Part shown: positions 1-64,000 of the stretch, piece after piece | Numbering within the stretch: position 1 is the stretch's first letter | Layout of the letters: each line of letters begins with the position of its first letter | Source: Thermodesulfobacteriota bacterium | Lineage (GTDB): Bacteria; Desulfobacterota_D; UBA1144; Nemesobacterales; UBA2774 | Direction: 5' to 3' | Length of the DNA: 64,000 nucleotides | Assembly (NCBI GenBank): GCA_040754335.1 | Contig: JBFMCV010000003.1 | Location: 173,356 to 237,355, forward strand | Made by a program: the position numbers and the translations under genes | Notes under the pieces: generated by a model | The model's input: only the letters and a program-made list of their open reading frames with translations | Databases searched by the model: none | Told to the model about the DNA's origin: nothing

Positions 1-69
1 AACGTAATTGACCAGAGCTATCCTGTTTTTCTTTTTCAGCTCCCTGAACTTATCGCCTATTCTGCTCAT
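1..69 (-). CDS. trpA: Tryptophan synthase alpha chain, N-terminal fragment (cut by window edge)
   Basis: The minus strand reads 23 codons from an ATG at 69 to the window edge. The peptide starts MSRIGDKFRELKKKNRIAL, which matches the conserved start of the tryptophan synthase alpha subunit; this subunit releases indole from indole-3-glycerol phosphate and passes it to TrpB. trpF and trpB lie upstream on the same strand, which supports the call. Only the amino terminus is visible, no strong ribosome binding site is seen, and an unusual gap of about 250 bp separates it from trpB. Confidence 0.7.
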   Translation of the reverse strand, partial: MSRIGDKFRELKKKNRIALVNYV

Positions 70-318
70 GTTATGTTGGAATTGGAATTTAGATGGATGA
101 AATCAACCGACAGCTATTTGTTCCCAAACCACTGCTCTTATTGATAGTCATTTTAAGGGAATGAAATTAACTAAATACTCAGTCACCCGCCCCGCAACCA
201 GATCGTAAGGGACAATCTAACACCTCCAAGGCTAAAGTCAAGATTGGAGCCTGCCTCCCCTGAGGGGGCAGGATTAGTGGTCTTGAGTCGGCCGAAGTCC
301 GGGTTATAATTATAAATC
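70..318. other. Gap between trpB and trpA with a hairpin
   Basis: No plausible gene is seen. Positions 250-272 form a GC-rich stem (CCTGCC against GGCAGG, extended by further pairs, loop about 5 nt). It has no T-run on either side, so it is not a classical terminator. It could stabilise or attenuate the trp transcript between trpB and trpA, but nothing else supports that. Confidence 0.35.
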
Positions 319-1527
319 TCATTGTTTTATGCCTCTTACGAGGATATCTGAAACCGCGTTTATGTCCTTGTCGCCGCGTCCGGAGAGGCAGATAATAATA
401 ACCGCGTCCCCGGGCATACCGGGCGCTGCCTTCCTCGCGTAAGCGATCGCGTGAGAAGATTCGAGAGCGGGGATTATGCCCTCCGTTTGCGAAAGGTACT
501 TAAAACCTTCGAGCGCTTCCGAATCAGTAACGTTCGTGTAGGAGACCCTGCCCGTATCGTGGAGATACGAATGCTCCGGACCCACGCCGGGATAATCGAG
601 TCCCGGGGCTATGGAGTGCGTCCCCAGGACCTGCCCGTTCTCGTCCTGGAGCAGGTATGTCCTGCTGCCGTGCAGGACCCCAACGCTCCCGGCGGATATA
701 GTAGCCGCATGGTGTCCCGACCCGATGCCGCTTCCGGCAGCTTCGACGCCCGTCATTTTCACCGACTCGTCCCCGAGGAAGGGATAGAAGAGGCCCATCG
801 CATTGGAGCCTCCTCCCACGCAGGCGATAAGGAGATCGGGAAGACGATTTTCCTTCTCGAGTATCTGCTCCCTCGCCTCCCTCCCTATGACCGACTGGAA
901 GTCCCTCACCATCATGGGGTAGGGGTGCGGCCCAGCGACGCTGCCTATAATATAAAAAGTATTCCTGACGTTCGTTATCCAGTCCCTCATCGCTTCGTTC
1001 ATAGCGTCCTTCAAGGTCTGTGTGCCCTGAGTCACCTCCCTCACGGTCGCGCCCAGGAGCTTCATGCGCGTTACGTTGAGCGCCTGGCGCCTCGTATCCT
1101 CGAGTCCCATGAATATCTCGCATTCCATATCGAGGAGCGCCGCTACAGTGGCGGTCGCCACGCCGTGCTGCCCGGCGCCGGTTTCGGCTATGATCCTTTT
1201 CTTGCCCATGCGCGACGCGAGAAGGGCCTGCCCTATGGTGTTGTTAATCTTGTGAGCGCCCGTGTGCGCGAGGTCCTCGCGCTTGAGGTATATCTTCGCC
1301 CCTCCGAGGTCCTTCGTCATTCTCTCGGCGAAGTAAAGGGGCGTCGGGCGGCCGACGTATTCCTCGAGGAAGTAATCGAGCTCCTGCTTGAACTCCGGGT
1401 CGTCTTTTATCTCGAGGTACGCCTTTTCGAGCTGCAATATCGCGGGCATAAGCGTTTCCGAGACATACCTGCCTCCGAATATGCCGAAATGCCCGATCTC
1501 GTCGGGCACCGTGGTTCTAGACGCCAT
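319..1527 (-). CDS. trpB: Tryptophan synthase beta chain
   Basis: This PLP enzyme condenses indole with serine to make tryptophan, working in an alpha2-beta2 complex with TrpA in the cytoplasm. At 402 aa it has the usual length of the TrpB1 family. Visible landmarks are the PLP-lysine motif HTGAHKINN (Lys93), the following ETGAGQHG segment and the phosphate-binding GGGSNAMG loop. The start overlaps the end of trpF by 11 bp, so translation is probably coupled. A truncated trpA follows after about 250 bp, giving the order trpF-trpB-trpA. Nothing odd is seen inside the gene. Confidence 0.97.
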
Positions 1528-2131
1528 TCTTCACCGCCTCGATAAATTTTCTCATCTTCGCGTGGTTCTTCCTTCCGGGAGAGTCCTCTACGCCCGTGCT
1601 TACGTCAACGCCGTAAGGCTTCACGATTTCTATAGCCGCGGAAACGTTCTCGGGGGTCAGACCGCCGGACAGTATCACCTTTTTCGACAGCTTGATATCC
1701 TTGAGCGCCCCCCAGTCGAAGCTCTTCCCCGTCCCCCCGTATAATTCGTCCGTGTGCTTATCAAAGAGGATAGCCCGAACCGGGTAAAGTTCAACTTCGG
1801 CTGTATTTACCGTGTCTTTAATCCTGACCGCCTTTATCAATTTATAGGGCAGCATGGCGGAGAACTCGGGCGTTTCGTCCCCGTGGAGCTGCACGGTGTC
1901 TATGCCGGAGACAGCGACCGCCTCTATAATCTCCGGAAGCCCCTGGTTTACGAAGACGCCGACAGCCGAAATAAACGGGGGGAGCGTGGAGATGATCGAT
2001 CGGGCGTCGCGGGGGTCTATAAACCTTCGGCTCCCCTTGTAGAAAATAAAGCCGAGCGCATCAGCGCCCAGGTCGGCCGCCCGCGAGGCGTCTTCAGAAT
2101 TCGTAATACCGCAGAACTTTACCCTTACCAT
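1517..2131 (-). CDS. trpF: Phosphoribosylanthranilate isomerase
   Basis: TrpF converts N-(5-phosphoribosyl)anthranilate to the carboxyphenylamino-deoxyribulose phosphate (CdRP), the third step of tryptophan synthesis. It is a small TIM-barrel of 204 aa, the family's usual size. The start [11 protein letters not shown] contains the catalytic Cys of strand 1, and the phosphate-binding end [15 protein letters not shown] is typical. Its 3' end overlaps trpB by 11 bp on the same strand. No trpC, trpD or trpE is seen in the window, so the rest of the pathway is either beyond the left edge or elsewhere. Confidence 0.96.
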
Positions 2132-2193
2132 AGGAATTGAGAATTATAAAATCACAACCCGTTTATGTAAAACGGACCGGGGCGCCCGCCGCG

Positions 2194-3306
2194 CTAAAGT
2201 CCGTCCATGTAACTCTTTAACGACTCCGCTATTATCCTGTAACCGTTCCTGTTCTCATGCCCGCCGAAGTTGTTGGGGTATATCTGCTCAGTACCCGCGC
2301 TTACGCCGAGGGGGCCCAGCGCGTCGACGTACCTGATACCGTGCTCGTCGAAATACTTCCTGACCTCGCTGTCAACCCGCCTCTCGTTCACTATCAGATA
2401 GTCGATCCTGTCCGATGCGGGAAGCGATTTATTGCCTTCGATATACCGGGCGAATACGCTCTCCTTCGTGGGGATTATGACAACGATGAACTCGATGCCG
2501 TTCTTTCGAGCGAGCCGGTTCATCCTGTCGAAGAATTCGAGGCTGAGCGCGAGCCCTTCCCTTACGTCGGGCTCAGCAAGATCGAGCCCCTTGAGTCTCT
2601 GGTCGGGCGTAAACCCCGTCTTTATGCCGCTTGCCTCGTCCTCGAACATAACGATCAGCTCGCCCCTCTTCATCCTCCGCGCCTGCCTCAGGCTGTCCCC
2701 GATGAATGAGGAGCTCACGAGCCTGTAGAGGACGCTGTGTCCGGCGAGCCAGCCGCCTATGCCGTACGAGAATCCTTCCTCGTCTTCCGCTTCAACATTA
2801 TCGGGAGACGATACGAACTCGGGCTTCCTCATGTCCTTCCACCTGTCGACATTGTATACGGCGGTGAAGGAGTCCTTGACGTCGTTGCCCAGATAAAACC
2901 CTGCGATAATAATCCCGGGGCGGAGCGCGAGGGCCTCCTGCTCCATGAGATATAGATACTCGGCGGGGCCGTAACCGCCGAGGGACATGTTATACACGGT
3001 TTTGCCCGTCATTCTTCCCAGAGCCGAAGGCCAGGAATCGCTCGCCCTAGCGCTAATTCCGTAAGTGTGTGAATCGCCTATCGCCACAACCTCTGCCGTA
3101 TCGGGGGACGATTTGTTCCTGAACCCCAGGGCGTCGTGCGCGCCTGAATGAGGCTCGATCCTGTATCTGAGCACGTCGTCCGGAATCCTCCTGGGCTTGA
3201 GGAAATCTATAGGATCGAAGACGAGCCTCGACACTCCCTCGGCAACCAGGAGCGATATGGCAAACGAGCCCAGGATCAGGACGAAGATTTTGAGATATTT
3301 ATTCAA
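2194..3306 (-). CDS. Membrane-anchored SGNH/GDSL-type hydrolase
   Basis: About 370 aa, with one N-terminal membrane segment (roughly residues 5-25) followed by a periplasmic or extracellular SGNH hydrolase-like domain. Block I is AIGDSHTYG (Ser about residue 79), block III reads YLGNDV, and a late GGHENRNGY supplies a candidate catalytic His. The frame stays open upstream to 3753, but that part would run over the divergent neighbour and looks non-coding. I chose the TTG at 3306 because GGAG lies upstream, the membrane anchor begins right after it, and the length then matches the neighbouring paralogue. Likely role: esterase or acyl-transfer partner acting on a surface polysaccharide. The substrate is unknown. 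Confidence 0.75.
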   Translation of the reverse strand: MNKYLKIFVLILGSFAISLLVAEGVSRLVFDPIDFLKPRRIPDDVLRYRIEPHSGAHDALGFRNKSSPDTAEVVAIGDSHTYGISARASDSWPSALGRMTGKTVYNMSLGGYGPAEYLYLMEQEALALRPGIIIAGFYLGNDVKDSFTAVYNVDRWKDMRKPEFVSSPDNVEAEDEEGFSYGIGGWLAGHSVLYRLVSSSFIGDSLRQARRMKRGELIVMFEDEASGIKTGFTPDQRLKGLDLAEPDVREGLALSLEFFDRMNRLARKNGIEFIVVIIPTKESVFARYIEGNKSLPASDRIDYLIVNERRVDSEVRKYFDEHGIRYVDALGPLGVSAGTEQIYPNNFGGHENRNGYRIIAESLKSYMDGL

Positions 3307-3507
3307 GCGGGTATAAGCTCCGACGCGTTCAACAAATTTATAAATATTAAATTTCCAGTAATATAATCGAGGAATAAAGGTGAAACAATCAACCGCCGGA
3401 CGCGGGCAACCTGTAAATCCTATGCTATCATATTCATCCATACCGCTTTCAAAGAGTGCTGAAAACCCGGGATTCCCCATATATAAACTGTAAGCCGAGA
3501 ACGAGAG

Positions 3508-4611
3508 ATGAACGAAACCGAAAAGAAGCCGACCTTTAGAAAAAAGCTGTATCTCGTCCTGCTGAGCGTACTCATCACACTCGCCATACTCGAAATCGGA
3601 ACGCGCGTCTGGCTCGATTTCATCGCCCCAGAGGACGTGAGCCTCGAGTATTCGCTCTACTCGTACCTGAGCCCGGACAACCAGAGATACGTACGCCACC
3701 ACTATCTGAATTATTACCCGAATCCGGAGTATAGGAGAGGAAAGACCTATCATAATTCGCTCGGGTACAGGAACGACGAGTTCCTGGCCGAGAAGCCGGA
3801 AGGGGTGTTCAGGATAGTGCTCCTCGGCGGGTCTTCGACGTACAACATAGGTATAGACGATAACGACAAGACCTGGGCCGCGCAGCTGGAAAAGATACTC
3901 AGGGACAAGTACGGGTATAAGAACGTCGAGGTTATTAACGCGGGGGTCGGCGGGTATAATTCATGGGAGACGCTCATCAACCTTGAATTCAGGGTGCTCG
4001 ACGTCGACCCCGACCTCATTATCGAGTACGAGGGCACGAACGACGTGCACGCGCGGTTCGTTGACCCCGTCTCATACAGGGGAGACGATTCGGGCCGGAG
4101 GAAGCAGTGGGACCCTCCGTCGGTATTCTTCCTCGAGCACAGCGCGCTTTTCAGGGTGATACTGAGGAAGCTCGGCGTGACCGAGCAGGTGGGCATAGGG
4201 AACTTCATAACCCCCAGAAATACCGCGTACGGCCCTGTTTCGGTGGCGAAACACGACCCGATGGGACTCCTCGATAAGAATCCGCCCGTTTACTTCAGAC
4301 GCAACCTCAACAACATGGTAGCCATAGCCAAGGCGAACGGCGTCGAAATATTGTTCTCGACGTGGGCGTATTCACCGTACCTGAACGACTACGCCTCGAC
4401 CCCGTATTATCAGAAGGGGTTCGAGGAGAATAACGATGTGGTAAAGGAAGTGGCCATCGAGAACGGCATACCGTTTTTCGATTTCTCAGCCGTGATGCCC
4501 AAAGACAGGAAATTCTGGCGGGACGGCCGCCACGTGAACGCGCTGGGAGCTGAAAAGATGGCCGAGCTCTTCGCGGAATACCTGCACGAGAGCGGTCTTA
4601 TAAAACAATAG
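3508..4611 (+). CDS. Membrane-anchored SGNH/GDSL-type hydrolase
   Basis: 367 aa with an N-terminal signal anchor (about residues 13-35) and an SGNH fold: LLGGSSTYNIG (candidate nucleophile Ser109), GTNDVH as block III, and DGRHVNALG as the block V Asp-x-x-His pair. It is a diverged paralogue of the gene on the other side of the 200 bp divergent promoter region, with the same length and architecture. A flippase and a glycosyltransferase follow on the opposite strand, which points to trimming or O-acyl modification of an exported glycan. The exact reaction cannot be read from the sequence. Confidence 0.8.
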   Translation: MNETEKKPTFRKKLYLVLLSVLITLAILEIGTRVWLDFIAPEDVSLEYSLYSYLSPDNQRYVRHHYLNYYPNPEYRRGKTYHNSLGYRNDEFLAEKPEGVFRIVLLGGSSTYNIGIDDNDKTWAAQLEKILRDKYGYKNVEVINAGVGGYNSWETLINLEFRVLDVDPDLIIEYEGTNDVHARFVDPVSYRGDDSGRRKQWDPPSVFFLEHSALFRVILRKLGVTEQVGIGNFITPRNTAYGPVSVAKHDPMGLLDKNPPVYFRRNLNNMVAIAKANGVEILFSTWAYSPYLNDYASTPYYQKGFEENNDVVKEVAIENGIPFFDFSAVMPKDRKFWRDGRHVNALGAEKMAELFAEYLHESGLIKQ

Positions 4612-4634
4612 CGTCCTAGCGGGACGCTGCCCTG

Positions 4635-5954
4635 TCAGAGTCTCCGCTCCCCTTCCCTTCTCATGTAGTATCCGAATACGGCGAATGAAAGCGCCGATTT
4701 TATTACGGCGAATCCCAGAAACGCGAGCGCCGCGCCGACGTAGGAATAGGATGGGACGAGCAGAAGCATGAGGGCCAGATAGACTACGGTTGTAAGGACA
4801 TAAAAAGCGGTCCTTATACCCGGCATCCCCATCGCGAGCAGCGCCGGGTTTATCCAGTATGTATACCTGGCGACGAGCACCGCGAGGGCGAGTATCCTGA
4901 GAGTGTTCGTCGCAGGCGCGTACTCCCCGCCGAAAACAAGACGCACTATGGGCCCCGCGAACACGATTATCAGCACAGTCACGGGCACGATGAGCTTCAT
5001 CAGGTTCTTCGTAGAGTCTTTTATGAAGGACTTGAACTCTTCCATGGCGTTCACGGTCGTGAGCTTGACGAGCTCGGGGAAAATCGCCTCGTAGAGCGTA
5101 TCCACGATACGGTTTAGCACCGCCGCGACCGAGTTCGCTATCCTGTAAAAGGCGACCGCGTCTTTACCGGCGAAGAAACCGAGTATCATCAACCCCAGAT
5201 ACTTGTCGCTCCCCGTTTTGAGCGTCGCCATGAAGCTCGTGTTCCCCAGGAACCAGGCGATCTCCTTCCACTGTCCCCTTATAAGGAATATATCGGCGGT
5301 AAGCCAGCTCCCGAGGTTTTTCTCGCCGAGCACCCGCATGACCGCCCATAGCCTCACGGCTGCGGCTATGAAGTTCGAGAGCACGAGACCGTACAACGCA
5401 CCTTTTATCCCTAGCCCGAGAAGAAGGAGCGCGGTTACGAGAACCAGCTGCGTCAGGTTCTCGAAGGAATTTATAACCGCGATGTTCTTATACTTCTCGA
5501 ACACCCTCAGTATCGCGTCCGACGTCAGCTTGGCGGTCTCCACGAAAAGCCCGAATGCGTATATCCAGATGTATATGTAAGCCTCAGGCGAGTGTATCAC
5601 GTACGTGCTGACGAGCTTCGCCGTGACAATCGCGATCAGGAAGGAGACCGCTCCGCTGCCGACATCGAGTATGTAGGAGAGCTTTATCATCGCAAGCGTC
5701 TTCTCGGTCTCCCCGTTCTCCCAGTAGGAGCCGATGTACCTTACTGCTGTTTCCCAGACCCTCACGTCGAAGAACTGGTTCATCATCGCGATGTAGGCGA
5801 TAACGAGCTGAAGGAGGCCGTAATCGGTCACCCCGAGTATCCTCGCGAGAACGACTGTCTGGAGGGCGGCGAACCCCCCTGCCGCGGCCTTGCCGCTGAA
5901 GAGCAGCGATGCGTTGAGAAACAGTTTTTTCTGGGGGCTACGGGATTCGCTCAT
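4635..5954 (-). CDS. Polysaccharide flippase (Wzx-like, MOP superfamily)
   Basis: 439 aa integral membrane protein with many hydrophobic segments spread over the full length. The start includes LLFSGKAAAGGFAALQTVVL and ILGVTDYGLLQLV, the usual opening of oligosaccharide flippases of the RfbX/Wzx type, followed by conserved loops such as FAGKDAVAFYRIANS. Such proteins flip undecaprenyl-linked glycan units across the inner membrane. It lies 24 bp downstream of a GT4 glycosyltransferase on the same strand, so the two are probably one transcript. Confidence is high for family and moderate for the precise substrate class (O-antigen versus exopolysaccharide). Confidence 0.88.
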   Translation of the reverse strand: MSESRSPQKKLFLNASLLFSGKAAAGGFAALQTVVLARILGVTDYGLLQLVIAYIAMMNQFFDVRVWETAVRYIGSYWENGETEKTLAMIKLSYILDVGSGAVSFLIAIVTAKLVSTYVIHSPEAYIYIWIYAFGLFVETAKLTSDAILRVFEKYKNIAVINSFENLTQLVLVTALLLLGLGIKGALYGLVLSNFIAAAVRLWAVMRVLGEKNLGSWLTADIFLIRGQWKEIAWFLGNTSFMATLKTGSDKYLGLMILGFFAGKDAVAFYRIANSVAAVLNRIVDTLYEAIFPELVKLTTVNAMEEFKSFIKDSTKNLMKLIVPVTVLIIVFAGPIVRLVFGGEYAPATNTLRILALAVLVARYTYWINPALLAMGMPGIRTAFYVLTTVVYLALMLLLVPSYSYVGAALAFLGFAVIKSALSFAVFGYYMRREGERRL

Positions 5955-5978
5955 CCGGCACCCGGCGCATGGAGGACT

Positions 5979-7166
5979 TTATGGTTTCGCATCGAGAGCA
6001 CCTTTCAGGGCATCGACATAATTTTTTATCATCCGCGCTTCCGTATGAAACTCCTTTACCATCTCCCTCCCGCTCTCGCCCATGAGCCGCGCCCGCCCGG
6101 GGTCCCTGAGCAGGGATATTACAGCTTCGGCTATATCCGTCACGCTCTCCGGATCGACGAGGACTCCTGTCACGCCGTCCCTCACGGCCTCCGCAGATCC
6201 CCCTTCATTACCCGCTACGACGGGTTTCCCCCTCGCGCCCGCCTCTATCAATGCGTTAGGCAGACCCTCGACCTTGTCGTCCCACCGCCTGCTCGGCATC
6301 ACGAAAACGTCCGCGAGATCGAGGTAATTTATTATTTCATCGTGACTGACTCCGCCGGTAAAAACGACGGATCCGCCCGCTCCCATATCGTCGGCAAGCT
6401 CCCCGAATCTCTTTTTGAACCTCCCCTCGCCGACGACGAGATAGACAATATCCGGGAATTCTTTTTTTATGAGCGGGAGCGCCCTTATGACCATGTCCTG
6501 ACCCTTCCTCGGGAGAACCCTAGCAATCGTGATTATGACAGGGGCCGATCCGCCTATCCCGTGCTTTGACCTGAGCGCCTTTAACTTATCCGCATCGGGC
6601 TCCCTCGACAGCATTTCCCCGCCAACGCCGTTGTAGATAACCGTGATAACGTCTCCCGGAATGCCAATGCTCTCGAGGAGCCCCTTCGTATTCCTGCTGA
6701 CTGCTATAATGCGGCCGGCCCGCTTGTAGAGCCTCATCATAGGATGCTTCATCAGTCGTTTGAGCAACCTTTTTCCGTAAAAGCAGGTGGTGATGCCCGA
6801 GCCCGCCACACGCACAACGGGCAGGAACGAGATTACCGGAACGAGACCGCCCGCCGCTTCGGCCTCCTCCGTTATGAAGAGGACGATATCCGGTTTCTCA
6901 TCGCGGAGAGCCTTCGTGAGGGAGAATAAACCGAGGAGAATGTCGGCGTAAGGTAAGGCCTTTATCCAACTGCTGCCGAGAGCGGGAATCCTGATAACGC
7001 GGCACCCTAGCCCCTTGTCTGTCACGCCGTTTTCCCGGCCGTAGCCCGGAGCGAGCACGACCGTTTCTATCCCCGAGCCGGAAATCCCTCTCGCAAGTTT
7101 CATACTCGTCGTGGCAAGCCCTCCCAGAAACGGGGGGAATTCATGGGTATAAAGAAGGACTTTCAT
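5979..7166 (-). CDS. Glycosyltransferase family 4
   Basis: 395 aa GT-B enzyme. The N-terminal domain starts MKVLLYTHEFPPFLGGLA with the glycine-rich acceptor loop. The C-terminal half has the nucleotide-sugar part: VITIARVLPRKGQDMVI, VFTGGVSHDEIINYL and the E-x7-E-like VEGLPNALIEAGARGKPVV. GT4 enzymes are retaining transferases that add a sugar to a lipid-linked glycan on the cytoplasmic face. I prefer the ATG at 7166 over the adjacent TTG at 7169. The flippase gene follows 24 bp later. The donor sugar is not predictable. Confidence 0.9.
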   Translation of the reverse strand: MKVLLYTHEFPPFLGGLATTSMKLARGISGSGIETVVLAPGYGRENGVTDKGLGCRVIRIPALGSSWIKALPYADILLGLFSLTKALRDEKPDIVLFITEEAEAAGGLVPVISFLPVVRVAGSGITTCFYGKRLLKRLMKHPMMRLYKRAGRIIAVSRNTKGLLESIGIPGDVITVIYNGVGGEMLSREPDADKLKALRSKHGIGGSAPVIITIARVLPRKGQDMVIRALPLIKKEFPDIVYLVVGEGRFKKRFGELADDMGAGGSVVFTGGVSHDEIINYLDLADVFVMPSRRWDDKVEGLPNALIEAGARGKPVVAGNEGGSAEAVRDGVTGVLVDPESVTDIAEAVISLLRDPGRARLMGESGREMVKEFHTEARMIKNYVDALKGALDAKP

Positions 7167-7343
7167 CAAGCGCCGTTATCGGCAATACCAATCTGGTTGC
7201 CGATTATTATGTGCATGTATTATTGCTCTTTTTTTTATAATACACTATATTTCGTTTTAGGTTTTCTACAGCCGGCTGCGGCGAGATAGACGCGGCCAGG
7301 AAATCACGAGAGACGTCCCGGAATCACGGTCCGGGAGGAAGCC

Positions 7344-7589
7344 ATGAACGATATCGAATCACATTTGCTGAATTTGCTCTGCAGAGGCGCAGGTCAGGGG
7401 AACTCCAATACCGACAAGCTCACACAGGCGATCGTGGATGCGAACCCGGAGCTGGATTATAATAAAACGAAAATAAGCGTCGTAGAGGCGCTTAACGACC
7501 TCAAGGACAAAGGCCAGATCCAGATTATGACCATCAACTGGGAGCTCGGCGACGAATTCCTCTACATATGCACTAACATAATCGAATGA
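7344..7589 (+). CDS. Small hypothetical protein
   Basis: 81 aa, soluble and mostly helical, with no family that I recognise. The sequence looks like a small winged-helix-like or adaptor module (NDIESHLLNLL at the start and WELGDEFLYICT at the end). A clear GGGAGG ribosome binding site sits just before the ATG, and codon use fits the neighbourhood, so I think it is real. It is followed 82 bp later by another unrecognised small gene on the same strand. Confidence 0.6.
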   Translation: MNDIESHLLNLLCRGAGQGNSNTDKLTQAIVDANPELDYNKTKISVVEALNDLKDKGQIQIMTINWELGDEFLYICTNIIE

Positions 7590-7671
7590 GTCCCGCCTTC
7601 AGCGAGTCAGATATACATGACGCCGGGCCCTTGAACGGAGTCAGACTGCGCGGGCATCGACGGAGCTGCTT

Positions 7672-7998
7672 GTGCCGACACTCGACTACTTACGCATCGT
7701 TGGTATATCGGATATAAAATCGGGCGTCTCAGGCCCGTCCGACGTAACCTTCAACATAGAGTATTCGGGCGATCCGGATTTCAGCCTGCCCAAAATGGGG
7801 GTCATAACTCTCAGAATGGACGAGCTCCTTGACATCCCGGGACTAGGTGCCGGAGAGATGGAGAAAATCGCCACAAGGCTCGTAAGACAGGTGCTTGTCA
7901 GGGAAAGAGATAAGGACGGAACTATCATAATTCTGCACATCCTCGGACTGCCTCTCGGTGAATGGCTCAGAGAAAACGTACCGTTCCTGAGACAATAA
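7672..7998 (+). CDS. Small hypothetical protein
   Basis: 108 aa, not recognised. It starts at a GTG with GGAG six bases upstream. The protein looks like a soluble alpha/beta domain: a beta-rich first half (VTFNIEYSGDPDF) and a helix GAGEMEKIATRLVRQVLVRE. There is no signal peptide or membrane segment. It lies between an unknown 81 aa gene and the promoter of the LysM hydrolase. Function unknown. Confidence 0.55.
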   Translation: MPTLDYLRIVGISDIKSGVSGPSDVTFNIEYSGDPDFSLPKMGVITLRMDELLDIPGLGAGEMEKIATRLVRQVLVRERDKDGTIIILHILGLPLGEWLRENVPFLRQ

Positions 7999-8074
7999 GG
8001 GTTACTCAAATAATTAAACTAAGCAGGCCTCTTAACCCTGAAAACCTGAAAAAATCATAACTATACAAATCCTC

Positions 8075-8103
8075 TTACAAATCCTTTTTTTTTCGTGTAT
8101 AAT
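8075..8103 (+). promoter_or_regulatory. Sigma-70 promoter of the LysM/NlpC gene
   Basis: TTACAA (8075-8080), a 17 bp T-rich spacer and a perfect TATAAT (8098-8103). Transcription would start near 8110, leaving a leader of about 120 nt before the ATG at 8233. In that leader CCAA (8153-8156) can pair with TTGG (8192-8195), enclosing a CCGGA/TCCGG stem (8166-8189), with a run of seven T at 8197-8203. This is a possible attenuator. Confidence 0.65.
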
Positions 8104-8232
8104 CTGTCCCAGTCAATTTTAAGTAGTTTACTTAGTTCTTTGAAAACCTAGACCAAAAAGCATGACCGGATCTCGGCGCTTTATTCCGGGGTTGGATTTT
8201 TTTAAGATTTTGTCTCTGCAGGAGGTATAGGT

Positions 8233-10881
8233 ATGGTGCTCAGGCGTTCCCTAATTATCCTTTTCGCAATTCTCCTTCCGGCAACTGCTCTAGCGGCCAA
8301 AAAGTATGTAGTCAAGAAAGGAGATAACCTTTATGAATTATCCAAAAAGTTCGGGCTTACAGTCGACGAGCTTAAGTCAATCAACAATCTGAAAGACAGC
8401 AGGCTGGACATCGGCGATGTTTTAACGGTCGACGTCTCGTCCGGCGATGAAGACAGAACGGCGGTGAACACCGCTCGAGGCAATAATAACGAATACATCG
8501 TAAAGAACGGCGATACATTAGGTGAAATAGCGGAAATATACGGTCTTTCTTCGGAAGACCTGAAAGCAGCAAACGGTTTAAAGAATACAAAACTACAAAT
8601 CGGACAAAAGCTTTTAATCCCTCCCTCAAACTCAGAGCCGGTCAAGGCAACGGTGTCCGGGGAGCCGGCGGCCGGAGATTCAGTCAGTGAAACTGCGGGT
8701 AAAGCCGGGGATTCCTCGAAAGACTCCTCAGATGCGCCCGGTAAGTACGCCGTCCGAAAAGGCGATACGCTCGGGCACATCGCGCTCAGGTTTAACGTGC
8801 CGAGCGCCGAAATCAAAAAAGCCAACGGACTAAAAAACGATAAACTGCAGATCGGGCGGGTCCTTATAATCCCGGGCGGCGGAACGGCGGCAGTTGAAGA
8901 AACTCCCGCGGCCGTGAACGGGACCGCCGACAAGCCCGCTCCGGTGAAGGCAAGCGCTTACACCGTTGTTAAGGGGGATACGCCTGGCGCTATCGCCAGA
9001 AAGCTCGGTGTCAGCACGGATGAATTGATAAAGCTCAACAGCCTCGACAGCAGGAATCTCCAGATCGGCCAGAGGCTCTCAGTCCCCGGCTACGAACAGG
9101 GGCAGACAGCATCCGCAGAGAAAGCCGCTCCCGCCGGGGAGGAAAGCGTGGAACCAAGCCGCGCCGAGTCAGTCAATGCCACAACCCCATCAACGACAAA
9201 AACTAAAGAATACGTTATCAAAAAAGGCGACACGCCGGGCGCAATAGCCAGAAGGCTTGGCGTGAGCACTGACGAATTGATCAGGCTCAACAACCTCGAC
9301 AGCAGGAAGCTGCGTGTCGGGCAGGTGCTGGTCGTTCCCGGGACGCAAACCGGGACTGTCACGGGCGATACATCCGCCGCACGCGATGCCGAGAATCAAG
9401 CGCCGTCCGAATACATCGTGAAAAAGGGCGACACCCTTTACGAGCTCGCAAGGACGTACGGCGTATCCGTAGACCGCATAAAAGAGTACAACAGTCTTAT
9501 AAGCAACAACCTGAGGGTCGGCCAAAGGCTCGTACTGAACGCGTCCGGGGCTCAGGCGGCCTCCCGGGAGAACGTGCAGGAAGCGCAGGTCACAGAATCA
9601 GTGACCGAAATCACTGAAACCGCGAAATACACGAGGGAATACACTGTCAGGAGAGGGGACACGCTCGGACACCTCGCTCTTAAATTCGGGGTCTCGCAGA
9701 GCGAGCTCAAAAAGGCGAACGGGCTCAAGAGCAGCAATCTGAGGTCGGGCCAGGTGCTCATGGTCCCCGGCACCGAAATCACCAGAGAGACCGAAGAAGT
9801 AATAATAAAAGAAACAGCGCCGGAACCGGTGAGCGATGTATATATCAAGAAGAGGTACGTCGTCAAGTCGGGCGACACGCTCGGCAATATAGCAGAGAGC
9901 TTCGGCGTCACCATAGAGGAAATAAAGAAAGCGAGCGCGCTAAAGAACGATACGATTAATAACGGCGACATACTTCTCATTCCCGTGCCTCAGGAGAAGG
10001 TCACGCAGTCCAAATACACTGTGGCCAAGGGCGACACGCTCGGCAAAATCAGCAGGAAGTTCGGCGTCCCCGTTACTTCGATCATGAGGGCGAACGGGCT
10101 TTCGAGCGATACGCTCAGGGCGGGCATGAAGCTGAGCATACCGGGACTGAATCCCGCAGAGCCCGTTGAGAGTGAAGCCGAAAGCGCAGCTTCAGCCTCT
10201 GTACCGAGGGGCGAGTACGTAGTTAAGAAGGGCGACACGCTAGGACGTATAGCCAGGCGCTACGACGTCACCATCAAGCAGCTCAAGAGAGAGAATAATA
10301 TTAAGGGTAACTCCATCAGAGTAGGGCAGGTCCTGTATATTCCGGGCTACGGACGCGAGGAGACCGAATACAGGGCAGCAGCAGAGGAGAGCGCCGTTCA
10401 TGAATCGAACGGACATTACAAATACTCGGAACCCGAAGTGGAAAACGGGAGGTTCTCGAAGGAAAGCATCATACAGGTGGCAAAAAAGTACCTGGGGGCG
10501 CCTTACAAATTCGGCGGCAACGACCTCGCTACCGGTATCGACTGCTCGGGTTATGTAAAGAAAATTTTCAGCAGGTTCAACGTATATCTGCCCAGGACGG
10601 CCAGGGACATATATTACAAGTCCGGATACAGCGTTTCTAAAAGAAATCTCGATACCGGAGACCTCGTATTTTTCACAACATATGCGAAATACCCTTCGCA
10701 CGTAGGTATATACATCGGCAACGACGAATTCATACACGCCTCCTCGGCGTCGCGAAAGGTAACCATCGACAGCATCAACAAGCAGTATTACAAGAAACGC
10801 TACGTAGGCGCGAAACGAGTGCAGCTGTCGGGACTGTTCTACGACGAGCTCTCCAAGGATTACGCGGGGTTCGGTAATTAA
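8233..10881 (+). CDS. Secreted peptidoglycan hydrolase: ten LysM domains plus NlpC/P60
   Basis: 882 aa. A signal peptide (about residues 1-21, ending ATALA) is followed by ten LysM domains of about 45 aa, each of the form YxVKKGDTLxxIA...LKxxxLxxGQxLxIPG, separated by low-complexity Ala/Glu/Ser linkers up to about residue 715. The C-terminal part (from about 740) is an NlpC/P60 cysteine peptidase with the triad candidates Cys771 (IDCSGY), His823 (PSHVGIY) and His835 (FIHAS). LysM domains bind GlcNAc in peptidoglycan; NlpC/P60 enzymes cut the stem peptide, usually at the gamma-D-Glu bond. Ten LysM domains is many for this family, which more often has one to six. It starts at an ATG behind GGAGG and has its own promoter. 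Confidence 0.95.
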   Translation: MVLRRSLIILFAILLPATALAAKKYVVKKGDNLYELSKKFGLTVDELKSINNLKDSRLDIGDVLTVDVSSGDEDRTAVNTARGNNNEYIVKNGDTLGEIAEIYGLSSEDLKAANGLKNTKLQIGQKLLIPPSNSEPVKATVSGEPAAGDSVSETAGKAGDSSKDSSDAPGKYAVRKGDTLGHIALRFNVPSAEIKKANGLKNDKLQIGRVLIIPGGGTAAVEETPAAVNGTADKPAPVKASAYTVVKGDTPGAIARKLGVSTDELIKLNSLDSRNLQIGQRLSVPGYEQGQTASAEKAAPAGEESVEPSRAESVNATTPSTTKTKEYVIKKGDTPGAIARRLGVSTDELIRLNNLDSRKLRVGQVLVVPGTQTGTVTGDTSAARDAENQAPSEYIVKKGDTLYELARTYGVSVDRIKEYNSLISNNLRVGQRLVLNASGAQAASRENVQEAQVTESVTEITETAKYTREYTVRRGDTLGHLALKFGVSQSELKKANGLKSSNLRSGQVLMVPGTEITRETEEVIIKETAPEPVSDVYIKKRYVVKSGDTLGNIAESFGVTIEEIKKASALKNDTINNGDILLIPVPQEKVTQSKYTVAKGDTLGKISRKFGVPVTSIMRANGLSSDTLRAGMKLSIPGLNPAEPVESEAESAASASVPRGEYVVKKGDTLGRIARRYDVTIKQLKRENNIKGNSIRVGQVLYIPGYGREETEYRAAAEESAVHESNGHYKYSEPEVENGRFSKESIIQVAKKYLGAPYKFGGNDLATGIDCSGYVKKIFSRFNVYLPRTARDIYYKSGYSVSKRNLDTGDLVFFTTYAKYPSHVGIYIGNDEFIHASSASRKVTIDSINKQYYKKRYVGAKRVQLSGLFYDELSKDYAGFGN

Positions 10882-11037
10882 CAGTCCGGATTCTCCGTAT
10901 AAGCTCCGCGAGGGAGCCAATAATTTCCCGGCGGAGCCTACCCTTGTGCCTGTCACTCTTTTATACCTCCCCGTCTCCCGATAAATACCCTCCATTGAAA
11001 GATGGGGAGCGGTGTTTATATTATAGCGATTGATATC

Positions 11038-11931
11038 ATGGAACAGCTCATTCAGAATTTCAGGGACTATCTCGGCTCCGAGAGAAACTACTCGAAACAC
11101 ACCGTCAAGGCTTACATCACCGATATAGGAGAGTTCCGGCGTGTTATAAAAGAAAAAAAGCTCCTCGGTGAAAAAGTGGGAGTTATAGATCCCGGGAATC
11201 TGGACGAGAAGACCGTAAGGGCTTACGTGAACTGGCTTTACACCAGGAACTCGAGGGCGTCCATATCGAGGAAGCTCGCGTCCGTAAGGACGTTCTTCGA
11301 ATTCCTGATAAGGAAAGGCGTTATAAAAAATAACCTCGCGAAGCTCGTACCGACGCCCAAGGGCGAGAAGAGGCTCCCGACGTTCCTGACGGTCGACGAG
11401 GTTGTGAAGCTCCTCGGCATAGAGGGCGAGGGCGCGCTCGTATCCAGGGACGCCGCACTGCTCGAGCTCCTGTATTCGAGCGGGCTCAGGGTGAGCGAGC
11501 TCGTAGGCATCGACCTGAACGACATAGACATCAAGAACCTCACCGTCAAGGTCCTGGGCAAAGGCGGCAAGGAAAGGATCGTGCCCGTCGGCTCGAAGGC
11601 CGCGGAGGCGATCAATGAATATCTGCGCGAAAGGCTCGGCATGAACCCCACAGGAGACCACCTGTTCGTAAATTCGAGAGGCGGGAGGCTCAACGTCAGG
11701 AGCGTCGACAGGATAATCAGGAAATACGCCACGCTCGCGGGGATACCCAAGAACGTGAGCCCTCATGTGCTCAGGCACACGTTCGCAACGCACCTCCTCG
11801 GAGGGGGGGCAGACCTGAGGGCAATCCAGGAGATGCTCGGCCACAAGAGCCTTTCCACGACGCAGAGGTACACGCATACGTCGATCGAAAAATTGATGGA
11901 GATTTACGATAAAACACACCCGAGAGCGTGA
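11038..11931 (+). CDS. xerC: Tyrosine recombinase XerC/XerD type
   Basis: About 297 aa. The N-terminal SAM-like core-binding domain ([18 protein letters not shown]) is followed by a catalytic domain with all tyrosine-recombinase residues: Arg in SSGLRVSEL, Lys in [36 protein letters not shown] and the nucleophilic Tyr in RYTH. Xer recombinases resolve chromosome dimers at dif sites. An ATG at 11002 would add 12 residues, but family alignment favours the ATG at 11038; neither has a clear ribosome binding site. It precedes hslV and hslU without a gap, an arrangement also known in Firmicutes and deltaproteobacteria. XerC versus XerD cannot be settled from sequence alone. Confidence 0.9.
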
Positions 11932-11933
11932 AC

Positions 11934-12470
11934 ATGGAAAACTTCCACGGAACAACGATAGTTTGTGTAAAGATAGGAGACAGGGTCGCGATGGCCGGGG
12001 ACGGCCAGGTAACCCTGGGGCACGCAGCCGTAAAGCATTCCGCTAAAAAAGTCCGGAAGATATTCGAGGGCAAGGTGCTGGTGGGCTTCTCAGGGGCTAC
12101 CGCCGATGCCATGACACTCTTTGACAAGTTCGAGGCCAAGCTCGAGGAGTTCAGAGGGAACCTCAGGAGAGCGGCCGTAGAGCTCGCGAGAGACTGGAGG
12201 ACTGACCGCATACTGAGGAGGCTCGAAGCGCTCCTGGCCGTCGCCGACAAGGAGAGCATGTTCCTCATCTCGGGCAGCGGAGACGTGCTCGAGCCCGACG
12301 ACAACGTCGTCGCCGTGGGCTCGGGAGGCTCGTACGCACAGGCCGCGGCCAAGGCGCTATCAAGGCACTCGAAGCTGGGCGCGAGAGAGATCGCCGAAGA
12401 ATCCCTCAGGATCGCGTCCGAAATCTGCATCTACACGAACGATAAAATAACAGTAGAGGAACTCGCATAA
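11934..12470 (+). CDS. hslV: ATP-dependent protease subunit HslV
   Basis: About 178 aa proteolytic subunit of the HslUV (ClpQY) protease. Processing of the short leader exposes the N-terminal catalytic Thr in FHGTTIV. The signature [10 protein letters not shown] follows, and the end [15 protein letters not shown] is typical. Twelve HslV subunits form a two-ring chamber fed by HslU. A GTG at 11928 overlapping the xerC stop by 4 bp is an alternative start; I prefer the ATG at 11934, which gives the normal leader length. hslU follows 1 bp after the stop. Confidence 0.96.
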
Positions 12471-12471
12471 C

Positions 12472-13803
12472 ATGAGCAGCGAAACATTTTTCACGCCGAG
12501 AGAGATAGTCTCGGAGCTAGACAGGTATATAATCGGCCAGAACAAGGCAAAACGCGCCGTTTCGATCGCGCTCCGCAACCGTTGGAGAAGGCAGCGCGTA
12601 TCGCCCGAGCTGAAGGACGAGATCGCGCCTAAGAACATACTCATGATAGGACCCACGGGCGTGGGAAAGACGGAGATTGCGAGGAGGCTCGCGAAGCTGG
12701 CCCAGGCTCCGTTCCTCAAGGTGGAGGCGTCAAAGTTCACGGAAGTCGGCTACGTCGGCAGGGACGTCGAGTCGATGATAAGGGACCTTACCGATATAGC
12801 CATAAAAATGATAACCGACGAAGAAAAACAGACCGTGAGAGCCAAGGCCGAAGACCTGGCGGAAGAGAGGATGCTCGATCTCCTTTTCCCCACAGGCGGG
12901 GGCGAGCAACCGCATACCGACACGGGGGGCGAAACCCGCGAGAAGCTGAGGAAGCTCTTAAGGGAAGGCAGGCTCAACGAGAGGTTCGTGGATATCGAGG
13001 TGACTTCAAAAAACTTTCCCATTCAGGTGTTCTCACCGCAGGGCCTGGAGGAGATGGACGTCAACATATCGGACATGCTGGGGAACCTCTTCCCCAAGAA
13101 AACAAAGAAGAGGAAGGTGAGAGTCCCCGACGCCATGGAAGTCCTCATACAGGAGGAAGCACAGAAGCTAATAGACATGGACAACGTCGTCAAGATGGCG
13201 ATAGAGAGGGTCGAGCAGTCGGGGATAATTTTCATCGACGAGATAGACAAGGTCGCCGGGCGCGAGAGCACCGCCGGGCCCGACGTATCGAGGGAAGGCG
13301 TACAGAGGGACCTGCTCCCGATAATAGAAGGGTGCACGGTGAATACGAAGCACGGGATGGTGAGGACTGACCACATTTTGTTCATCGGGGCGGGCGCATT
13401 CCACGTATCGAAGCCTTCGGACCTGATCCCCGAGCTCCAGGGCAGGTTCCCGATCAGGGTCGAGCTCGAGCCGCTTACGACGGAGGACTTCATCAACATC
13501 CTCACGCAGCCCAAGAATGCGCTCATCAAGCAGTACACGGAGCTGTTGAGCACGGAAAAAATAGACCTCGTCTTCAAGGACGACGCTATAAAGGAAATAG
13601 CGGAGACGGCCCAGGCGGTCAACGAATCGACGGAGAACATCGGCGCGAGGAGACTCCACACCATAATGGAGAGGATGCTCGACGAGATATCCTTCAACGC
13701 ACCCGACATGGCCGAGCAGAAGATTGTGATCGACGCGAAATACGTGAAGGACAAGATCGCCGATATAGTGAAGGACAGGGACCTGAGCAGATATATTCTA
13801 TAG
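12472..13803 (+). CDS. hslU: ATP-dependent protease ATPase subunit HslU
   Basis: 443 aa AAA+ unfoldase, the usual length. Walker A is [15 protein letters not shown], the pore loop is GYVGRDVES, Walker B is [13 protein letters not shown], and the C-terminal sensor-2 region [14 protein letters not shown] is followed by the conserved tail ending DRDLSRYIL, which docks into HslV. The I domain lies between the Walker motifs (about residues 110-230). It is the last gene of the xerC-hslV-hslU operon and has a 560 bp non-coding region behind it. Confidence 0.97.
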
Positions 13804-14366
13804 AACCTGGCGTCGCTCTCGGCCAATCTAAAAACTTATGCCCGTCATTCCCTTAACTGCGGCCCCGCTCCTTTATTTGACGAAAGATGAGGAGTGACGG
13901 AGCAATCATATATGAGCGCAGGTTCTGCGCCTTAGGGCGAACGGGTTATCTTTGATGAATGAATGTAAGGTGTCACCCCCACCTTAATCCTAATTTGGAT
14001 CAGGTGGCATTGAGCCTGAAGTTGATTGGCTACATCAGCTTCGTTGTAGGTCCGACCGGTTCTTGTGCACGCTCAGAACCGTCCCTCAAGGGGGAGGAAA
14101 TTTATTTGCGGTTACTGATCCGCCGCCGGATTCTGTAATGTCGGGGGAAAATGCGTCCTTCGACAAGCTTCCGGCTCCGCTAAAGCAACGCCGGACATGC
14201 AGGGCGAATGGGTATTGCGCGGTTGTTGGATTGAAAACCCACCCCATTCATACTTCGATAAACTCAGTACGAACGGGGTGGGTTTCGTTGCTGGATTAAC
14301 CAGAGGAGTTGGAAAGAATATTAAAACACACTATGTGTGTGCCCGCGGGTGATCACACGTCAGGAG
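13804..14366. other. Long intergenic region with degraded repeats
   Basis: No convincing gene: the 78-codon frame at 14063-14299 has no ribosome binding site and no family resemblance. The region contains a diverged inverted repeat (CGTCATTCC near 13843 and GGAGTGACG near 13890), a small stem around TCCCTCAAGGGGGA near 14080, and a long palindrome at 14235-14285. It looks like remnants of short interspersed repeats between hslU and the convergent HemQ-family gene. Confidence 0.5.
14235..14285. repeat. REP-like long palindrome
   Basis: Perfect 11 bp arms AAACCCACCCC (14235-14245) and GGGGTGGGTTT (14275-14285) enclose a further imperfect stem whose core reads CTTCGATAAACTCAGTACG. That core resembles a short palindromic repeat motif (TTCGNNNTGAGTTTATCGAA-like) that I know as scattered through many bacterial genomes. 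It could end transcription from both hslU and the opposing gene. Confidence 0.5.
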
Positions 14367-15089
14367 TTATGACTTGCTCTGCCAGAGCGCCTTTCCGATG
14401 AAAAAAGGCCCCAGGCTTTCGAGATACATCGACGTCTGCTTGGTCTTCCGCATCGACTGGATGAGTATGGATAGAGGATAGAGGTCCTTCCCGAGGACGC
14501 CTATCAGGAAGTCGTTGTCGTTCCTGTCGAGGCCGTGACAGGCAAGGCGTATGTCCTTGCCTAAGCCAGCGTCCCCGAACTTGAAGCCGAGCTTCCCGTG
14601 CTCTCCCAGGACAGAGCGCTGCTCTTCGGCCGAAAGGGTCTCGAAGAGCTTGTTCCTGCGGAGTGGATACCATATCACCCAGGGGAGCTCCGGGTCGAGA
14701 ACTCTCTCCCGCGGCCGGTCGATGAGCGTCCTCTCGAGATCGGGCTCGTATCCTAGCGAATAAGTCCTCCCGAGCATGGTGTATTCGGGCTTGGGCGTAA
14801 GCTCGGTGAAGGCCGAGCCGTTAAGGAACTCCCTAAGCCCGCCGACGAAGAAGTTCGGGTCCTCGTTAACGGACAGAAGGCCTATCCCGTAGGGGTCGTT
14901 TATGTCCGCATAAAGGGCGAAATCCATGCCGGATTTCTTTAATTCATTGATTAGTTTCGGCGTGTTATGACAGTTCCCGAAGGCGAGGAGCTGCATCAGC
15001 AGCCTCCGGTCGGAGGATAGGACGGTGCCGTCCTTCGCCCTCCCCTTCTCGCTTATATCGAGACCGGCGCGTTCAACATCGAGTGACAT
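14367..15089 (-). CDS. Chlorite dismutase/HemQ-family heme protein
   Basis: 240 aa. The C-terminal half carries the family's hallmarks: WVIWYPLRRNK, FETLSAEEQR, ACHGLDRNDNDFLIGVLG with the proximal heme ligand His185, and DLYPLSILIQSMRKT. Family members either decarboxylate coproheme (HemQ), detoxify chlorite, or are heme peroxidases; the YP-x-R/K motif fits a HemQ-like role better than true chlorite dismutase, but this is inference. I start at the ATG at 15089 because GGAGGT lies seven bases upstream; the frame continues to 15170 without support. No other heme genes are near, so it is probably monocistronic. Confidence 0.85.
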   Translation of the reverse strand: MSLDVERAGLDISEKGRAKDGTVLSSDRRLLMQLLAFGNCHNTPKLINELKKSGMDFALYADINDPYGIGLLSVNEDPNFFVGGLREFLNGSAFTELTPKPEYTMLGRTYSLGYEPDLERTLIDRPRERVLDPELPWVIWYPLRRNKLFETLSAEEQRSVLGEHGKLGFKFGDAGLGKDIRLACHGLDRNDNDFLIGVLGKDLYPLSILIQSMRKTKQTSMYLESLGPFFIGKALWQSKS

Positions 15090-15200
15090 TTTCAATACCT
15101 CCGCGGCTATTAAATATAACAGGGAAACCGCCCGCTGGCGATTGGGAAGAGGATTTCTCCATGCAAACACCGGTCACTACATCCGTTACTATCGGCCCTC

Positions 15201-15227
15201 ACGGGTGGAATCCGGGATTTCACCCGT
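15201..15227. repeat. Near-perfect hairpin upstream of argB
   Basis: ACGGGTGGAATC pairs with GATTTCACCCGT over 12 positions with one G-T wobble and a tiny loop. No T-run follows in either direction. It lies between two divergent genes and could be an operator or a transcript-stabilising structure. Confidence 0.4.
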
Positions 15228-15288
15228 AACTGACGCCGAAATCGGGAGTATACCCAAGATAAATATTCACCCGCGGAAAAGAATTTAT

Positions 15289-15316
15289 TTGCATGGAATC
15301 GTATTTATTTTATAAT
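15289..15316 (+). promoter_or_regulatory. Putative sigma-70 promoter of the arg genes
   Basis: TTGCAT (15289-15294), a 16 bp spacer and a perfect TATAAT (15311-15316), about 35 bp before the argB ATG at 15351. The surroundings are very AT-rich, as expected for a promoter. No clear ARG-box pair is seen. Confidence 0.5.
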
Positions 15317-15350
15317 AATCAACTTTATTTTCAGTCTGCGAAAGAGGCGG

Positions 15351-16232
15351 ATGAAAAACCTTATACAGAAAGCTAAAACGCTCGTTGAGGCCCTACCCTA
15401 TATAAAGGAATTCTACGGGCAGACGATAGTCATAAAATACGGTGGGAGCATAGGCGACGACGACCTGCCGAACTTCGCCCGGGACATAGTGCTGATGAAA
15501 TTCGTCGGCATAGACCCGGTCGTGGTCCACGGGGGCGGCCCCCAGATAGGGAGCCACCTGAAAAAGCTGGGGATAGAATCCAAATTCATCGCGGGCCTCC
15601 GAGTGACTGACGAGGAGACGATGGAAGTCGCGGAGATGGTCCTCGTCGGGAAGATAAACCAGAAGATAATCGAGATGATACATTCAATGGGCGGTAAGGC
15701 CGTCGGCACGTCGGGCAAGGAAGGGAAAATGATACTCGCGAGGAAGCTCGACGTGAAAAAGTTCGCGATCGAGAACGGGCTCGACATACCGGAGGACGCA
15801 GACCTCGGGATGGTAGGAGAGGTGGAGTGCGTGAACCCGCAGCTGATAAACGTGCTCGAGAGCTCGGGCTTCATACCGATTATCGCGCCCATAGGGTTCG
15901 ACGAGGAAGGAAAGACCTACAACATCAACGCCGACCACGTGGCCGGGAAGATCGCGGGCGCGCTCAAAGCGGCGAAGCTCATACTCATGACGAACGTCCC
16001 CGGCATCATGGACAAGGATAAGAACCTCCTTTCGAGCATCACCGAATCGCAGGCGAGACACTTGATCAAGAAAGAGATAATCTCGAGCGGCATGATACCT
16101 AAAGTCATGTGCGCGATCGAAGCCCTTCACGACGGGGTGCAGAAGGTGCACATCATAGACGGCACTATCGAGCACTCGCTCATACTCGAAATATTCACCG
16201 ACGCCGGAATCGGGACGGAGATACTCCTTTGA
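15351..16232 (+). CDS. argB: Acetylglutamate kinase
   Basis: 293 aa amino-acid kinase that phosphorylates N-acetylglutamate, the committed step of arginine synthesis. Landmarks are TIVIKYGGSIG (phosphate-binding Lys and Gly loop), VVHGGGPQIG, the substrate loop LRVTDEETMEVAEMVL, NINADHVAG, and the KVHIIDGTIEHSLILEIFT end. The N-terminal extension (LIQKAKTLVEALPYIKEF) is typical of the arginine-inhibited hexameric form, so feedback control by arginine is likely. It starts at an ATG with GAGG just upstream and overlaps argD by 4 bp. Confidence 0.97.
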   Translation: MKNLIQKAKTLVEALPYIKEFYGQTIVIKYGGSIGDDDLPNFARDIVLMKFVGIDPVVVHGGGPQIGSHLKKLGIESKFIAGLRVTDEETMEVAEMVLVGKINQKIIEMIHSMGGKAVGTSGKEGKMILARKLDVKKFAIENGLDIPEDADLGMVGEVECVNPQLINVLESSGFIPIIAPIGFDEEGKTYNINADHVAGKIAGALKAAKLILMTNVPGIMDKDKNLLSSITESQARHLIKKEIISSGMIPKVMCAIEALHDGVQKVHIIDGTIEHSLILEIFTDAGIGTEILL

Positions 16233-17431
16233 GAACGGGTGATATTATTTCCGGCACCTCGCAATACCTCATGAACACCTACGGCAGGTACCCGATCGCC
16301 ATGGTCAGGGGAAAGGGCTCGTGGGTATGGGACTCGGAGGGGAAAAAGTACCTCGACTTCGTGACGGGAATAGCCGTCAACAACCTGGGGCACTGCCATC
16401 CTAACGTGGTGAAGGCGATATCCGGGCAGTCGAGGAAGCTCGTACAGGTCTGCAACCTCTATCACATAGAGAAGCAGGTCGAGTTCGCGAAGATGCTAGT
16501 CGAGAACTCCTTCGCCGACAAGGTGTTCTTCTGCAACAGCGGGGCGGAGGCGAACGAAGGCGCGATAAAGTTAGCCAGGAAATGGGGGGGAGCGAACGGC
16601 GGGAGGTACAAGGTCGTGCACGCCCGCGACTCCTTCCACGGAAGGACGCTGGGCGCGCTCTCAGCGACTAACAAAAAATACCAGAAGGGGTTCGAGCCGC
16701 TCGTCCCCGGATTCAAATCCGTCCCTTACGGGCAGATAGATCCCTTAGAAAAAGCCCTCGGGGACGATAAAGTCTGCGCCGTATTACTCGAGCCGATTCA
16801 AGGGGAGAACGGCGTGATTATGCCTTACGCGAATTTCCTGAGGGACGCGAGGAGGCTGTGCAAGCGCAAGAACGTGCTCCTCATTCTCGACGAGATACAG
16901 GTGGGGCTCGGCAGGACAGGGAAGCTCTTCTCTTACGAGCATTACGGAATAAAGCCTGACATAATGACCCTCGCCAAGGCTCTCGGGGGCGGGATACCTT
17001 GCGGGGCGGTTCTCGCGACGGACGCGGTCGCGAAGCACCTCTCTCCCGGCAATCACGGGACCACGCTCGGTGGCAACCCGCTCGCGATGTGCGCGGGCAT
17101 AGCGGTGCTGAAAACTATCATAGAAGACGGGCTTCTCGACAACGCCGCAGGGATGGGTGAATATTTCCTGAGCGGGCTCCTTAAAATAAAAGATGAATTC
17201 GGAGATACCGTCAGGGACGTGAGGGGAAAAGGACTCATACTAGGCGTCGAGTTTGTAAATGCGGAAACCGCAAAGGACGTGGTAGTGAGATGCTCGAATA
17301 ACGGGCTCCTCACCATTCTCACCGAGCAGAAGGTGATGAGGATACTCCCCCCGCTTACGGTGAAAAAGAACGAGATCGAACATGCGCTCAAGATCATCCG
17401 CAGATCGCTTAAAGAGGCGGCCCGTGCCTAG
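16229..17431 (+). CDS. argD: Acetylornithine aminotransferase
   Basis: 400 aa class-III PLP aminotransferase converting N-acetylglutamate semialdehyde to N-acetylornithine. Visible are YLDFVTGIAVNNLGHCHP, FFCNSGAEANEGAIKLAR, SFHGRTLGALSAT, LILDEIQVGLGRTGK and TLAKALGGGIPCGAV with the PLP lysine. The frame extends back into argB; I chose the TTG at 16229, which overlaps the argB stop (TTGA) and has GGAG eight bases upstream. An ATG at 16270 is a shorter alternative. The 3' end overlaps argF by 8 bp, so argBDF is a tight operon. Confidence 0.95.
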   Translation: MRTGDIISGTSQYLMNTYGRYPIAMVRGKGSWVWDSEGKKYLDFVTGIAVNNLGHCHPNVVKAISGQSRKLVQVCNLYHIEKQVEFAKMLVENSFADKVFFCNSGAEANEGAIKLARKWGGANGGRYKVVHARDSFHGRTLGALSATNKKYQKGFEPLVPGFKSVPYGQIDPLEKALGDDKVCAVLLEPIQGENGVIMPYANFLRDARRLCKRKNVLLILDEIQVGLGRTGKLFSYEHYGIKPDIMTLAKALGGGIPCGAVLATDAVAKHLSPGNHGTTLGGNPLAMCAGIAVLKTIIEDGLLDNAAGMGEYFLSGLLKIKDEFGDTVRDVRGKGLILGVEFVNAETAKDVVVRCSNNGLLTILTEQKVMRILPPLTVKKNEIEHALKIIRRSLKEAARA

Positions 17432-18338
17432 ACACTTCCTCAGGATATCCGACCTTACGAAGAAGGAGCTCGAATCCCTCTTCAAAAGAGCCTCGAAGCT
17501 GAAAGCCGAAAAGAAATCCGGCAGGAGGCGCGCATCGCTCAGCGGGAAATCGATCGGGCTTGTTTTCGAAAAGCTCTCGACCAGGACGAGGGTTTCGTTC
17601 GAGGTGGCTATAAGCGACTTAGGCGCTAACCCGCTCTATCTCAATCCGAACGACCTTCAGCTCGGGCGGGGAGAGACCATCTCCGACACGTCGAAGATAC
17701 TGTCCTCTTATCTCGACGGCGTAATCCTCAGGACCTATGAGCAGGAGAGGCTCGAAGAGTTCGCGAGGTCGGCGAGCATACCCGTCATAAACGCGCTCAC
17801 GGACCTGGAGCACCCTACGCAGATAGTGTCGGACCTCTTTACGATCAAGGAAACGGGCCTCGACCTCGGGAAAATGAAGCTCGCCTACATAGGCGACGGG
17901 AACAACGTGGTCAACTCCTTCATAGGGGCGGCCGCGATACTGGGTTTCAGGCTCTCCATCGCAACTCCCAAAGGGTACGAGCCCGACCTCGCGGCGGTCG
18001 ACGGAAAGGCGTCCCCCGGCAAAGCCCGCATAGAGATACTGAACGATCCGGCGGAAGCGGCTGACGGTGCGGACGTATTGTATACGGACGTCTGGGTAAG
18101 CATGGGGCAGGAAAAAGACGCTGCCGAGAGGAAAAAGATCTTCAAGCCTTACCAGATAAACCAGAAGCTCTTATCGCACGCCAAAAAAAACGCCTGCGTG
18201 ATGCACTGCCTTCCTGCGCACAGGGGGGAGGAAATCACGAACGAAGTGGCGGACGGACCCAATTCCATAATCTTCCGGCAAGCCGAGAACAAGCTTCACG
18301 CGGGCAAGGCTATCCTGGAAATGTTCATGAAAGGCTGA
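17424..18338 (+). CDS. argF: Ornithine carbamoyltransferase
   Basis: 304 aa enzyme making citrulline from ornithine and carbamoyl phosphate. The carbamoyl-phosphate loop is KLSTRTRVSFEVA; LEHPTQIVSDLFT binds substrate, and the catalytic HCLPAHRGEEIT and the REAEN-like RQAENKLHAGKA close the protein. The GTG at 17424 has GAGG six bases upstream and gives the normal family length; an upstream in-frame ATG would add a basic tail lying inside argD. It ends the argBDF group. argG and argH are not in the window. Confidence 0.96.
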   Translation: MPRHFLRISDLTKKELESLFKRASKLKAEKKSGRRRASLSGKSIGLVFEKLSTRTRVSFEVAISDLGANPLYLNPNDLQLGRGETISDTSKILSSYLDGVILRTYEQERLEEFARSASIPVINALTDLEHPTQIVSDLFTIKETGLDLGKMKLAYIGDGNNVVNSFIGAAAILGFRLSIATPKGYEPDLAAVDGKASPGKARIEILNDPAEAADGADVLYTDVWVSMGQEKDAAERKKIFKPYQINQKLLSHAKKNACVMHCLPAHRGEEITNEVADGPNSIIFRQAENKLHAGKAILEMFMKG

Positions 18339-18394
18339 GGCTTCCGAGGCGCGGTCCTGACCGAGGGCTTCCCTCCCGGCAAGTCAAAAAGAGA

Positions 18395-18658
18395 TCAATA
18401 ATCCCCGTCTATGTTGATAGTCGGATCGTATTCTATATTGAACGCCCTTCTTATGGGGTCGACATTGAACACCCAGTAAGTGCCCTTGACGAATACGCTC
18501 GTCAGGGCGAGGGGCGGCCTTAACGCGAGACTCGTGAGCTTGAACGGGTGGAGTGCGTCGCCCGGATTGTATTTGTAATCCGTTATCTGCGGCGCCTGCG
18601 CCAGGGCGTTCGAAGCGATAAACAAGAGACCAAGAACCGATGCTGCGAAATATTTCAT
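18395..18658 (-). CDS. Small secreted protein of unknown function
   Basis: 87 aa with a clean signal peptide (MKYFAASVLGLLFIASNALA, cleaved before QAPQ). The mature part of about 67 aa has no recognised domain; it contains hydrophobic beta-type stretches (LALTSVFVKGTYWVF) and ends in acidic residues. GGGGAG lies six bases before the ATG at 18658, which decides this start over the ATG two codons upstream. A near-consensus promoter precedes it, suggesting strong expression. It faces argF tail to tail. Confidence 0.7.
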   Translation of the reverse strand: MKYFAASVLGLLFIASNALAQAPQITDYKYNPGDALHPFKLTSLALRPPLALTSVFVKGTYWVFNVDPIRRAFNIEYDPTINIDGDY

Positions 18659-18701
18659 GTCCATCTCCCCTTTAAAGTGAAGTGTTAACTTATACGGTCA
18701 A

Positions 18702-18730
18702 ATTATAAGTCCCATGACCTGAATAGTCAA
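18702..18730 (-). promoter_or_regulatory. Sigma-70 promoter of the small secreted protein
   Basis: On the minus strand TTGACT (18730-18725), a 17 bp spacer and a perfect TATAAT (18707-18702). The start codon lies about 45 bp downstream. This is one of the best sigma-70 matches in the window. Confidence 0.65.
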
Positions 18731-18848
18731 CGAAGGCAAATCCAGAGCACCAACCGGTTAAAATGCATACTTAAAGGAGAGAATTAGAATGAGCCTCCGA
18801 TATAGAAGCGGCGGTCTTTATTAAAAAGTGATTTTTGTTTTATCGTGC

Positions 18849-18857
18849 TGGTATAAT
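18849..18857 (+). promoter_or_regulatory. Extended -10 promoter of the ClpX-like gene
   Basis: TGGTATAAT at 18849-18857 is a perfect extended -10 element about 67 bp before the ATG at 18924. No good -35 is seen at the expected distance. Confidence 0.45.
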
Positions 18858-18923
18858 ATGGTGGATAACTTGAAAATGGATCGTAAAATTTATAGAATAG
18901 TAATTTCCGAGGCCGGATAACCG

Positions 18924-20042
18924 ATGAGAAGGGGAGAGAAGGTTTACTACGTCAAGGATTTCATACAGACCGTGCCTCTTCCCTCGCCCAAAAAGATATA
19001 CAGCGAGCTCGAAAAGCTCGGATACAGGGGACAGCCGCTCGCGAGGAAGGCCGTATCCCTCGCTTCTTACAGGCACGTCAAGAGGCTGAAGCTCCTCCAC
19101 AATAAGAACACCCCCAGGGCCAACCTGCCGCCGAGACCGAATTCCATTCTGATGGGCCCGACCGGGTGCGGGAAGACCTATCTCATAGAGCTCCTCTTCG
19201 GGGAGATATTCAAGCTCCCGTTCGTTATCATCGACATGACCAAATTCACGGAGTCGGGCTACGTAGGGGACGACGTCGTGAACATACTCGTCCAGCTCGT
19301 GTACGCCGCCAACGAAAGCATTGACATCGCGGAGTGCGGAGTGATCGTGCTCGACGAGTTCGACAAGATCGCAGGCGCATACAGCAGCGCCAGGTTCGCC
19401 GGGCAGGGCACGACGAAAGACGTCTCGGGATACGGAGTCCAGAGGGAGCTCCTCAAGATACTCGAAGGCACGGACGTTCAGATTCCGCTCGACTTCGGGT
19501 TCTCGAGCAGGGGGCCGAGGGCCCTCATCTCCACGCGGGATATAACGTTCTTCGCCGTTGGGGCTTTCTCCGGCATAAGGAACCTGTTCGAGAGGAAGGG
19601 AGTGGGGTTCATGCAGGCGCTCGAGGAAGGGAGAGGAGACGAGGAATCGATAGCCTATAACCTCACCGAAGAGGAAGCCGACGATATAACGAAATTCCAT
19701 ATGTTCGGGTTCCTCCCCGAGCTCATATCGAGGTTCAACAGGATAGTCCCCTTCGCCCCCCTACACAGGAGCACGCTCAAGGAGATCATCCAGATCAAGG
19801 TGCAGAACTATCAGAGGGAATTCGAGGAAGAGGGGTTCAAGCTGCACATAGAGCCCAATGTCGTGGATTTCATCATCGAGGAAGCCCTCAAGAGGCAGAC
19901 TGGCGCGAGGGGTCTCGACGTGATCATATCGAAATACCTGGAAGAGGTCGCCTTCGAGACTTTCGGCAAGGGCGACGAAGGGGAAGTCGTGCTTACACTC
20001 GATTCGGGCGGGGTTTCTCACATAGTCAAGAGACGCGCATGA
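18924..20042 (+). CDS. ClpX-like AAA+ unfoldase lacking the zinc domain
   Basis: 372 aa. The AAA+ core follows ClpX closely: SILMGPTGCGKTYL (Walker A), GYVGDDVVN (pore loop 1), VIVLDEFDKIAG (Walker B), TKDVSGYGVQRELLKILEGT, the arginine-finger region LPELISRFNRIVPF and the sensor-2 KRQTGARGLDVII. Differences from true ClpX: there is no N-terminal C4 zinc-binding domain, and the RKH loop that reads ssrA tags is replaced by a segment lacking RKH (after TDVQIPLDFGF). A VGF tripeptide (ERKGVGFMQ) stands where ClpX has its ClpP-docking IGF loop. It probably unfolds a different set of substrates. Its stop overlaps the rimO start (ATGA), so the two are translationally coupled. No clpP is in the window. 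Confidence 0.85.
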   Translation: MRRGEKVYYVKDFIQTVPLPSPKKIYSELEKLGYRGQPLARKAVSLASYRHVKRLKLLHNKNTPRANLPPRPNSILMGPTGCGKTYLIELLFGEIFKLPFVIIDMTKFTESGYVGDDVVNILVQLVYAANESIDIAECGVIVLDEFDKIAGAYSSARFAGQGTTKDVSGYGVQRELLKILEGTDVQIPLDFGFSSRGPRALISTRDITFFAVGAFSGIRNLFERKGVGFMQALEEGRGDEESIAYNLTEEEADDITKFHMFGFLPELISRFNRIVPFAPLHRSTLKEIIQIKVQNYQREFEEEGFKLHIEPNVVDFIIEEALKRQTGARGLDVIISKYLEEVAFETFGKGDEGEVVLTLDSGGVSHIVKRRA

Positions 20043-21346
20043 AGATATCGATCGTAAGCCTCGGCTGCTCGAAAAACCTTGTAGACAGCGAGATAATGAC
20101 TGGTGCGCTCAAAAGCGCGGGACACGAGCTCTCTACCGAAGAGAACGCCGAAGTGATAATCGTAAACACGTGCGGGTTCATAGGCGACGCGAAGAGGGAA
20201 TCAGTCGAGACGATACTCGAGTTATCGAAGAGGAAGGAAGAGGGGAGCTGCCGCAAGTTAATAGTAACCGGATGCCTCGTGGAGAGGTATTCAAAAGAGC
20301 TCAGCCGCGAGCTGCCTGAAGTGGACGCGTTCTGGGGAACGGGGAACCTGCTCAGGATCAACGAGGCACTAAACGAAATCCAGCCTGAAAAGATACACAG
20401 GAACCCTCCCGGGACTCTCTACGACCCCGACACTCCGAGGGTGCTCCTCACGCCGGCCCACTATGCGTACGTCAAAGTGTCCGAAGGCTGCTCTAGGACG
20501 TGCTCCTTCTGCATTATCCCCAAAATGAGGGGCACGATGAAAAGCAGACAGGTCGAATCTATTGCCGGAGAAGTCAGTCGGTTGGCCGGTCAAGGGGTCA
20601 GGGAGATAAACCTCATAGCGCAGGACATGACGAGCTATGGCAGAGACATAGGTACCAATCTCGAGGAGATGCTGATGGCGCTCGCGGGAATCGAAGGCGT
20701 GAAATGGATCAGGATCCATTACTGCTACCCGTGGGGGCTCACGGACTCCCTCATAGGCCTCATCGCGGACGAGGAAAAAATACTACCTTACATAGACATG
20801 CCGCTCCAGCACATAAGCGACCGTATACTGGGCCTCATGGACAGGAAGACCCCCGCCAAAAGGATAAGGGACATCATTCACAGGCTGAAGAGCCGCGTCG
20901 GCAATCTGACGCTCCGCACGACGTTCATAGTAGGGTTCCCCGGGGAAACGGAAGAAGAGTTCGAAGAGCTCCTTGAATTCGTCGCGGAGACGGGCTTCGA
21001 CAGGGCGGGCGCGTTCAAATACTCGCGGGAGGAAGGAACACCGGCGGGCGCAATGACAGGTCAGATACCGGAGGATGTAAAAGAAGAAAGGTACGAGAGA
21101 CTGATGCAGGTCCAGTCGGAAGTGTCGCTCAGAAGGAACGAATCGCACATCGGCACGATTCACGAGGGTTTTATCGAAGGGAGAGAGAACGGGAATTACA
21201 TTGCCAGGATCGCCTCGCAGGCCCCCGAGGTGGACGGATTGACCTACGTTAAACGAACCAAGCCGCTCGATACGGGCGACCTCGTCAGGATAAAAATCAC
21301 CGGCGCGGATATTTACGACCTTCACGGGGAAGTCGTTCCCGAATAA
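20039..21346 (+). CDS. rimO: Ribosomal protein S12 methylthiotransferase RimO
   Basis: 435 aa radical-SAM enzyme that methylthiolates an aspartate of ribosomal protein S12. The N-terminal MTTase domain (VSLGCSKNLVDSE, NTCGFIGDAKRES) binds one iron-sulfur cluster; the radical-SAM motif is CSRTCSFC; the signature YCYPWGLTDSLI separates RimO from MiaB; and a TRAM domain closes the protein. The start codon overlaps the stop of the ClpX-like gene by 4 bp. The downstream neighbour is convergent. Confidence 0.95.
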   Translation: MKISIVSLGCSKNLVDSEIMTGALKSAGHELSTEENAEVIIVNTCGFIGDAKRESVETILELSKRKEEGSCRKLIVTGCLVERYSKELSRELPEVDAFWGTGNLLRINEALNEIQPEKIHRNPPGTLYDPDTPRVLLTPAHYAYVKVSEGCSRTCSFCIIPKMRGTMKSRQVESIAGEVSRLAGQGVREINLIAQDMTSYGRDIGTNLEEMLMALAGIEGVKWIRIHYCYPWGLTDSLIGLIADEEKILPYIDMPLQHISDRILGLMDRKTPAKRIRDIIHRLKSRVGNLTLRTTFIVGFPGETEEEFEELLEFVAETGFDRAGAFKYSREEGTPAGAMTGQIPEDVKEERYERLMQVQSEVSLRRNESHIGTIHEGFIEGRENGNYIARIASQAPEVDGLTYVKRTKPLDTGDLVRIKITGADIYDLHGEVVPE

Positions 21347-21358
21347 AAACCCGTACAA

Positions 21359-22564
21359 TCACTGCCCGGATTCACTGCGGGAAAACATCTGCCTTATTCC
21401 ATAGGTAGTCGTCCTCTCGGCGGGAATCCTGCCTATCTCCCACGTGAGGCGCCTGAACTCCTCGGGCGGGAAGTACTGCCCATAGCTCGCGCCCGCCGAG
21501 CGGGAAATCTGCTCCTCCATGAGTGTGCCTCCGAAGTCGTTCGCCCCCGCCGTGAGCGAAAACTGCGCGAACTCGGGGCCCTGCTTAACCCAGGAGACCT
21601 GTATGTTGTTTATCCATCCCCTGAGCATGAGCCTCGAGACGCCGTACATCTTGAGCTGGTTGAGGTCTCCGGGGCCCTCCTGCACCTTGCCCTTGGAGTG
21701 CCTGTAGAGACGCGTGTTCCAGGGTATGAACCTGAGCGGCACGAACTCCGTAAACCCGCCCGTCTCTTTCTGTATGTCCCGCAGTATGCCTATGTGCTCG
21801 GCCCAGTGGTGGGGCTTGTCCACATGGCCGTACATTATGGTCGAGGTCGTCCTCATGCCGGCCCTGTGCGCCTTCTTCACTATCCTTATCCAGGCTTCTG
21901 TGGGCATCTTCCTCGGCGCGATTATCTTCCTCACCTCTTCGACGAGTATCTCGGCCGCTGTGCCGGGGAAAGTGTTGTGTCCGGCGTCTTTTAATTTGTC
22001 TATGAAATCCTCTTCGCTTATGCCGAGAGTCTCGGCGCCGTAATAGATCTCGAACGGGGAGAAGGCGTGCGTGTGCATCTCGGGCACGGCCCTCTTAACG
22101 GCCTTTATAAGCTCTATATAGAAATTCCCGTCGATGTCGGGATGCATGCCGCCCTGCATGCATACCTCAGTGGCCCCTATCTCCCACGCCTCCCTGACCT
22201 TGTCCGCGATCTCGTCCATGGACAGGAAGTAAGCCCTCTCGTCGCCCTCGGGCGCCATAAAATTGCAGAAGCCGCAGTACGTGTTGCAGATGTTCGTGAA
22301 GTTGATGTTCCTGTTGACGACGTAAGTCACGACGTCTCCGACGTCCTTTTTCCTTATCTCGTCCGCGGTTATAGCCAGGGCCGACAGCTCGTCAGGGTCG
22401 GTTATATTGAAGAGCTCTTCGGCTTCTCCGACGGAAATCTCGCCGCCCGAGAGAGATTTATTGAGTATCCTGCCGGTCGTGCCATTAACCTTGCGCAAAA
22501 TGCCGTCGAGCCCGAGGCTCCTGTTCTCTTCTATGCGTTTGACTGCGTCTTTAATATGCTCCAT
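21359..22564 (-). CDS. cofH: FO synthase subunit 2
   Basis: 401 aa radical-SAM enzyme. With CofG it builds FO (7,8-didemethyl-8-hydroxy-5-deazariboflavin), the chromophore of coenzyme F420. The cluster motif is CNTYCGFCNF; other CofH markers are VCMQGGMHPDIDG, THAFSPFEIYYGA, TTSTIMYGHVD and GANDFGGTLMEE. I start at the ATG at 22564, which has GGAGG six bases upstream; upstream codons lie inside cofG. It overlaps the cofG end by 14 bp. MqnC and MqnE are related enzymes, but the tandem with cofG and cofD favours CofH. Confidence 0.92.
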   Translation of the reverse strand: MEHIKDAVKRIEENRSLGLDGILRKVNGTTGRILNKSLSGGEISVGEAEELFNITDPDELSALAITADEIRKKDVGDVVTYVVNRNINFTNICNTYCGFCNFMAPEGDERAYFLSMDEIADKVREAWEIGATEVCMQGGMHPDIDGNFYIELIKAVKRAVPEMHTHAFSPFEIYYGAETLGISEEDFIDKLKDAGHNTFPGTAAEILVEEVRKIIAPRKMPTEAWIRIVKKAHRAGMRTTSTIMYGHVDKPHHWAEHIGILRDIQKETGGFTEFVPLRFIPWNTRLYRHSKGKVQEGPGDLNQLKMYGVSRLMLRGWINNIQVSWVKQGPEFAQFSLTAGANDFGGTLMEEQISRSAGASYGQYFPPEEFRRLTWEIGRIPAERTTTYGIRQMFSRSESGQ

Positions 22565-23831
22565 CGGATGCCTCCTCGGAAGGGACGTATCCCTGCTCGT
22601 CCACGGCACCCCTTACCAGCTTGAGCAGATCGTCGTCGATGTACTTATCGTCTATGAATTCAGGGTAAACAGGGAGTCTCTCCCTGAGAGTAAAGCCCAT
22701 TTCCTCTACGACGTTTTTCATCATGTCGAGCTTGGGCCAGGGGGCCTCCGGATTGACATAGTCTATCGTGATAGGGGACACGCCCCCGAGGTCGTTCACG
22801 CCGGCGTCGACGAAGAGAGGATAGGTGTCGGGATTGAGGTTGGGCGGTATCTGTATGTTCATTACCTCCCCGAATACGAGCCTCGCGATCGCCACTATCT
22901 TGAGCATGTCTATAAAATCGGGCGGCGGGTACTTCTCCATGATTATCCCCTGCTTGGGGCTGAAATTCTGGATTATCAATTCCTGGATATGTCCGAAGGC
23001 GTCGCTCAGCTCCTTTAATACGTAGAGGGAGTCAATCCTCTCCTCCCAGGTCTCTCCTATGCCGACGAGTATCCCCGAAGTCCAGGGTATGCCGAGCTCG
23101 CCTGCCAACTCCATCGTCTTCATCCTGTGCCTGGGCACTTTATCGGGGCACCCGTGATGCGCCTGGCCCTTCTTAAGGAGCCTCGGGCTGATGTTCTCGA
23201 GCATGAGGCCCATGCTGGGGTTAGATTCCCTGAATGCCAGGAGCTCGTCCCTAGTAGCCAGGCCCAGGTTCGTATGAGGGAATATGCGCTCCCTCAAACC
23301 CGCCTCGCCCATGGCGATAAGGTATTCGGCCGTGCTCTTATATCCGAGCCTGCCGAGCGCCTCCCGGTACACAGGGTACATGAGCTCGGGCTTGTCTCCC
23401 GTAACGAAGAGGAGCTCTGTGCAGCCGAGCTCCGCCCCTTTTCTAGCCATGTCTATGACCTCTTCAGGCGTGAGGAAAAGAGGGCCCTCGCCGGGCTCGT
23501 ATTTGAACGTGCAGTATCCGCAGCGGTTACGGCAGAGCTGAGTGAGTGGGACGAACACGTTTCTCGAAAACGTGAGCGTCTTACCTTTGCCCCTGTCTCT
23601 CAGTTTCGACGCGGTCGTGAGGAGGAAGGGTATTTCTTCCCTTCCCAGTTTAGAAAGCGAAACCGCGTCATCCCGGCTAAGGGACTCGCCGCCCTCGGCC
23701 CTGGCGAGTATTTCCCCGAGCTCGCCTGGAGCCGTTCCGGCCGCAATCGATAGGTTGCCCGTCATGCCCCGGGCATATTCCGCAGGGGCGGGCCCGGAAC
23801 AGCATATCGATTTGATATCAAGAGCAGTCAT
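22551..23831 (-). CDS. cofG: FO synthase subunit 1
   Basis: 426 aa radical-SAM protein, the partner of CofH in FO synthesis. The motif CRNRCGYCTFKYEPGEG is diagnostic for CofG, followed by ELLFVTGDKPE, PHTNLGLATRDELL, SMGLMLENISPRLL and GGVSPITIDYVNPEAPWP. An N-terminal stretch of about 60 residues before the radical-SAM barrel is longer than in many CofG proteins and similar to those with an added N-terminal helix bundle. cofH follows with a 14 bp overlap; cofD lies about 145 bp upstream on the same strand. Confidence 0.93.
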   Translation of the reverse strand: MTALDIKSICCSGPAPAEYARGMTGNLSIAAGTAPGELGEILARAEGGESLSRDDAVSLSKLGREEIPFLLTTASKLRDRGKGKTLTFSRNVFVPLTQLCRNRCGYCTFKYEPGEGPLFLTPEEVIDMARKGAELGCTELLFVTGDKPELMYPVYREALGRLGYKSTAEYLIAMGEAGLRERIFPHTNLGLATRDELLAFRESNPSMGLMLENISPRLLKKGQAHHGCPDKVPRHRMKTMELAGELGIPWTSGILVGIGETWEERIDSLYVLKELSDAFGHIQELIIQNFSPKQGIIMEKYPPPDFIDMLKIVAIARLVFGEVMNIQIPPNLNPDTYPLFVDAGVNDLGGVSPITIDYVNPEAPWPKLDMMKNVVEEMGFTLRERLPVYPEFIDDKYIDDDLLKLVRGAVDEQGYVPSEEASDGAY

Positions 23832-23976
23832 AATTCTCCCAGATATATAATTAAACCAGATATTTATTCAGATAAAAGTCCGATTACGACGATGTATGCT
23901 GCGGTTATCACCCCGGATTAACCTATTAATCATTAGCACAAACGGGCAAAACTTGTCAAGGAGGTCCGGGAGCCGG

Positions 23977-24903
23977 CTAAATCTCGGAGAGGACGGCCGA
24001 GGCGAGGAGGGCCGCCTTGTCAGGGTCGGACATCACCGTGTCGAGCACGACGGGCTTGATCCCCATCCCGCTTATCCGCTCGGCCTCCCGGGCGTCCTCC
24101 CTGTCGATAACCATGATGTCGAGAAAGTCCCGGTAGAGTCTAGCCACGCCGGCCGACGACACCTCGAGCCCTAGCCCCCTCATAAGCTTGTCCGCAGGCC
24201 CTTTGAGCGGCACCCCCCCTATAAGCGGGCTTATGGCGATAATCCTCGCGCCTGAGGCCCTGAGCGCTTCACCGATGCCCTTTACGTTTAGTATAGGGCC
24301 TATGCTTATGATGGGGTTGCTGGGGCAAAGAATAACGACCCTGGCGTCCCTTATCGACTCCTCAACGCCCGGGGCGGGCGCTGCTCTTTCGATATTTTTG
24401 AAAACCACCTCTATCACATCGGGCCTCATCTTCCGCTTCACGAAATATTCCTGAAAGTGCATCTCCCCGTCGTCGGTCACTATCCATGTCTCGACGTCCT
24501 CATCCGTCATCGGGAGGACTCGTATGCCTTCAGTTATGCCGAAAGCTTTTGCCAGCTCCGCCGTGACTTGCGAAGGCGTGAAACCCTTCTGCCTCAGCTG
24601 CGTCCTGTAAATGTGCGTGGCGAAGTCGACGTCCCCTATATTGAACCAGGTCTCGGATCCGAATCTCGAAAGCGCGGCCAGGCATTCGAACGTATCGCCC
24701 CTCACCCCCCACCCCTTCCCGGCATCTATCAGGCCGGAGAGCCTGTATATTATAGTATCGACGTCCGGAGAGACCCTGAGACCATGCAAAACTATGTCGT
24801 CGCCGGTATTTACGATCACAGACAGCGGTTCGCCGTTTATAACGCGGGCGAGACCCTCAAGGAATTTAGCGGCTCCGACACCTCCGCCAAGTGCTGTTAT
24901 CAT
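23977..24903 (-). CDS. cofD: 2-phospho-L-lactate transferase (or PEP-dependent FO transferase)
   Basis: 308 aa. CofD joins the lactyl- or enolpyruvyl-phosphate moiety to FO to give F420-0 or its dehydro form. The start MITALGGGVGAAKFLEGL, NTGDDIVLHGLRVSPDVDT, WFNIGDVDFATHIYRT and LCPSNPIISIGPIL are the conserved family blocks. With cofG and cofH downstream on the same strand, this forms an F420 cluster; cofC and cofE are not seen here. The minus-strand start faces the divergent PpiD-like gene across 275 bp. Confidence 0.95.
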   Translation of the reverse strand: MITALGGGVGAAKFLEGLARVINGEPLSVIVNTGDDIVLHGLRVSPDVDTIIYRLSGLIDAGKGWGVRGDTFECLAALSRFGSETWFNIGDVDFATHIYRTQLRQKGFTPSQVTAELAKAFGITEGIRVLPMTDEDVETWIVTDDGEMHFQEYFVKRKMRPDVIEVVFKNIERAAPAPGVEESIRDARVVILCPSNPIISIGPILNVKGIGEALRASGARIIAISPLIGGVPLKGPADKLMRGLGLEVSSAGVARLYRDFLDIMVIDREDAREAERISGMGIKPVVLDTVMSDPDKAALLASAVLSEI

Positions 24904-25178
24904 TGGGATTAACCTTCGAGAAATGAGAAAATGAAAAACCGCTTCCTTACATAATCTAAATCCAGGTTGAGAAGGGCTTAAGAATATTTGAGCGTGTCTT
25001 AACTGTCAAGTGAAGCGGCGGGCCCTGCCTACGGATAATAAGGGCGGGAATGAGAACCGTCATTCGACCGGCCTGTTTATGCCGCGCACACGCGGGTCCG
25101 GGCCCCGCCTTGTTGAAACTGAAGAGGAAGTGATATAGATTTTTATAAGAATTCAGCATAAAAGGGGAAAATAAATAA

Positions 25179-26783
25179 ATGAGTCTCAATTTCATCAGGA
25201 ACAGGCACAGCTGGTTTATCAGAGGAATTTTGATACTTATCGCCGTCGCGTTCATCATAGGCATCGGATACAACCTGAGCGATTTCGGGGCAATCACAGA
25301 CGTCCCGAACAGGACAGCCGCTAAGGTGAACGGGGAGGACGTAAGTATCGTCAATTTCTACCTGATGAGGGACAGCCTTAAAAGACAGTTCGGCGGCGAA
25401 GGCGAAATACCCGCGGAGTATCTCGACCAGATCAATATTATAGCCCTCAATCAGCTGATTAATCTCAAGCTCCTGGCTCAGAAGGCCAAGAGTCTAGGGT
25501 TCAGGGTAACGGATGAAGAGCTAGATAATGCAATCAAATCGGACCCGAGCTTCCAGATAGACGGGAAGTTCGTCGGAAGTGACAGGTATAAACAGTTCGT
25601 GGAGCAGGCGTTTCAGCAGGATATCGGGGAATTCGAGAATTGGTACAGGGAGAGGCTCCTGGCCGCGAAGTTCGCGGGATTCCTCGATGAGACCGCGCTC
25701 ATTACGGAAGAAAACCTGCTGGACGTATACGAGAGGCAGAACGAAAAGATCAACCTTTATTACATCACGTTCTCAGGACAGGATTCGGCAGGCTCCTATA
25801 CACCGGGCGAGGAAGAGATAAAGCTCTACTATCAGAGCCACAAAGGCGACTTGAAAACAGCCGAGACGAGACAGATCAGGTATTTCACGCTCAGTCCGGA
25901 AACGTTCGAAAAGAACGTCACCGTAACGGAAGACGAAATCTCCTCTTATTACAACGCCTACCCGGAAGAATTCAAGACAGTGGACGGAAAGCAGGTGCCT
26001 CTTGCCGAAGCCAAAAAAGATATAGAGTCCAGGCTCAAAGCGCAGAAGGCGGAAGGGCTTCGCCAGCAGTTCTTGTCGAGGCTCGATAATGCCGGGAGCG
26101 AAAGCGCGGGCATCGATGCGCTCGCGAAGGAGTACTCCGCAGAAACGATTAAGGAGAGCGGACCGTTTTCATTAAACGATAATCCGGGCGACATACCGCC
26201 TATGGTCACAAGGCAGGCATTCGGCACAGACAAGGGCAAAGTTGCCATGATTCCCGTAGGGACGAGTATATGGGTTATGGAAGTAGTTCAGATAACGCCT
26301 CCCAGGGAAAAAACTTTCGAAGAGGCGAAAGAGGAAGCGGCAGAATCCATTAAGCGGGAAAAATCCAAAGATGTCGCCAGAAAGAAAGCCGAAGAGTCGC
26401 TTAAGAAGCTGAAAGGCGTGAAGGATGAAAACCTCCCTGCTGAAGCCCAGAAGCTCGGTCTCGAGCTGAAGGAGACAGGATTCTTCTCACGCTCCGAGAG
26501 TGTGCCTCAGTTAAATTCTCGGTTGCTGAGCTCGGAAGCCTTCGAGCTCGACCCGGAGTCAGGCGTGCCGAACAGGATCTATGACGATGCGGACAAGTTC
26601 TACATCATATCGGTCAAGGAAGTAAAAAGCGCGAGCCCCGAGGATTTTAACGGAGCAAAAGACGCATTGATGGAACAGGAGCTCCAGAACCAGCGTTCCC
26701 AGGTCATACAGAGAATGATACAGGACCTGAGACGGCAGGCGGAGATAGTGCCTAACACAAAGATATTCCCGTCACAGGGATGA
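25179..26783 (+). CDS. PpiD/SurA-like membrane-anchored periplasmic chaperone
   Basis: 534 aa. One N-terminal membrane anchor (about residues 15-33) is followed by a SurA-N-like chaperone module (AAKVNGEDVSIVNFYLMRD, then INLKLLAQKAKSLGFRVTDEEL) and a long charged helical region. Proteins of this type assist folding of outer-membrane and secreted proteins at the inner membrane. I cannot find the parvulin signature (an R-H-I-L core) that PpiD carries; two degenerate rotamase-like repeats appear instead (SGPFSLNDN and TGFFSRSES). A possible promoter, TTGAAA (25113-25118) with a 17 bp spacer and TAGATT, lies upstream. The next gene starts 28 bp after its stop. Confidence 0.8.
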   Translation: MSLNFIRNRHSWFIRGILILIAVAFIIGIGYNLSDFGAITDVPNRTAAKVNGEDVSIVNFYLMRDSLKRQFGGEGEIPAEYLDQINIIALNQLINLKLLAQKAKSLGFRVTDEELDNAIKSDPSFQIDGKFVGSDRYKQFVEQAFQQDIGEFENWYRERLLAAKFAGFLDETALITEENLLDVYERQNEKINLYYITFSGQDSAGSYTPGEEEIKLYYQSHKGDLKTAETRQIRYFTLSPETFEKNVTVTEDEISSYYNAYPEEFKTVDGKQVPLAEAKKDIESRLKAQKAEGLRQQFLSRLDNAGSESAGIDALAKEYSAETIKESGPFSLNDNPGDIPPMVTRQAFGTDKGKVAMIPVGTSIWVMEVVQITPPREKTFEEAKEEAAESIKREKSKDVARKKAEESLKKLKGVKDENLPAEAQKLGLELKETGFFSRSESVPQLNSRLLSSEAFELDPESGVPNRIYDDADKFYIISVKEVKSASPEDFNGAKDALMEQELQNQRSQVIQRMIQDLRRQAEIVPNTKIFPSQG

Positions 26784-26811
26784 CGGCGGCGTTAAAGGGT
26801 CGGAGATAAAA

Positions 26812-29370
26812 TTGTCTAAAAGAGCTCTAATAATAGGTTCTGACAGGGACTACTGCTATGTCTTGAAGGAGTTCCTGGCGCTGAGAGAGCTGTTTGTGAC
26901 CGTGGTACTGGATTACAAGGAAGGCGTAGAAAGGCTTTTCTATGAAAAACCCGATCTGGCCGTATTCGAGAACACTTCCCAGGAACCCATAGATACGTAC
27001 AGAGACGCCGTCGAGGGCTCAAGCGAGTTCGAGGTCGTTGACTTCAACAGCGGTCAGTCAATAGGAACCGGGATAAAGCCGGTGCTGATTTTCGACGACA
27101 AATCCCAGATAAACCGCCTCTTCGACTTTCTGAAGGCCAGTTACTCGAACCCGGAGACAGAGGATTCCCCCGACAGAGGGGACGAGGGGAGCCTGGGCAC
27201 CACGTTCTATCCGAGCCTGCTTGTCGATATATACCACAAGAAGAAGAGCGGAATCCTGTCCATATCATCGAAAACGAACCTTATCATTTATTTTATCAAC
27301 GGCAGCCCCGTGTTCGCGGAAGGGGGGGACATTGAGACGGCGATAGGGAGGATACTCCTCGACAGAGGCAGGATCGATGAACAGACGTATGAAAAAGCGC
27401 TGGACATAGCTACGAAAAACAAGCAGAAATTCGGCCAGATACTTTTTGAAATGGGCATCACCTCACCCCACGAGCTGAACAGCTTTCTCGAGTTCCAGAT
27501 ACAGGAAAAAATACTCAAGGGGTTTTATTACATAAACGGGAAATACGTATTCAAAGGCGGTGACGATTTCGCGGACAGGATAGTTTCGTATCAGGTCGAT
27601 CTGTCCAAGATCATCTATGAAGGCGTAAGGAGGTATATAGACGTGGAGAGCCTCGAAGAAGCGAACCCGACAATCGTCGCCGACCCGAGGCTGAAAAGCG
27701 ATATCAACAACCTCGGGCTCAAGCCCAGGGAGCTCAGGTTCGTGCAGCTCCTCAAGGAGAGGTCAACAGTAAGGGATATACTCGAGGGGTCGAGGCTCGA
27801 CAGGCAGGAAACCCTCAAGCTCCTCTATTTCCTGTCGTTGTTCAAGCTGGTGAAGATAACGGGCGTGTCGCCCGATGAGATCGGCAGGGCTTCGATAGAG
27901 AAACTCACGAGAGAGAAAGAGAGGGCTGCGGGCACGGGAGGAGAAGCGAGCGTCCCGGCGGATACGGAGAGCATCTTCGGGGAAATGAAAGAGGCGGAGC
28001 GCGGAGCAGGGGCTGAGAGCGACTCCTATACCGAAAACGAAGAGCCCGCCGATCATTCATACCCAGGCGCGGAAGAGGAAGGTGGAGAGCCTGAGCCGGC
28101 GAATGAAAGAGCAGAGGAGAGTGCGGCATGGTTCGGGCCGCCGTCCGGCATGGAGGAGGCGGATGCCGAGCAGGTGAAATCCATCGAATCCTCGGTTGAG
28201 CCCCCGGAGGAAGAGAGCGGGAATGAGCCTGTATATTATCCGGCCGGAACGGAGGCGGAAGGAGTCTCGGGAGAAGAGCCCACGGCGGGCTCGTACGTCC
28301 ATGAAATTGAGATCGATCAGGACGAGGAAACAGGGGACGACTTAACAGCGGAGGTTGGGGAAGCATTCCTGGGCCTGCAGTTCCGGGATGAGGGACGGTT
28401 CGAGAACGGGAGTCCGGAGCCGGAGTTAGAGCTCGATCGTCCTTCGGGCAATGAGCCCCGGGACGCCGTGGCGGAAGACGGCTTCAGCAGCCTCTTTCAG
28501 CCTTACAAGGACGCTATGGACGAGGGGGAAGACGATGCCGGCGCCGAGTCCAAGGTAGAATTTATTTTCGCGGGCCAGTCACCCGGCCCGGCGTTCGCCG
28601 GGGAGACGGAGGAAGATTCGACGCTAAGACCGCATTCCGCCGATTTCAACGAGCGGGTAGCCGAGTTCCACTCGACGATGCAGCAAAAAGATTATTACGA
28701 AATCCTGGGCGTATCTCAGGAGGCTTCTCCGGAAGAGGTAAGAGACGCCTACTATAAACTCGTAAAATGCTACCATCCCGACGTCAATCCAAACGCGGAC
28801 CAGGAGATAAGGGCAAAGGCGGAAGAAATTTTCACGCAGATCTCGACCGCCTACGAGACACTATCCGAAAGGGATAAAAGGGAGCAATACGACTCGCACG
28901 AGGAGCTTTCCGTGCTCAAGTCGCAGGCGAAATACATATATGAAGCGGAAATGACCTTTAAAAAGGGCATAACCCTGCTGATCCAGCGCGATTACGCCGA
29001 AGCGGAAAAGAAGATAAGGGAAGCGGTGAACATGAACCCCGACGAAGCCGCGTATTTAGGGGCGCTCGCATGGGCAGGGTTCCTTGCTGCAGGGGACAAG
29101 TCGGCTGTCGTGGAGGAGGTCAAGAGCTCTCTCGAGAAGGCCCTGAAGATGAACGATAAAATACCGGAAAATAATTATTACCTCGCATCCGTATACAAAT
29201 ACGCCAACGACCTCAGGAACGCGGAAAAGTATTTCGAAAAGGCGATCGAGCTCGACCCCGATTACATCGAGGCCAAGAGGGAGGTGCGCCTTATCAAGAC
29301 ACGCAAAACGAGCATCAAGAACGACAAAAAGATCGAAAAAAACTTCTGGTCCAGCCTGTTCAAAAAATAA
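26812..29370 (+). CDS. Pseudo-receiver/DUF4388/DnaJ/TPR multidomain protein
   Basis: 852 aa from a TTG start with GGAG upstream. Domains in order: a receiver-like N-terminus (1-110) whose phospho-acceptor position appears to be Glu (AVFENT); a DUF4388 (PATAN-type) domain (about 128-250) with SGILSISS and LIIYFINGSPVFAEGG; a winged-helix-like part (about 290-350); a long acidic low-complexity linker (about 365-610); a J domain (626-690) with the HPD motif at 655-657; and C-terminal TPR helices. DUF4388 with J and TPR domains is a deltaproteobacterial type of architecture. The J domain should stimulate a DnaK partner; what it delivers is unknown. It is probably cotranscribed with the PpiD-like gene. 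Confidence 0.85.
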   Translation: MSKRALIIGSDRDYCYVLKEFLALRELFVTVVLDYKEGVERLFYEKPDLAVFENTSQEPIDTYRDAVEGSSEFEVVDFNSGQSIGTGIKPVLIFDDKSQINRLFDFLKASYSNPETEDSPDRGDEGSLGTTFYPSLLVDIYHKKKSGILSISSKTNLIIYFINGSPVFAEGGDIETAIGRILLDRGRIDEQTYEKALDIATKNKQKFGQILFEMGITSPHELNSFLEFQIQEKILKGFYYINGKYVFKGGDDFADRIVSYQVDLSKIIYEGVRRYIDVESLEEANPTIVADPRLKSDINNLGLKPRELRFVQLLKERSTVRDILEGSRLDRQETLKLLYFLSLFKLVKITGVSPDEIGRASIEKLTREKERAAGTGGEASVPADTESIFGEMKEAERGAGAESDSYTENEEPADHSYPGAEEEGGEPEPANERAEESAAWFGPPSGMEEADAEQVKSIESSVEPPEEESGNEPVYYPAGTEAEGVSGEEPTAGSYVHEIEIDQDEETGDDLTAEVGEAFLGLQFRDEGRFENGSPEPELELDRPSGNEPRDAVAEDGFSSLFQPYKDAMDEGEDDAGAESKVEFIFAGQSPGPAFAGETEEDSTLRPHSADFNERVAEFHSTMQQKDYYEILGVSQEASPEEVRDAYYKLVKCYHPDVNPNADQEIRAKAEEIFTQISTAYETLSERDKREQYDSHEELSVLKSQAKYIYEAEMTFKKGITLLIQRDYAEAEKKIREAVNMNPDEAAYLGALAWAGFLAAGDKSAVVEEVKSSLEKALKMNDKIPENNYYLASVYKYANDLRNAEKYFEKAIELDPDYIEAKREVRLIKTRKTSIKNDKKIEKNFWSSLFKK

Positions 29371-29467
29371 TCGGACCCGCCTCCCGGGAAATTCCGCAAC
29401 CCTTTTTATCTCTTCGGATATTTACTTTTTTTAAACTTTTGATTATCTTCACTGATTAGATTAGGCG

Positions 29468-32400
29468 ATGAAAATCAAATCCCTGGAAATTACCGGCTTT
29501 AAATCATTCTACGAAAAGACACGCATCAATTTCGACCTACGCCTGAGCGCTATAGTGGGCCCGAACGGCTGCGGGAAGTCGAACGTGCTCGACGCCATCA
29601 GGTGGATACTGGGCGAGCAGAACCCGAGACAGCTGCGGGCGAACGTAATGGAGGAGGTCATCTCGAACGGGAGCGAGTTCCTGAAGCCCCTCGGAATGGC
29701 CGAAGTCTCGCTGCTTATGGAAAACGTCCCCAGCTACAACTTCGAGCAGGTCGAGATCAAGCGCCGGGTATTCCGCTCGGGAGAGACCGAGTACTACCTG
29801 AACGGGGTCCCCTGCAGGCTCAAGGACATCACGGACATATTCATCGACACAGGCTCCGGCGCAAGGGCCTACTCCGTCATCGGACAGGGCAGAGTGGACC
29901 AGATGATCACTGCGAAGCCGGAAGACAAGAGGACGCTCCTCGAAGAAGTGGCCGGCATAAGGAAGTACAAGATCAGGCGGAGGGAGACCGAGACCCGTAT
30001 CAAGACGACGAGGGAGAACCTGAGCCGCGTAAGGGACATGGCGGGCGAAGTGAAGAGACAGATGGACACGCTGAGTCTCCAGGCGAAGCACGCGGAGGAA
30101 TTCAGAGAGCTCTCGGAGGAATCGAGAAGGCTAGAAGCCGGGATACTGAGAGCGAGGATAGAGAGACTCGAAAATAAGAAGAAAACCGTAAGCGAGGAAA
30201 AAACAGCCGTCGAACAATCTATTGCCAAGTCCGAAGAGGAGATAATCCAGGTCATTAACCTCCTCAAAAAATTGAATAACCAGTCCCTGATCACGGACGA
30301 TAAAGTGAGGGAGCTCGAAAACAGCATATACAGGACGAAAACAGAGCTCCAGACGAAGATATCCTCGCAGGAGCTTATAAAGACAGAGATATCGAGCATC
30401 GAGAGGTTCATCGAAAAGATAGAGAGCGAATCGGCGCTCCTGGGCGGCGAGCGCCTGAACCTGGCGGCGCAGACCGGGATCAAGAGAAGCGCGCTCGAAG
30501 AGGTAGGCCTCGAACTGGAAAAAGAGAAGGAGGAGATAGCCGCTAAAGAAAACATGCTGGCGGCGATCAAGACGGGGTTTGCAGAGATCCGAGCGGAGCA
30601 TCAGGGGATCAGGGCTTCCCTCTTTAAAACACTCGACGAATACAGCTCTCTCAAAGGCGCGGCGCTGGGTTATGAAAAGGAATTAAAGGACCTCTATTCG
30701 AAGAAAGAGGTTATAGAGAAAGAGCTCTCCGAAATAGAGCTCGAGAGAAAGGCCGCAGCAGAAGAAATCTCGAACCTCGAGCGGACACTTTCGGAGAACG
30801 AGGCCAAACGGCAGCATATTTCCGAATCCAGGGACAGGCTGCTGGCTTCTCTCTCATCCCTGAGCGATGCGCAGGCAACAAAACGCGAGGAATACGACAG
30901 GGTCCAGGACAGGCTCAACGAGAGCTCCTCGAGACTCACCGTGCTCAACCAGATACAGGCAAACTACGAATGGCTCCCCGAGGGAATAAGGAATTACATC
31001 CTCGAGCATAAGGGAAACGGCGTGCTCGGCACGGTATCCGACTTCATTTCGGTCCCCGAGGGCTACGAGAAGGCCGTGGAAGCGGTGCTCGGGGATAAGA
31101 TCAAATGGATACTCGTCGAGGAGAACTCGCAGGCGCTGAGCGCTATAGATTCCCTGAGACAGCGCTCCCTCGGCAGGGGGACGTTCGTTCCGGCGAGGGG
31201 GATCGAGGCTAAAGCGGCGTCAAACGGAAGACCTGCGAGTTCGAGGCCGCTTTCGGAAATAGTACACCTTGACAACAAACTGAGCGTAATCGAAAACATC
31301 CTTAACAGCGTATACATGGTCCCCTCTCTCGGCGAAGGATTGAGAATGCAGTCGGAAATGGGAGGGGGGTCGTCTTTCGTCACCGCCGAAGGTGATTACC
31401 TCCACCCCGACGGCGTTATCTCCGGCGGAACGGCGCAGCCCGGGGTGCTCGAGAGGAAAAGGGAGATAGAAAACCTCAAAACCCTTATAAGCGGCCTTGA
31501 GCGCGAGACAGACACGCTCGGCCTTGAAATCGAGGCCAACGAGCTCGAGATAAAGGGCTTGCACGCCGGAATAAAGGATTACGAGAGCGGTCTCGTCGAG
31601 ACGGGGATCGTCGACGCGGAAACGAGGAAAGACATACTCAATTTCAAAAATAACCTCGAGAAGCTGGAGAGGCGGATCGAGGCAATAAGCCTGAACCTCC
31701 AGAAGACCGGCTCCGAGACCGACGAAAAGCTCAGGCTCATGGACGAAACGAGGGTGAAACTGGAGGGGCTCGATTCAGAGAAGTCGGTCCTTGAGCAGCG
31801 GTTCGGGGAAGTAGAGGGCAAAATCCAGAAGGCCGAGGAAGAGGAGCGCTCGGTCGAAAGGGAAATCGCGGAAAAGAAGGTCAAGTGCGCTTCCCTCGTA
31901 GAAAAGGAGAAGAGCCTCATCGAGGATTTAACGGAGCTCGAGAGAAGGATAAGGGACATAGACAGCCGCATCGAGCTCGAATCACGGAACATCGAGGAGA
32001 AAAAACAGGAGAAGCTGAGCTTTATAGAAAAGGACAGGTATACGGTCGAGGAGATAAGCCTCATAAATAAAGCCATTTCGGAAAACGAAGAGAAGCTTCA
32101 GGTGATGAGGCAGGAAAGGAACACCGTCGTAGAAGAGACAAGGGCCGCTAACGAGAACAGGGAGAGCCTGAATACAATTCTCTCCGATCTGAGGCTCAGG
32201 AACAATTCGCTTGAGCTCGACCTCAACAGTTTGCAAATCGAGGCGGAAAATATCAACGATATAATCGAGAGGACCAATCTTTCGGAAATAATATCGGGTA
32301 TGGCGGAGAGGGGCGAGCCCGCCGAGATAAATATTCACGAAGAAGAAGCAAGACTTAAGAAGCTCCAGGCGCAGATCGAAAAATTCGGGCCGGTAAACCT

Positions 32401-32977
32401 GCTTGCCCCTGAGGAGTATAACAAGCTCGAAGAAAGACATAAATTCCTGAACGAGCAGATGGAAGACCTGAACCAGGCCATCAATTCGCTCGGGAAGGCT
32501 ATAAACAAGATAGACAAGGAATCGGAAAAACGGTTCAGGGAGACCTTCGAGCTCATGGATCAGAAGTTCCAGGAGATATTCAGCCGTCTCTTCAGGGGCG
32601 GGGAAGGGAAGCTGGTGCTGACGGAGCCTGAGAACATGCTGGAGTCGGGAGTGGAGGTCATGGTCAGGCCGAGGGGGAAAAAATTCCAGGCCATAACGCT
32701 CCTTTCAGGGGGCGAGAAGGCCCTTTCCGCGATCGCCCTCATAATCGCAGCCTGCCTGATAAAGCCGGCACCTTTCCTCCTGTTCGACGAAATAGACGCG
32801 CCGCTCGACGACAGGAATACTTCCTATTTCATCGAGCTCGTTAAGGAAATAGACAGGAATTCCCAAGTGATACTGATAACCCATAACAAGAAGACCATGC
32901 AGCAGGTGAATTCCCTGATCGGCATCACTTCCAACAAGTCCGGCACTTCGACCGTGGTTTCGGTCGACCTGAGCTAA
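29468..32977 (+). CDS. smc: Chromosome segregation protein SMC
   Basis: 1169 aa, full length. The N-terminal head has FKSF and Walker A (GPNGCGKSN, about residues 31-39). Two long coiled coils (about 165-500 and 680-1000) flank the hinge (about 510-650; GVLGTVSDFISVPEGYEKAV). The C-terminal head has the signature LLSGGEKALSAIAL and Walker B LLFDEIDAPLDD. SMC organises and segregates chromosomes with ScpA and ScpB, neither of which is here. The gene stands between the DnaJ-like gene and secA with short gaps. Confidence 0.97.
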   Translation: MKIKSLEITGFKSFYEKTRINFDLRLSAIVGPNGCGKSNVLDAIRWILGEQNPRQLRANVMEEVISNGSEFLKPLGMAEVSLLMENVPSYNFEQVEIKRRVFRSGETEYYLNGVPCRLKDITDIFIDTGSGARAYSVIGQGRVDQMITAKPEDKRTLLEEVAGIRKYKIRRRETETRIKTTRENLSRVRDMAGEVKRQMDTLSLQAKHAEEFRELSEESRRLEAGILRARIERLENKKKTVSEEKTAVEQSIAKSEEEIIQVINLLKKLNNQSLITDDKVRELENSIYRTKTELQTKISSQELIKTEISSIERFIEKIESESALLGGERLNLAAQTGIKRSALEEVGLELEKEKEEIAAKENMLAAIKTGFAEIRAEHQGIRASLFKTLDEYSSLKGAALGYEKELKDLYSKKEVIEKELSEIELERKAAAEEISNLERTLSENEAKRQHISESRDRLLASLSSLSDAQATKREEYDRVQDRLNESSSRLTVLNQIQANYEWLPEGIRNYILEHKGNGVLGTVSDFISVPEGYEKAVEAVLGDKIKWILVEENSQALSAIDSLRQRSLGRGTFVPARGIEAKAASNGRPASSRPLSEIVHLDNKLSVIENILNSVYMVPSLGEGLRMQSEMGGGSSFVTAEGDYLHPDGVISGGTAQPGVLERKREIENLKTLISGLERETDTLGLEIEANELEIKGLHAGIKDYESGLVETGIVDAETRKDILNFKNNLEKLERRIEAISLNLQKTGSETDEKLRLMDETRVKLEGLDSEKSVLEQRFGEVEGKIQKAEEEERSVEREIAEKKVKCASLVEKEKSLIEDLTELERRIRDIDSRIELESRNIEEKKQEKLSFIEKDRYTVEEISLINKAISENEEKLQVMRQERNTVVEETRAANENRESLNTILSDLRLRNNSLELDLNSLQIEAENINDIIERTNLSEIISGMAERGEPAEINIHEEEARLKKLQAQIEKFGPVNLLAPEEYNKLEERHKFLNEQMEDLNQAINSLGKAINKIDKESEKRFRETFELMDQKFQEIFSRLFRGGEGKLVLTEPENMLESGVEVMVRPRGKKFQAITLLSGGEKALSAIALIIAACLIKPAPFLLFDEIDAPLDDRNTSYFIELVKEIDRNSQVILITHNKKTMQQVNSLIGITSNKSGTSTVVSVDLS

Positions 32978-33058
32978 AATCCGCGCAATAGGCTGACCGC
33001 TCAATATAATCCGGGTTTAAAACCTGCAGAGGGCCTGACGCCGTATAATAAGCAAAAT

Positions 33059-33087
33059 TTGTGATGCCGGGGTTTTACACTTATACT
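33059..33087 (+). promoter_or_regulatory. Putative sigma-70 promoter of secA
   Basis: TTGTGA (33059-33064), 17 bp spacer, TATACT (33082-33087), about 37 bp before the secA ATG. The -10 is one mismatch from consensus; the -35 is weaker. Confidence 0.45.
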
Positions 33088-33123
33088 TTTATCGGTTTCA
33101 CAGTATCGGAGGAATATTAGCGA

Positions 33124-35982
33124 ATGATTTCTTACATAATGAAGAAAATAATAGGCTCCCAGAACGACAGGGAAATTAGGAGACTGGGCGCCATTGTCGA
33201 GAGGGTCAACGAATACGAGAGCGAATTCCAGTCTCTTCCCAACAGCGCATTCGCGTTAAAAACCGTAGAGTACAGGGAAAGGATAAAGAACGGCCTGAAC
33301 GGGAACGGCGATCCTCTGGAGGAGGAGCATTACGCGAAGCTCGAGGACGCGCTCCTCGAAATACTCCCAGAGGCCTTCGCGCTCGTAAGGGAAGCGTCCC
33401 GGAGGACCCTCGGCATGCGTCCTTTCGACGTCCAGCTCATAGGCGGCCTTGTGCTCCACCTGGGCAGGATCGCTGAAATGAAAACGGGGGAAGGAAAGAC
33501 GCTTGTAGCCGCCCTGCCCCTGTATTTGAACGGCATCACCGGCCTCGGGGCGCACCTGGTGACGGTGAACGATTACCTGGCCAGGCGCGACGCTACGTGG
33601 ATGGGACCGATATACAAGCTCCTAGGCCTTAACATAGGTGTAATAAACCACGAAATTTCCTATCTTGTGGAATGGGAAGACCCCGTAAGGGCTCAGCACG
33701 CAATAGATAACGACTTGAGCGTATGGCCCTCCGAATACTCCGAAATGGAGATACCGACCGAGAAGAACCTCGACGTGCTGGCCGCGTTCAAGACTAAGCT
33801 CGTCGAGTGCCCGAGGAAGGAGGCGTACAGGGCGCACGCGACCTACGGAACGAACAACGAGTTCGGGTTCGATTACCTTAGAGACAACATGAAGTTCTCT
33901 CTGAACGACTACGTCCAGAGAGAGCATAATTACGCGATCGTCGACGAAGTGGACAGCATCCTGATCGACGAAGCCAGGACGCCGCTTATCATATCGGGTC
34001 CGTCGGAGGACTCGACGCAGCTCTATTACGATATAAACAACGTGGTCGTAAAGCTCAAAAAAGAGGTCGATTTCACGCTCGACGAGAAGACGCGTCAGGT
34101 AACCCCGACCGAGGAAGGGTCGAACAAGGTCGAAAGGGCCCTCGGGATAAGCAACGTCTACGACCCGGCGAACCTCGAGATACTACACCACGTCATACAG
34201 GGGCTCCGCGCGCATAACCTCTTCCACCGAGACGTCGATTACATGGTAAAGGACGGCAAGGTGATTATCGTCGACGAATTCACGGGGAGGCTCATGCCCG
34301 GAAGACGCTGGAGCGACGGGCTCCATCAGGCGATCGAGGCCAAGGAGGACGTCGAGATAGAGAACGAGAACCAGACGCTCGCCACGATCACGATACAGAA
34401 CTATTTCAGGATGTACAGGAAGCTCGCCGGGATGACGGGTACGGCGGACACGGAAGCCTTCGAGTTCAAGAATATCTACAACCTCGACGTAAACGTCATA
34501 CCGACCAACAAGCCGATGATAAGGGCCGACAGGAACGACTCGGTATACAAGTCGGAAAGAGAGAAGTTCGGCGCCGTGGTCGAGGAGATAAAGGAGCTCT
34601 ACGGCAAGGGACGGCCTATACTGGTGGGCACTACTTCGATAGAAAAATCGGAGAGGCTCTCCGGCATGCTCCAGAAGCTCCGCATACCCCATCAGGTGCT
34701 GAACGCGAAGCAGCACGAGAACGAAGCCGAGATCGTCGCCCAGGCGGGCAGGATCGGAGGCGTGACTATAGCGACGAACATGGCGGGCAGGGGCACGGAC
34801 ATCATACTCGGCGGAAACCACGAGTACCTGGCGAGGGACATACTCAGGAAAAAATTCAGGGTAGACCCTCATGAAGCCCTCCCGGAGCAGTTCGAGGAGG
34901 CCATGCTGGAGGCGAAATCCGTATGCGAGGGCGAGAAAAAGAGCGTGCTCGAGCTGGGGGGCCTCCACATCATAGGCACGGAGCGGCACGAATCGAGAAG
35001 GATAGACAACCAGCTGAGGGGAAGGGCGGGCAGACAGGGCGACCCCGGCTCTTCCAGGTTCTTCGTGTCCCTGGAAGACGACCTGATGAGGATATTCGCG
35101 TCCGAGACGATAACCAAGATCATGGACAAGCTCGGGTGGGAGGAAGGCGAGCCCATAGAGCACAAAATGATCACGCGCTCGATAGAGAACGCCCAGAAGA
35201 AGGTCGAGGGCAGGAACTTCGACATAAGGAAGCACCTTCTCGATTACGACGACGTGCTCAACAAGCAGAGGGAGGTCGTATACAGGAAAAGGAGGGAGTT
35301 CCTGGCCGGCGGGGAGAACCTCAAGGACAACCTCTATGAAATGGCCGACGAAGTCATAGAGGACCTCGTCACGGAAACTGTGCCGGAAAAGGGCAATATG
35401 GACGAGGCCGCATGCGGCGACCTGAAAGAAGCGGTCCACGGCTCGTTCAACATTCAGATCGACACGGCCGGGCTCACCGGAAACGGGACGAGAAGGGAAG
35501 ACGTGACCGAGTACATACGGACGAAAATACACGAGTACTACGAAGGGAAAGAGACAGAGATAACGCCCGAGACCATGCGGCAGATCGAAAGATATATAAT
35601 GCTCCAGACACTCGATTACCTCTGGAAGGACCACCTCCTGAACATGGATCATCTCAGGGAAGGCATAGGACTGAGGGGCTACGCGCAGAAGGACCCGCTC
35701 TACGAGTACAAGCGCGAGGGGTTCGAGATGTTCTCGTCTCTCATGAACCGCCTCTCCTATGACGTCTGCGAAAAGCTCTTCAGGGTGCAGCCCGTGAGCG
35801 AAACCGACATGGAGAGGCTCGAGAGGAGAAGGAGGGCCGAGCAGCAGCGCATGACCCTCAGCAGGGGAGAGGAAGAAGAGAGCAAGAAACCCGTCAAGAG
35901 ACACGACAGGAAGGTGGGGAGGAACGACCCCTGCCCTTGCGGAAGCGGGAAGAAATACAAGAGATGCTGCGGCGCCTCGTAG
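33124..35982 (+). CDS. secA: Preprotein translocase ATPase SecA
   Basis: 952 aa motor of the Sec translocon. Walker A is [12 protein letters not shown], the DEAD-type box is [14 protein letters not shown], followed by motifs [22 protein letters not shown] and [13 protein letters not shown]. The C-terminal tail [20 protein letters not shown] is the zinc site that binds SecB and the ribosome. Residues about 176-236 hold an extra segment of about 50 aa between NHEISYL and [16 protein letters not shown] that E. coli SecA lacks; I recall similar inserts in some deep-branching lineages. GGAGG lies 11 bp before the ATG. Its 3' end is close to, or overlapped by, the MoxR gene. Confidence 0.97.
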
Positions 35983-35993
35983 GGGAATACCAG

Positions 35994-36935
35994 TTGGAAC
36001 CGTCCGAGTTCTCAGGCAGGATACGAAGCCTCGAAACTAACATAAGCGCCGTCATAAAGGGGAAACCCGAGATAGTAAAAACGGCTATAGTGGCCCTCAT
36101 TTCGAGGTCGCATATGCTGATAGAAGACGTCCCGGGCGTAGGCAAGACCACGCTGGCGCAAGCTCTAGCCAGGTCGACGGCCTTAAGCTTCAAGAGGATC
36201 CAGTTCACGAGCGACCTGCTCCCTTCAGACATTCTCGGAGTATCCGTACTCGATCAATCAACCGGTGATTTCATATTCAAGCCCGGGCCCATTTTCGCGA
36301 ACATAGTCCTCGCCGACGAGATAAACAGGGCCACTCCAAAGACCCAGAGCGCGCTGCTCGAGGCGATGAACGAGGCGAAGGCGACGATCGACGGGACCGT
36401 CCGCGACATGCCCCAGCCGTTCATGGTAGTAGCAACGCAGAACCCTTTCGAATACAAGGGCACGTTCCCGCTCCCCGAGAATCAGCTCGACCGTTTCGCC
36501 ATAAGGATCAGCATAGGCTATCCCGACAGCGAGAGCGAAAGGCGGATACTCTCGACGTCGGGCCCCGTAAACTCGTGGGACGGCGTAAACCCAGTGATAT
36601 CGAAGGAGGAAGTAGTAATGCTCCAAAAACTGTCGGAGAGGGTGAGGACCGACGATTCCATTCTGGACTACATTCTAGCGATCATAACCGAGACGAGGAA
36701 CCCGAAGATGTTCGAGCTAGGAGTGAGTCCGAGGGGGGCGATAGCGTTAAAGAGCGCGGCGCAGGCGCTCGCTCTCACGGAGGGGAGAACGTACTGCATA
36801 CCCGAGGACGTGAAGAAGATGGCCGTCCCCGTGCTCGCTCACAGGGTGCTTCTGAGGAGCGGGCGTCACATGGGACGGGGCGGCGAGGAAGAGGCCATAA
36901 GAGAGGTGCTCGAGAGCGTAAAGGTGCCGATCTGA
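35994..36935 (+). CDS. MoxR family AAA+ ATPase
   Basis: About 313 aa. Walker A EDVPGVGKTTLAQALA, Walker B VLADEINRATPKTQSALLEAM, the sensor-1 region VVATQNPFEYKGTFPLPE, and QLDRFAIRISIGYP are textbook MoxR motifs. MoxR ATPases are chaperones that usually work with von Willebrand and DUF58 proteins, none of which follow here. I chose the TTG at 35994, with AGGGGA seven bases upstream; an ATG at 35964 would overlap secA by 19 bp. A small membrane protein gene follows 74 bp later. Confidence 0.88.
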   Translation: MEPSEFSGRIRSLETNISAVIKGKPEIVKTAIVALISRSHMLIEDVPGVGKTTLAQALARSTALSFKRIQFTSDLLPSDILGVSVLDQSTGDFIFKPGPIFANIVLADEINRATPKTQSALLEAMNEAKATIDGTVRDMPQPFMVVATQNPFEYKGTFPLPENQLDRFAIRISIGYPDSESERRILSTSGPVNSWDGVNPVISKEEVVMLQKLSERVRTDDSILDYILAIITETRNPKMFELGVSPRGAIALKSAAQALALTEGRTYCIPEDVKKMAVPVLAHRVLLRSGRHMGRGGEEEAIREVLESVKVPI

Positions 36936-37009
36936 ACGCAGCGCCGCGTATCGCATGGTAGACTATATCAAGGTTCTAATATGAATGAGTATCGAAAGCG
37001 GAGGAAATA

Positions 37010-37288
37010 ATGAACCCCAGACCAAGAATTTACTTTTATCAGGGTAAGCCGCCCGCATATCTCATACCCCTCGTACTTTTACTGGGGATCGTGGTATTCG
37101 CAATACTCGCGGTATTCGGATTCTTCCTCGGGATCGCGGTGGGGGTCGCCCTTATCATATTCGGGGTCATGAGGCTTTTCTCTTCAAACAGCAAGAAGAA
37201 ATACAGGACCATCGAAGAGGACGGCAGAACGACCATAGTCCTCGACAGGGAAGATTACGAGGTTATAGAAAAGGGTAAAAAGAGTTAA
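37010..37288 (+). CDS. Small membrane protein
   Basis: 92 aa. A hydrophobic hairpin of two membrane segments (about residues 16-55: YLIPLVLLLGIVVFAILAVF, then FLGIAVGVALIIFGVMRLF) is followed by a short charged cytoplasmic tail (YRTIEEDGRTTIVLDREDYE). Not recognised. The ATG has GGAGG upstream. It may be cotranscribed with the MoxR gene and could be its membrane partner, but that is only a guess from position. Confidence 0.65.
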   Translation: MNPRPRIYFYQGKPPAYLIPLVLLLGIVVFAILAVFGFFLGIAVGVALIIFGVMRLFSSNSKKKYRTIEEDGRTTIVLDREDYEVIEKGKKS

Positions 37289-37290
37289 TC

Positions 37291-37566
37291 CTAAAGAGCG
37301 TCGATCTCCCCCGCGAGCTTGAAATCCTTCTCCGTCAGTCCCCCTTTGCTGTGCGTAGATAAAGTCAATGTCACGTTTTTGTATTGTATGAGTATGTCGG
37401 GATGGTGGTCCGCCTTCTCGGCCAGTATCGCTACCTTATTAACGAACCCGATGGATTCGACGAAGTTCTTGTTCCTGTAGACCTTGACGATCTCGTTCCC
37501 CTTACGCTCCCAGCCCTTGAGGCCCGAGAGACCCTCCTCAATCTCCGCATCGGACATGAGCGCCAT
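37291..37566 (-). CDS. 4a-hydroxytetrahydrobiopterin dehydratase (PCD/DCoH family)
   Basis: 91 aa, the normal family size. The active-site block ADHHPDILIQYKNVTLTL, with the conserved His-His-Pro, and THSKGGLTEKDFKLA are diagnostic. The enzyme dehydrates 4a-hydroxy-tetrahydropterins formed by aromatic amino-acid hydroxylases; in organisms without such hydroxylases it is thought to act in molybdopterin or folate-related pterin turnover. No hydroxylase gene is nearby, while folK and folD are close. It is convergent with the small membrane gene, 2 bp apart. Confidence 0.93.
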   Translation of the reverse strand: MALMSDAEIEEGLSGLKGWERKGNEIVKVYRNKNFVESIGFVNKVAILAEKADHHPDILIQYKNVTLTLSTHSKGGLTEKDFKLAGEIDAL

Positions 37567-37642
37567 TGTGATTCACCTCCCATTCTATTTAGTTTATGGA
37601 GGGCGGATGGATAGTCAAAAAATAGTTATTTAAACTTAACGG

Positions 37643-38146
37643 ATGCCGAGGGTCTTTATCAGCATAGGGTCGAATCTCGGGGACAGGGTGCTCAACTGTA
37701 AAAAAGCGCTCGGGGAGGTCTCGGCCTTCGCCAGGATACTGAGAGTCTCATCGGCATACGAGACCGAGCCCGTAGGGAGCGAAGACCAGCCCCCCTTCAT
37801 AAACTGCGCTGCGGAGATAGAGACCGCGCTCCATCCCCTGGACCTGCTCGACCGCTTGCACGAAGTTGAAAAGAGATTGGGACGAATCAGGGACGAGACA
37901 TGGGGGCCGAGGACTATAGATATCGATATTATATTTTACGACGACCTCGTAATAGATACGGAGGAGCTGAAAATCCCTCACGTGAGCGCCCACGCAAGAA
38001 GGTTCGTTCTCGAGCCCGTTTGCGAGATAGACCCGTGGCTCGTCCACCCGGGATTCGGAGTGCGCGTTTACGAGCTGCTGGATAAACTTGAGGATACGAA
38101 GAAGGTAGAAAAAGTCGGGAACCCGTCCACATTGTTTCCACAGTAA
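37643..38146 (+). CDS. folK: 2-amino-4-hydroxy-6-hydroxymethyldihydropteridine diphosphokinase
   Basis: 167 aa. HPPK transfers pyrophosphate from ATP to the pterin alcohol in folate synthesis. Markers: VFISIGSNLGDR, YETEPVG, QPPFINCAAEIET, GRIRDETWGPRTIDIDIIFYDD with the metal-binding Asp pair, and IPHVSAHARRFVLEPVCEI. It diverges from the PCD gene across about 76 bp. No folB or folP is fused or adjacent. Two hairpins follow its stop. Confidence 0.95.
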   Translation: MPRVFISIGSNLGDRVLNCKKALGEVSAFARILRVSSAYETEPVGSEDQPPFINCAAEIETALHPLDLLDRLHEVEKRLGRIRDETWGPRTIDIDIIFYDDLVIDTEELKIPHVSAHARRFVLEPVCEIDPWLVHPGFGVRVYELLDKLEDTKKVEKVGNPSTLFPQ

Positions 38147-38231
38147 CCAACAGCCTGTCAACAGCTCCGTAACAGGTGCCCGGATATATTACCAACATGG
38201 CTTAGAGGCAGGTCGCTAAGAAATAAAGCAG

Positions 38232-38259
38232 CGGTCTTAGGAGATTAAGACCGTTTCTG
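38232..38259 (+). terminator. Putative terminator after folK
   Basis: Perfect 8 bp stem CGGTCTTA/TAAGACCG (38232-38253) with a 6 nt loop GGAGAT, followed by TTTCTG. The T-run is short, so termination may be weak. Confidence 0.45.
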
Positions 38260-38265
38260 CATATA

Positions 38266-38292
38266 AGCCGGATTGTTTGTGGACAACCGGCT
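38266..38292. repeat. Second hairpin between folK and folD
   Basis: AGCCGG(A)TTGT pairs with ACAACCGGCT over 10 bp with one bulged A and a loop of 6 nt, followed by TTAT. It may act as a bidirectional terminator for the convergent folK and folD. The loop and right arm contain a DnaA-box-like 9-mer. Confidence 0.45.
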
Positions 38293-38318
38293 TTATGGGA
38301 AAGAGACTTTTATCCACA
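38278..38318. other. Facing DnaA-box-like sites
   Basis: A perfect TTATCCACA at 38310-38318 and its near-match TTGTCCACA on the other strand (38286-38278) sit 23 bp apart. A weaker 7/9 match lies at 38134-38142 inside the end of folK. The region is AT-richer than its surroundings and rich in inverted repeats. Two sites are too few to claim an origin; they could titrate DnaA or be chance. Confidence 0.3.
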
Positions 38319-38333
38319 GGCAAAGACCGTTTT

Positions 38334-39188
38334 TCACGAAGCTGCGAAATTCCTGGCCGATTCGAGCGTGTTAAAGAGAAGCATAGCTATCGTCATAGGC
38401 CCTACCCCGCCGGGAACGGGCGTGATGTAGGAGGCTTTTTGGTTTACCCCTTCAAAGTCCACGTCCCCCGTGAGCTTGCCTTCGTCGTTCCGGTTTATCC
38501 CCACGTCTACTACGACCGCACCTTCCTTGACCATGTCGGCGGTGATGAAATCGGCGCGCCCGATCGCCGCCACGAGAATATCGGCCCTCTTCGTCACCTC
38601 CCCCAGGGGCTTCGTGCGCGAATGGCATATCGTCACGGTCGCGTGGCGGTGGAGCAGAAGCATGGAGACGGGCTTCCCGACTATATTGCTCCTTCCGACG
38701 ACCACCGCTTCCTTGCCCTCTATGCCTATCTTGTAGAAATCGAGCATCTTTATTATCCCGTGCGGGGTGCACGAAATGAACCTCGGCTTCCCCTCGACGA
38801 GGAGACCGACGTTATAGGGATGAAAGCCGTCTACGTCTTTAAGAGGGGATACCGCCCTCAGTATTTTCGTTTCGCTTATCTGGGTAGGGAGAGGGAGCTG
38901 GACCAGTATGCCGTGTATGTTGTTATCCGCATTAAGCCTCTCGACGAGCGCGAGCAGCTCCTCCTCGGTCGCCTCGCAGGGGAGCCTGTGCTCCTCGGAG
39001 TAGATGCCCGCTTCAGTGCAGGCCTTTCTTTTGTTCCTGACATATATTTCAGACGCCGGGTTATCCCCGACGAGAACGGCCGCGAGGCCGGCCGTTATTC
39101 CGGTCTCCGCCCTGAGCCTCTCCACTCCCTCAGCGACCTCGTTCCGTATGTGCTGCGAGACAAGCTTGCCATCGATGATTTCAGCCAT
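38334..39188 (-). CDS. folD: Bifunctional methylenetetrahydrofolate dehydrogenase/cyclohydrolase
   Basis: 284 aa. FolD oxidises 5,10-methylene-THF to methenyl-THF and hydrolyses it to 10-formyl-THF. Visible motifs are YVRNKRKACTEAGIYSEEH (catalytic Lys), ILVQLPLPTQI, the dinucleotide loop VVVGRSNIVGKPV, and the end TPVPGGVGPMTIAMLL. GAGGAG precedes the ATG at 39188. It follows thiD on the same strand after 16 bp, so the two are likely cotranscribed. Confidence 0.97.
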   Translation of the reverse strand: MAEIIDGKLVSQHIRNEVAEGVERLRAETGITAGLAAVLVGDNPASEIYVRNKRKACTEAGIYSEEHRLPCEATEEELLALVERLNADNNIHGILVQLPLPTQISETKILRAVSPLKDVDGFHPYNVGLLVEGKPRFISCTPHGIIKMLDFYKIGIEGKEAVVVGRSNIVGKPVSMLLLHRHATVTICHSRTKPLGEVTKRADILVAAIGRADFITADMVKEGAVVVDVGINRNDEGKLTGDVDFEGVNQKASYITPVPGGVGPMTIAMLLFNTLESARNFAAS

Positions 39189-39204
39189 TTGTGACTCCTC
39201 TTCC

Positions 39205-40005
39205 TCAATCGAATTTCCAGAAATGGTTCAGTGGTCCGTGCCCTTTCCCGAGCTCGAAAGAGCGCATTATTGCATAAGTGACAAAGTCCTTGGCCTCCTT
39301 CACCGCGTCTAACGGGGAAAATCCCTGTGCAAGCGCTGCGCAAACGGCCGCCGAATAAGTACACCCGGTTCCGTGCGTGTTTTTTGTCGCGATCCTGGGC
39401 GCTTTCAGCTCGTAGTGGTTTTGCCCGTCGTAAAAAACGTCTATCGCGTCCGCGAGGTTTTCGAGGTGGCCTCCCTTCACGAGCACGAATCCGGGGCCCA
39501 TCGACTTGATCGCTTCCGACGCCTGCTTCATCCCCGATAAGGACGATATCCTGACCCCGGTAATTACCTCTGCTTCAGGGATGTTAGGTGTCACCATCAA
39601 AGCCAGCTTGAAGAGCTCGCTCACCAATGCCTCCCTTGCCCCGGCGTCGAGAAGAGTATCCCCTCCCTTCGATACCATGACGGGGTCGACCACGAGATTC
39701 TTTATCCCGTACTCTTTTATTTTCCTGGACACGGCCGAGACGATATCTTTATTGGAGAGCATCCCGGTCTTCACGGCGTCTGCTCCTATATCGCCGAGCA
39801 CGGCGTCAATCTGGAGCTCGACGAACTCCGCCGGCAGGTCCGAAATGCCCAGAACGGATTCCGTATTCTGGGCGGTCACGGACGTTATCGCCGACATGCC
39901 GAAAACCCTGAACGCGGTAAAGGTCTTGAGGTCGGCCTGTATACCCGCGCCTCCCCCCGAATCGGAACCCGCAATTGTCAGTGCTCTCGGAACCTTTCGA
40001 CCCAC
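39205..40005 (-). CDS. thiD: Hydroxymethylpyrimidine/phosphomethylpyrimidine kinase
   Basis: 266 aa ribokinase-fold enzyme that phosphorylates HMP and HMP-P in thiamin synthesis. The start [20 protein letters not shown], the substrate part [22 protein letters not shown] and the catalytic anion hole [15 protein letters not shown] are conserved. It starts at a GTG. No thiE or thiC is nearby; folD lies downstream in the same direction. Confidence 0.96.
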
Positions 40006-40126
40006 GCCGCTTTATTCTACAAAGCTTTTATAACCATTACAAACAGGCCTGTCCCGCGCCCTAGACTAAATAAAATTTAAATGTAATATATTCTCAGCGA
40101 AAACAACCGAAGGAGATATAGGAGTT

Positions 40127-40543
40127 ATGGCAGAGATTTCAGAGAAGGACGAAGTTCTGTTCCCGGAGCTTTTCAAGGTGGACAATGAAGGCAGGGTCAG
40201 GCTCGTGGCGGGGTACTCGAAAGAGTCTAATAACTGGACTTTCCCGAAATACCTGGCCGACCCGGTAAGCTTCTCGGACGAAGTCGAAGAGAGGCTGCTC
40301 AGCCCCACGGGAGAGCTGCATTCATTTACGGTCGTAAGGAGGAGCATGCCCGAGTTCCCCGTCCCATACGCGCTTGCGCTCGTAGATTTTCCGGAGGGAG
40401 TCAGGGTCATGGCCCAGGTCGAAACGAGTGACCCGGAGGGACTGAAAATCGGCCAGAAGATGGGAGTCACGATAGGGACCGTGAAGAAATCCAAGGACGG
40501 CAGGGACGTTAAATCGTATAAATTCGTACCCGTCAGCAACTGA
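40127..40543 (+). CDS. DUF35-type OB-fold protein without zinc cysteines
   Basis: 138 aa. The C-terminal half resembles the OB-fold of DUF35 (ChsH2/thiolase-partner) proteins: LHSFTVVRRSMPEFPVPYALALVDFPEGVRV is the usual strand pattern (shown here as two joined stretches, LHSFTVVRRS and YALALVDFPEG). The N-terminal zinc ribbon of the family should hold four cysteines; this protein has none there. Such proteins normally pair with a thiolase-like or steroid-hydratase partner to bind acyl-CoA, but no thiolase is adjacent. GGAG precedes the ATG closely. It is monocistronic by position. Confidence 0.7.
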   Translation: MAEISEKDEVLFPELFKVDNEGRVRLVAGYSKESNNWTFPKYLADPVSFSDEVEERLLSPTGELHSFTVVRRSMPEFPVPYALALVDFPEGVRVMAQVETSDPEGLKIGQKMGVTIGTVKKSKDGRDVKSYKFVPVSN

Positions 40544-40732
40544 CCGGGGCTCTCCTGTCCGCAGAGAGAAATTACTTTCCAGCGTTGACAAAAGCTTACC
40601 GCGCATTCCGTCTTAAATTCCGGGGAGTCCTGATCAGGCGGACTCCGGGATTGTAAAGACATATAATCTTTATTTACTTTTGACCCTTTATCATTTATTC
40701 TGAAAGTAGTCTCTCAAAGAGTATCTCACTCG

Positions 40733-41617
40733 ATGAAGAAACCTCTTCTTACGCTCGTCTTATCGGGAATAATCGTCATACTTCCTATAACCGCTTATAC
40801 GGTCAATACGGCCGACTCATACCCGGAAGACGACCCGGCCGCGGAATCCCCCGCCGGGAAGAACAAAATCCTCTCGGTCGAGGTAACGAACACGGACCTC
40901 CGCCTGATCCTCCTGGGAACTCTCACGAGCGGCGGGGTGTCTAAAGCGATGATAAAGAACCCCGTCACCGGGGAGCTCGGATCGTACGTCCGGGGGGACG
41001 TACTCGACCTCGTCAGCTCGGAAACCGTGAAGGTAGCCGAGATATCCAACTGCGCCGTGCTCATCGAGAGGTCTGGAAAATTCGAGACCATGGAGTGCGA
41101 GAATAAAATGCCTACCGTCGTTTTTAACAGACCGTCCGCACTCTCGAGGTACAGAATAATCCTTCCCGAAGACGGCAAAACCAGGTTCGTCTTCTCGGAC
41201 GAATTTATAACGGACTACGACAAGGACATACTGAGCGTGAGCGAGAAGCACGGGGTCGATCCATATCTCGTGAAGGCTGTGATAAAGGCCGAATCGAACT
41301 TCGACCCGGACGCCGTGTCGCCCAAGAACGCACAGGGCATAATGCAGCTGATACCGGAAACCGCGAGCGATTACGGAGTAGATGACCCGTTCGACGCTAA
41401 GGACAACATGGAGGGCGGGGTGCATTACCTGAAAGACCTCCTCGAGTACTTCGACGGGGACATGAGCCTCTCTCTCGCGGCGTATAACGCGGGCAAGGGC
41501 GCCGTCATAAAACACGGCTTTTCTATCCCGCCCTATCCGGAAACGACGGACTACATAGCAAAAGTCCTCGGATATTACAAATTGCTCAGGGCGAAAAGCT
41601 ACGCTTTAAAAAGATAA
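40733..41617 (+). CDS. Lytic transglycosylase with an N-terminal GspC-HR-like domain
   Basis: 294 aa. One N-terminal membrane segment or signal (about 4-22) leads to a domain at about 43-125 that matches the homology region of type II secretion protein GspC: TDLRLILLGTL, then a Ser-x-Ala pattern, TGELGSYVRGD, and VLIERSGKFETME. The C-terminal domain (about 165-290) is an SLT family 1 transglycosylase: VIKAESNFDPDAVSP with catalytic Glu187, AQGIMQLIPETA, and LSLAAYNAGKGAV. The enzyme should cut glycan strands in the periplasm. In secretion systems the HR domain binds the secretin N0 domain, so this fusion may aim peptidoglycan cutting at a secretin. Confidence 0.85.
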   Translation: MKKPLLTLVLSGIIVILPITAYTVNTADSYPEDDPAAESPAGKNKILSVEVTNTDLRLILLGTLTSGGVSKAMIKNPVTGELGSYVRGDVLDLVSSETVKVAEISNCAVLIERSGKFETMECENKMPTVVFNRPSALSRYRIILPEDGKTRFVFSDEFITDYDKDILSVSEKHGVDPYLVKAVIKAESNFDPDAVSPKNAQGIMQLIPETASDYGVDDPFDAKDNMEGGVHYLKDLLEYFDGDMSLSLAAYNAGKGAVIKHGFSIPPYPETTDYIAKVLGYYKLLRAKSYALKR

Positions 41618-41696
41618 CCCGCCGCGCGCCTCCGGCAAGCAGGCTCGGGGAGATGATGCCAGACCGCTGTTTCGTGAAGCATATGAGCGCGCCGGT

Positions 41697-41725
41697 TTGA
41701 CAAAGCCCCGTTTTTTATCTAGACT
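41697..41725 (+). promoter_or_regulatory. Promoter of the tRNA gene
   Basis: A perfect TTGACA (41697-41702), 17 bp spacer with a T-run, and TAGACT (41720-41725), 25 bp before the tRNA. Confidence 0.6.
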
Positions 41726-41750
41726 TCTAAATTCACTAAATTAATTCAGA

Positions 41751-41824
41751 GGGCCCATAGCTCAGTTGGTTAGAGCGGCGGACTCATAATCCGTTGGTCC
41801 CTGGTTCGAGTCCGGGTGGGCCCA
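41751..41824 (+). tRNA. tRNA with CAU anticodon (Met or Ile2)
   Basis: 74 nt cloverleaf: acceptor GGGCCCA pairs with TGGGCCC, D arm GCTC/GAGC, anticodon stem GCGGA/TCCGT with loop CTCATAA (anticodon CAU), T arm CCTGG/CCGGG with loop TTCGAGT, discriminator A. CCA is not encoded. It is not an initiator (position 1:72 is paired, and the anticodon stem lacks three G-C pairs). The TTGGTC variable-region context resembles tRNA-Ile2, whose C34 is changed to lysidine by TilS, about as well as elongator tRNA-Met; sequence alone does not decide. Confidence 0.93.
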
Positions 41825-41980
41825 CACTTTAGAAGAGGTTATAGTTTTCTAAATGGGCATAGAAGTTAAAACGAGCGGCAGCCTCCCAAAATCAGTCCCG
41901 ATACCTGTTTCCACATTTCCAGCAAGAATCATTAAAACCCTTCTTTCCGAAAATAACGCGGCAAAAAAAAGGAGAAAAAA

Positions 41981-42709
41981 ATGAGAAACCAGATTTTGGT
42001 TCTCGAGACGCTCCAGAGAGTAGATATGGAGCTAAGTCAACTGGAAAAAAACTTGAGAGAGTACCCCGAAAAAATCGCGGATTATGAAAACGAGATAGAG
42101 ACTTCAAGGTTAAAGCTGGAAAATTCAAAAAAAACAAGGGAAGAGATACTTAAGAGCAAGTCGAGGACGGAGCTCGAAATCGCGCAAAACGAGGAACTGA
42201 TTAAACAGGCCGAGCAGAAGCTGTTCGAGATCAAAACCCATAAGGAATACGAGGCACTCCAGAAGCAAATCGCGGATACGAAACGAAAGAACTCGGAGCT
42301 TGAAGAAAAGCTTCTCGAAGAAATGGAGAGGCTCGAGGAAACCGAATCCCGGTTATCGAAAGAAGAAGAGGAACTCGCTAGCAAGGAGAGTGAATACAGC
42401 GACAAGATCGCCGGCTTCAAGGATAAGATAGAGGAGCTGAAAATCCAGTATCAGCCGAAGAAGGAAGAGAAAGAAAAAATCGCATCAGGACTCAGCCCCG
42501 AGATCCTACCCGTATACGAGCGCGTCAAGAAAAGAAACGGTTTCGTGCTGGCGCTGGCGAGGAACGAGGTATGCACGGGCTGCAATATGAACATCCCGCC
42601 CCAGCTGTTTAACGAAGTGCTGACACTATCGAGACTGATACAGTGCCCCAACTGCCAAAAATTCCTCTACTGCGAAGAAGAACCCAAGAGTGAAGCTAAA
42701 ACAGGATAG
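41981..42709 (+). CDS. Coiled-coil protein with C4 zinc ribbon
   Basis: 242 aa. A long antiparallel coiled coil (about residues 8-170) ends in a C4 zinc ribbon with CTGCNMNIPP and CPNCQKFLYC. This is the conserved bacterial zf-RING_7 family, thought to bind nucleic acid or to help in translation or secretion; its function is not firmly known. The gene follows the tRNA by about 155 bp and overlaps the downstream RNase H gene by 20 bp, so the two are translationally coupled. Confidence 0.85.
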   Translation: MRNQILVLETLQRVDMELSQLEKNLREYPEKIADYENEIETSRLKLENSKKTREEILKSKSRTELEIAQNEELIKQAEQKLFEIKTHKEYEALQKQIADTKRKNSELEEKLLEEMERLEETESRLSKEEEELASKESEYSDKIAGFKDKIEELKIQYQPKKEEKEKIASGLSPEILPVYERVKKRNGFVLALARNEVCTGCNMNIPPQLFNEVLTLSRLIQCPNCQKFLYCEEEPKSEAKTG

Positions 42710-43133
42710 CCTGCCTTTCAAGAAATCGGGTGATGACCGCATCGATATTTATATCGACGGCGCCGCCAGGGGCAACCCGGGCGAATCGGGCATAGGGGTC
42801 CTGATCAAGGGGGAAGGCGGCAAGGCCCGTGAAATCAAGAAATACCTCGGAACACGCACCAATAACCAGGCCGAATACACGGCTCTTATAACCGCCCTCG
42901 AATCGGCCCGCGGCCACAAAGACCAGGAAATCCGGATTTTTACGGACTCCTTGCTGCTCGCCAACCAGATGAACGGCTTATGGAAAGTGAAGCACCCGGA
43001 GATAAAGGAGCTCTTCAAAAAAGCGAAGGGCTTAATCGAAGGATTCAGCCGGGTTACGATCAGCCATATACCCAGGGAAGAGAACAGGGAAGCCGACAGG
43101 CTTGCGAACCTCGCCATTGATGAATATCTTTAA
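42690..43133 (+). CDS. Ribonuclease HI family protein
   Basis: 147 aa from a GTG start. The RNase H fold carries all four catalytic acids: Asp23 in YIDGAARGNPG, Glu62 in NNQAEYTAL, Asp86 in FTDSLLLANQ, and Asp136 in READRLAN. Such enzymes cut the RNA strand of RNA-DNA hybrids. It lacks the basic handle region of E. coli RnhA and is of the short type often annotated as reverse-transcriptase-like RNase H. It overlaps the zinc-ribbon gene by 20 bp, and the RNase P RNA begins only 6 bp after its stop. Confidence 0.92.
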   Translation: MKLKQDSLPFKKSGDDRIDIYIDGAARGNPGESGIGVLIKGEGGKAREIKKYLGTRTNNQAEYTALITALESARGHKDQEIRIFTDSLLLANQMNGLWKVKHPEIKELFKKAKGLIEGFSRVTISHIPREENREADRLANLAIDEYL

Positions 43134-43138
43134 ATGAA

Positions 43139-43525
43139 GAAGCAAGTGAGCCGGACAGTCGCCGGCCTTAGCGGAAACGCCGGGGCTGGAGGAAAGTCCG
43201 AACTCCGCAGGGCAGGGCGCTGGGTAACGCCCAGGTGTCGTGAGGCAACGGAAAGTGCCACAGAAAACAAACCGCCCAAGCTCTCCAGCGATGGAGAGCC
43301 GGCAAGGGTGAAAAGGCAGTGTAAGAGACTACCGCGCAGGCTGGCGACAGCAGGCGGCACGGTAAACCCCGCCCGGAGTAAGACAAAATAGGGAAGCGCT
43401 TTTCCAGCGAAAGAGAGGACGGCCCGTCCGATGCTTCCGGGTATGTTGCAAGAGGCATTCAGTAATGGATGTCCCAGATGAATGACTGTCCTCGACAGAA
43501 TTCGGCTTACAGGCTCGCTTGCTTC
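43139..43525 (+). ncRNA. rnpB: RNase P RNA, bacterial class A
   Basis: About 387 nt. The ends GAAGCAAGTGAGCC (43139-43152) and GGCTCGCTTGCTTC (43512-43525) form P1 with one G-U pair. Conserved core segments are present: GGACAGTCGCC, GCTGGAGGAAAGTCC, GTGAGGCAACGGAAAGTGCCACAG split over CRI/CRII, GGGTGAAAAGGCAG, GGTAAACCCC and the 3' GACAGAATTCGGCTTAC. It is the catalytic RNA that matures tRNA 5' ends. Frames on either strand inside it are not genes. It lies directly behind the RNase H gene and ends 1 bp inside the convergent tyrS stop. Confidence 0.95.
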
Positions 43526-44727
43526 TAACTTATTTTTACCAGAACGAACTCTTTTTTCCCTATCCTCATGCGGAGAGTGCCTTTATCGGGCACGGGCGAG
43601 TTCATATCGGTGACCCTTTCCCCGTCTATGCTCACCCCGCCCTGGGCTATGAGACGCTTCGCCTCGTTCCTGCTCCTGAGCTTCTCCGAGGACTCGACCA
43701 CGAGATCGAGGAGCGTCTTCCCGTCGTCCCGCTTTATGACTACTTCCCTCGCGTCATCAGGGAACTCCCGCTGCGAGAACTTGGTCGCGAAATCCTCTGC
43801 CGCCGACTTCGCGCTGTCTTCCCCGTGGAGCCATGAAGTGATCTCGGACGCGAGCGCCCTCTTCGCGTCCATCGGGTGTCCTTTCTTGAGCACGTCTATT
43901 TCCTTTTCGGTCCTCCGCGTGAGCAGCTCATAATACCGCCACATGAGCTCGTCGGGTACGGACATTATCTTCCCGTACATATCGACTGGGGTGTCCTCGA
44001 CCGCTATGTAGTTGTCGAGGGACTTCGACATCTTCCTCACGCCGTCCAACCCTTCGAGTATGGGGAAGAGTATGGCGACCTGCGGCTCCTGCCCGAAATG
44101 CTTCTGCACTCCGCGTCCGAGCAGTATGTTGAACTTCTGGTCAGTCCCTCCGAACTCGACGTCAGATTCCATCCTGACCGAATCGTAGGCCTGAATCAGT
44201 GGATAGAGGAACTCGTTGACCGATATGGGGACGCCCGCCTTGTAGCGCTTGCTGAAATCGTCCCTCTCCAGCATGCGGGCCACGGTTTCGAGCGCCGAGA
44301 GCCTGACCAGCTCCTCGCCGGTCATCTTTCCGAGCCATGCCGAGTTGAACATGACCTCCGTCCTGTCCCTGTCGAGTATCCTGAAGACCTGCCTCTGGTA
44401 CGTAAGCGCGTTCTCCTCCACCTGCGACTTCGTGAGCGGGGGTCTTGTCTCGGACCTGCCCGACGGGTCTCCTATCATGGCCGTGAAGTCCCCGATGAGG
44501 AACATCACGGTATGTCCCAGGTCCTGGAATTCGCGGAGCTTCTTTAACAGGACGCAGTGTCCAAGGTGGAGGTCAGGCGCCGTGGGGTCAAAGCCGGCTT
44601 TAATCCTGAGCGGCACGCCTTTTTCCTTCGATTTTTTAAGCTTCGAGAGGAGCTCGGGCTCTGATATTATCTCCTCGGTCCCGCGCTTGACTATTCCGAG
44701 CTGCTCCTCGGGCTCTATGAATTTCAC
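43525..44727 (-). CDS. tyrS: Tyrosyl-tRNA synthetase
   Basis: 400 aa class-I synthetase. The HIGH-like motif is [11 protein letters not shown], the KMSKS motif is [10 protein letters not shown], tyrosine recognition is in [11 protein letters not shown] and [10 protein letters not shown], and an S4 RNA-binding domain ([20 protein letters not shown]) forms the C-terminus. The organisation fits the TyrZ-like type with a C-terminal S4 domain. It starts at a GTG with a GGGGA-type ribosome site. Its stop codon touches the last base of the RNase P RNA P1 helix. Confidence 0.97.
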
Positions 44728-44778
44728 CTTGTTATTTCCCCTTCTTTCGGTAGATTTCGGTCATGGAAGCCGCTCAAA

Positions 44779-44806
44779 AATATAGAATATCACGGTAGTT
44801 AGTCAA
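44779..44806 (-). promoter_or_regulatory. Sigma-70 promoter of tyrS
   Basis: On the minus strand TTGACT (44806-44801), a 16 bp spacer and TATATT (44784-44779), about 50 bp before the GTG start. The leader is too short for a T-box. Confidence 0.55.
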
Positions 44807-44884
44807 TGGTGAGTTTTCGTCCCGGCGCACTAAATACCCTACCGAGGCTGTTTATAATCGAAACTTTAGATAGAATATTGGCCC

Positions 44885-45415
44885 ATGATAACGGAAATCC
44901 GTGGCAGGAAGCTCCGGCTCCTGATACCGGCGCCGGAGATAAAGAAGAAGGTGAGAGAGCTCGGGATGCAAATCGCGGGGGATTACAGGGACAAGAACCC
45001 GGTCTTCATAGGCATACTCAAGGGAGGGTTTATATTTCTGGCCGACCTCGTGAGGGAGCTCGATTTCAACGTCGAGATCGATTTCGTAAGGACGTCGAGC
45101 TACAAGGAGGGCATGGAGCCGGGAGAGATCGAGCTCGTGACCGATGTGTCCATCCCGCTTAAAGGGAGGCACGTCGTGATGGTTGAAGATATGCTCGACA
45201 CCGGGATTACGCTCGATTTCTTAAAATCCGTGATTCTCTCGAAGCAGCCTGCGTCCCTCGGAATATGCGCGCTCATCGACAAGAAAGAGAGGAGACAGGT
45301 CGACATAGAAGCCGATTACACGGGGTTCGACATCCGGGAGGGGTTCATAGTCGGGTACGGGACCGACTGGCGCGAGGCCGGGAGGAACCTGCCCGGCGTC
45401 TACGTGCTCGAATAG
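44885..45415 (+). CDS. hpt: Hypoxanthine phosphoribosyltransferase
   Basis: 176 aa purine-salvage enzyme making IMP (and probably GMP) from base plus PRPP. The PPi loop is ILKGGFIFLADL, the flexible loop is DFVRTSSY, the PRPP motif is VVMVEDMLDTGITLDFL, and the base-recognition part is IREGFIVGYGTDW. It starts at an ATG at 44885, divergent from tyrS. A single gene with no evident operon partner. Confidence 0.95.
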   Translation: MITEIRGRKLRLLIPAPEIKKKVRELGMQIAGDYRDKNPVFIGILKGGFIFLADLVRELDFNVEIDFVRTSSYKEGMEPGEIELVTDVSIPLKGRHVVMVEDMLDTGITLDFLKSVILSKQPASLGICALIDKKERRQVDIEADYTGFDIREGFIVGYGTDWREAGRNLPGVYVLE

Positions 45416-45517
45416 GCCGTTCGCCGGAACACCCGTCGGCGTCAGTTAAGACCTCAATGTAAAATATCCCGTACAAAGCGGTTACAATAAACTTAAAAAA
45501 ACGCCGGAGACACATAC

Positions 45518-45979
45518 ATGAGCCTCAGGGAAAAGATTCCGCAGGATTTAAAAGACGCTCTCAGGAGCAAAAGGGAGCTCGAGCTGTCGGTCCTCAGGAT
45601 GCTCCAGTCCTCCATCCGCAACAAGGAGATCGAGAAGCAGAAGAAGGATCTCACGGACGAGGAAGTAATCGAAGTCGTAGGGGGCGAGATAAAAAAAAGG
45701 AAAGAAGCCGCTGCCGAATTCGAAAAGGTGAACAGGCAGGAGGCGGCCGACAGGGAAAAGGCGGAAATAGAGGTCCTGATGAAATATATGCCCGCGCAGA
45801 TGAGCGAGGACGAGATCAGGGCGGAAGTGACGAAAGCCGTCGCAGGCTCGGGGGCCCTGGGGCTGAAAGACCTGGGTAAGGTGATGAAGATAATAATCCC
45901 CGCCGTAAAGGGGAAGGCGGACGGGGCGGCCGTCAACAGGATCGTCAGGGAAGAGCTTGAGAAGCTCGAGCAGGGATAA
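45518..45979 (+). CDS. GatB/YqeY domain protein
   Basis: 153 aa. MSLREKIPQDLKDALRSKRELELSVLRML (two helices) and YMPAQMSEDEI, then GLKDLGKVMKIIIPAVKGKADG are the typical YqeY sequence. The family is homologous to the tail domain of the amidotransferase GatB and may bind tRNA; its role in the cell is not established. In some bacteria it lies near rpsU or dnaG; here it stands between hpt and pepF. Confidence 0.9.
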   Translation: MSLREKIPQDLKDALRSKRELELSVLRMLQSSIRNKEIEKQKKDLTDEEVIEVVGGEIKKRKEAAAEFEKVNRQEAADREKAEIEVLMKYMPAQMSEDEIRAEVTKAVAGSGALGLKDLGKVMKIIIPAVKGKADGAAVNRIVREELEKLEQG

Positions 45980-46071
45980 TATTTTTACATTCTGGAACCG
46001 TATTAACAGAACTCATACGGCCTCGAACCAAATAAGGCCGATCATATTTAATACACTCAGAGGAGTCGCCG

Positions 46072-47913
46072 ATGGCAGAACCTGCGAAAAAATTAAAAAC
46101 GGGCTCGGAAGGCGTCGTGTGGGACCTTTCAGACCTCTATTCGGGCCTGGATGACGCCCGGATCGAAAGAGACATAAAGGACGTAATAAAAAAATCGGCT
46201 GCCTTCGAGAAAAAATACAGGGGGAAGATAAACTCGAAAACGATAAACGCCCCTAACCTCCTTAAAGCCGTGAGAGAGCTCGAATCCATAAGCGAGCGGA
46301 TAGGGAAGCTCCTTTCGTTCGCGTACTTGGTCTTCGCGGCCGATACGGCGAAGCCCGAGCACGGGGCGTTCCTCCAGAAAATCCAGGAGAAAGCTACCGA
46401 GGCGAGGAAATTTCTCATGTTCTTCGAGCTCGAGTGGGTGGCTTTGAGCGGCCCGAAAGCCCGGAAGCTTATGGACGACAAGAGGCTTTCGCGCTACCGC
46501 CATTTCCTCGAGCAGGAGCGTAAGTACAAGCCTCACAGGCTGAGCGAGCCCGAGGAAATGATCCTCGACGAAAAAGCGAACACCGGATCGAGGGCGTTCA
46601 AGCGCCTTTTCGACGAGGTGCTCAACAACATACGCTTCAAGGTCAGGCTCGGCGGGAAAGTAAGGTCTCTCAGCGAGACGGAAACGCTCGCCCTCCTCTA
46701 CGACCCCGGCCGAGCGAATCGGAAGGCTGCCGCCGAGGGGCTCACCCGGGGACTCGTAGAGAATTCTCACGTGCTCACATTCATATTCAACACTCTCGTC
46801 CAGGACCATGCCGTGAGCGACCGTCTGCGCTCGTTCTCTTACCCGATGGAGTCGAGGCATCTCGACAACGAGATAGACAGGGACACGGTCGAGGCGCTGA
46901 TTACCTCGTGCGAAAGGAATTACGGCATGGTGGCGAAATACTACAGACTCAAGAAGAACCTCCTCCGTCTCAAAAACTTCTACGATTACGACCGCTATGC
47001 CCCTGTCTTCTCAGAATCGAAAACTATAAAGTACGGGGAAGGGAAAGAGATAATACTCGCGTCGTTTGAAAAGTTCTCCCCGAGGATGTCGGGAATAGCC
47101 GGGGAATTTTTCGACAAGAACTGGATCGACGCCGAGACGCGTGACGGAAAGAGGGGTGGAGCTTTCAGCCACGGAACGGTGCCGAGCGCGCACCCTTACG
47201 TATTCATGAACTACACGGGGAGGCTGAGGGACGTCATGACGCTCGCTCACGAGCTCGGGCACGGCGTGCACCAGTACCTGTCGAGAAAGCAGGGGTACTT
47301 TCAGTCGAACACCCCGCTGACGACGGCAGAGACGGCGAGCGTCTTCGCTGAGATGCTCGTATTCCACAAATTAACCGAAACGGAGAAAGACCCCGGGACG
47401 AGGCTCGCGCTCATATGCAGCAAGCTCGAGGACATATTCGCCACGGTTTTCCGCCAGGTGGTGCTGACGAGGTTCGAGGAGAGCCTGCACGAAAGCCGGA
47501 GGAGCAAGGGGGAGCTGCCCCGGGAGGAGATAAACAGGCTCTGGGTCGAGGCGAATAAGCCCATGTTCGGGGACTCGGTCGAGCTCACGGAAAACTACAG
47601 CCACTGGTGGCTGTACATTCCCCACTTCATACACTCTCCGTTTTACTGCTACGCGTATTCGTTCGGGGAGCTGCTCGTGCTCGCCCTCTACCATAAATAT
47701 TTAAACGAAGGGAACAAGTTCGTCCCAAGGTATATAGAACTTTTATCCTCGGGCGGAAGCGAAGCGCCGGACAAGCTGCTAAAACGCGTGGGTGTCGATA
47801 TCAAGGACCCAGGCTTCTGGCAGGGAGGGCTCGACCTGCTCGGGGATATGGTTACGGATGCCGTTAAGTTATCTGCGGAAGTGGAGAAAATGGGCATCAG
47901 AACACAAATATAA
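46072..47913 (+). CDS. pepF: Oligoendopeptidase F (M3 family metallopeptidase)
   Basis: 613 aa cytosolic zinc peptidase that degrades oligopeptides. The active site TLAHELGHGVHQYLS gives His393, Glu394 and His397; the downstream zinc-binding Glu lies in TTAETASVFAEM. The helical N-terminal lid and an IHSPFYCYAYSFGELL segment near the end fit PepF. GGAG precedes the ATG. It is the last GC-rich gene before an AT-rich island. Confidence 0.95.
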   Translation: MAEPAKKLKTGSEGVVWDLSDLYSGLDDARIERDIKDVIKKSAAFEKKYRGKINSKTINAPNLLKAVRELESISERIGKLLSFAYLVFAADTAKPEHGAFLQKIQEKATEARKFLMFFELEWVALSGPKARKLMDDKRLSRYRHFLEQERKYKPHRLSEPEEMILDEKANTGSRAFKRLFDEVLNNIRFKVRLGGKVRSLSETETLALLYDPGRANRKAAAEGLTRGLVENSHVLTFIFNTLVQDHAVSDRLRSFSYPMESRHLDNEIDRDTVEALITSCERNYGMVAKYYRLKKNLLRLKNFYDYDRYAPVFSESKTIKYGEGKEIILASFEKFSPRMSGIAGEFFDKNWIDAETRDGKRGGAFSHGTVPSAHPYVFMNYTGRLRDVMTLAHELGHGVHQYLSRKQGYFQSNTPLTTAETASVFAEMLVFHKLTETEKDPGTRLALICSKLEDIFATVFRQVVLTRFEESLHESRRSKGELPREEINRLWVEANKPMFGDSVELTENYSHWWLYIPHFIHSPFYCYAYSFGELLVLALYHKYLNEGNKFVPRYIELLSSGGSEAPDKLLKRVGVDIKDPGFWQGGLDLLGDMVTDAVKLSAEVEKMGIRTQI

Positions 47914-48057
47914 ACTAGAGAATCAATTGTTCTGAACAGAGAAGGACGTCAAGTTATATCCTTTTGTTGATTCCACCATTCCCTCTGAACCTCTTGAGTT
48001 AGTTTATAGGATGTCTATAATAGTTTATACAAATAATTAACCTTTGATCCTATTTTG

Positions 48058-48255
48058 GTGATTAGATTGATAAAGATTAGTCAAAAAATATTTGTGATTT
48101 CAATCACTTCGCTAGGTTTGATGGGTTGCTCTACTTACAAAGTTGGTGTCAACAGTTACCTTGAGCCAGATACAACAATGATAAAAACTAAAAGCGTCTA
48201 CGTCTTAGCTAATAAACAAGTCCCAAATTGTTTGAACATACATAAAATTTGGTAA
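48058..48255 (+). CDS. Short lipoprotein-like protein, perhaps truncated
   Basis: 65 aa from a GTG (a TTG one codon upstream is an alternative). A signal peptide with lipobox LMGCSTYK is followed by only about 40 residues (VGVNSYLEPDTTMIKTKSV). It resembles the start of a longer lipoprotein class beginning GCSTY-x-VNV-x-YLD, and the end NCLNIHKIW looks like the remains of a shifted frame. It is AT-rich. The HNH gene starts 6 bp after its stop. Confidence 0.45.
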   Translation: MIRLIKISQKIFVISITSLGLMGCSTYKVGVNSYLEPDTTMIKTKSVYVLANKQVPNCLNIHKIW

Positions 48256-48261
48256 ATCAAA

Positions 48262-48849
48262 ATGGGGTGGTTCATATTTCTTGCAATTGCAGCATTTATA
48301 ATCTGGATAGTCATCCATGATGTTAAAGAACTTAAGAAAAAAGAAGAACTCCGCAATGCTAGAATGCAGGAGTTGTATGAAAAACGTGAAATAGAGAGAG
48401 CTGAGCGAGAGTTACGAATGCATAGTAGCTCTGACAAATCTTATATAGCCCAAGATTGGAATGAAAGAAGGCTTTACGTATTAAATAGAGATGGATACAA
48501 GTGTAGAAATTGCGGTGGAAAGTCTGGTCTACAAGTGCATCATATTATTCCACGTTCTCAGTCCGTAAATCATCATGTTGATAATCTTATTACTCTATGT
48601 GTTTATTGCCATTCAAAACATCATAATGCTGATTTTGTTCCCGCAGCTATCGAAAGAAAACTTAGACTGAGTCAATACCATAAGACAACATATAAAATGC
48701 GTAAATCGAGGAAAGAGCATCACTGTAGTGATTGTAATCGCTTGATAGAAAAAGGAACTTCATATTATTTTGCTCAGAGGGGTTATATACAAAAAAAGTT
48801 GTGTGAACAATGTTTCTTGAAGAGTAGTAGCGGAATAAATAGATTTTAA
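48262..48849 (+). CDS. Membrane-tethered HNH endonuclease-like protein
   Basis: 195 aa. One N-terminal membrane segment (WFIFLAIAAFIIWIVI) and a charged helical linker (about 22-55) lead to an HNH domain (about 65-125): YKCRNCGG, LQVHHIIPRSQ, a central Asn in VDNLITLC, and YCHSKHH. The C-terminal part has a second CxxC pair set (HHCSDCNRL and LCEQCFL), probably a zinc ribbon. HNH domains cleave DNA in restriction, homing and defence proteins; tethering to the membrane is unusual. Codon use is strongly AT-rich, suggesting transfer. Confidence 0.75.
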   Translation: MGWFIFLAIAAFIIWIVIHDVKELKKKEELRNARMQELYEKREIERAERELRMHSSSDKSYIAQDWNERRLYVLNRDGYKCRNCGGKSGLQVHHIIPRSQSVNHHVDNLITLCVYCHSKHHNADFVPAAIERKLRLSQYHKTTYKMRKSRKEHHCSDCNRLIEKGTSYYFAQRGYIQKKLCEQCFLKSSSGINRF

Positions 48850-49036
48850 AAGCTATGAAGTCAATATATCTTAAATTGTCCCGAACTACAAAAGCCTTTA
48901 CTGTTAGGTCTTCCAGTTAGCTTGTTTTATTTCATTCTACTACATCACCGCCATGACCTAAACGTGTATCTCTAAGATTTACCCCCTAATGGAGACTGAA
49001 AGCTTATGCAATCAATATAATCATAGTTGTAGATTA

Positions 49037-49309
49037 TTAAGGGGAAACCTGAAATGTTTGCGGATTATCCTTTAGAAGTCTTTTACATATAATTGACTCG
49101 TCTACGTAACCCTCATCGAGTATCCTTTTAAGCATTGCCGCAATATCATTGTTAGTTACTCTTAGATGACCCGTAGTTCTGAATTCCACGCCGATTCTAT
49201 CTATATACTCCCATGTATACTCTCGTACTTGAGGCTCACCGTCTTTTAGAATAGTAATGAATTCGGGCAAGCCGTGATGAGCCACTAATCCACTATGTCG
49301 ATCTGTCAT
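49037..49309 (-). CDS. Hypothetical protein
   Basis: 90 aa, not recognised. The mostly helical C-terminus (NDIAAMLKRILDEGYVDE) may be a small DNA-binding or adaptor fold. There is no signal peptide and no good ribosome site. AT-rich like the rest of the island. Could be a remnant. Confidence 0.4.
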   Translation of the reverse strand: MTDRHSGLVAHHGLPEFITILKDGEPQVREYTWEYIDRIGVEFRTTGHLRVTNNDIAAMLKRILDEGYVDESIICKRLLKDNPQTFQVSP

Positions 49310-49513
49310 TCATCTTAGATTACTCCTCAGTTAGTTAATGTAAAGGATAAAACACTACTACACTCCAAGTCTAGAATCGCTAGAGGGTCTACTGCGTTGT
49401 TTCTTATTTACTCCATCATTTCCTTAACCCAAGGCAATCTAGCAACTGTCTTATCCTTATACTCTCTAGACACATGAGAATAGATCATAGGAGGAAAAAT
49501 CAGTATACGCCTC

Positions 49514-51481
49514 TTAATTGCTCTCGGCCAGCACGCCGTACAGCACGTCGCTCAGCTTACCCATTTCGTAGGGCTTGGGCAGCACGCCCTTGAAACCATA
49601 CTTCCTGTACTTCTCGAGTATCGGGTCGCTCGAATAGCCGCTCGATACTATTGCCTTTACGCCTGGGTCGAATACGAGGAGCTTTTCTATCGCCTCTTTC
49701 CCGCCCATGCCTCCCGGCACCGTGAGGTCCATTATGACCGTATCGAAGGGGACTCCTTCCATCTTCGCCCTCTTGTATAGCTTCAGAGCCTCGCTCCCGT
49801 CTTTCGCGAATTCGACCTCGTACCCGATATGCCTGAGCATTTCGCCCGCGGCTTCCCTCACCTCGATCTTGTCGTCCATTATCAGCACCCTGCCCCTGCC
49901 CTTCTTTATCGGCTGCTCCGGCTTCGCCTCGGCGCTGACGGCGTGCCCTTTTGCGGGCAGGTATATAACGAACTTCGTGCCGACGTGGAGCTCGGACTCG
50001 ACCGTGATATAACCCCCATGGTTTTTAATGATCGAATAGGACGTAGAAAGCCCGAGGCCGCTCCCGGTCTGCTTGGTCGTAAAGTATGGATCGAAGATCC
50101 TGGACAAATATTCCTTGGGAATGCCGATGCCTTCGTCGGCGATCGTCGTCTTCACGTATTTCCCGTCCTCGAGCGGGACCCCTTTTTCTTTCCTCGCCTC
50201 GGCGTTTTCGATCCTTATCGTTATTTTCCCCTCGTTCGTCATCGCCTGGGCCGCATTGATCAGCATATTGCTGATCACCTGGCTTATCTGCCCCTCGTCT
50301 ATCTCCACACTCCAGAGCTTGTCCTCGACCATAAAATTGAATTCTATGTCCGAGCCGCTCATGGTGAAATTCGCTGTCTCCCTTATGACCTTTTCGAGCG
50401 ACGTTACGGTCCTGTTTTCAAGCGCGCCGCCTTTGGAGAAGGTGAGGAGCTGAGTGGACAGGTCTTTGGCCTTGTGACAGGCTTTGAGCGCATGGAAGAG
50501 CCTCTGCTTGACCTTATCGTCCGATATGTCCGGGAGCGAGCTCAGGGATATGTTCCCCATTATTGACGTAAGGAGGTTATTGAAATCGTGAGCGACGCCT
50601 CCCGCGAGCACCCCTATAGACTCTAGCTTTTGTACTTTGAGCAGCTCTTCTTCCAGTTTTTTCAATTCCGTGATGTCCCTGAATACGAGCACCACGCCGA
50701 TTATGATGCCGTCCCTGTCGCGTATCGGGGAGCTGCTGGCCGAAACGTACCGGCACCCTTCCCTCCCCTTCGTAATGAGCACGGTGCCGCTTTCGAGACC
50801 CACGACGTTATTGGCGTTTATCGCCCTGCTCACAGGGTTTTCCTTCCTCTCCCCGTTCTCGACGTTGACTATGAAGAATACTTCCTCGATAAATTTCCCA
50901 ATTGCCTCGGCGTGAGACCAGCCCGTCAAACGCTCGGCTACGCGGTTTATGAGCACCACCCTTCCTTCCGTATCCGTCGCGATCACGCCGTCACCTATGG
51001 AGCTGAGCGTGACGGCGAGGCGTTCTTTCTCCTCGAAGAGGGCCTGCTCTATGGACTTCCTGTTGTTTATTTCCCTCTGCCTCTCGAGCGCATACTTTAT
51101 GGACCGCGTGAGATGACTTACGTCGACCTCGCCTTTTATGAGGTAATCCTGCGCCCCGAGCTGGACCGCTTTGACAGCGAGCTCTTCATCGCTCGTTCCG
51201 GTAAGAACGATTACGGGAACTTCCGGGCAGCGCTCGTGGAGCTCCGCGAAGGACTCGAGCCCTTCGCTGTCAGGGAGCTGAAGGTCGAGAAGCACCAGAT
51301 CGAAGCCGCCTGACTCGAGGACCTCTATGCCTCCGGCGAGCGTATCGACACACTCGATCTCGAACGAAACGTTGCCCGCGCCGCCGAGCATCTTGGCGAC
51401 GAGCCTGGAGTAGCTGTCGTTATCCTCAACCAGTAATGTTCTTATCGGGCGAGAAGACATTTGGTTATCCGGAATGCACAT
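49514..51481 (-). CDS. Hybrid histidine kinase: REC-PAS-HisKA-HATPase-REC
   Basis: 655 aa, no membrane segment, so cytoplasmic. The N-terminal receiver (about 12-130) has phospho-acceptor Asp66 in LVLLDLQLPDS; PAS at about 155-275; HisKA with His298 in GGVAHDFNNLL; HATPase with NMLINAAQA, DEGIGIP and GSGLGLS; a C-terminal receiver (about 530-650) with DTVIMDLTVPGG. The phosphorelay can thus run in and out of one protein. The ATG at 51460 (MSSRPIRT) is an equally good start. A sigma-54-type promoter and two 20 bp direct repeats lie upstream. The diguanylate cyclase gene precedes it on the same strand. Confidence 0.92.
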   Translation of the reverse strand: MCIPDNQMSSRPIRTLLVEDNDSYSRLVAKMLGGAGNVSFEIECVDTLAGGIEVLESGGFDLVLLDLQLPDSEGLESFAELHERCPEVPVIVLTGTSDEELAVKAVQLGAQDYLIKGEVDVSHLTRSIKYALERQREINNRKSIEQALFEEKERLAVTLSSIGDGVIATDTEGRVVLINRVAERLTGWSHAEAIGKFIEEVFFIVNVENGERKENPVSRAINANNVVGLESGTVLITKGREGCRYVSASSSPIRDRDGIIIGVVLVFRDITELKKLEEELLKVQKLESIGVLAGGVAHDFNNLLTSIMGNISLSSLPDISDDKVKQRLFHALKACHKAKDLSTQLLTFSKGGALENRTVTSLEKVIRETANFTMSGSDIEFNFMVEDKLWSVEIDEGQISQVISNMLINAAQAMTNEGKITIRIENAEARKEKGVPLEDGKYVKTTIADEGIGIPKEYLSRIFDPYFTTKQTGSGLGLSTSYSIIKNHGGYITVESELHVGTKFVIYLPAKGHAVSAEAKPEQPIKKGRGRVLIMDDKIEVREAAGEMLRHIGYEVEFAKDGSEALKLYKRAKMEGVPFDTVIMDLTVPGGMGGKEAIEKLLVFDPGVKAIVSSGYSSDPILEKYRKYGFKGVLPKPYEMGKLSDVLYGVLAESN

Positions 51482-51503
51482 GACCTCATCAATTGATTTT
51501 TGA

Positions 51504-51523
51504 ATAATTAATCGTAATTAAAT
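51504..51523. repeat. 20 bp direct repeat, copy 1
   Basis: ATAATTAATCGTAATTAAAT, which differs by one base from the copy at 51557-51576. Each copy is an imperfect palindrome around TTAATCG. This copy lies just downstream of the sigma-54-like element, about where transcription would start. Confidence 0.55.
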
Positions 51524-51526
51524 GGA

Positions 51527-51542
51527 TGCAAAAACTGTACCA
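51527..51542 (-). promoter_or_regulatory. Sigma-54-type promoter of the hybrid kinase
   Basis: Reading the minus strand, TGGTACAGTTTTTGCA has GG and GC separated by exactly 10 bp, the -24/-12 geometry of sigma-54 (consensus TGGCACG-N4-TTGCA), with two mismatches. Transcription would start near 51516. Confidence 0.5.
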
Positions 51543-51556
51543 ATATAACAGCCATG

Positions 51557-51576
51557 ATAATTAATCGTTATTAAAT
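51557..51576. repeat. 20 bp direct repeat, copy 2
   Basis: ATAATTAATCGTTATTAAAT, one base different from copy 1. The two copies are 53 bp apart centre to centre, close to five helical turns, so a bound protein would sit on the same face of the DNA on both sides of the promoter. Confidence 0.55.
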
Positions 51577-51752
51577 ATAATTTTTCAAACTGTGCAAAAA
51601 TTGCCCGTCTGGAACTGACAAAATACGTAACATTCGCCTATTGCGGTAACAAACCTTTGTCAGCCATGACCGTGACCCGGGGCCTGAAGACTCAAGGGAT
51701 TGAACGAAGGATCAAGATGATTTCGAACAAATGAACGGATCAATTCTATCTT

Positions 51753-53054
51753 TCATTTATTGAAACTGTTCAGATTGAAGACGTTGTCTTTCGCATCTTC
51801 ATCCTTGTTATTCTTGTCGGCATACATCAGCTCGTCGGCCTTGACCAGAAGCCTGTCTATTGACGACGGTACCCGCGGATCGAACTTCGCGATCCCGTAG
51901 CTGAGAGAAAGGTGGTAAGGCTTCATTCCCTTGGAATTATGCTTCTCCAGGTTTTCCGTTATGCGCCGCTTGATAGCCTCCTCGCCGTTCCCGTCGGTAT
52001 CTGTAGTTACGACGACGAATTCGTCCCCGCTTATCCTGGCGGTCACGTCCGAGTTCCTGAACGTCTGCTTTATTACCTGTGCGGCGTCCATGAGGGCCTG
52101 GTCCCCGATATTGTGCCCGTACGCGTCGTTGATCTGCTTAAGACCGTCGAGGTCGATGAGTATGAGCAGCACCCGCTCCTTTCTCCTTTCCGCGGCCTTT
52201 ATATGGTGGTCCGCGAAAGCCAGAAACCCGCGCCTGTTATAAAGGCCCGTGAGGTCGTCGGTTATCGAAAGGCTGCGCAGGCGCTCTTCCATCTTTTTCC
52301 GCTCCGTTACGTCGCGGGAGTTCACGATAACGCCCATGCCGCTCAAGCCGGGCGGACAGAGCTTGCCGATCGATTCGAGAGTGATCCAGTAGCCTTCCTT
52401 GTGCCTGACACGGAACTCGGCCGAATACAGCCGGTCCTCGTTCTGGAGGGTTTCCGTAAAGATATCGAGGACCTTGGGCAGGTCCTCCGGATGTATGAAC
52501 TCGAATACCCTTCTGCCCAGAAGGTCGTCGTCGTCGTAACCGAGTATGCGCTTATGAGAAGGGCTCACGAATTTCATCGTCCCGTCCACGTCCAGCATTT
52601 CGATAAGATCGAGCGCGTTCTCTATGAGGAGCTTGAACCTCTCCTCAGTCTGCTTCACGGCGTCGTCCGCTTTTTTGCGCTCTATCGCATACCTGATCGA
52701 GCGGACGAGCAGCCTTGCGTCCACCTGTCCCTTCATGAGATAGTCCTGAGCGCCCATCTGGACTGCTTTGAGGGCCAGCGATTCGTCGTCTGTCCCCGTG
52801 AGGACTATTATCGGGACATCCGTGACTTCGCTTATGCTGAGGAGCGTATCTATGTTCCCGCTGTCGGGAAGGTCGAGGTCGAGGAGTATGAGGTCTATGT
52901 TGCCCACGGAAGCCCTTTCATAGCCGCCTGAGAACGTATCGTGGTGCTCAACTTCCATAGGGCAGGAAGTCTGCTTGGAAAGAATCCTCTTTATCAGCTG
53001 CGCATAATCCAGATTGTCCTCGATCAGTAAGACCTTTATGTTCTGCTCTATCAT
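51753..53054 (-). CDS. Response regulator diguanylate cyclase: REC-PAS-GGDEF
   Basis: 433 aa, cytoplasmic. The receiver (1-130) has phospho-acceptor Asp59 in LILLDLDLP; PAS lies at about 145-260; and GGDEF at about 270-425 with the active-site variant SGDEF (ARISGDEFVVV). An RxxD motif (RNSD) stands five residues before SGDEF and forms the usual inhibitory c-di-GMP site, so product feedback is likely. It shares its receiver type with the hybrid kinase downstream, which may be its partner. A second sigma-54-like element lies about 130 bp before the start. Confidence 0.93.
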   Translation of the reverse strand: MIEQNIKVLLIEDNLDYAQLIKRILSKQTSCPMEVEHHDTFSGGYERASVGNIDLILLDLDLPDSGNIDTLLSISEVTDVPIIVLTGTDDESLALKAVQMGAQDYLMKGQVDARLLVRSIRYAIERKKADDAVKQTEERFKLLIENALDLIEMLDVDGTMKFVSPSHKRILGYDDDDLLGRRVFEFIHPEDLPKVLDIFTETLQNEDRLYSAEFRVRHKEGYWITLESIGKLCPPGLSGMGVIVNSRDVTERKKMEERLRSLSITDDLTGLYNRRGFLAFADHHIKAAERRKERVLLILIDLDGLKQINDAYGHNIGDQALMDAAQVIKQTFRNSDVTARISGDEFVVVTTDTDGNGEEAIKRRITENLEKHNSKGMKPYHLSLSYGIAKFDPRVPSSIDRLLVKADELMYADKNNKDEDAKDNVFNLNSFNK

Positions 53055-53185
53055 TTTCCGTAGTATCCAGCGGGGACGGCTCGTTTGATGTACGAATAGA
53101 TGTAATGATTTTTTTCCGGTCCAGGGTTAAACCGGTCAGGCATCAATCCCCCTCCACGTATCGTATAAGTGACAGTAAAAAACAC

Positions 53186-53201
53186 AACAAAAAGCGTGCC
53201 A
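53186..53201 (-). promoter_or_regulatory. Sigma-54-type promoter of the diguanylate cyclase
   Basis: On the minus strand TGGCACGCTTTTTGTT: the -24 half is a perfect TGGCACG, the -12 dinucleotide is GT rather than GC at the right distance. The TATAT preceding the TGG is shared with the element before the hybrid kinase. The leader would be about 120 nt. Confidence 0.45.
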
Positions 53202-53432
53202 ATATAATCGTCCCAAGCGTTCGCCGCAAGGGTCTATAAATACTGAATTATTTACACGCTCGCATCACCCGGCCGCATGGATTTCAATTTATGCGGACAA
53301 TATTTGTCGGCCGCCCGACATTTCTCAGTCATATATTATTTTTTCATGTTTACGGGGATAATCGCGCTTTATATATATTCCCGGTATCGATCATCCGGTA
53401 ACCGCAGTTTAAAGAAACGCCGGTATGCCGGA

Positions 53433-53441
53433 TGATATAAT
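53433..53441 (+). promoter_or_regulatory. Extended -10 promoter of the SDR gene
   Basis: TGATATAAT is a perfect extended -10, about 20 bp before the ATG at 53462. No good -35 at 16-18 bp. Confidence 0.4.
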
Positions 53442-53461
53442 GTCTTGACGGGAGAAAGGAC

Positions 53462-54091
53462 ATGAAGCTGCTAGTCGTCGGGGCCTCGAGTGGGATCGGC
53501 GCCGCGCTTGCGGAGCAGGCGGTCAGGGAAGGACACGGAGTCACCGCGCTCGTACGCAGACCGGAGAGAATGAGGCCCGGCGCCGTGGGCGTCAGGATAG
53601 TCAAGGGCGACATAAGGGATAAGGATAAAGTCTCTGCAGCCGTGGCGGGCCAGGACGCGGTATGCATCACGATCGGAATCAATCCCTCGTTCAGACCCGT
53701 CACGGTCTTCTCGGAGGGCACGAGAGCGGTCGTCGAGGCGATGAAAAGACATTCTGTTCGGAAGCTGATATGCGTCACGGGGATAGGGGCCGGGGACAGC
53801 AGGGGCCACGGCGGTTTTCTATACGACAGGATAGTTTTCCCGATTTTGCTTAAAAGAATATACGAAGACAAAGACGTTCAGGAGTCGATCGTGAGGAACT
53901 CCTCCCTCGAATGGGTGATCGTGAGGCCGGGCTTTTTGACGAACGGTCCGGTTACATGTAGATACAGTGTGCTTACGGACCTCACAGGCGTGACATGCGG
54001 CAGCATATCGCGGGGAGACGTCGCACACTTCATCCTCCGGGAGCTCGAAAGCATGAAGCACGCCGGGCAGACACTTCTCCTTACCTCCTGA
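53462..54091 (+). CDS. NAD(P)-binding atypical SDR family protein
   Basis: 209 aa Rossmann-fold protein. The dinucleotide loop is LLVVGASSGIGAALAEQA, followed by VKGDIRD and VTGIGAGDSRGHGGF; a second half like NmrA/SDR atypical proteins (LEWVIVRPGFLTNGP). These proteins sense or use NAD(P)H on unknown substrates. AAGGA precedes the ATG. Single gene, divergent from the cyclase. Confidence 0.88.
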   Translation: MKLLVVGASSGIGAALAEQAVREGHGVTALVRRPERMRPGAVGVRIVKGDIRDKDKVSAAVAGQDAVCITIGINPSFRPVTVFSEGTRAVVEAMKRHSVRKLICVTGIGAGDSRGHGGFLYDRIVFPILLKRIYEDKDVQESIVRNSSLEWVIVRPGFLTNGPVTCRYSVLTDLTGVTCGSISRGDVAHFILRELESMKHAGQTLLLTS

Positions 54092-54208
54092 CCTGACCGC
54101 CGGGCGGAACCGATTTTAAGACAAGCATTCTCGCCGAGTATGGAATTTACCGGGATCCCTGTATTATAATAGTCACGACGTGAGAACCGCACAAGACCGG
54201 AAGCTTAT

Positions 54209-55180
54209 ATGCCCTCTATAAAAGACACACGGCACCAGATGGTGCAGTTCGTATTCCCCGAGCACGCGAACCCCCACGGCACCCTCCACGGGGGCAGGCT
54301 CATGGACTGGATAATGCTCGCGGGGAGCATAAACTCGTCGCGGACAGCAAGGGGCATAACCGTGCTGGGAGCTACGGACAGCATCGATTTCATTAACCCG
54401 GTGAAGGTGGGAGAAATAGTAACGCTCGACAGCTCGATCGAATATATCGGATCGAGCTCCATGGAGATAGGCGTTACAGTGCATTCCGAAAATCTCGAGA
54501 CTCGCGAGAAGAAGCTCACGACCCACTCTAGCCTGGCGTTCATAGCCGTGGATAAGGACGGAAGCCCTAGGCGGATAGCTGAGGTGATCGAACCTGCCGA
54601 CGAAGAGGAAACGGCTCTCCGCGACGAAGCAAGGAAACGGAGGGAGCAGAGGGTCCCGAAAATCGGCAGGAGGGACGAGCAGGCAAGGAACATAATCGAC
54701 GAAACCGAGATAACGAGGATGCGCCTCGAGACGACGAAGGTGGTGCTCCCCGAGGACAGCTTCTACGGGAGCTTCATGTCGGTAGGGAAGCTCATGCTCG
54801 ATATAGACGAGACCGCGGCCATACTCGCCATGAGGTTCGTCAAGGGGGTCCTCGTTACGGGGTCGCTCGACGAGCTGTTTTTCTACTCGCCCATCAGGGT
54901 AGGCGACATCATTATTTTCAAGTCCGGTATTACTTACGTCGGGAACACGTCGCTCGAAGTCGGCATCAAGGTCCTTTCCGAAAATATCCTGACCGGGGAG
55001 CAGAGGCATACGTGCACGGCGTTCCTGACCTATGTGCACGTCGGCGACGACGGAGCGCCTAAGAAGGTGCCCGAGTTCAGGCCCGAAACGCCTGAAGAGA
55101 AAAGGCTCTGGAAAAAAGCCCTTGAGAGAAAAGACAGACGGACCGAGAGGCTGAGGCGCCTGAGCGGGATCATGTCGTAA
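54209..55180 (+). CDS. Tandem hotdog acyl-CoA thioesterase
   Basis: 323 aa with two hotdog domains, about 5-125 and 165-290. The first has the thioesterase loop NPHGTLHGGRLMDWIMLAG and TDSIDFINPVKVGEIV. The second keeps the fold and FYSPIRVGDII, but its HGG loop has become GSFMSVGKLML, so it is probably not catalytic. The layout is like animal ACOT7, in which paired hotdog domains build one enzyme. It hydrolyses acyl-CoA to acid and CoA; chain length unknown. GGAAG precedes the ATG. Confidence 0.85.
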   Translation: MPSIKDTRHQMVQFVFPEHANPHGTLHGGRLMDWIMLAGSINSSRTARGITVLGATDSIDFINPVKVGEIVTLDSSIEYIGSSSMEIGVTVHSENLETREKKLTTHSSLAFIAVDKDGSPRRIAEVIEPADEEETALRDEARKRREQRVPKIGRRDEQARNIIDETEITRMRLETTKVVLPEDSFYGSFMSVGKLMLDIDETAAILAMRFVKGVLVTGSLDELFFYSPIRVGDIIIFKSGITYVGNTSLEVGIKVLSENILTGEQRHTCTAFLTYVHVGDDGAPKKVPEFRPETPEEKRLWKKALERKDRRTERLRRLSGIMS

Positions 55181-55313
55181 AGGGCGGAAATTTCCCCGCG
55201 GTTAATTTTTGTGTTAGGATATTCGAAAGCTCCTCTTTACACGCTCCGTAAATTTTTAATATAACGATTCCGGCAGGTTATAACATGCATTACCGCGCCG
55301 TCCATAAGCCGAA

Positions 55314-55751
55314 ATGATGCACAGAACGCTCATGTTCCTCCTCTGCCTGATTATGCTCGACATCGTGACGGTGCCCGTGGACGACCGTTCGCCGCTCCGG
55401 GAAGTCCACGGCCAGACTGAGCAGGACACAGAAGAAGCGAGTGAGAGCGGTCCCGATTCCGAGGGCGGAATAGTAAATCTCCAGGGAAGCATCAGCATCG
55501 TCGACCTGATCATGGCTGTGAGCGAGATCAATGACGAAGTTTACGTCATCGACAGTTCCGTCCGGCCGAACGAGATAAGCATAGTGACCCCCGGGGGCGG
55601 GATGAAAAAAGAAGACCTGCTCGGCCTCTTCGACACGGTGCTCCGTTTAAACGGACTTGCGGTAGTGAAAGCGGACGGCATCAACAAGATAGTCAATACG
55701 AGCGATATAAAGGGAGTAAATACCCCCGTCGAGTCAGACGGGATGGAATAG
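55314..55751 (+). CDS. Secreted stand-alone secretin N0-like (STN) domain protein
   Basis: 145 aa. A signal peptide (about 1-30), a short acidic linker, and one domain (about 60-135) that follows the N0 domain of type II secretins: ISIVDLIMAVSEINDEVYVID, NEISIVTPG, LLGLFDTVLRLNGLAVVKAD. No secretin pore domain follows, and no gsp gene is adjacent. A free N0 domain could cap or adapt a secretin or bind an HR domain such as the one in the transglycosylase at 40.7 kb. Two in-frame ATG codons at the start make the exact start uncertain. Confidence 0.75.
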   Translation: MMHRTLMFLLCLIMLDIVTVPVDDRSPLREVHGQTEQDTEEASESGPDSEGGIVNLQGSISIVDLIMAVSEINDEVYVIDSSVRPNEISIVTPGGGMKKEDLLGLFDTVLRLNGLAVVKADGINKIVNTSDIKGVNTPVESDGME

Positions 55752-55764
55752 TTTTTACGAACGC

Positions 55765-56676
55765 TCAGAATACGGGCGTCTCGCTCCTCTCGCTCCTTAT
55801 AACCAGGTAATTCGAGAACAGGATAAGAACCCCCCCTATCAGGAGATATAAACCTATCTTCTGCGAGAAGAACACCCATGCGAGGACCGTAGCGCTCACG
55901 GGCTCGAGCAGGAGTATTATCCCCGCGACCGAAGCCGAGAGCCTCTCGAGCGACCTGTAGAAGAGGAGGTGAGGCAGCGCGCCGCCCAGGACGGCGAATG
56001 CGGCGAGATATCCCCAGTCCAGAGTGGAAAGGTCGAGCGTAAGCCTGAGGAGCCCTTTATCGGCAATGAGAAAATTCATTACGGGAAGGAGCAGTAGGAG
56101 CCAGACCGAGGCGAAACCGGACCAACCGAAAGTGGTCGTGATGTAGTGCTGATCGAGTATCGCGCTCCTCTTGCCCAGAATGACCCATAGCGAGAGCAGA
56201 ACGCCGGCTGCGAGCGCGGCAGCTACGCCGAATAAAGAACCCGCCTGACCCGCCTCCCACGACTGGAGCAGGACGGCCGTCCCCGCAAGGCCGATGAGCA
56301 CGGACGCGAGCTTGACGCGCGTCAGCCTCTCGCCGAGAACCGCCCTCCCTATGAATATCGTCCACACGGGCTGCGTGTAAAGGAGCAGCACGGCCAGCGC
56401 GACCGGCACTCCGAGGGCGATACCCGTGAACAGGGACAGCTCGAGGAGCCCGCCGATAAGCCCGTAGAGCGCATAGAACGGAATTTTATCCCACTTCAGC
56501 ATGTACCGGCCGGGCCTCATCAGCACGGCGGGAAGAAGAAAGACGAATACAAGCAATGATCTGTAGAAAGAAACGTCGTACAGCGAGAGCCCGCGGTCGA
56601 GAAGAAACTGCCCGCCCGGCGCTATAACTCCGTATAAGATGCCCGCGATAATTATGTACCAGTATTCCCTGTGCAT
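55765..56676 (-). CDS. EamA/DMT family transporter
   Basis: 303 aa with about ten membrane segments in two EamA repeats (first starting IIIAGILYGVIAPGGQFLLD, second SLFGVAAALAAGVLLSLWVI). Drug/metabolite transporters export amino acids, nucleotides or metabolites; substrate unknown. I start at the ATG at 56676; the frame continues upstream with a charged stretch that does not fit the family. It follows the luciferase-like gene on the same strand by 65 bp and may be cotranscribed. Confidence 0.88.
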   Translation of the reverse strand: MHREYWYIIIAGILYGVIAPGGQFLLDRGLSLYDVSFYRSLLVFVFLLPAVLMRPGRYMLKWDKIPFYALYGLIGGLLELSLFTGIALGVPVALAVLLLYTQPVWTIFIGRAVLGERLTRVKLASVLIGLAGTAVLLQSWEAGQAGSLFGVAAALAAGVLLSLWVILGKRSAILDQHYITTTFGWSGFASVWLLLLLPVMNFLIADKGLLRLTLDLSTLDWGYLAAFAVLGGALPHLLFYRSLERLSASVAGIILLLEPVSATVLAWVFFSQKIGLYLLIGGVLILFSNYLVIRSERSETPVF

Positions 56677-56741
56677 AAGATTGATTTGAAAAGACGGGAG
56701 GGACGGCCTCTCCCGGTTATCGATTACAGCCGGAGCGCCCT

Positions 56742-57827
56742 TTATTTCAAATCTTTGAGCCTCGGCATGACCTCTTCGACGAGGAGCTTCATGGACCTCA
56801 CCCATTTATCCTTTGGCTTCCATTCGTGCCCCATGACGAGGAGGACGCCGAACCCGCCCACATAATCATATAGCTCCCTTATTCTTCCGACCGCATCGTC
56901 GGGGCTCCCTACGATCCAGAGGTTGTCCATCATGTAGTCGACCGTTACATCGGAGTCGGACATGGACTTCCCGGTCTTGAATATATCGAGGTTCCCTCTT
57001 ATCTTCGGGACCATCTTGAAGAAATATTCGGTGAAGTCCCTGGCGAGCGTGCCTTCCCTGACGTCCCGCCTCGCCTCCTCCGTGCTCTCCGCGATATATA
57101 TGTCCCTCGCTATGCGCCATAGCGATTTCTCGGGTTTCCTGCCCGCGCCGGCTGCCCCTTCCTCGACAGAGGCCCAGTGCGTTCTGAGCACGTCCCTCGT
57201 TATGAAATTAATGCTCATCGGTATCCATCCGTTTGCGCCCGCGATCCTGAGAGTCCCCGAGCCCGCCGTAATTCCGGCTACCGCGATCGGCGGATGGGGT
57301 TTTTGATAGGGCTTCGTGTGCACGCCGAGTCCGACGTCCGGCTGCGGCGCCGGGATGGTGAATTTCCACCGTCTGTTCCCGTACTTCCCCGGCCTGGGGT
57401 CTTTCCATAAATCCAGAATGAACCCGAGCGATTCGTCCGTCAGCTCCCTCTGCTCACCCGATTTCGCGTCGATGCCGAACGCCTCGAAATCCCCTATGAA
57501 GCTCCCTGCCCCGACGCCCCAGTAGAACCTGCCCTTCGCGAGGTGGTCGAGCACGGCGATCCTGTGCGCGAGCACGAACGGGTCGTGGTCGGGGAGGCAT
57601 GAAACTCCCGTACCGAGAATAATGTTCTTCGTAAGGGGGATCGCCTTGGCTATCAGCAGGTCGGGAGCGGCGATGTTCTCCCAGCCGGCGGTGAAATGCT
57701 CGCCTATCCACGCCTCCCTGAACCCGAGCCCGTCCAGAATTACGATCTGTTCGAGGTCGGCGTCGAGGGTCTCGGTAAGGTCAGAGCCCGCAGGGTGAAG
57801 CGGCATGGTGAAGTAGCCTATTTCCAA
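56742..57827 (-). CDS. LLM-class flavin- or F420-dependent oxidoreductase
   Basis: 361 aa bacterial luciferase-like TIM barrel. It starts EIGYFTMPLHPAGSD, the usual opening of the FMN-using limonene/alkanal monooxygenase type, with EAWIGEHF, LGTGVSCLPDHDPFVLAHR and GRFYWGVGAGSF. GGAG five bases before the TTG at 57827 decides the start. Family members use FMNH2 or F420H2; the F420 genes at 21-25 kb make an F420 user possible, but the sequence reads more like the flavin branch. Substrate unknown. Confidence 0.85.
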   Translation of the reverse strand: MEIGYFTMPLHPAGSDLTETLDADLEQIVILDGLGFREAWIGEHFTAGWENIAAPDLLIAKAIPLTKNIILGTGVSCLPDHDPFVLAHRIAVLDHLAKGRFYWGVGAGSFIGDFEAFGIDAKSGEQRELTDESLGFILDLWKDPRPGKYGNRRWKFTIPAPQPDVGLGVHTKPYQKPHPPIAVAGITAGSGTLRIAGANGWIPMSINFITRDVLRTHWASVEEGAAGAGRKPEKSLWRIARDIYIAESTEEARRDVREGTLARDFTEYFFKMVPKIRGNLDIFKTGKSMSDSDVTVDYMMDNLWIVGSPDDAVGRIRELYDYVGGFGVLLVMGHEWKPKDKWVRSMKLLVEEVMPRLKDLK

Positions 57828-58002
57828 AGGAGACTCCGCTTTATCGAATTTTATTCCGAGTTTCAGGATATTAACACATCGCGTGTTTTTCCACAAAAAC
57901 GGAGCGCTGTGTATAACCGTTATTCACGTATCGATATTTATTCTTTGAATTTGAGTGCCGGCTTACGTATACTCTTTAAGCCACGGCAAGGACCGATCCC
58001 CA

Positions 58003-59223
58003 ATGGCAGTCATCCCAGGACGCGCCGTAAATGCAATCCGTGAATTCCTGAAGCTTGAATCCGCGAGCGGAATAATTCTCGTGGGCGCCGCCGTGCTCGC
58101 CCTCATACTGAGCAACTCGCCGCTTTCGAGCCTCTACGACCTTTTTCTGGATACGCCGGTCGAGATCAGGGTGGGAGCGCTTCAATTGGCGAAGCCTCTG
58201 CTCCTCTGGATCAACGACGGTCTCATGGCCGTATTCTTTCTCTTAGTCGGACTCGAGATAAAGCGCGAGGTGATGGACGGGCAGCTGTCGAGCTTATCAC
58301 AGATCGCCCTTCCCGGCATCGCCGCTGTCGGGGGCATGATCGTACCCGCGCTCATATACGTATTCTTCAACTTCAATTATCCGGGAGGGCTCAACGGCTG
58401 GGCGATACCCGCGGCGACCGATATCGCGTTCGCTCTCGGCATAATGACCCTGCTGGGCTCGAGTGTACCAATCTCGCTCAAGCTCTTCCTGATGACACTC
58501 GCGATAATAGACGACCTCGGCGCAATATTGATAATCGCAATTTTTTATTCCGGGAAGCTCTCCCTCGTCTCGCTCGCAGTGGCGGGGATAGCTATCGCGG
58601 CGCTCGCGGTGATGAACCTGAAAGGCGTGAAAAGGATCGCTGCTTACGTCATAGTGGGGGTAGTACTCTGGATATGCGTCCTCAAATCGGGCGTGCACGC
58701 TACTCTCGCGGGAGTGGTGCTCGCGTTCGCGATACCGCTGAGGACCAAGGACGACGAGCCCTGCCCGCTCCGGGAGCTCGAGCATACGCTCCACCCCTGG
58801 GTGGCTTACGGCATAATGCCTGTGTTCGCCTTTGCAAATGCCGGCGTGTCGCTCGAAGGGATGAGCCTGGGCTCCCTCCTCGAGCCGATACCGGTGGGCA
58901 TAGCTCTCGGGCTTTTCCTGGGAAAACAGCTCGGAGTGTTCGGCTTCGCTAAGCTTTGTATCAAGCTAGGACTGGCAGCCCTGCCCGAAGGCGCGACGTG
59001 GCTCTCTCTCTACGCGACGTCCGTGCTGTGCGGGATAGGTTTCACGATGAGCCTCTTCATAAGCACTCTCGCTTTCGACCCCGGAGCGTCGGGCGAGGGC
59101 ATCTCCGCGAGGCTCGGCATACTCGCGGGGTCGTTCCTGTCGGCCGTCGCCGGATATTTGCTGCTTAGGTACGCGCTCGGCAGGGAGACCGGACAGGCAA
59201 TCAATAAAGAGCACACGGAGTGA
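58003..59223 (+). CDS. nhaA: Na+/H+ antiporter NhaA
   Basis: 406 aa, twelve membrane segments. The signature [13 protein letters not shown] carries the paired aspartates that bind Na+ or H+; [14 protein letters not shown] and [20 protein letters not shown] are also conserved. NhaA exchanges one Na+ for two H+ and protects against salt and alkaline pH. AAGGA ten bases before the ATG at 58003 decides this start; a GTG at 57955 adds 16 residues. It overlaps the DUF1461 gene by 4 bp. Confidence 0.95.
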
Positions 59224-59831
59224 AACGACTCTTGCGAAAAACAGCGATCGACCGCGTCAAAGGTTTGCTCCTTTTCGTCTCCCTTTTTTATCTGACGTTC
59301 TATATCCCGATGGCTCTAACTTTTTACTTCCCTCAGTGGATGAAGCTCAACTGCGAATGGCACGAACGTTGCGGAATAATCGGTTACGATAACGCGTACA
59401 GGGGAATGGAAGAACTCTCCGCGTTCTTCAGACACCATGGGGGACTCGACCATTTCTACACAACGAAGGAGAAAACTCACTTAACGGAAGTGCGGGGGAT
59501 GTTCGACAAGATGCTCATAATCGGCATTGCTGCTGTCGTACTGCTCGCACTCACCTACGACAGGAAGAAGATAGGGCGATTCGCTTTAATCAACGCAGCG
59601 ATCATACTCTCGCTTCTGATCGTGCTCCCTTTTTTCACGACGTTCTGGAGGGACGTTTTCCACCCTCTGCTCTTCAGGAACAATCTCTGGATAAACAACA
59701 GGTATGACCTGTCCTTTTATATAATGCCGAGACAGTTCTTCAAATACACGGTCGCGCTTATAGTTCTTGTTTCAGTCGCGGTGAACGCCGCAATCTGGCT
59801 TTCATTGCGCAAGGGCTCCAAGAAGACCTGA
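59220..59831 (+). CDS. DUF1461 integral membrane protein
   Basis: 203 aa from a GTG that overlaps the nhaA stop by 4 bp. Four or five membrane segments (about 18-36, 98-112, 120-140, 175-195) and the DUF1461 signature between the first two: [16 protein letters not shown] and [17 protein letters not shown]. Function unknown. Tight coupling to NhaA suggests a role with the antiporter. Confidence 0.8.
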
Positions 59832-59846
59832 TCCCTGTCCGTCCGG

Positions 59847-60416
59847 TCAATCGAATATGTTGCCGGGGTCGCACGACTGGGGCTTGGAGCAGGCGTCGAA
59901 GTCCGACTGGTTGCTGTGGTCGGCATTCAAGCCGTACCTGTGGGCGAGCTCGTGCTTCCAGACCGAGAACTCACCGCACCCCTCGAAGCCGCCTTCGGAG
60001 ATCACTATCGCGTCGATATCGAAGAAGTAGATGCCGCCGCACACGCTGCGGTCGACCGCCTCGCACTCGAAACGGTTCGGCACGACATAAACTCTGAGCT
60101 CCGAGAGCGGGGGAACGACGGTGCCGTCGAGCGGGAAGTCCTCGAACCCTATCTGAGAGTCACCGAACTGGCAGTTGAGGAATTCCTCCGCCCTGTTATC
60201 GAGGAGGTCGAGCACGTGCTGATCGCCCGCGTTCACGCCGGGATCTATCGCCACCTGCATTCCGTAAAAAGGAGTGGTAAGGTCGTAGTCCTGCGATTCG
60301 ACGACTTCCCGGTCTATGAGAGGGTCGACAGGGCCGCGGAAAAAGTCTTCAACGTCGTTGCACGCAATGAGTATAAAGATAAAGAGTGTGCTGATCACCA
60401 CAGGGAGGCGTTTCAT
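59847..60416 (-). CDS. Putative zinc-metallopeptidase lipoprotein
   Basis: 189 aa. Signal peptide with lipobox LIAC (Cys19), then a soluble domain ending in WKHELAHRYGLNADHSN: an HExxH zinc site (His155, Glu156, His159) with a third His at about 167, close to the metzincin pattern but with two extra residues. Several cysteines (VCGGIY, EGCGEF, DACSKPQSC) may form disulfides. GAGG 9 bases before the ATG at 60416 decides the start over an ATG three codons upstream. Target unknown. Confidence 0.7.
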   Translation of the reverse strand: MKRLPVVISTLFIFILIACNDVEDFFRGPVDPLIDREVVESQDYDLTTPFYGMQVAIDPGVNAGDQHVLDLLDNRAEEFLNCQFGDSQIGFEDFPLDGTVVPPLSELRVYVVPNRFECEAVDRSVCGGIYFFDIDAIVISEGGFEGCGEFSVWKHELAHRYGLNADHSNQSDFDACSKPQSCDPGNIFD

Positions 60417-60558
60417 ACCGTCCATCCTCGAAAACAGGTTTATTTATATACTAGATATGATAACCGACAGATTTTGCCTATGCCATCGAAGAAATTCATA
60501 CTAAGCACAAAACTTTAGAGTAAACTTTGGATAAATAGTCAAACGCGGGGGAGATAAT

Positions 60559-61050
60559 ATGAGACCGGGAGCGTCGCACATCTGCTTGTTCTTGATATTA
60601 ATTTCGTTTCTCAATTGCAAGGCCGGCAACGAAAGCGGCGTTTTCCCGGAAAACTGCACCGGGGCCGGGTTCGAGTACAGGGGCGACGGCGTAATTCTTA
60701 ATACCGAGGGTCAGTCCTCGCAGAGCCTCTATCTCCTGAACAACAAATCGGAGAGCGATTACTGGATCACGCACCCCGTCAAAGACCCCGGGGCGAGCGC
60801 CGGATGGACGTCCGACATCAACCCCGGAAACTGGTCGGCTTTCACAGTGAATATCCCCGACTTCGAATTGACCTGCATGAAAACGGGACAGAGCTCTATG
60901 GAGACCCTCGACTGCGAAAAGGTGCTGAAGGTATGCAGGATCACTAATCCCGTGTTCAAGCCGGACATGAGCGGGAACTACTGGGTGTCGGAGGATAAGC
61001 CCCTGGGAGCGGTGTTAGATGAGATCAGGAGCCGGGGGATAGAGTGGTGA
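60559..61050 (+). CDS. Secreted hypothetical protein
   Basis: 163 aa with a signal peptide (about 1-22; FLNCKAG could be a weak lipobox) and a domain with six cysteines after the signal, pattern similar to extracytoplasmic small beta domains (GVILNTEGQSSQSLYLLNN). Not recognised. GGGGGAG lies just before the ATG. Confidence 0.65.
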   Translation: MRPGASHICLFLILISFLNCKAGNESGVFPENCTGAGFEYRGDGVILNTEGQSSQSLYLLNNKSESDYWITHPVKDPGASAGWTSDINPGNWSAFTVNIPDFELTCMKTGQSSMETLDCEKVLKVCRITNPVFKPDMSGNYWVSEDKPLGAVLDEIRSRGIEW

Positions 61051-61062
61051 TGACGGAAATGA

Positions 61063-62370
61063 TTATTTCGGGACGCCTCGGTAAGACCAGTCCAAGAGCT
61101 CGACCGGGTGGGCCGTTTTGATGCCTAAGCCGTGCCGCTTGATGCCCTTTCTTATCTGGAGCAGGCAGCCCGGATTCCCGGCGACGAGGCAGTCGGCGCC
61201 CGTCTCTTTCAGATGCCTTATCTTACGCTCGAGAAGCCTGCCCGACATCTCGGGCTCGACCATGTTGTAAATGCCCGCGCTCCCGCAGCATAGCTCGGAC
61301 TCGGGAAGCTCCGTGAACTGGATGCCGGGTATCTGCCCGAGCACGCTCCTCGGCTGATCCTTGATCCTCTGCGCGTGTCCCAGGTGACATGCGTCCTGAT
61401 ACGTGATCCTGAGAGGAAGCGGTTTCAGATCGCCGGCAAGGCCTATGTCGCCGAGGAACTCCATGACGTCCCTTGTTTTCCCGCTCAGTTTCCGGGCGCG
61501 CTCCGAGAATGCCGGGTCGTCTTCCAGAAGCTCCCCGTATTCTTTCATGGTCGAGCCGCAGCCCGCGGAATTTACGATTACTACGTCGGCGTCGATTCTC
61601 TCGAAGCTCCTTACAAGGAACCTCGCGAACTCCCTCCCCTCATGTAGTCTCCCCGAGTGAACTGAAAGCGCGCCGCAGCACCCCTGATCCCTCGGGATCA
61701 CCACCTCGCACCCGTTCTCCGCCAGCACTCTGACCGTCGCTTCGTTCGTCTTCGAGAAGAAAACGCTCTGCACGCATCCCGTAAGGAGCGCAACGCGGAA
61801 ACGCTTCTTTCCTCTCGCGTGCGTAATATCGGGGAGCGCGCGCGGTACCGATGGCGAATCCACGTCGGGCAGCATCTCCTCCATGCTCGCGAGGCCCGGG
61901 GATACCGCCCTGAGCAGTCCCGAGGACTCGACGAGACTCTTTATCCCGAGCTTCCGATAGAGATAGAAAAATGGCAGGAGGAGTTTTAACCTCCCGGGGA
62001 ATGGAAACAGTTTAAAAATGAAAGACCTTCGGAGCTTCTCCGGGAAGGGTCTCTCGTAACGCCTTTCGATCTGCGACCTTCCCGCCTCTATGAGTCTCCC
62101 GTAACGCACTCCCGACGGACATGCCGGCTCGCAGGCGAGGCAGCCGAGGCACATGTCCAGGTGCCTGACGAGAGATCCTCCCATAGGAATCTTCCCCTCG
62201 GAGGCTGACTTCATGAGATATATCCTTCCTCTCGGGGAGTCGAGCTCGTTTCCGGTCTCCTGATACGTGGGGCACGCGGAGAGACAGAAGCCGCAGTGGA
62301 CGCAGTCATCTATTATCCGGGCGCTCGGCCTGTCGGTCTCGTCGAAAGTGTCGTACGATCTCTCCCGCAT
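61063..62370 (-). CDS. glcF: Glycolate oxidase iron-sulfur subunit
   Basis: 435 aa. Two 4Fe-4S motifs, CVHCGFCLSACPTY and CLGCLACEPACPSG, are followed by two CCG domains (QGCCGALSVHSG and LCCGSAGIYN). GlcF carries electrons from the FAD subunits GlcD and GlcE to the quinone pool when glycolate is oxidised to glyoxylate. It is last in a minus-strand block glcE - DUF3891 gene - glcF. Confidence 0.93.
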   Translation of the reverse strand: MRERSYDTFDETDRPSARIIDDCVHCGFCLSACPTYQETGNELDSPRGRIYLMKSASEGKIPMGGSLVRHLDMCLGCLACEPACPSGVRYGRLIEAGRSQIERRYERPFPEKLRRSFIFKLFPFPGRLKLLLPFFYLYRKLGIKSLVESSGLLRAVSPGLASMEEMLPDVDSPSVPRALPDITHARGKKRFRVALLTGCVQSVFFSKTNEATVRVLAENGCEVVIPRDQGCCGALSVHSGRLHEGREFARFLVRSFERIDADVVIVNSAGCGSTMKEYGELLEDDPAFSERARKLSGKTRDVMEFLGDIGLAGDLKPLPLRITYQDACHLGHAQRIKDQPRSVLGQIPGIQFTELPESELCCGSAGIYNMVEPEMSGRLLERKIRHLKETGADCLVAGNPGCLLQIRKGIKRHGLGIKTAHPVELLDWSYRGVPK

Positions 62371-62379
62371 ACTAAATGT

Positions 62380-63147
62380 TTAGCCTTTTATTATTGTGAA
62401 ATCAAGGGTCGTGAAGGGCGCGCTCGCGAGCGACTTCCTCAGGTCTCCGTCGTCCGCGTAGATTTTCCCCGCAAGCTTCCGCGCCTCTACGCGTAAACCC
62501 AGAGGGGCCTCAGAGAAGGGATACGGCGACAGCGTGAAGTCGAATCCGTTGTGCGATTTGAGGACGAGGCTCAGAGAATTACCCCCGTAATCGACGGGGA
62601 CGTCCGGGATCTCCATGGACTCCCACCCGTGGCAGAGGGCGAGGGAAATGATGTCGCCCACCTGGAGGAGCCTGAGGTTGACCTTTACTTCACGCGTTAG
62701 GTTCTGAGGTCCGGAGGCATCGATACCGAGCTTTCCGGAGACGAACCTGTATATCTCGCTCTCGAGCGTTTTCGCGTATCGGTCGGAGGGGTCTCTGGAG
62801 AGCAGCTTCCGGTTGAACCTCGCGAAATGGAGCGCGATGAGGGCGGAAGCGTACGGATGCTCTTCCGCATGAGATTCGAAGGACCTCCTCCAGATATCCG
62901 TCTGGTCTGAGGATTCCATCTCCATGAAATTGGCCGGATAACCGTTTTCGGGATTTATCCTGGGCGCCGAGTCCCATTCCTTCCACCCGCAGTCGTGCTC
63001 TCTCGCCGCGAAGAGCACCTCTCCGCGCGGGCGGGGAGAAGAGAAGGTTTCGTTCCCCCAGCGCTCCATAAGGTTTCCTGCAAGGACAGCGTGGTCATAC
63101 TGTGTGACAAGGATCCATCCGTGGGCGTCGTCTCTTCGGATCATCAC
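62380..63147 (-). CDS. DUF3891 family protein
   Basis: 255 aa. The start ILVTQYDHAVLAGNLMERWG, AAREHDCGWKEWDS and ALIALHFARFNRKL are the DUF3891 family pattern; conserved His and Asp (QYDHA, EHDCGW, LHFARF) resemble a metal-binding helical HD-like fold. Function unknown. It lies within the glycolate oxidase block, 9 bp upstream of glcF, and about 90 bp downstream of glcE on the same strand. Confidence 0.85.
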   Translation of the reverse strand: MMIRRDDAHGWILVTQYDHAVLAGNLMERWGNETFSSPRPRGEVLFAAREHDCGWKEWDSAPRINPENGYPANFMEMESSDQTDIWRRSFESHAEEHPYASALIALHFARFNRKLLSRDPSDRYAKTLESEIYRFVSGKLGIDASGPQNLTREVKVNLRLLQVGDIISLALCHGWESMEIPDVPVDYGGNSLSLVLKSHNGFDFTLSPYPFSEAPLGLRVEARKLAGKIYADDGDLRKSLASAPFTTLDFTIIKG

Positions 63148-63237
63148 GTCTCCGGGACAGAAATCATAGATGCAGAAAGCGGGAATAGGCTAACCAAGCA
63201 GGGAGCTGAGCGCAAGATACTTGAATCCGGTTCTATG

Positions 63238-64000
63238 TCAGAAAAGCCTGCCAGGATTGAGTATGTTCCCCGGATCGAAGCCCGATTTTATCCTCTTCAT
63301 CAGGCCGAGCGGCGAGCCTATATCACCCCAGACGGAGACGGCGGCCTTTATTTCAGGGGACGCTTCCCTGACGACGAGACTCCCTCCGGCTGATTCGGAA
63401 AATTCCCTCAACTCCTTCACGGAGCTGAGGACAGGCTCGCTATCCCCTTTGACCGATACGATCACGACCCCGTTGGCCGCCCTCGCGGACGCATGCGCGC
63501 GGACGCCGTACTTGTCCGATAATTCTTCGAGCATGAGGAACATACGCGTCACGTCCGATATGAGCACGCCGGCTTTGAGCACTGCGGAAGCTCCGTCCAA
63601 AGACCTCCAGGGAAATTCCCTGACCTCATTCCAGAAAGCCTCTTCGTCTCCGCCCTCTATAACGACCCCTTCTCCGCCGTTCCTCCGTGAAACTTCCATT
63701 ACGGTTTTAATCTGATCCTCTACCGCCTGCGTGACGTTCATAATCCTTACGGCGAGGGCGTATATGTTTCTGCCCAAACCCATACCCAGCCTTTCCTCTA
63801 TGCTTCCCGAGAGCCCCGGATCCATCTGCTCTAGCGCGTTTATCACGAGGTTGGAGTTAATGAGAGACCTGACCGCGCCGTGCGCCTCGTCGAGGGATTT
63901 AAACCCTGCGACATACGTCTTGGACGATTCAGGTACAGGGTAGAGCCTGAAAGTCGCCTCCGCTATTATGCCAAGCGTGCCGAGCGAGCCGACGAAGAGC
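63238..64000 (-). CDS. glcE: Glycolate oxidase FAD-binding subunit, C-terminal part (cut by window edge)
   Basis: About 254 residues; the reading frame is open to the right edge (LFVGSLGTLGIIAEATFRL in the last visible part, the end of the FAD-binding PCMH domain). The remaining part is the C-terminal FAD-oxidase domain ending FDPGNILNPGRLF. GlcF next door favours GlcE; GlcD or another FAD lactate/glycolate dehydrogenase is possible because the N-terminus is missing. Confidence 0.75.
   Translation of the reverse strand, partial: LFVGSLGTLGIIAEATFRLYPVPESSKTYVAGFKSLDEAHGAVRSLINSNLVINALEQMDPGLSGSIEERLGMGLGRNIYALAVRIMNVTQAVEDQIKTVMEVSRRNGGEGVVIEGGDEEAFWNEVREFPWRSLDGASAVLKAGVLISDVTRMFLMLEELSDKYGVRAHASARAANGVVIVSVKGDSEPVLSSVKELREFSESAGGSLVVREASPEIKAAVSVWGDIGSPLGLMKRIKSGFDPGNILNPGRLF

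Follow-up and report, generated by a model that had tools for sequence, protein, structure and literature searches.

An uncharacterised ClpX-like family without zinc domain or RKH loop, spread over five bacterial phyla and branching outside standard ClpX

The clpX-like gene and its motor motifs

The window, i.e., the whole stretch of DNA analysed (64,000 nucleotides), comes from a Candidatus Dadabacteria MAG. It carries a clpX-like gene that overlaps rimO, with a promoter-like site upstream of the pair. The features of the locus are:

18870-18898 (+): probable promoter of the clpX-like/rimO pair, TTGAAA - 17 nt - TAGAAT (consensus match only)
18924-20042 (+): clpX-like gene, 372 aa, AAA+ (HCLR-type) unfoldase family without zinc domain
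19155-19178 (+): Walker A, GPTGCGKT, residues 78-85 (alignment to E. coli ClpX)
19251-19274 (+): pore-1 loop, ESGYVGDD, residues 110-117 (alignment to E. coli ClpX)
19341-19364 (+): Walker B, VIVLDEFD, residues 140-147 (alignment to E. coli ClpX)
19491-19520 (+): DFGFSSRGPR, residues 190-199, at the position of the RKH loop, forming the tip of a beta hairpin in the structure model
19602-19610 (+): VGF, residues 227-229, aligned with the ClpP-docking IGF of ClpX
19731-19733 (+): arginine finger R270, within PELISR (alignment to E. coli ClpX)
19902-19910 (+): sensor-2 GAR, residues 327-329, within GARG (alignment to E. coli ClpX)
20039-20042 (+): ATGA overlap of 4 bases, clpX-like TGA stop and rimO ATG start
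20039-21346 (+): rimO, ribosomal protein S12 methylthiotransferase (TIGR01125, 502 bits vs cut-off 357)

The ORF at 18924-20042 begins with ATG and encodes a ClpX-type AAA+ ATPase. The sequence-only reading described its ATPase motifs and pore loop as intact, and in the alignment to E. coli ClpX the Walker A, Walker B, pore-1, arginine finger and sensor-2 motifs are all present. They are also intact in the Dadabacteria, Myxococcota and WOR-3 rows, and in nearly all other rows of the family. Only AAA_2, AAA and ClpB_D2-small matched the protein above the Pfam cut-off. The zf-C4_ClpX zinc domain was not found in it by Pfam, and the sole match to that domain in the assembly lies in a standard clpX gene, as expected from the earlier claim that the N-terminal zinc domain is absent. 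The NCBIfam ClpX models were the best matches to the protein, yet the scores fell far under the curated equivalog cut-offs (TIGR00382 and NF003745; 202.5 vs 370.75 and 233.5 vs 359 bits). An AlphaFold2 model, built from a 15-sequence alignment, had a pLDDT of 77.6 and a pTM of 0.76, and its top structural matches were ClpX chains, largely from structures of ClpXP complexes (E 2e-23, probability 1.0).

Orthologues of the protein share 76-95% amino acid identity across Dadabacteria. Across five Dadabacteria genomes, identity was 76-84% for the ClpX-like protein (relative to P0001, the protein encoded in the window), 62-74% for RimO, 77-92% for standard ClpX and 79-88% for ClpP, i.e., the ClpX-like protein is better conserved than its neighbour RimO. 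In Dadabacteria comparisons the gene had a dN of 0.03-0.09 and a dS from 0.6 to saturation. These identities, the low dN relative to dS and the conservation above RimO show that the clpX-like gene is under strong purifying selection and that its features are not due to chance or drift.

A sequence similar to the promoter-like site is found in loci of Dadabacteria families f1-f3. An 89-aa ORF at 18395-18664 (-), between argF and the clpX-like gene, has no Pfam match; it is 64-88% conserved in several f1 Dadabacteria, and its N-terminus resembles a signal peptide. In f1 genomes rimO is directly followed by the F420 genes cofH and cofD (family models; 21359-24903, -), and the radical-SAM gene between them looks like cofG. 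A chlorite-dismutase family protein (PF06778) is encoded at 14367-15170 (-).

Standard ClpX in the same genome and placement of the family

The sequence-only reading took the gene for a ClpX paralogue. The host genome does encode a standard ClpX (425 aa), whose gene belongs to a tig-clpP-clpX operon on a different contig. The genome has one true ClpP; a dedicated second ClpP was considered as a partner and rejected, because the only further PF00574 hit is weak and fragmentary. Among 58 genomes of the Dadabacteria phylum, every one of the 24 from families f1-f3 carried the clpX-like gene (fragmentary in one), and the 34 from families f4-f8 all lacked it. Standard ClpX was also detected, at the threshold used, in 21 of those 24 genomes, the exceptions being G006, G037 and G040. 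Since G006 and G040 are additionally without a clear ClpP, assembly gaps are suggested as the cause in these two.

In a maximum-likelihood tree of 68 proteins with 200 bootstrap trees, the ClpX-like family formed a group of 28 rows with a support of 100/100 and a stem of 1.78 changes per site. It fell outside standard ClpX (100/98), the Myxococcus xanthus ClpX3 group and HslU (100/100), and the family and standard ClpX each stayed a single group in 200 of 200 bootstrap trees. The family is separate from standard ClpX, but long branches leave its exact position among other divergent ClpX-like proteins uncertain. The paralogue claim is thus borne out, the gene neither grouping inside normal ClpX nor being the only clpX of its genome.

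Family profile searches revealed members in 64 of the 195 Myxococcota sampled, 5 of 147 genomes of the WOR-3 phylum, 4 of 294 Planctomycetota genomes, and three genomes of the Verrucomicrobiota phylum with scores well above the standard-ClpX range. We conclude that the protein belongs to an uncharacterised ClpX-like family that is spread over five bacterial phyla and branches outside standard ClpX. It carries the family signature of an LDEFDK Walker B, KDVSGxGVQ, PELI.RF, a hydrophobic-GF tripeptide and no zinc domain. With ClpX (TIGR00382/NF003745) it shares the AAA+ large and small domains, Walker A and B, the pore-1 GYVG, the arginine finger, the sensor-2 GAR, the hydrophobic-GF docking tripeptide and the overall fold, but at an identity of only ∼33-36%. 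The protein is real and conserved, has the ATPase and pore motifs and the IGF-type docking tripeptide of ClpX, and yet departs from ClpX on four defining points: the zinc domain, the RKH loop, the NCBIfam cut-offs and placement in the ClpX clade.

HslU (ClpY), which the host genome encodes at about position 12493 of the window, is likewise a zinc-less HCLR-type unfoldase. The ClpX-like protein, however, has no I-domain insertion and scores 88.6 bits against the HslU model (cut-off 362), and HslU forms its own clade in the tree. A ClpX-like AAA+ core is also found in Bacillus phage G gp258, in a protein of Agrobacterium phage Atu_ph07 and in Photobacterium damselae plasmid proteins, but these keep the zinc-domain cysteine pattern, the phage ones keep RK(H/N), and all lie outside the family. 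A phage origin was rejected, since the annotated phage and plasmid matches included in the tree were ordinary or jumbo-phage ClpX types and fell outside the family. No relative of the ClpX-like protein was confirmed among the viral contigs searched, and its match to PHROG 4339 (186 bits) was no better than those to the ClpX models.

M. xanthus DK1622 is reported to have three ClpX proteins, one of which, ClpX3 (MXAN_2743), is without N-domain and RKH loop and helps the cells to grow at 36 C (PMC11423568). Given this likeness in gross anatomy, the ClpX-like protein could be the equivalent of ClpX3, i.e., a zinc-less, RKH-less ClpX needed at raised temperature. The genome G201, which matches M. 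xanthus, makes this very unlikely. Three of its proteins match E. coli ClpX at 67.24, 64.82 and 43.54% identity, precisely the figures published for ClpX1, ClpX2 and ClpX3 (PMC11423568), and the product of a fourth gene, at C1:634225-635304, shares 33.7% identity with E. coli ClpX and 45.6% with P0001. This fourth gene is an orthologue of the Dadabacteria ClpX-like protein and is not among the three described. ClpX3 and a family member therefore coexist in G201, and identity of the family with ClpX3 was rejected. ClpX3 is also closer to standard ClpX, which its group joins in the tree with moderate support (91/73), and it has GYYG in pore-1 and QAW in place of RKH. In the M. xanthus ClpX2 lineage (L161, L199, L201) the zinc-domain cysteine pattern is kept, and KKY stands in place of RKH.

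The rimO overlap and gene neighbourhoods

The stop of the clpX-like gene overlaps the start of rimO (ATGA or GTGA) in all 16 Dadabacteria loci in which rimO comes next. The sequence-only reading saw in this overlap a hint of a link to ribosome modification or quality control. The gene could, on this account, be a dedicated partner of RimO or S12 that unfolds, activates or turns over RimO or parts of the ribosome, and the persistence of the 4-base overlap despite differing upstream genes speaks for it: these are arg genes in f1, and glutamate-synthase-like or tyrS-like genes (named by eye) elsewhere. The wider order in f2 and f3 is clpX-like - rimO - fmt.

Loss of either gene argues the other way. 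In G003 and G007 rimO is gone and fmt follows the clpX-like gene directly (loci L213 and L019, respectively); the best RimO matches left in these genomes are ∼31% identical, which is the MiaB/MtaB level. The clpX-like gene is nevertheless constrained there, L019 and L213 encoding proteins of 90.8% identity with a dN of 0.05 and a saturated dS. Conversely, rimO-fmt occurs in G009, G010, G013 and G014 although these genomes lack the clpX-like gene, and the neighbourhoods examined from Myxococcota, WOR-3, Verrucomicrobiota and Planctomycetota showed no rimO beside the family gene. The dedicated-partner account is largely refuted by these cases, and we regard it as highly improbable. Since either gene is retained in genomes that lack its partner, the most plausible reading of the overlap is an inherited operon order, limited to Dadabacteria. 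Thus, of the earlier claim, the overlap is real and conserved within Dadabacteria, whereas the link to ribosome modification is unsupported; with rimO lost and a constrained clpX-like gene kept in two genomes, and the reverse in four, a dedicated RimO or ribosome role for the protein is unlikely. A literature search found no paper pairing Dadabacteria with ClpX, and none titled on RimO or ClpX among those mentioning both.

An operon partner common across phyla was rejected, since the neighbours differ: an alpha-amylase-family protein in several Myxococcota genomes, a peroxiredoxin and a DUF2130 protein in two genomes of the WOR-3 phylum, and an alpha/beta hydrolase or a resolvase in Verrucomicrobiota. 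Membership in a defence system was rejected as well, PADLOC giving weak generic AAA matches only. In phyla other than Dadabacteria, mobile or defence-rich DNA may carry the family. An Anaeromyxobacter MAG (L027:460-6029) has two members in tandem, with a CARF/RtcR-type sigma-54 regulator a few kb away; in the WOR-3 locus L025 the ORFs upstream of the member resemble, by eye, an AbiEi/AbiEii pair; and in L149 the resolvase adjoins the family member.

Docking loop, entrance loop and proposed function

The VGF noted at the ClpP-docking position does align with the IGF of ClpX, the hydrophobic-GF tip being kept. E. coli ClpX inserts the side chains of I268, F270 and V274 into clefts of ClpP, and its binding to ClpP suffers from I268L, F270L, V274A and changes in loop length (PMC7112951). 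Residues 219-247 of the ClpX-like protein are predicted to be disordered (pLDDT below 50 in the AlphaFold2 model), and in the family rows of alignment A1 G228 and F229 are the only invariant residues of this segment. Beyond A1 the GF is close to invariant, with GY in two Planctomycetota members. The first residue of the tripeptide in Dadabacteria is V, L or M, and A in three loci (L017, L020 and L021); at the place of E. coli V274 Dadabacteria have L, I or V (L233 in the ClpX-like protein). The stretch from GAF to the tripeptide has 11 residues, against 15 in the standard ClpX of the host. Because the GF is invariant in an otherwise variable loop, these features favour docking on ClpP without proving it, and the varying first residue (V/L/M/A) and the shortened stretch before GF count against it.

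These same deviations would fit a chaperone that works independently of ClpP and remodels particular complexes by partial unfolding or disassembly, the GF loop being a leftover. There is a precedent in mitochondrial ClpX, which activates ALAS through partial unfolding (PMC7077987), and none of the neighbourhoods read showed a recognisable clpP next to the gene. The drift of the IGF region, with A at the first position in those three loci and a shortened N-flank, is however hard to set above the retention of GF in every A1 family row and nearly everywhere else, since docking on ClpP is the known reason for such conservation. We therefore consider the ClpP-independent chaperone unlikely, though still worth weighing.

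At the columns of RKH the ClpX-like protein has FSS in the alignment, and the RKH motif is absent. The sequence-only reading had the RKH loop replaced, and the replacement proves to be a conserved one: the stretch DFGFSSRGPR is nearly identical in all Dadabacteria rows, and most Myxococcota rows have DFGFTSR at the same position, so that DFGF[ST]SR is common to Dadabacteria and most Myxococcota. The RKH loop, which is described as unique to ClpX-family enzymes, consists in E. coli ClpX of a beta ribbon and a short helix and touches the substrate at the channel entrance; mutation of RKH inhibits degradation of ssrA-tagged substrates (PMC7112951). The AlphaFold2 model has a beta hairpin at the replaced loop (strands 184-188 and 199-203), which resembles that loop (PMC7112951). 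Since DFGF[ST]SR is kept in two phyla, the sequences point to a loop that was replaced and then conserved as a new recognition surface, rather than to decay. The DFGF motif is not common to the WOR-3, Verrucomicrobiota and Planctomycetota members in the alignment, and its absence from the WOR-3 and Verrucomicrobiota members counts against the function proposed below.

The specificity of ClpXP is mostly set by the zinc domain, through adaptors, and by the RKH loop, through ssrA. On the sequence features above, we propose that the ClpX-like protein probably works without adaptors, unfolding proteins and passing them to ClpP, and that its substrates probably differ from those of standard ClpXP. 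Its motifs and fold suggest that it would form a hexameric, ATP-driven unfoldase; the [V/L/M/I]GF loop, judging from the tripeptide, would dock it on the single ClpP of the cell, into which it would then thread proteins. A different substrate set would be expected from the replaced loop, because the adaptor-binding zinc domain and the loop that reads ssrA tags are both absent. Substrates might then be chosen by the DFGF[ST]SR hairpin at the entrance, together with the short N-terminal segment.

More tentatively, and with somewhat more doubt than confidence, the family may represent a second ClpP-partnered recognition pathway in at least five phyla, in which the DFGF[ST]SR loop of Dadabacteria and Myxococcota would read a different degron and the M. 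xanthus member would be an uncatalogued fourth ClpX. A long-lived family that is without zinc domain and RKH but has the motor and the docking tip is a natural experiment in re-aiming a ClpP unfoldase. M. xanthus gains a fourth ClpX-like protein beside the three described, and the question is testable there. The members of the Verrucomicrobiota phylum (L148, L149, L150 and L026) carry an N-terminal extension of ∼200-300 aa with no Pfam match.

Follow-up and report, generated by a model that had tools for sequence, protein, structure and literature searches.

The analysed window, a stretch of 64,000 nucleotides, encodes a protein in which an HR domain homologous to that of the type II secretion (T2SS) protein GspC is fused to a complete SLT lytic transglycosylase domain. 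The host genome (G000) belongs to Candidatus Dadabacteria, as do, by name, most of its nearest public relatives. The protein is probably a transglycosylase that binds the secretin GspD at its N0 domains, opening the peptidoglycan for assembly of the secretin.

Architecture of the HR-SLT protein

The gene consists of 294 codons plus a stop codon, and the reading frame and the HR motifs quoted in a preliminary description of this DNA are present (residues 54-64, 79-89 and 109-121). In brief, a likely signal peptide at the N-terminus of the product is followed by a GspC-type HR domain and then, across a flexible linker, by a complete SLT lytic transglycosylase domain; the coordinates of these parts and of the neighbouring features are listed in the table below.

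Features of the HR-SLT fusion gene and its surroundings (positions in the window)
Feature	Position	Strand	Basis or remark
Unrelated ORF	40127..40543		upstream of the fusion gene
HR-SLT fusion gene	40733..41617	+	orthologues in 25 further Dadabacteria genomes
Likely cleavable Sec signal peptide, residues 1 to ~24	40733..40804	+	alignment read by eye
Variable segment, low confidence, residues 25-50	40805..40882	+	AlphaFold2 pLDDT <50 at 17-51
GspC-type HR domain, residues 51-124	40883..41104	+	Pfam, profiles, AlphaFold2, Foldseek
Cys107	41051..41053	+	invariant in 26/26 fusions, conserved in Dadabacterial GspC
Cys122, partner cysteine	41096..41098	+	invariant in fusions
HR-SLT linker, residues 125-157	41105..41203	+	pLDDT <50 at 124-135 and 140-156
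SLT lytic transglycosylase domain, residues 158-290	41204..41602	+	PF01464, Foldseek; ES, GxMQ, AYNAG motifs
Glu187 (GAA), catalytic-type glutamate	41291..41293	+	invariant in 26/26
tRNA-Met	41751..41825		downstream of the fusion gene

Most orthologues begin with what resembles a cleavable signal peptide, in contrast to the membrane anchor of GspC: a basic start is followed by a hydrophobic core and, in most of them, by small residues at the putative cleavage site (VYS, SYS, VSA or SVA). Residues 124-156, which are mostly modelled with low confidence, are read as a flexible linker. Cys107 and Cys122 of the HR domain probably form a disulfide bond.

The presence of a complete SLT enzyme with Glu187, as first proposed, was confirmed by a Pfam match to PF01464 (residues 170-260, E=2.6e-26), by the glutamate codon and by Foldseek, in which this part of the protein matches Slt, LtgA, MltC, MltF, MltD and MltE. 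The ES, GxMQ and AYNAG motifs and the catalytic glutamate are those of a family 1 SLT lytic transglycosylase. In an alignment of 26 orthologues spanning both domains (one of them, L023, without part of its C-terminus), residues E187, S188, G202, M204, Q205 and Y251-G254 are invariant in all SLT domains (26/26), and T63, N76, G88, C107 and C122 are invariant in all HR domains. With these catalytic motifs intact, the fusion protein is a predicted lytic transglycosylase. Its closest SLT paralogue in the same genome (L046:2978-4159; C3:557 kb) is an SLT-SPOR transglycosylase, which shares 48% identity over the SLT part and differs by a C-terminal SPOR domain and the lack of any HR match.

Kinship of the HR domain with GspC

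The Pfam family T2SSC (PF11356) is matched by residues 43-120 with an E-value of 1.8e-4 and 21.8 bits, short of the curated cut-off of 27 bits, which two orthologues pass (G030, 41.8 bits; G026, 38.9 bits). As the score of the HR domain under study is marginal, its identity was checked by independent routes. Indeed (i) the fusion HR shares 37% identity with the GspC of its own genome (E=2.3e-10 in a genome-wide search, E=2e-12 pairwise), and the GspC proteins of many relatives share 33-44% identity with the fusion protein in whole-genome searches, (ii) a profile built from fusion HRs alone retrieves Dadabacterial GspC with E-values down to 2e-23, as well as GspC encoded near a secretin gene in five genomes outside the class (E<1e-3), and has the solved GspC 7oio as its sole significant match in the PDB (E=6.8e-4), (iii) hhalign aligns the fusion HR with its own GspC at a probability of 98.9 (E=3e-17), against 0.8 for the PilP of the same genome. 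A chance resemblance to GspC is ruled out by the Pfam match, the genome search, the scores of the orthologues, the profile and hhalign taken together.

Structure prediction leads to the same fold. An AlphaFold2 model computed from fusion sequences only (residues 43-144) contains six strands (59-66, 69-75, 82-86, 99-105, 108-113 and 116-122), with a core pLDDT of 85-95, and the best three of 350,542 PDB chains in a Foldseek search with this model are HR domains of PilP (probability 1.00, TM ~0.55, E 0.002-0.015). The HR domains of PilP and GspC have a common fold, described in PMC3169554 as a beta-sandwich of two three-stranded sheets. The GspC-like HR domain that the preliminary description placed in the N-terminal part is therefore borne out by the Pfam scores of the orthologues, the 7oio match, hhalign and Foldseek, and the predicted fold on which that description would have stood or fallen is an HR fold; only its term "beta-barrel" was wrong. 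A PilP-type HR is ruled out by the sequence comparison (0.8 vs 98.9) and by the genome distribution presented below. Judged by its sequence, the HR domain of the fusion is a homologue of the GspC HR, of GspC type rather than PilP type. Fusion HRs keep the L.L..LGT, KN and Y..G motifs and the cysteine pair of GspC; most of them have lost the strand motif (RNIF in GspC) that precedes the HR core, with KNSVF retained in L020, and the domain has diverged in families f3, f6 and f7.

The cysteine pair is common to the fusion HRs and the HRs of Dadabacterial GspC, and is absent from five GspC from outside the class. In an HR tree resting on few columns (76), Dadabacterial GspC form one clade (99/97), with the fusions adjoining it and set apart from other GspC (94/84). 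The main group of fusions does not include two diverged sequences; monophyly of all fusions is compatible with the data (p-AU 0.39). The simplest reading is that gspC would have been duplicated in a Dadabacterial ancestor and one copy joined to an SLT gene. In most families, folD and thiD are close neighbours of the fusion gene, which for the most part occupies a single syntenic locus. No T2SS gene adjoins it in nine near relatives or at ten loci from other families whose flanks were read, and an operon link is ruled out for these flanks. The true gspC of G000 is located at C3:385.8 kb, upstream of gspD.

Distribution and the LysM-bearing secretin

The HR-SLT fusion is encoded in 26 of 58 Dadabacteria genomes. 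A T2SS, scored by a gspE orthologue of at least 64% identity, is present in 24 of these 26; it was not found in G005, which is 77% complete, nor in G022, which is split into 710 contigs. Among the 31 fusion-free genomes, 17 are without a T2SS and 14 have one, namely 13 genomes of genus g10 and the fragmented G032. Another genome (G025), in which a contig begins within a closely similar SLT, is outside both counts. The co-occurrence with the T2SS that the preliminary description had raised as a question was thus found. The association gives a Fisher p of 2e-4, a calculation that ignores shared ancestry, and such values overstate the support, since the distribution reflects few independent events. 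Genus g2 (G004, G008, G011-G015) has the fusion and the T2SS with no match to a PilQ-type secretin or pilus ATPase, whereas family f5 shows the reverse (G019 and G023: PilQ and pilus ATPase, no T2SS, no fusion). The fusion follows the T2SS, not type IV pili. It is not universally required, since genus g10 retains a T2SS without it.

The GspD of G000 (L044:10885-13593, C3) carries a LysM domain (E=2e-11) before N0 (E=2e-17). With LysM scored by sequence pattern and Pfam (by Pfam alone in G034 and G032), this domain was found in 17 of the 18 fusion genomes with a readable GspD start, G029 being the exception, and was missing from each of nine g10 genomes (0/9), all fusion-free. In G032, GspD has LysM and the fusion was not found. 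The g10 T2SS is therefore without two wall-related features, the fusion and LysM, whose joint absence represents one or two evolutionary events. The genomes of this genus are small (1.3-1.9 Mb) and we infer that it is the streamlined marine group of PMC8115339; genome reduction could explain the loss of both features. A LysM ahead of N0 is itself a particular trait of Dadabacterial GspD, with two copies in G021. According to the account in PMC9239104, only the LspD of Legionella is known in the T2SS to have a wall-binding domain before N0. The two are comparable in bearing this domain on the secretin itself, the domain of LspD being of another type (SPOR); unlike the fusion protein, LspD brings no enzyme.

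Beyond Dadabacteria, no HR-SLT fusion was found at the approximately 75 T2SSC loci retrieved with PF11356 from 387 genomes. Three plasmid SLT proteins with a tblastn match extending into the HR have no HR match and are encoded in or near conjugation gene sets. Furthermore, a genome outside the class (G100, C159; L212:11227-13026) encodes an SLT protein with a lipoprotein-like start about 15 bases upstream of an orphan second gspC, its operonic gspC-gspD being elsewhere (C81). This pair is possibly an unfused counterpart of the fusion; it is a single case that may be due to chance, and only a lead: by a rough estimate, 75 loci would have about 0.27 neighbours of this sort by chance alone. Two further arrangements were observed: a tandem pair of GspC-like ORFs adjoining a secretin gene (L118/L154; G272, C38) and a 244-aa ORF with two tandem HR-like stretches (L121:1747-2478; G307, C4).

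A possible role in secretin assembly

Secretin complexes far exceed the mesh of the wall (~2 nm), and the passage of the T2SS secretin through the wall is described as unsettled in PMC9239104, a paper that implicates GspA and GspB and supposes that such machines are aided by transglycosylases, whether specialised or housekeeping. A review (PMC6403190) lists the T2SS among the systems that use transglycosylases, the sole candidate in its listing being PilT, with a role yet to be ascertained; type IVa pili are reported to have no dedicated enzyme (PMC5285504). The HR domain of GspC binds N0 of GspD, with strands one to three making most of the contact (PMC3169554). N0 is also bound by the HR of GspB, a protein that is required for secretin assembly and ties the secretin to peptidoglycan (PMC9239104). 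Given this published binding of N0 by the GspC HR and the role of GspB in assembly, opening of the wall at the secretin under guidance of the HR domain is the best reading of the fusion; this function, put forward in the preliminary description, is now the explanation with the most support.

On this reading, the protein would act in the periplasm as a lytic transglycosylase devoted to the T2SS. Its HR domain, presumably derived from a GspC duplication, would attach to GspD at the N0 domains, and the flexible linker of about 35 residues would keep the SLT domain at the secretin. Glu187 would then cut glycan strands, opening the wall for insertion of the secretin, which could be anchored by its own LysM while it is inserted.

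Docking on GspD could also serve maintenance or quality control, the enzyme trimming the wall around the finished T2SS, or the protein could rival GspC for N0 and so tune secretion. All the HR evidence applies equally to such roles, and competition for N0 would be natural because the fusion HR is a GspC paralogue by its position beside the Dadabacterial GspC clade (99/97); the distance of the gene from the T2SS operon would suit them too. The present data do not separate assembly from maintenance, but the GspB precedent in the literature, as presented in PMC9239104, concerns assembly, and we hold these roles to be unlikely. Less likely still is a housekeeping transglycosylase whose HR has lost secretin binding and acts as a generic periplasmic module in folding, autoinhibition or wall binding. 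The fixed chromosomal site distant from T2SS genes, the different module (SPOR) borne by the closest SLT relative in the genome and the diverged HRs of f3, f6 and f7 would agree with it, but the residues shared with GspC (L.L..LGT, KN, Y..G and the cysteine pair) are retained, and the co-distribution with the T2SS and with LysM-bearing GspD would have to be coincidental. Targeting of the pilus secretin PilQ in the manner of PilP, with the enzyme serving pilus installation, is very improbable: the top Foldseek matches are PilP structures and many fusion genomes encode a pilus system as well, but hhalign assigns the HR to the GspC type, and g2 has the fusion in the absence of PilQ and pilus ATPase while f5 has the opposite.

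The assembly role that we favour can be compared with known systems. GspC has an HR of the same family with the same cysteine pair and differs by its membrane anchor, its PDZ domain or coiled coil and its encoding with gspD; the fusion protein has no PDZ, a signal peptide that is likely cleaved, an attached SLT domain and a gene outside the T2SS operon. It has a GspC-family HR, yet it is not a GspC. To our knowledge, none of the specialised transglycosylases of other machines is fused to a GspC-type HR, and the protein can be regarded as an enzyme of this known kind with a new targeting domain. VirB1 of the T4SS and EtgA of the T3SS similarly are transglycosylases that open the wall for one envelope machine (PMC6403190). 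In GspB/OutB and GspA, a secretin-serving HR is likewise joined to or partnered with a part interacting with peptidoglycan; as described in PMC9239104, GspB differs in being membrane-anchored and in lacking a transglycosylase domain, and GspA in having a peptidoglycan-binding domain. The Pfam family T2SSB (GspB) had no match in the 61 genomes searched, the Dadabacteria included, nor in the control set. A literature search of titles, abstracts and selected passages, with most subscription papers outside its scope, yielded no HR-SLT protein, and the fusion appears to be undescribed, as had been supposed.

In summary, we consider it somewhat more probable than the contrary that many Dadabacteria have a dedicated peptidoglycan-opening enzyme of the T2SS, brought to its site by a duplicated GspC HR and partnering a LysM-bearing GspD. 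If so, it would apparently be the first known enzyme with a physical link to the installation of the T2SS secretin. From the natural fusion of a secretin-docking domain to a wall-cutting enzyme follows a direct prediction, testable with two purified domains; the fusion also suggests that these cells have a tool built in to open the wall at the site of assembly of the outer-membrane pore.
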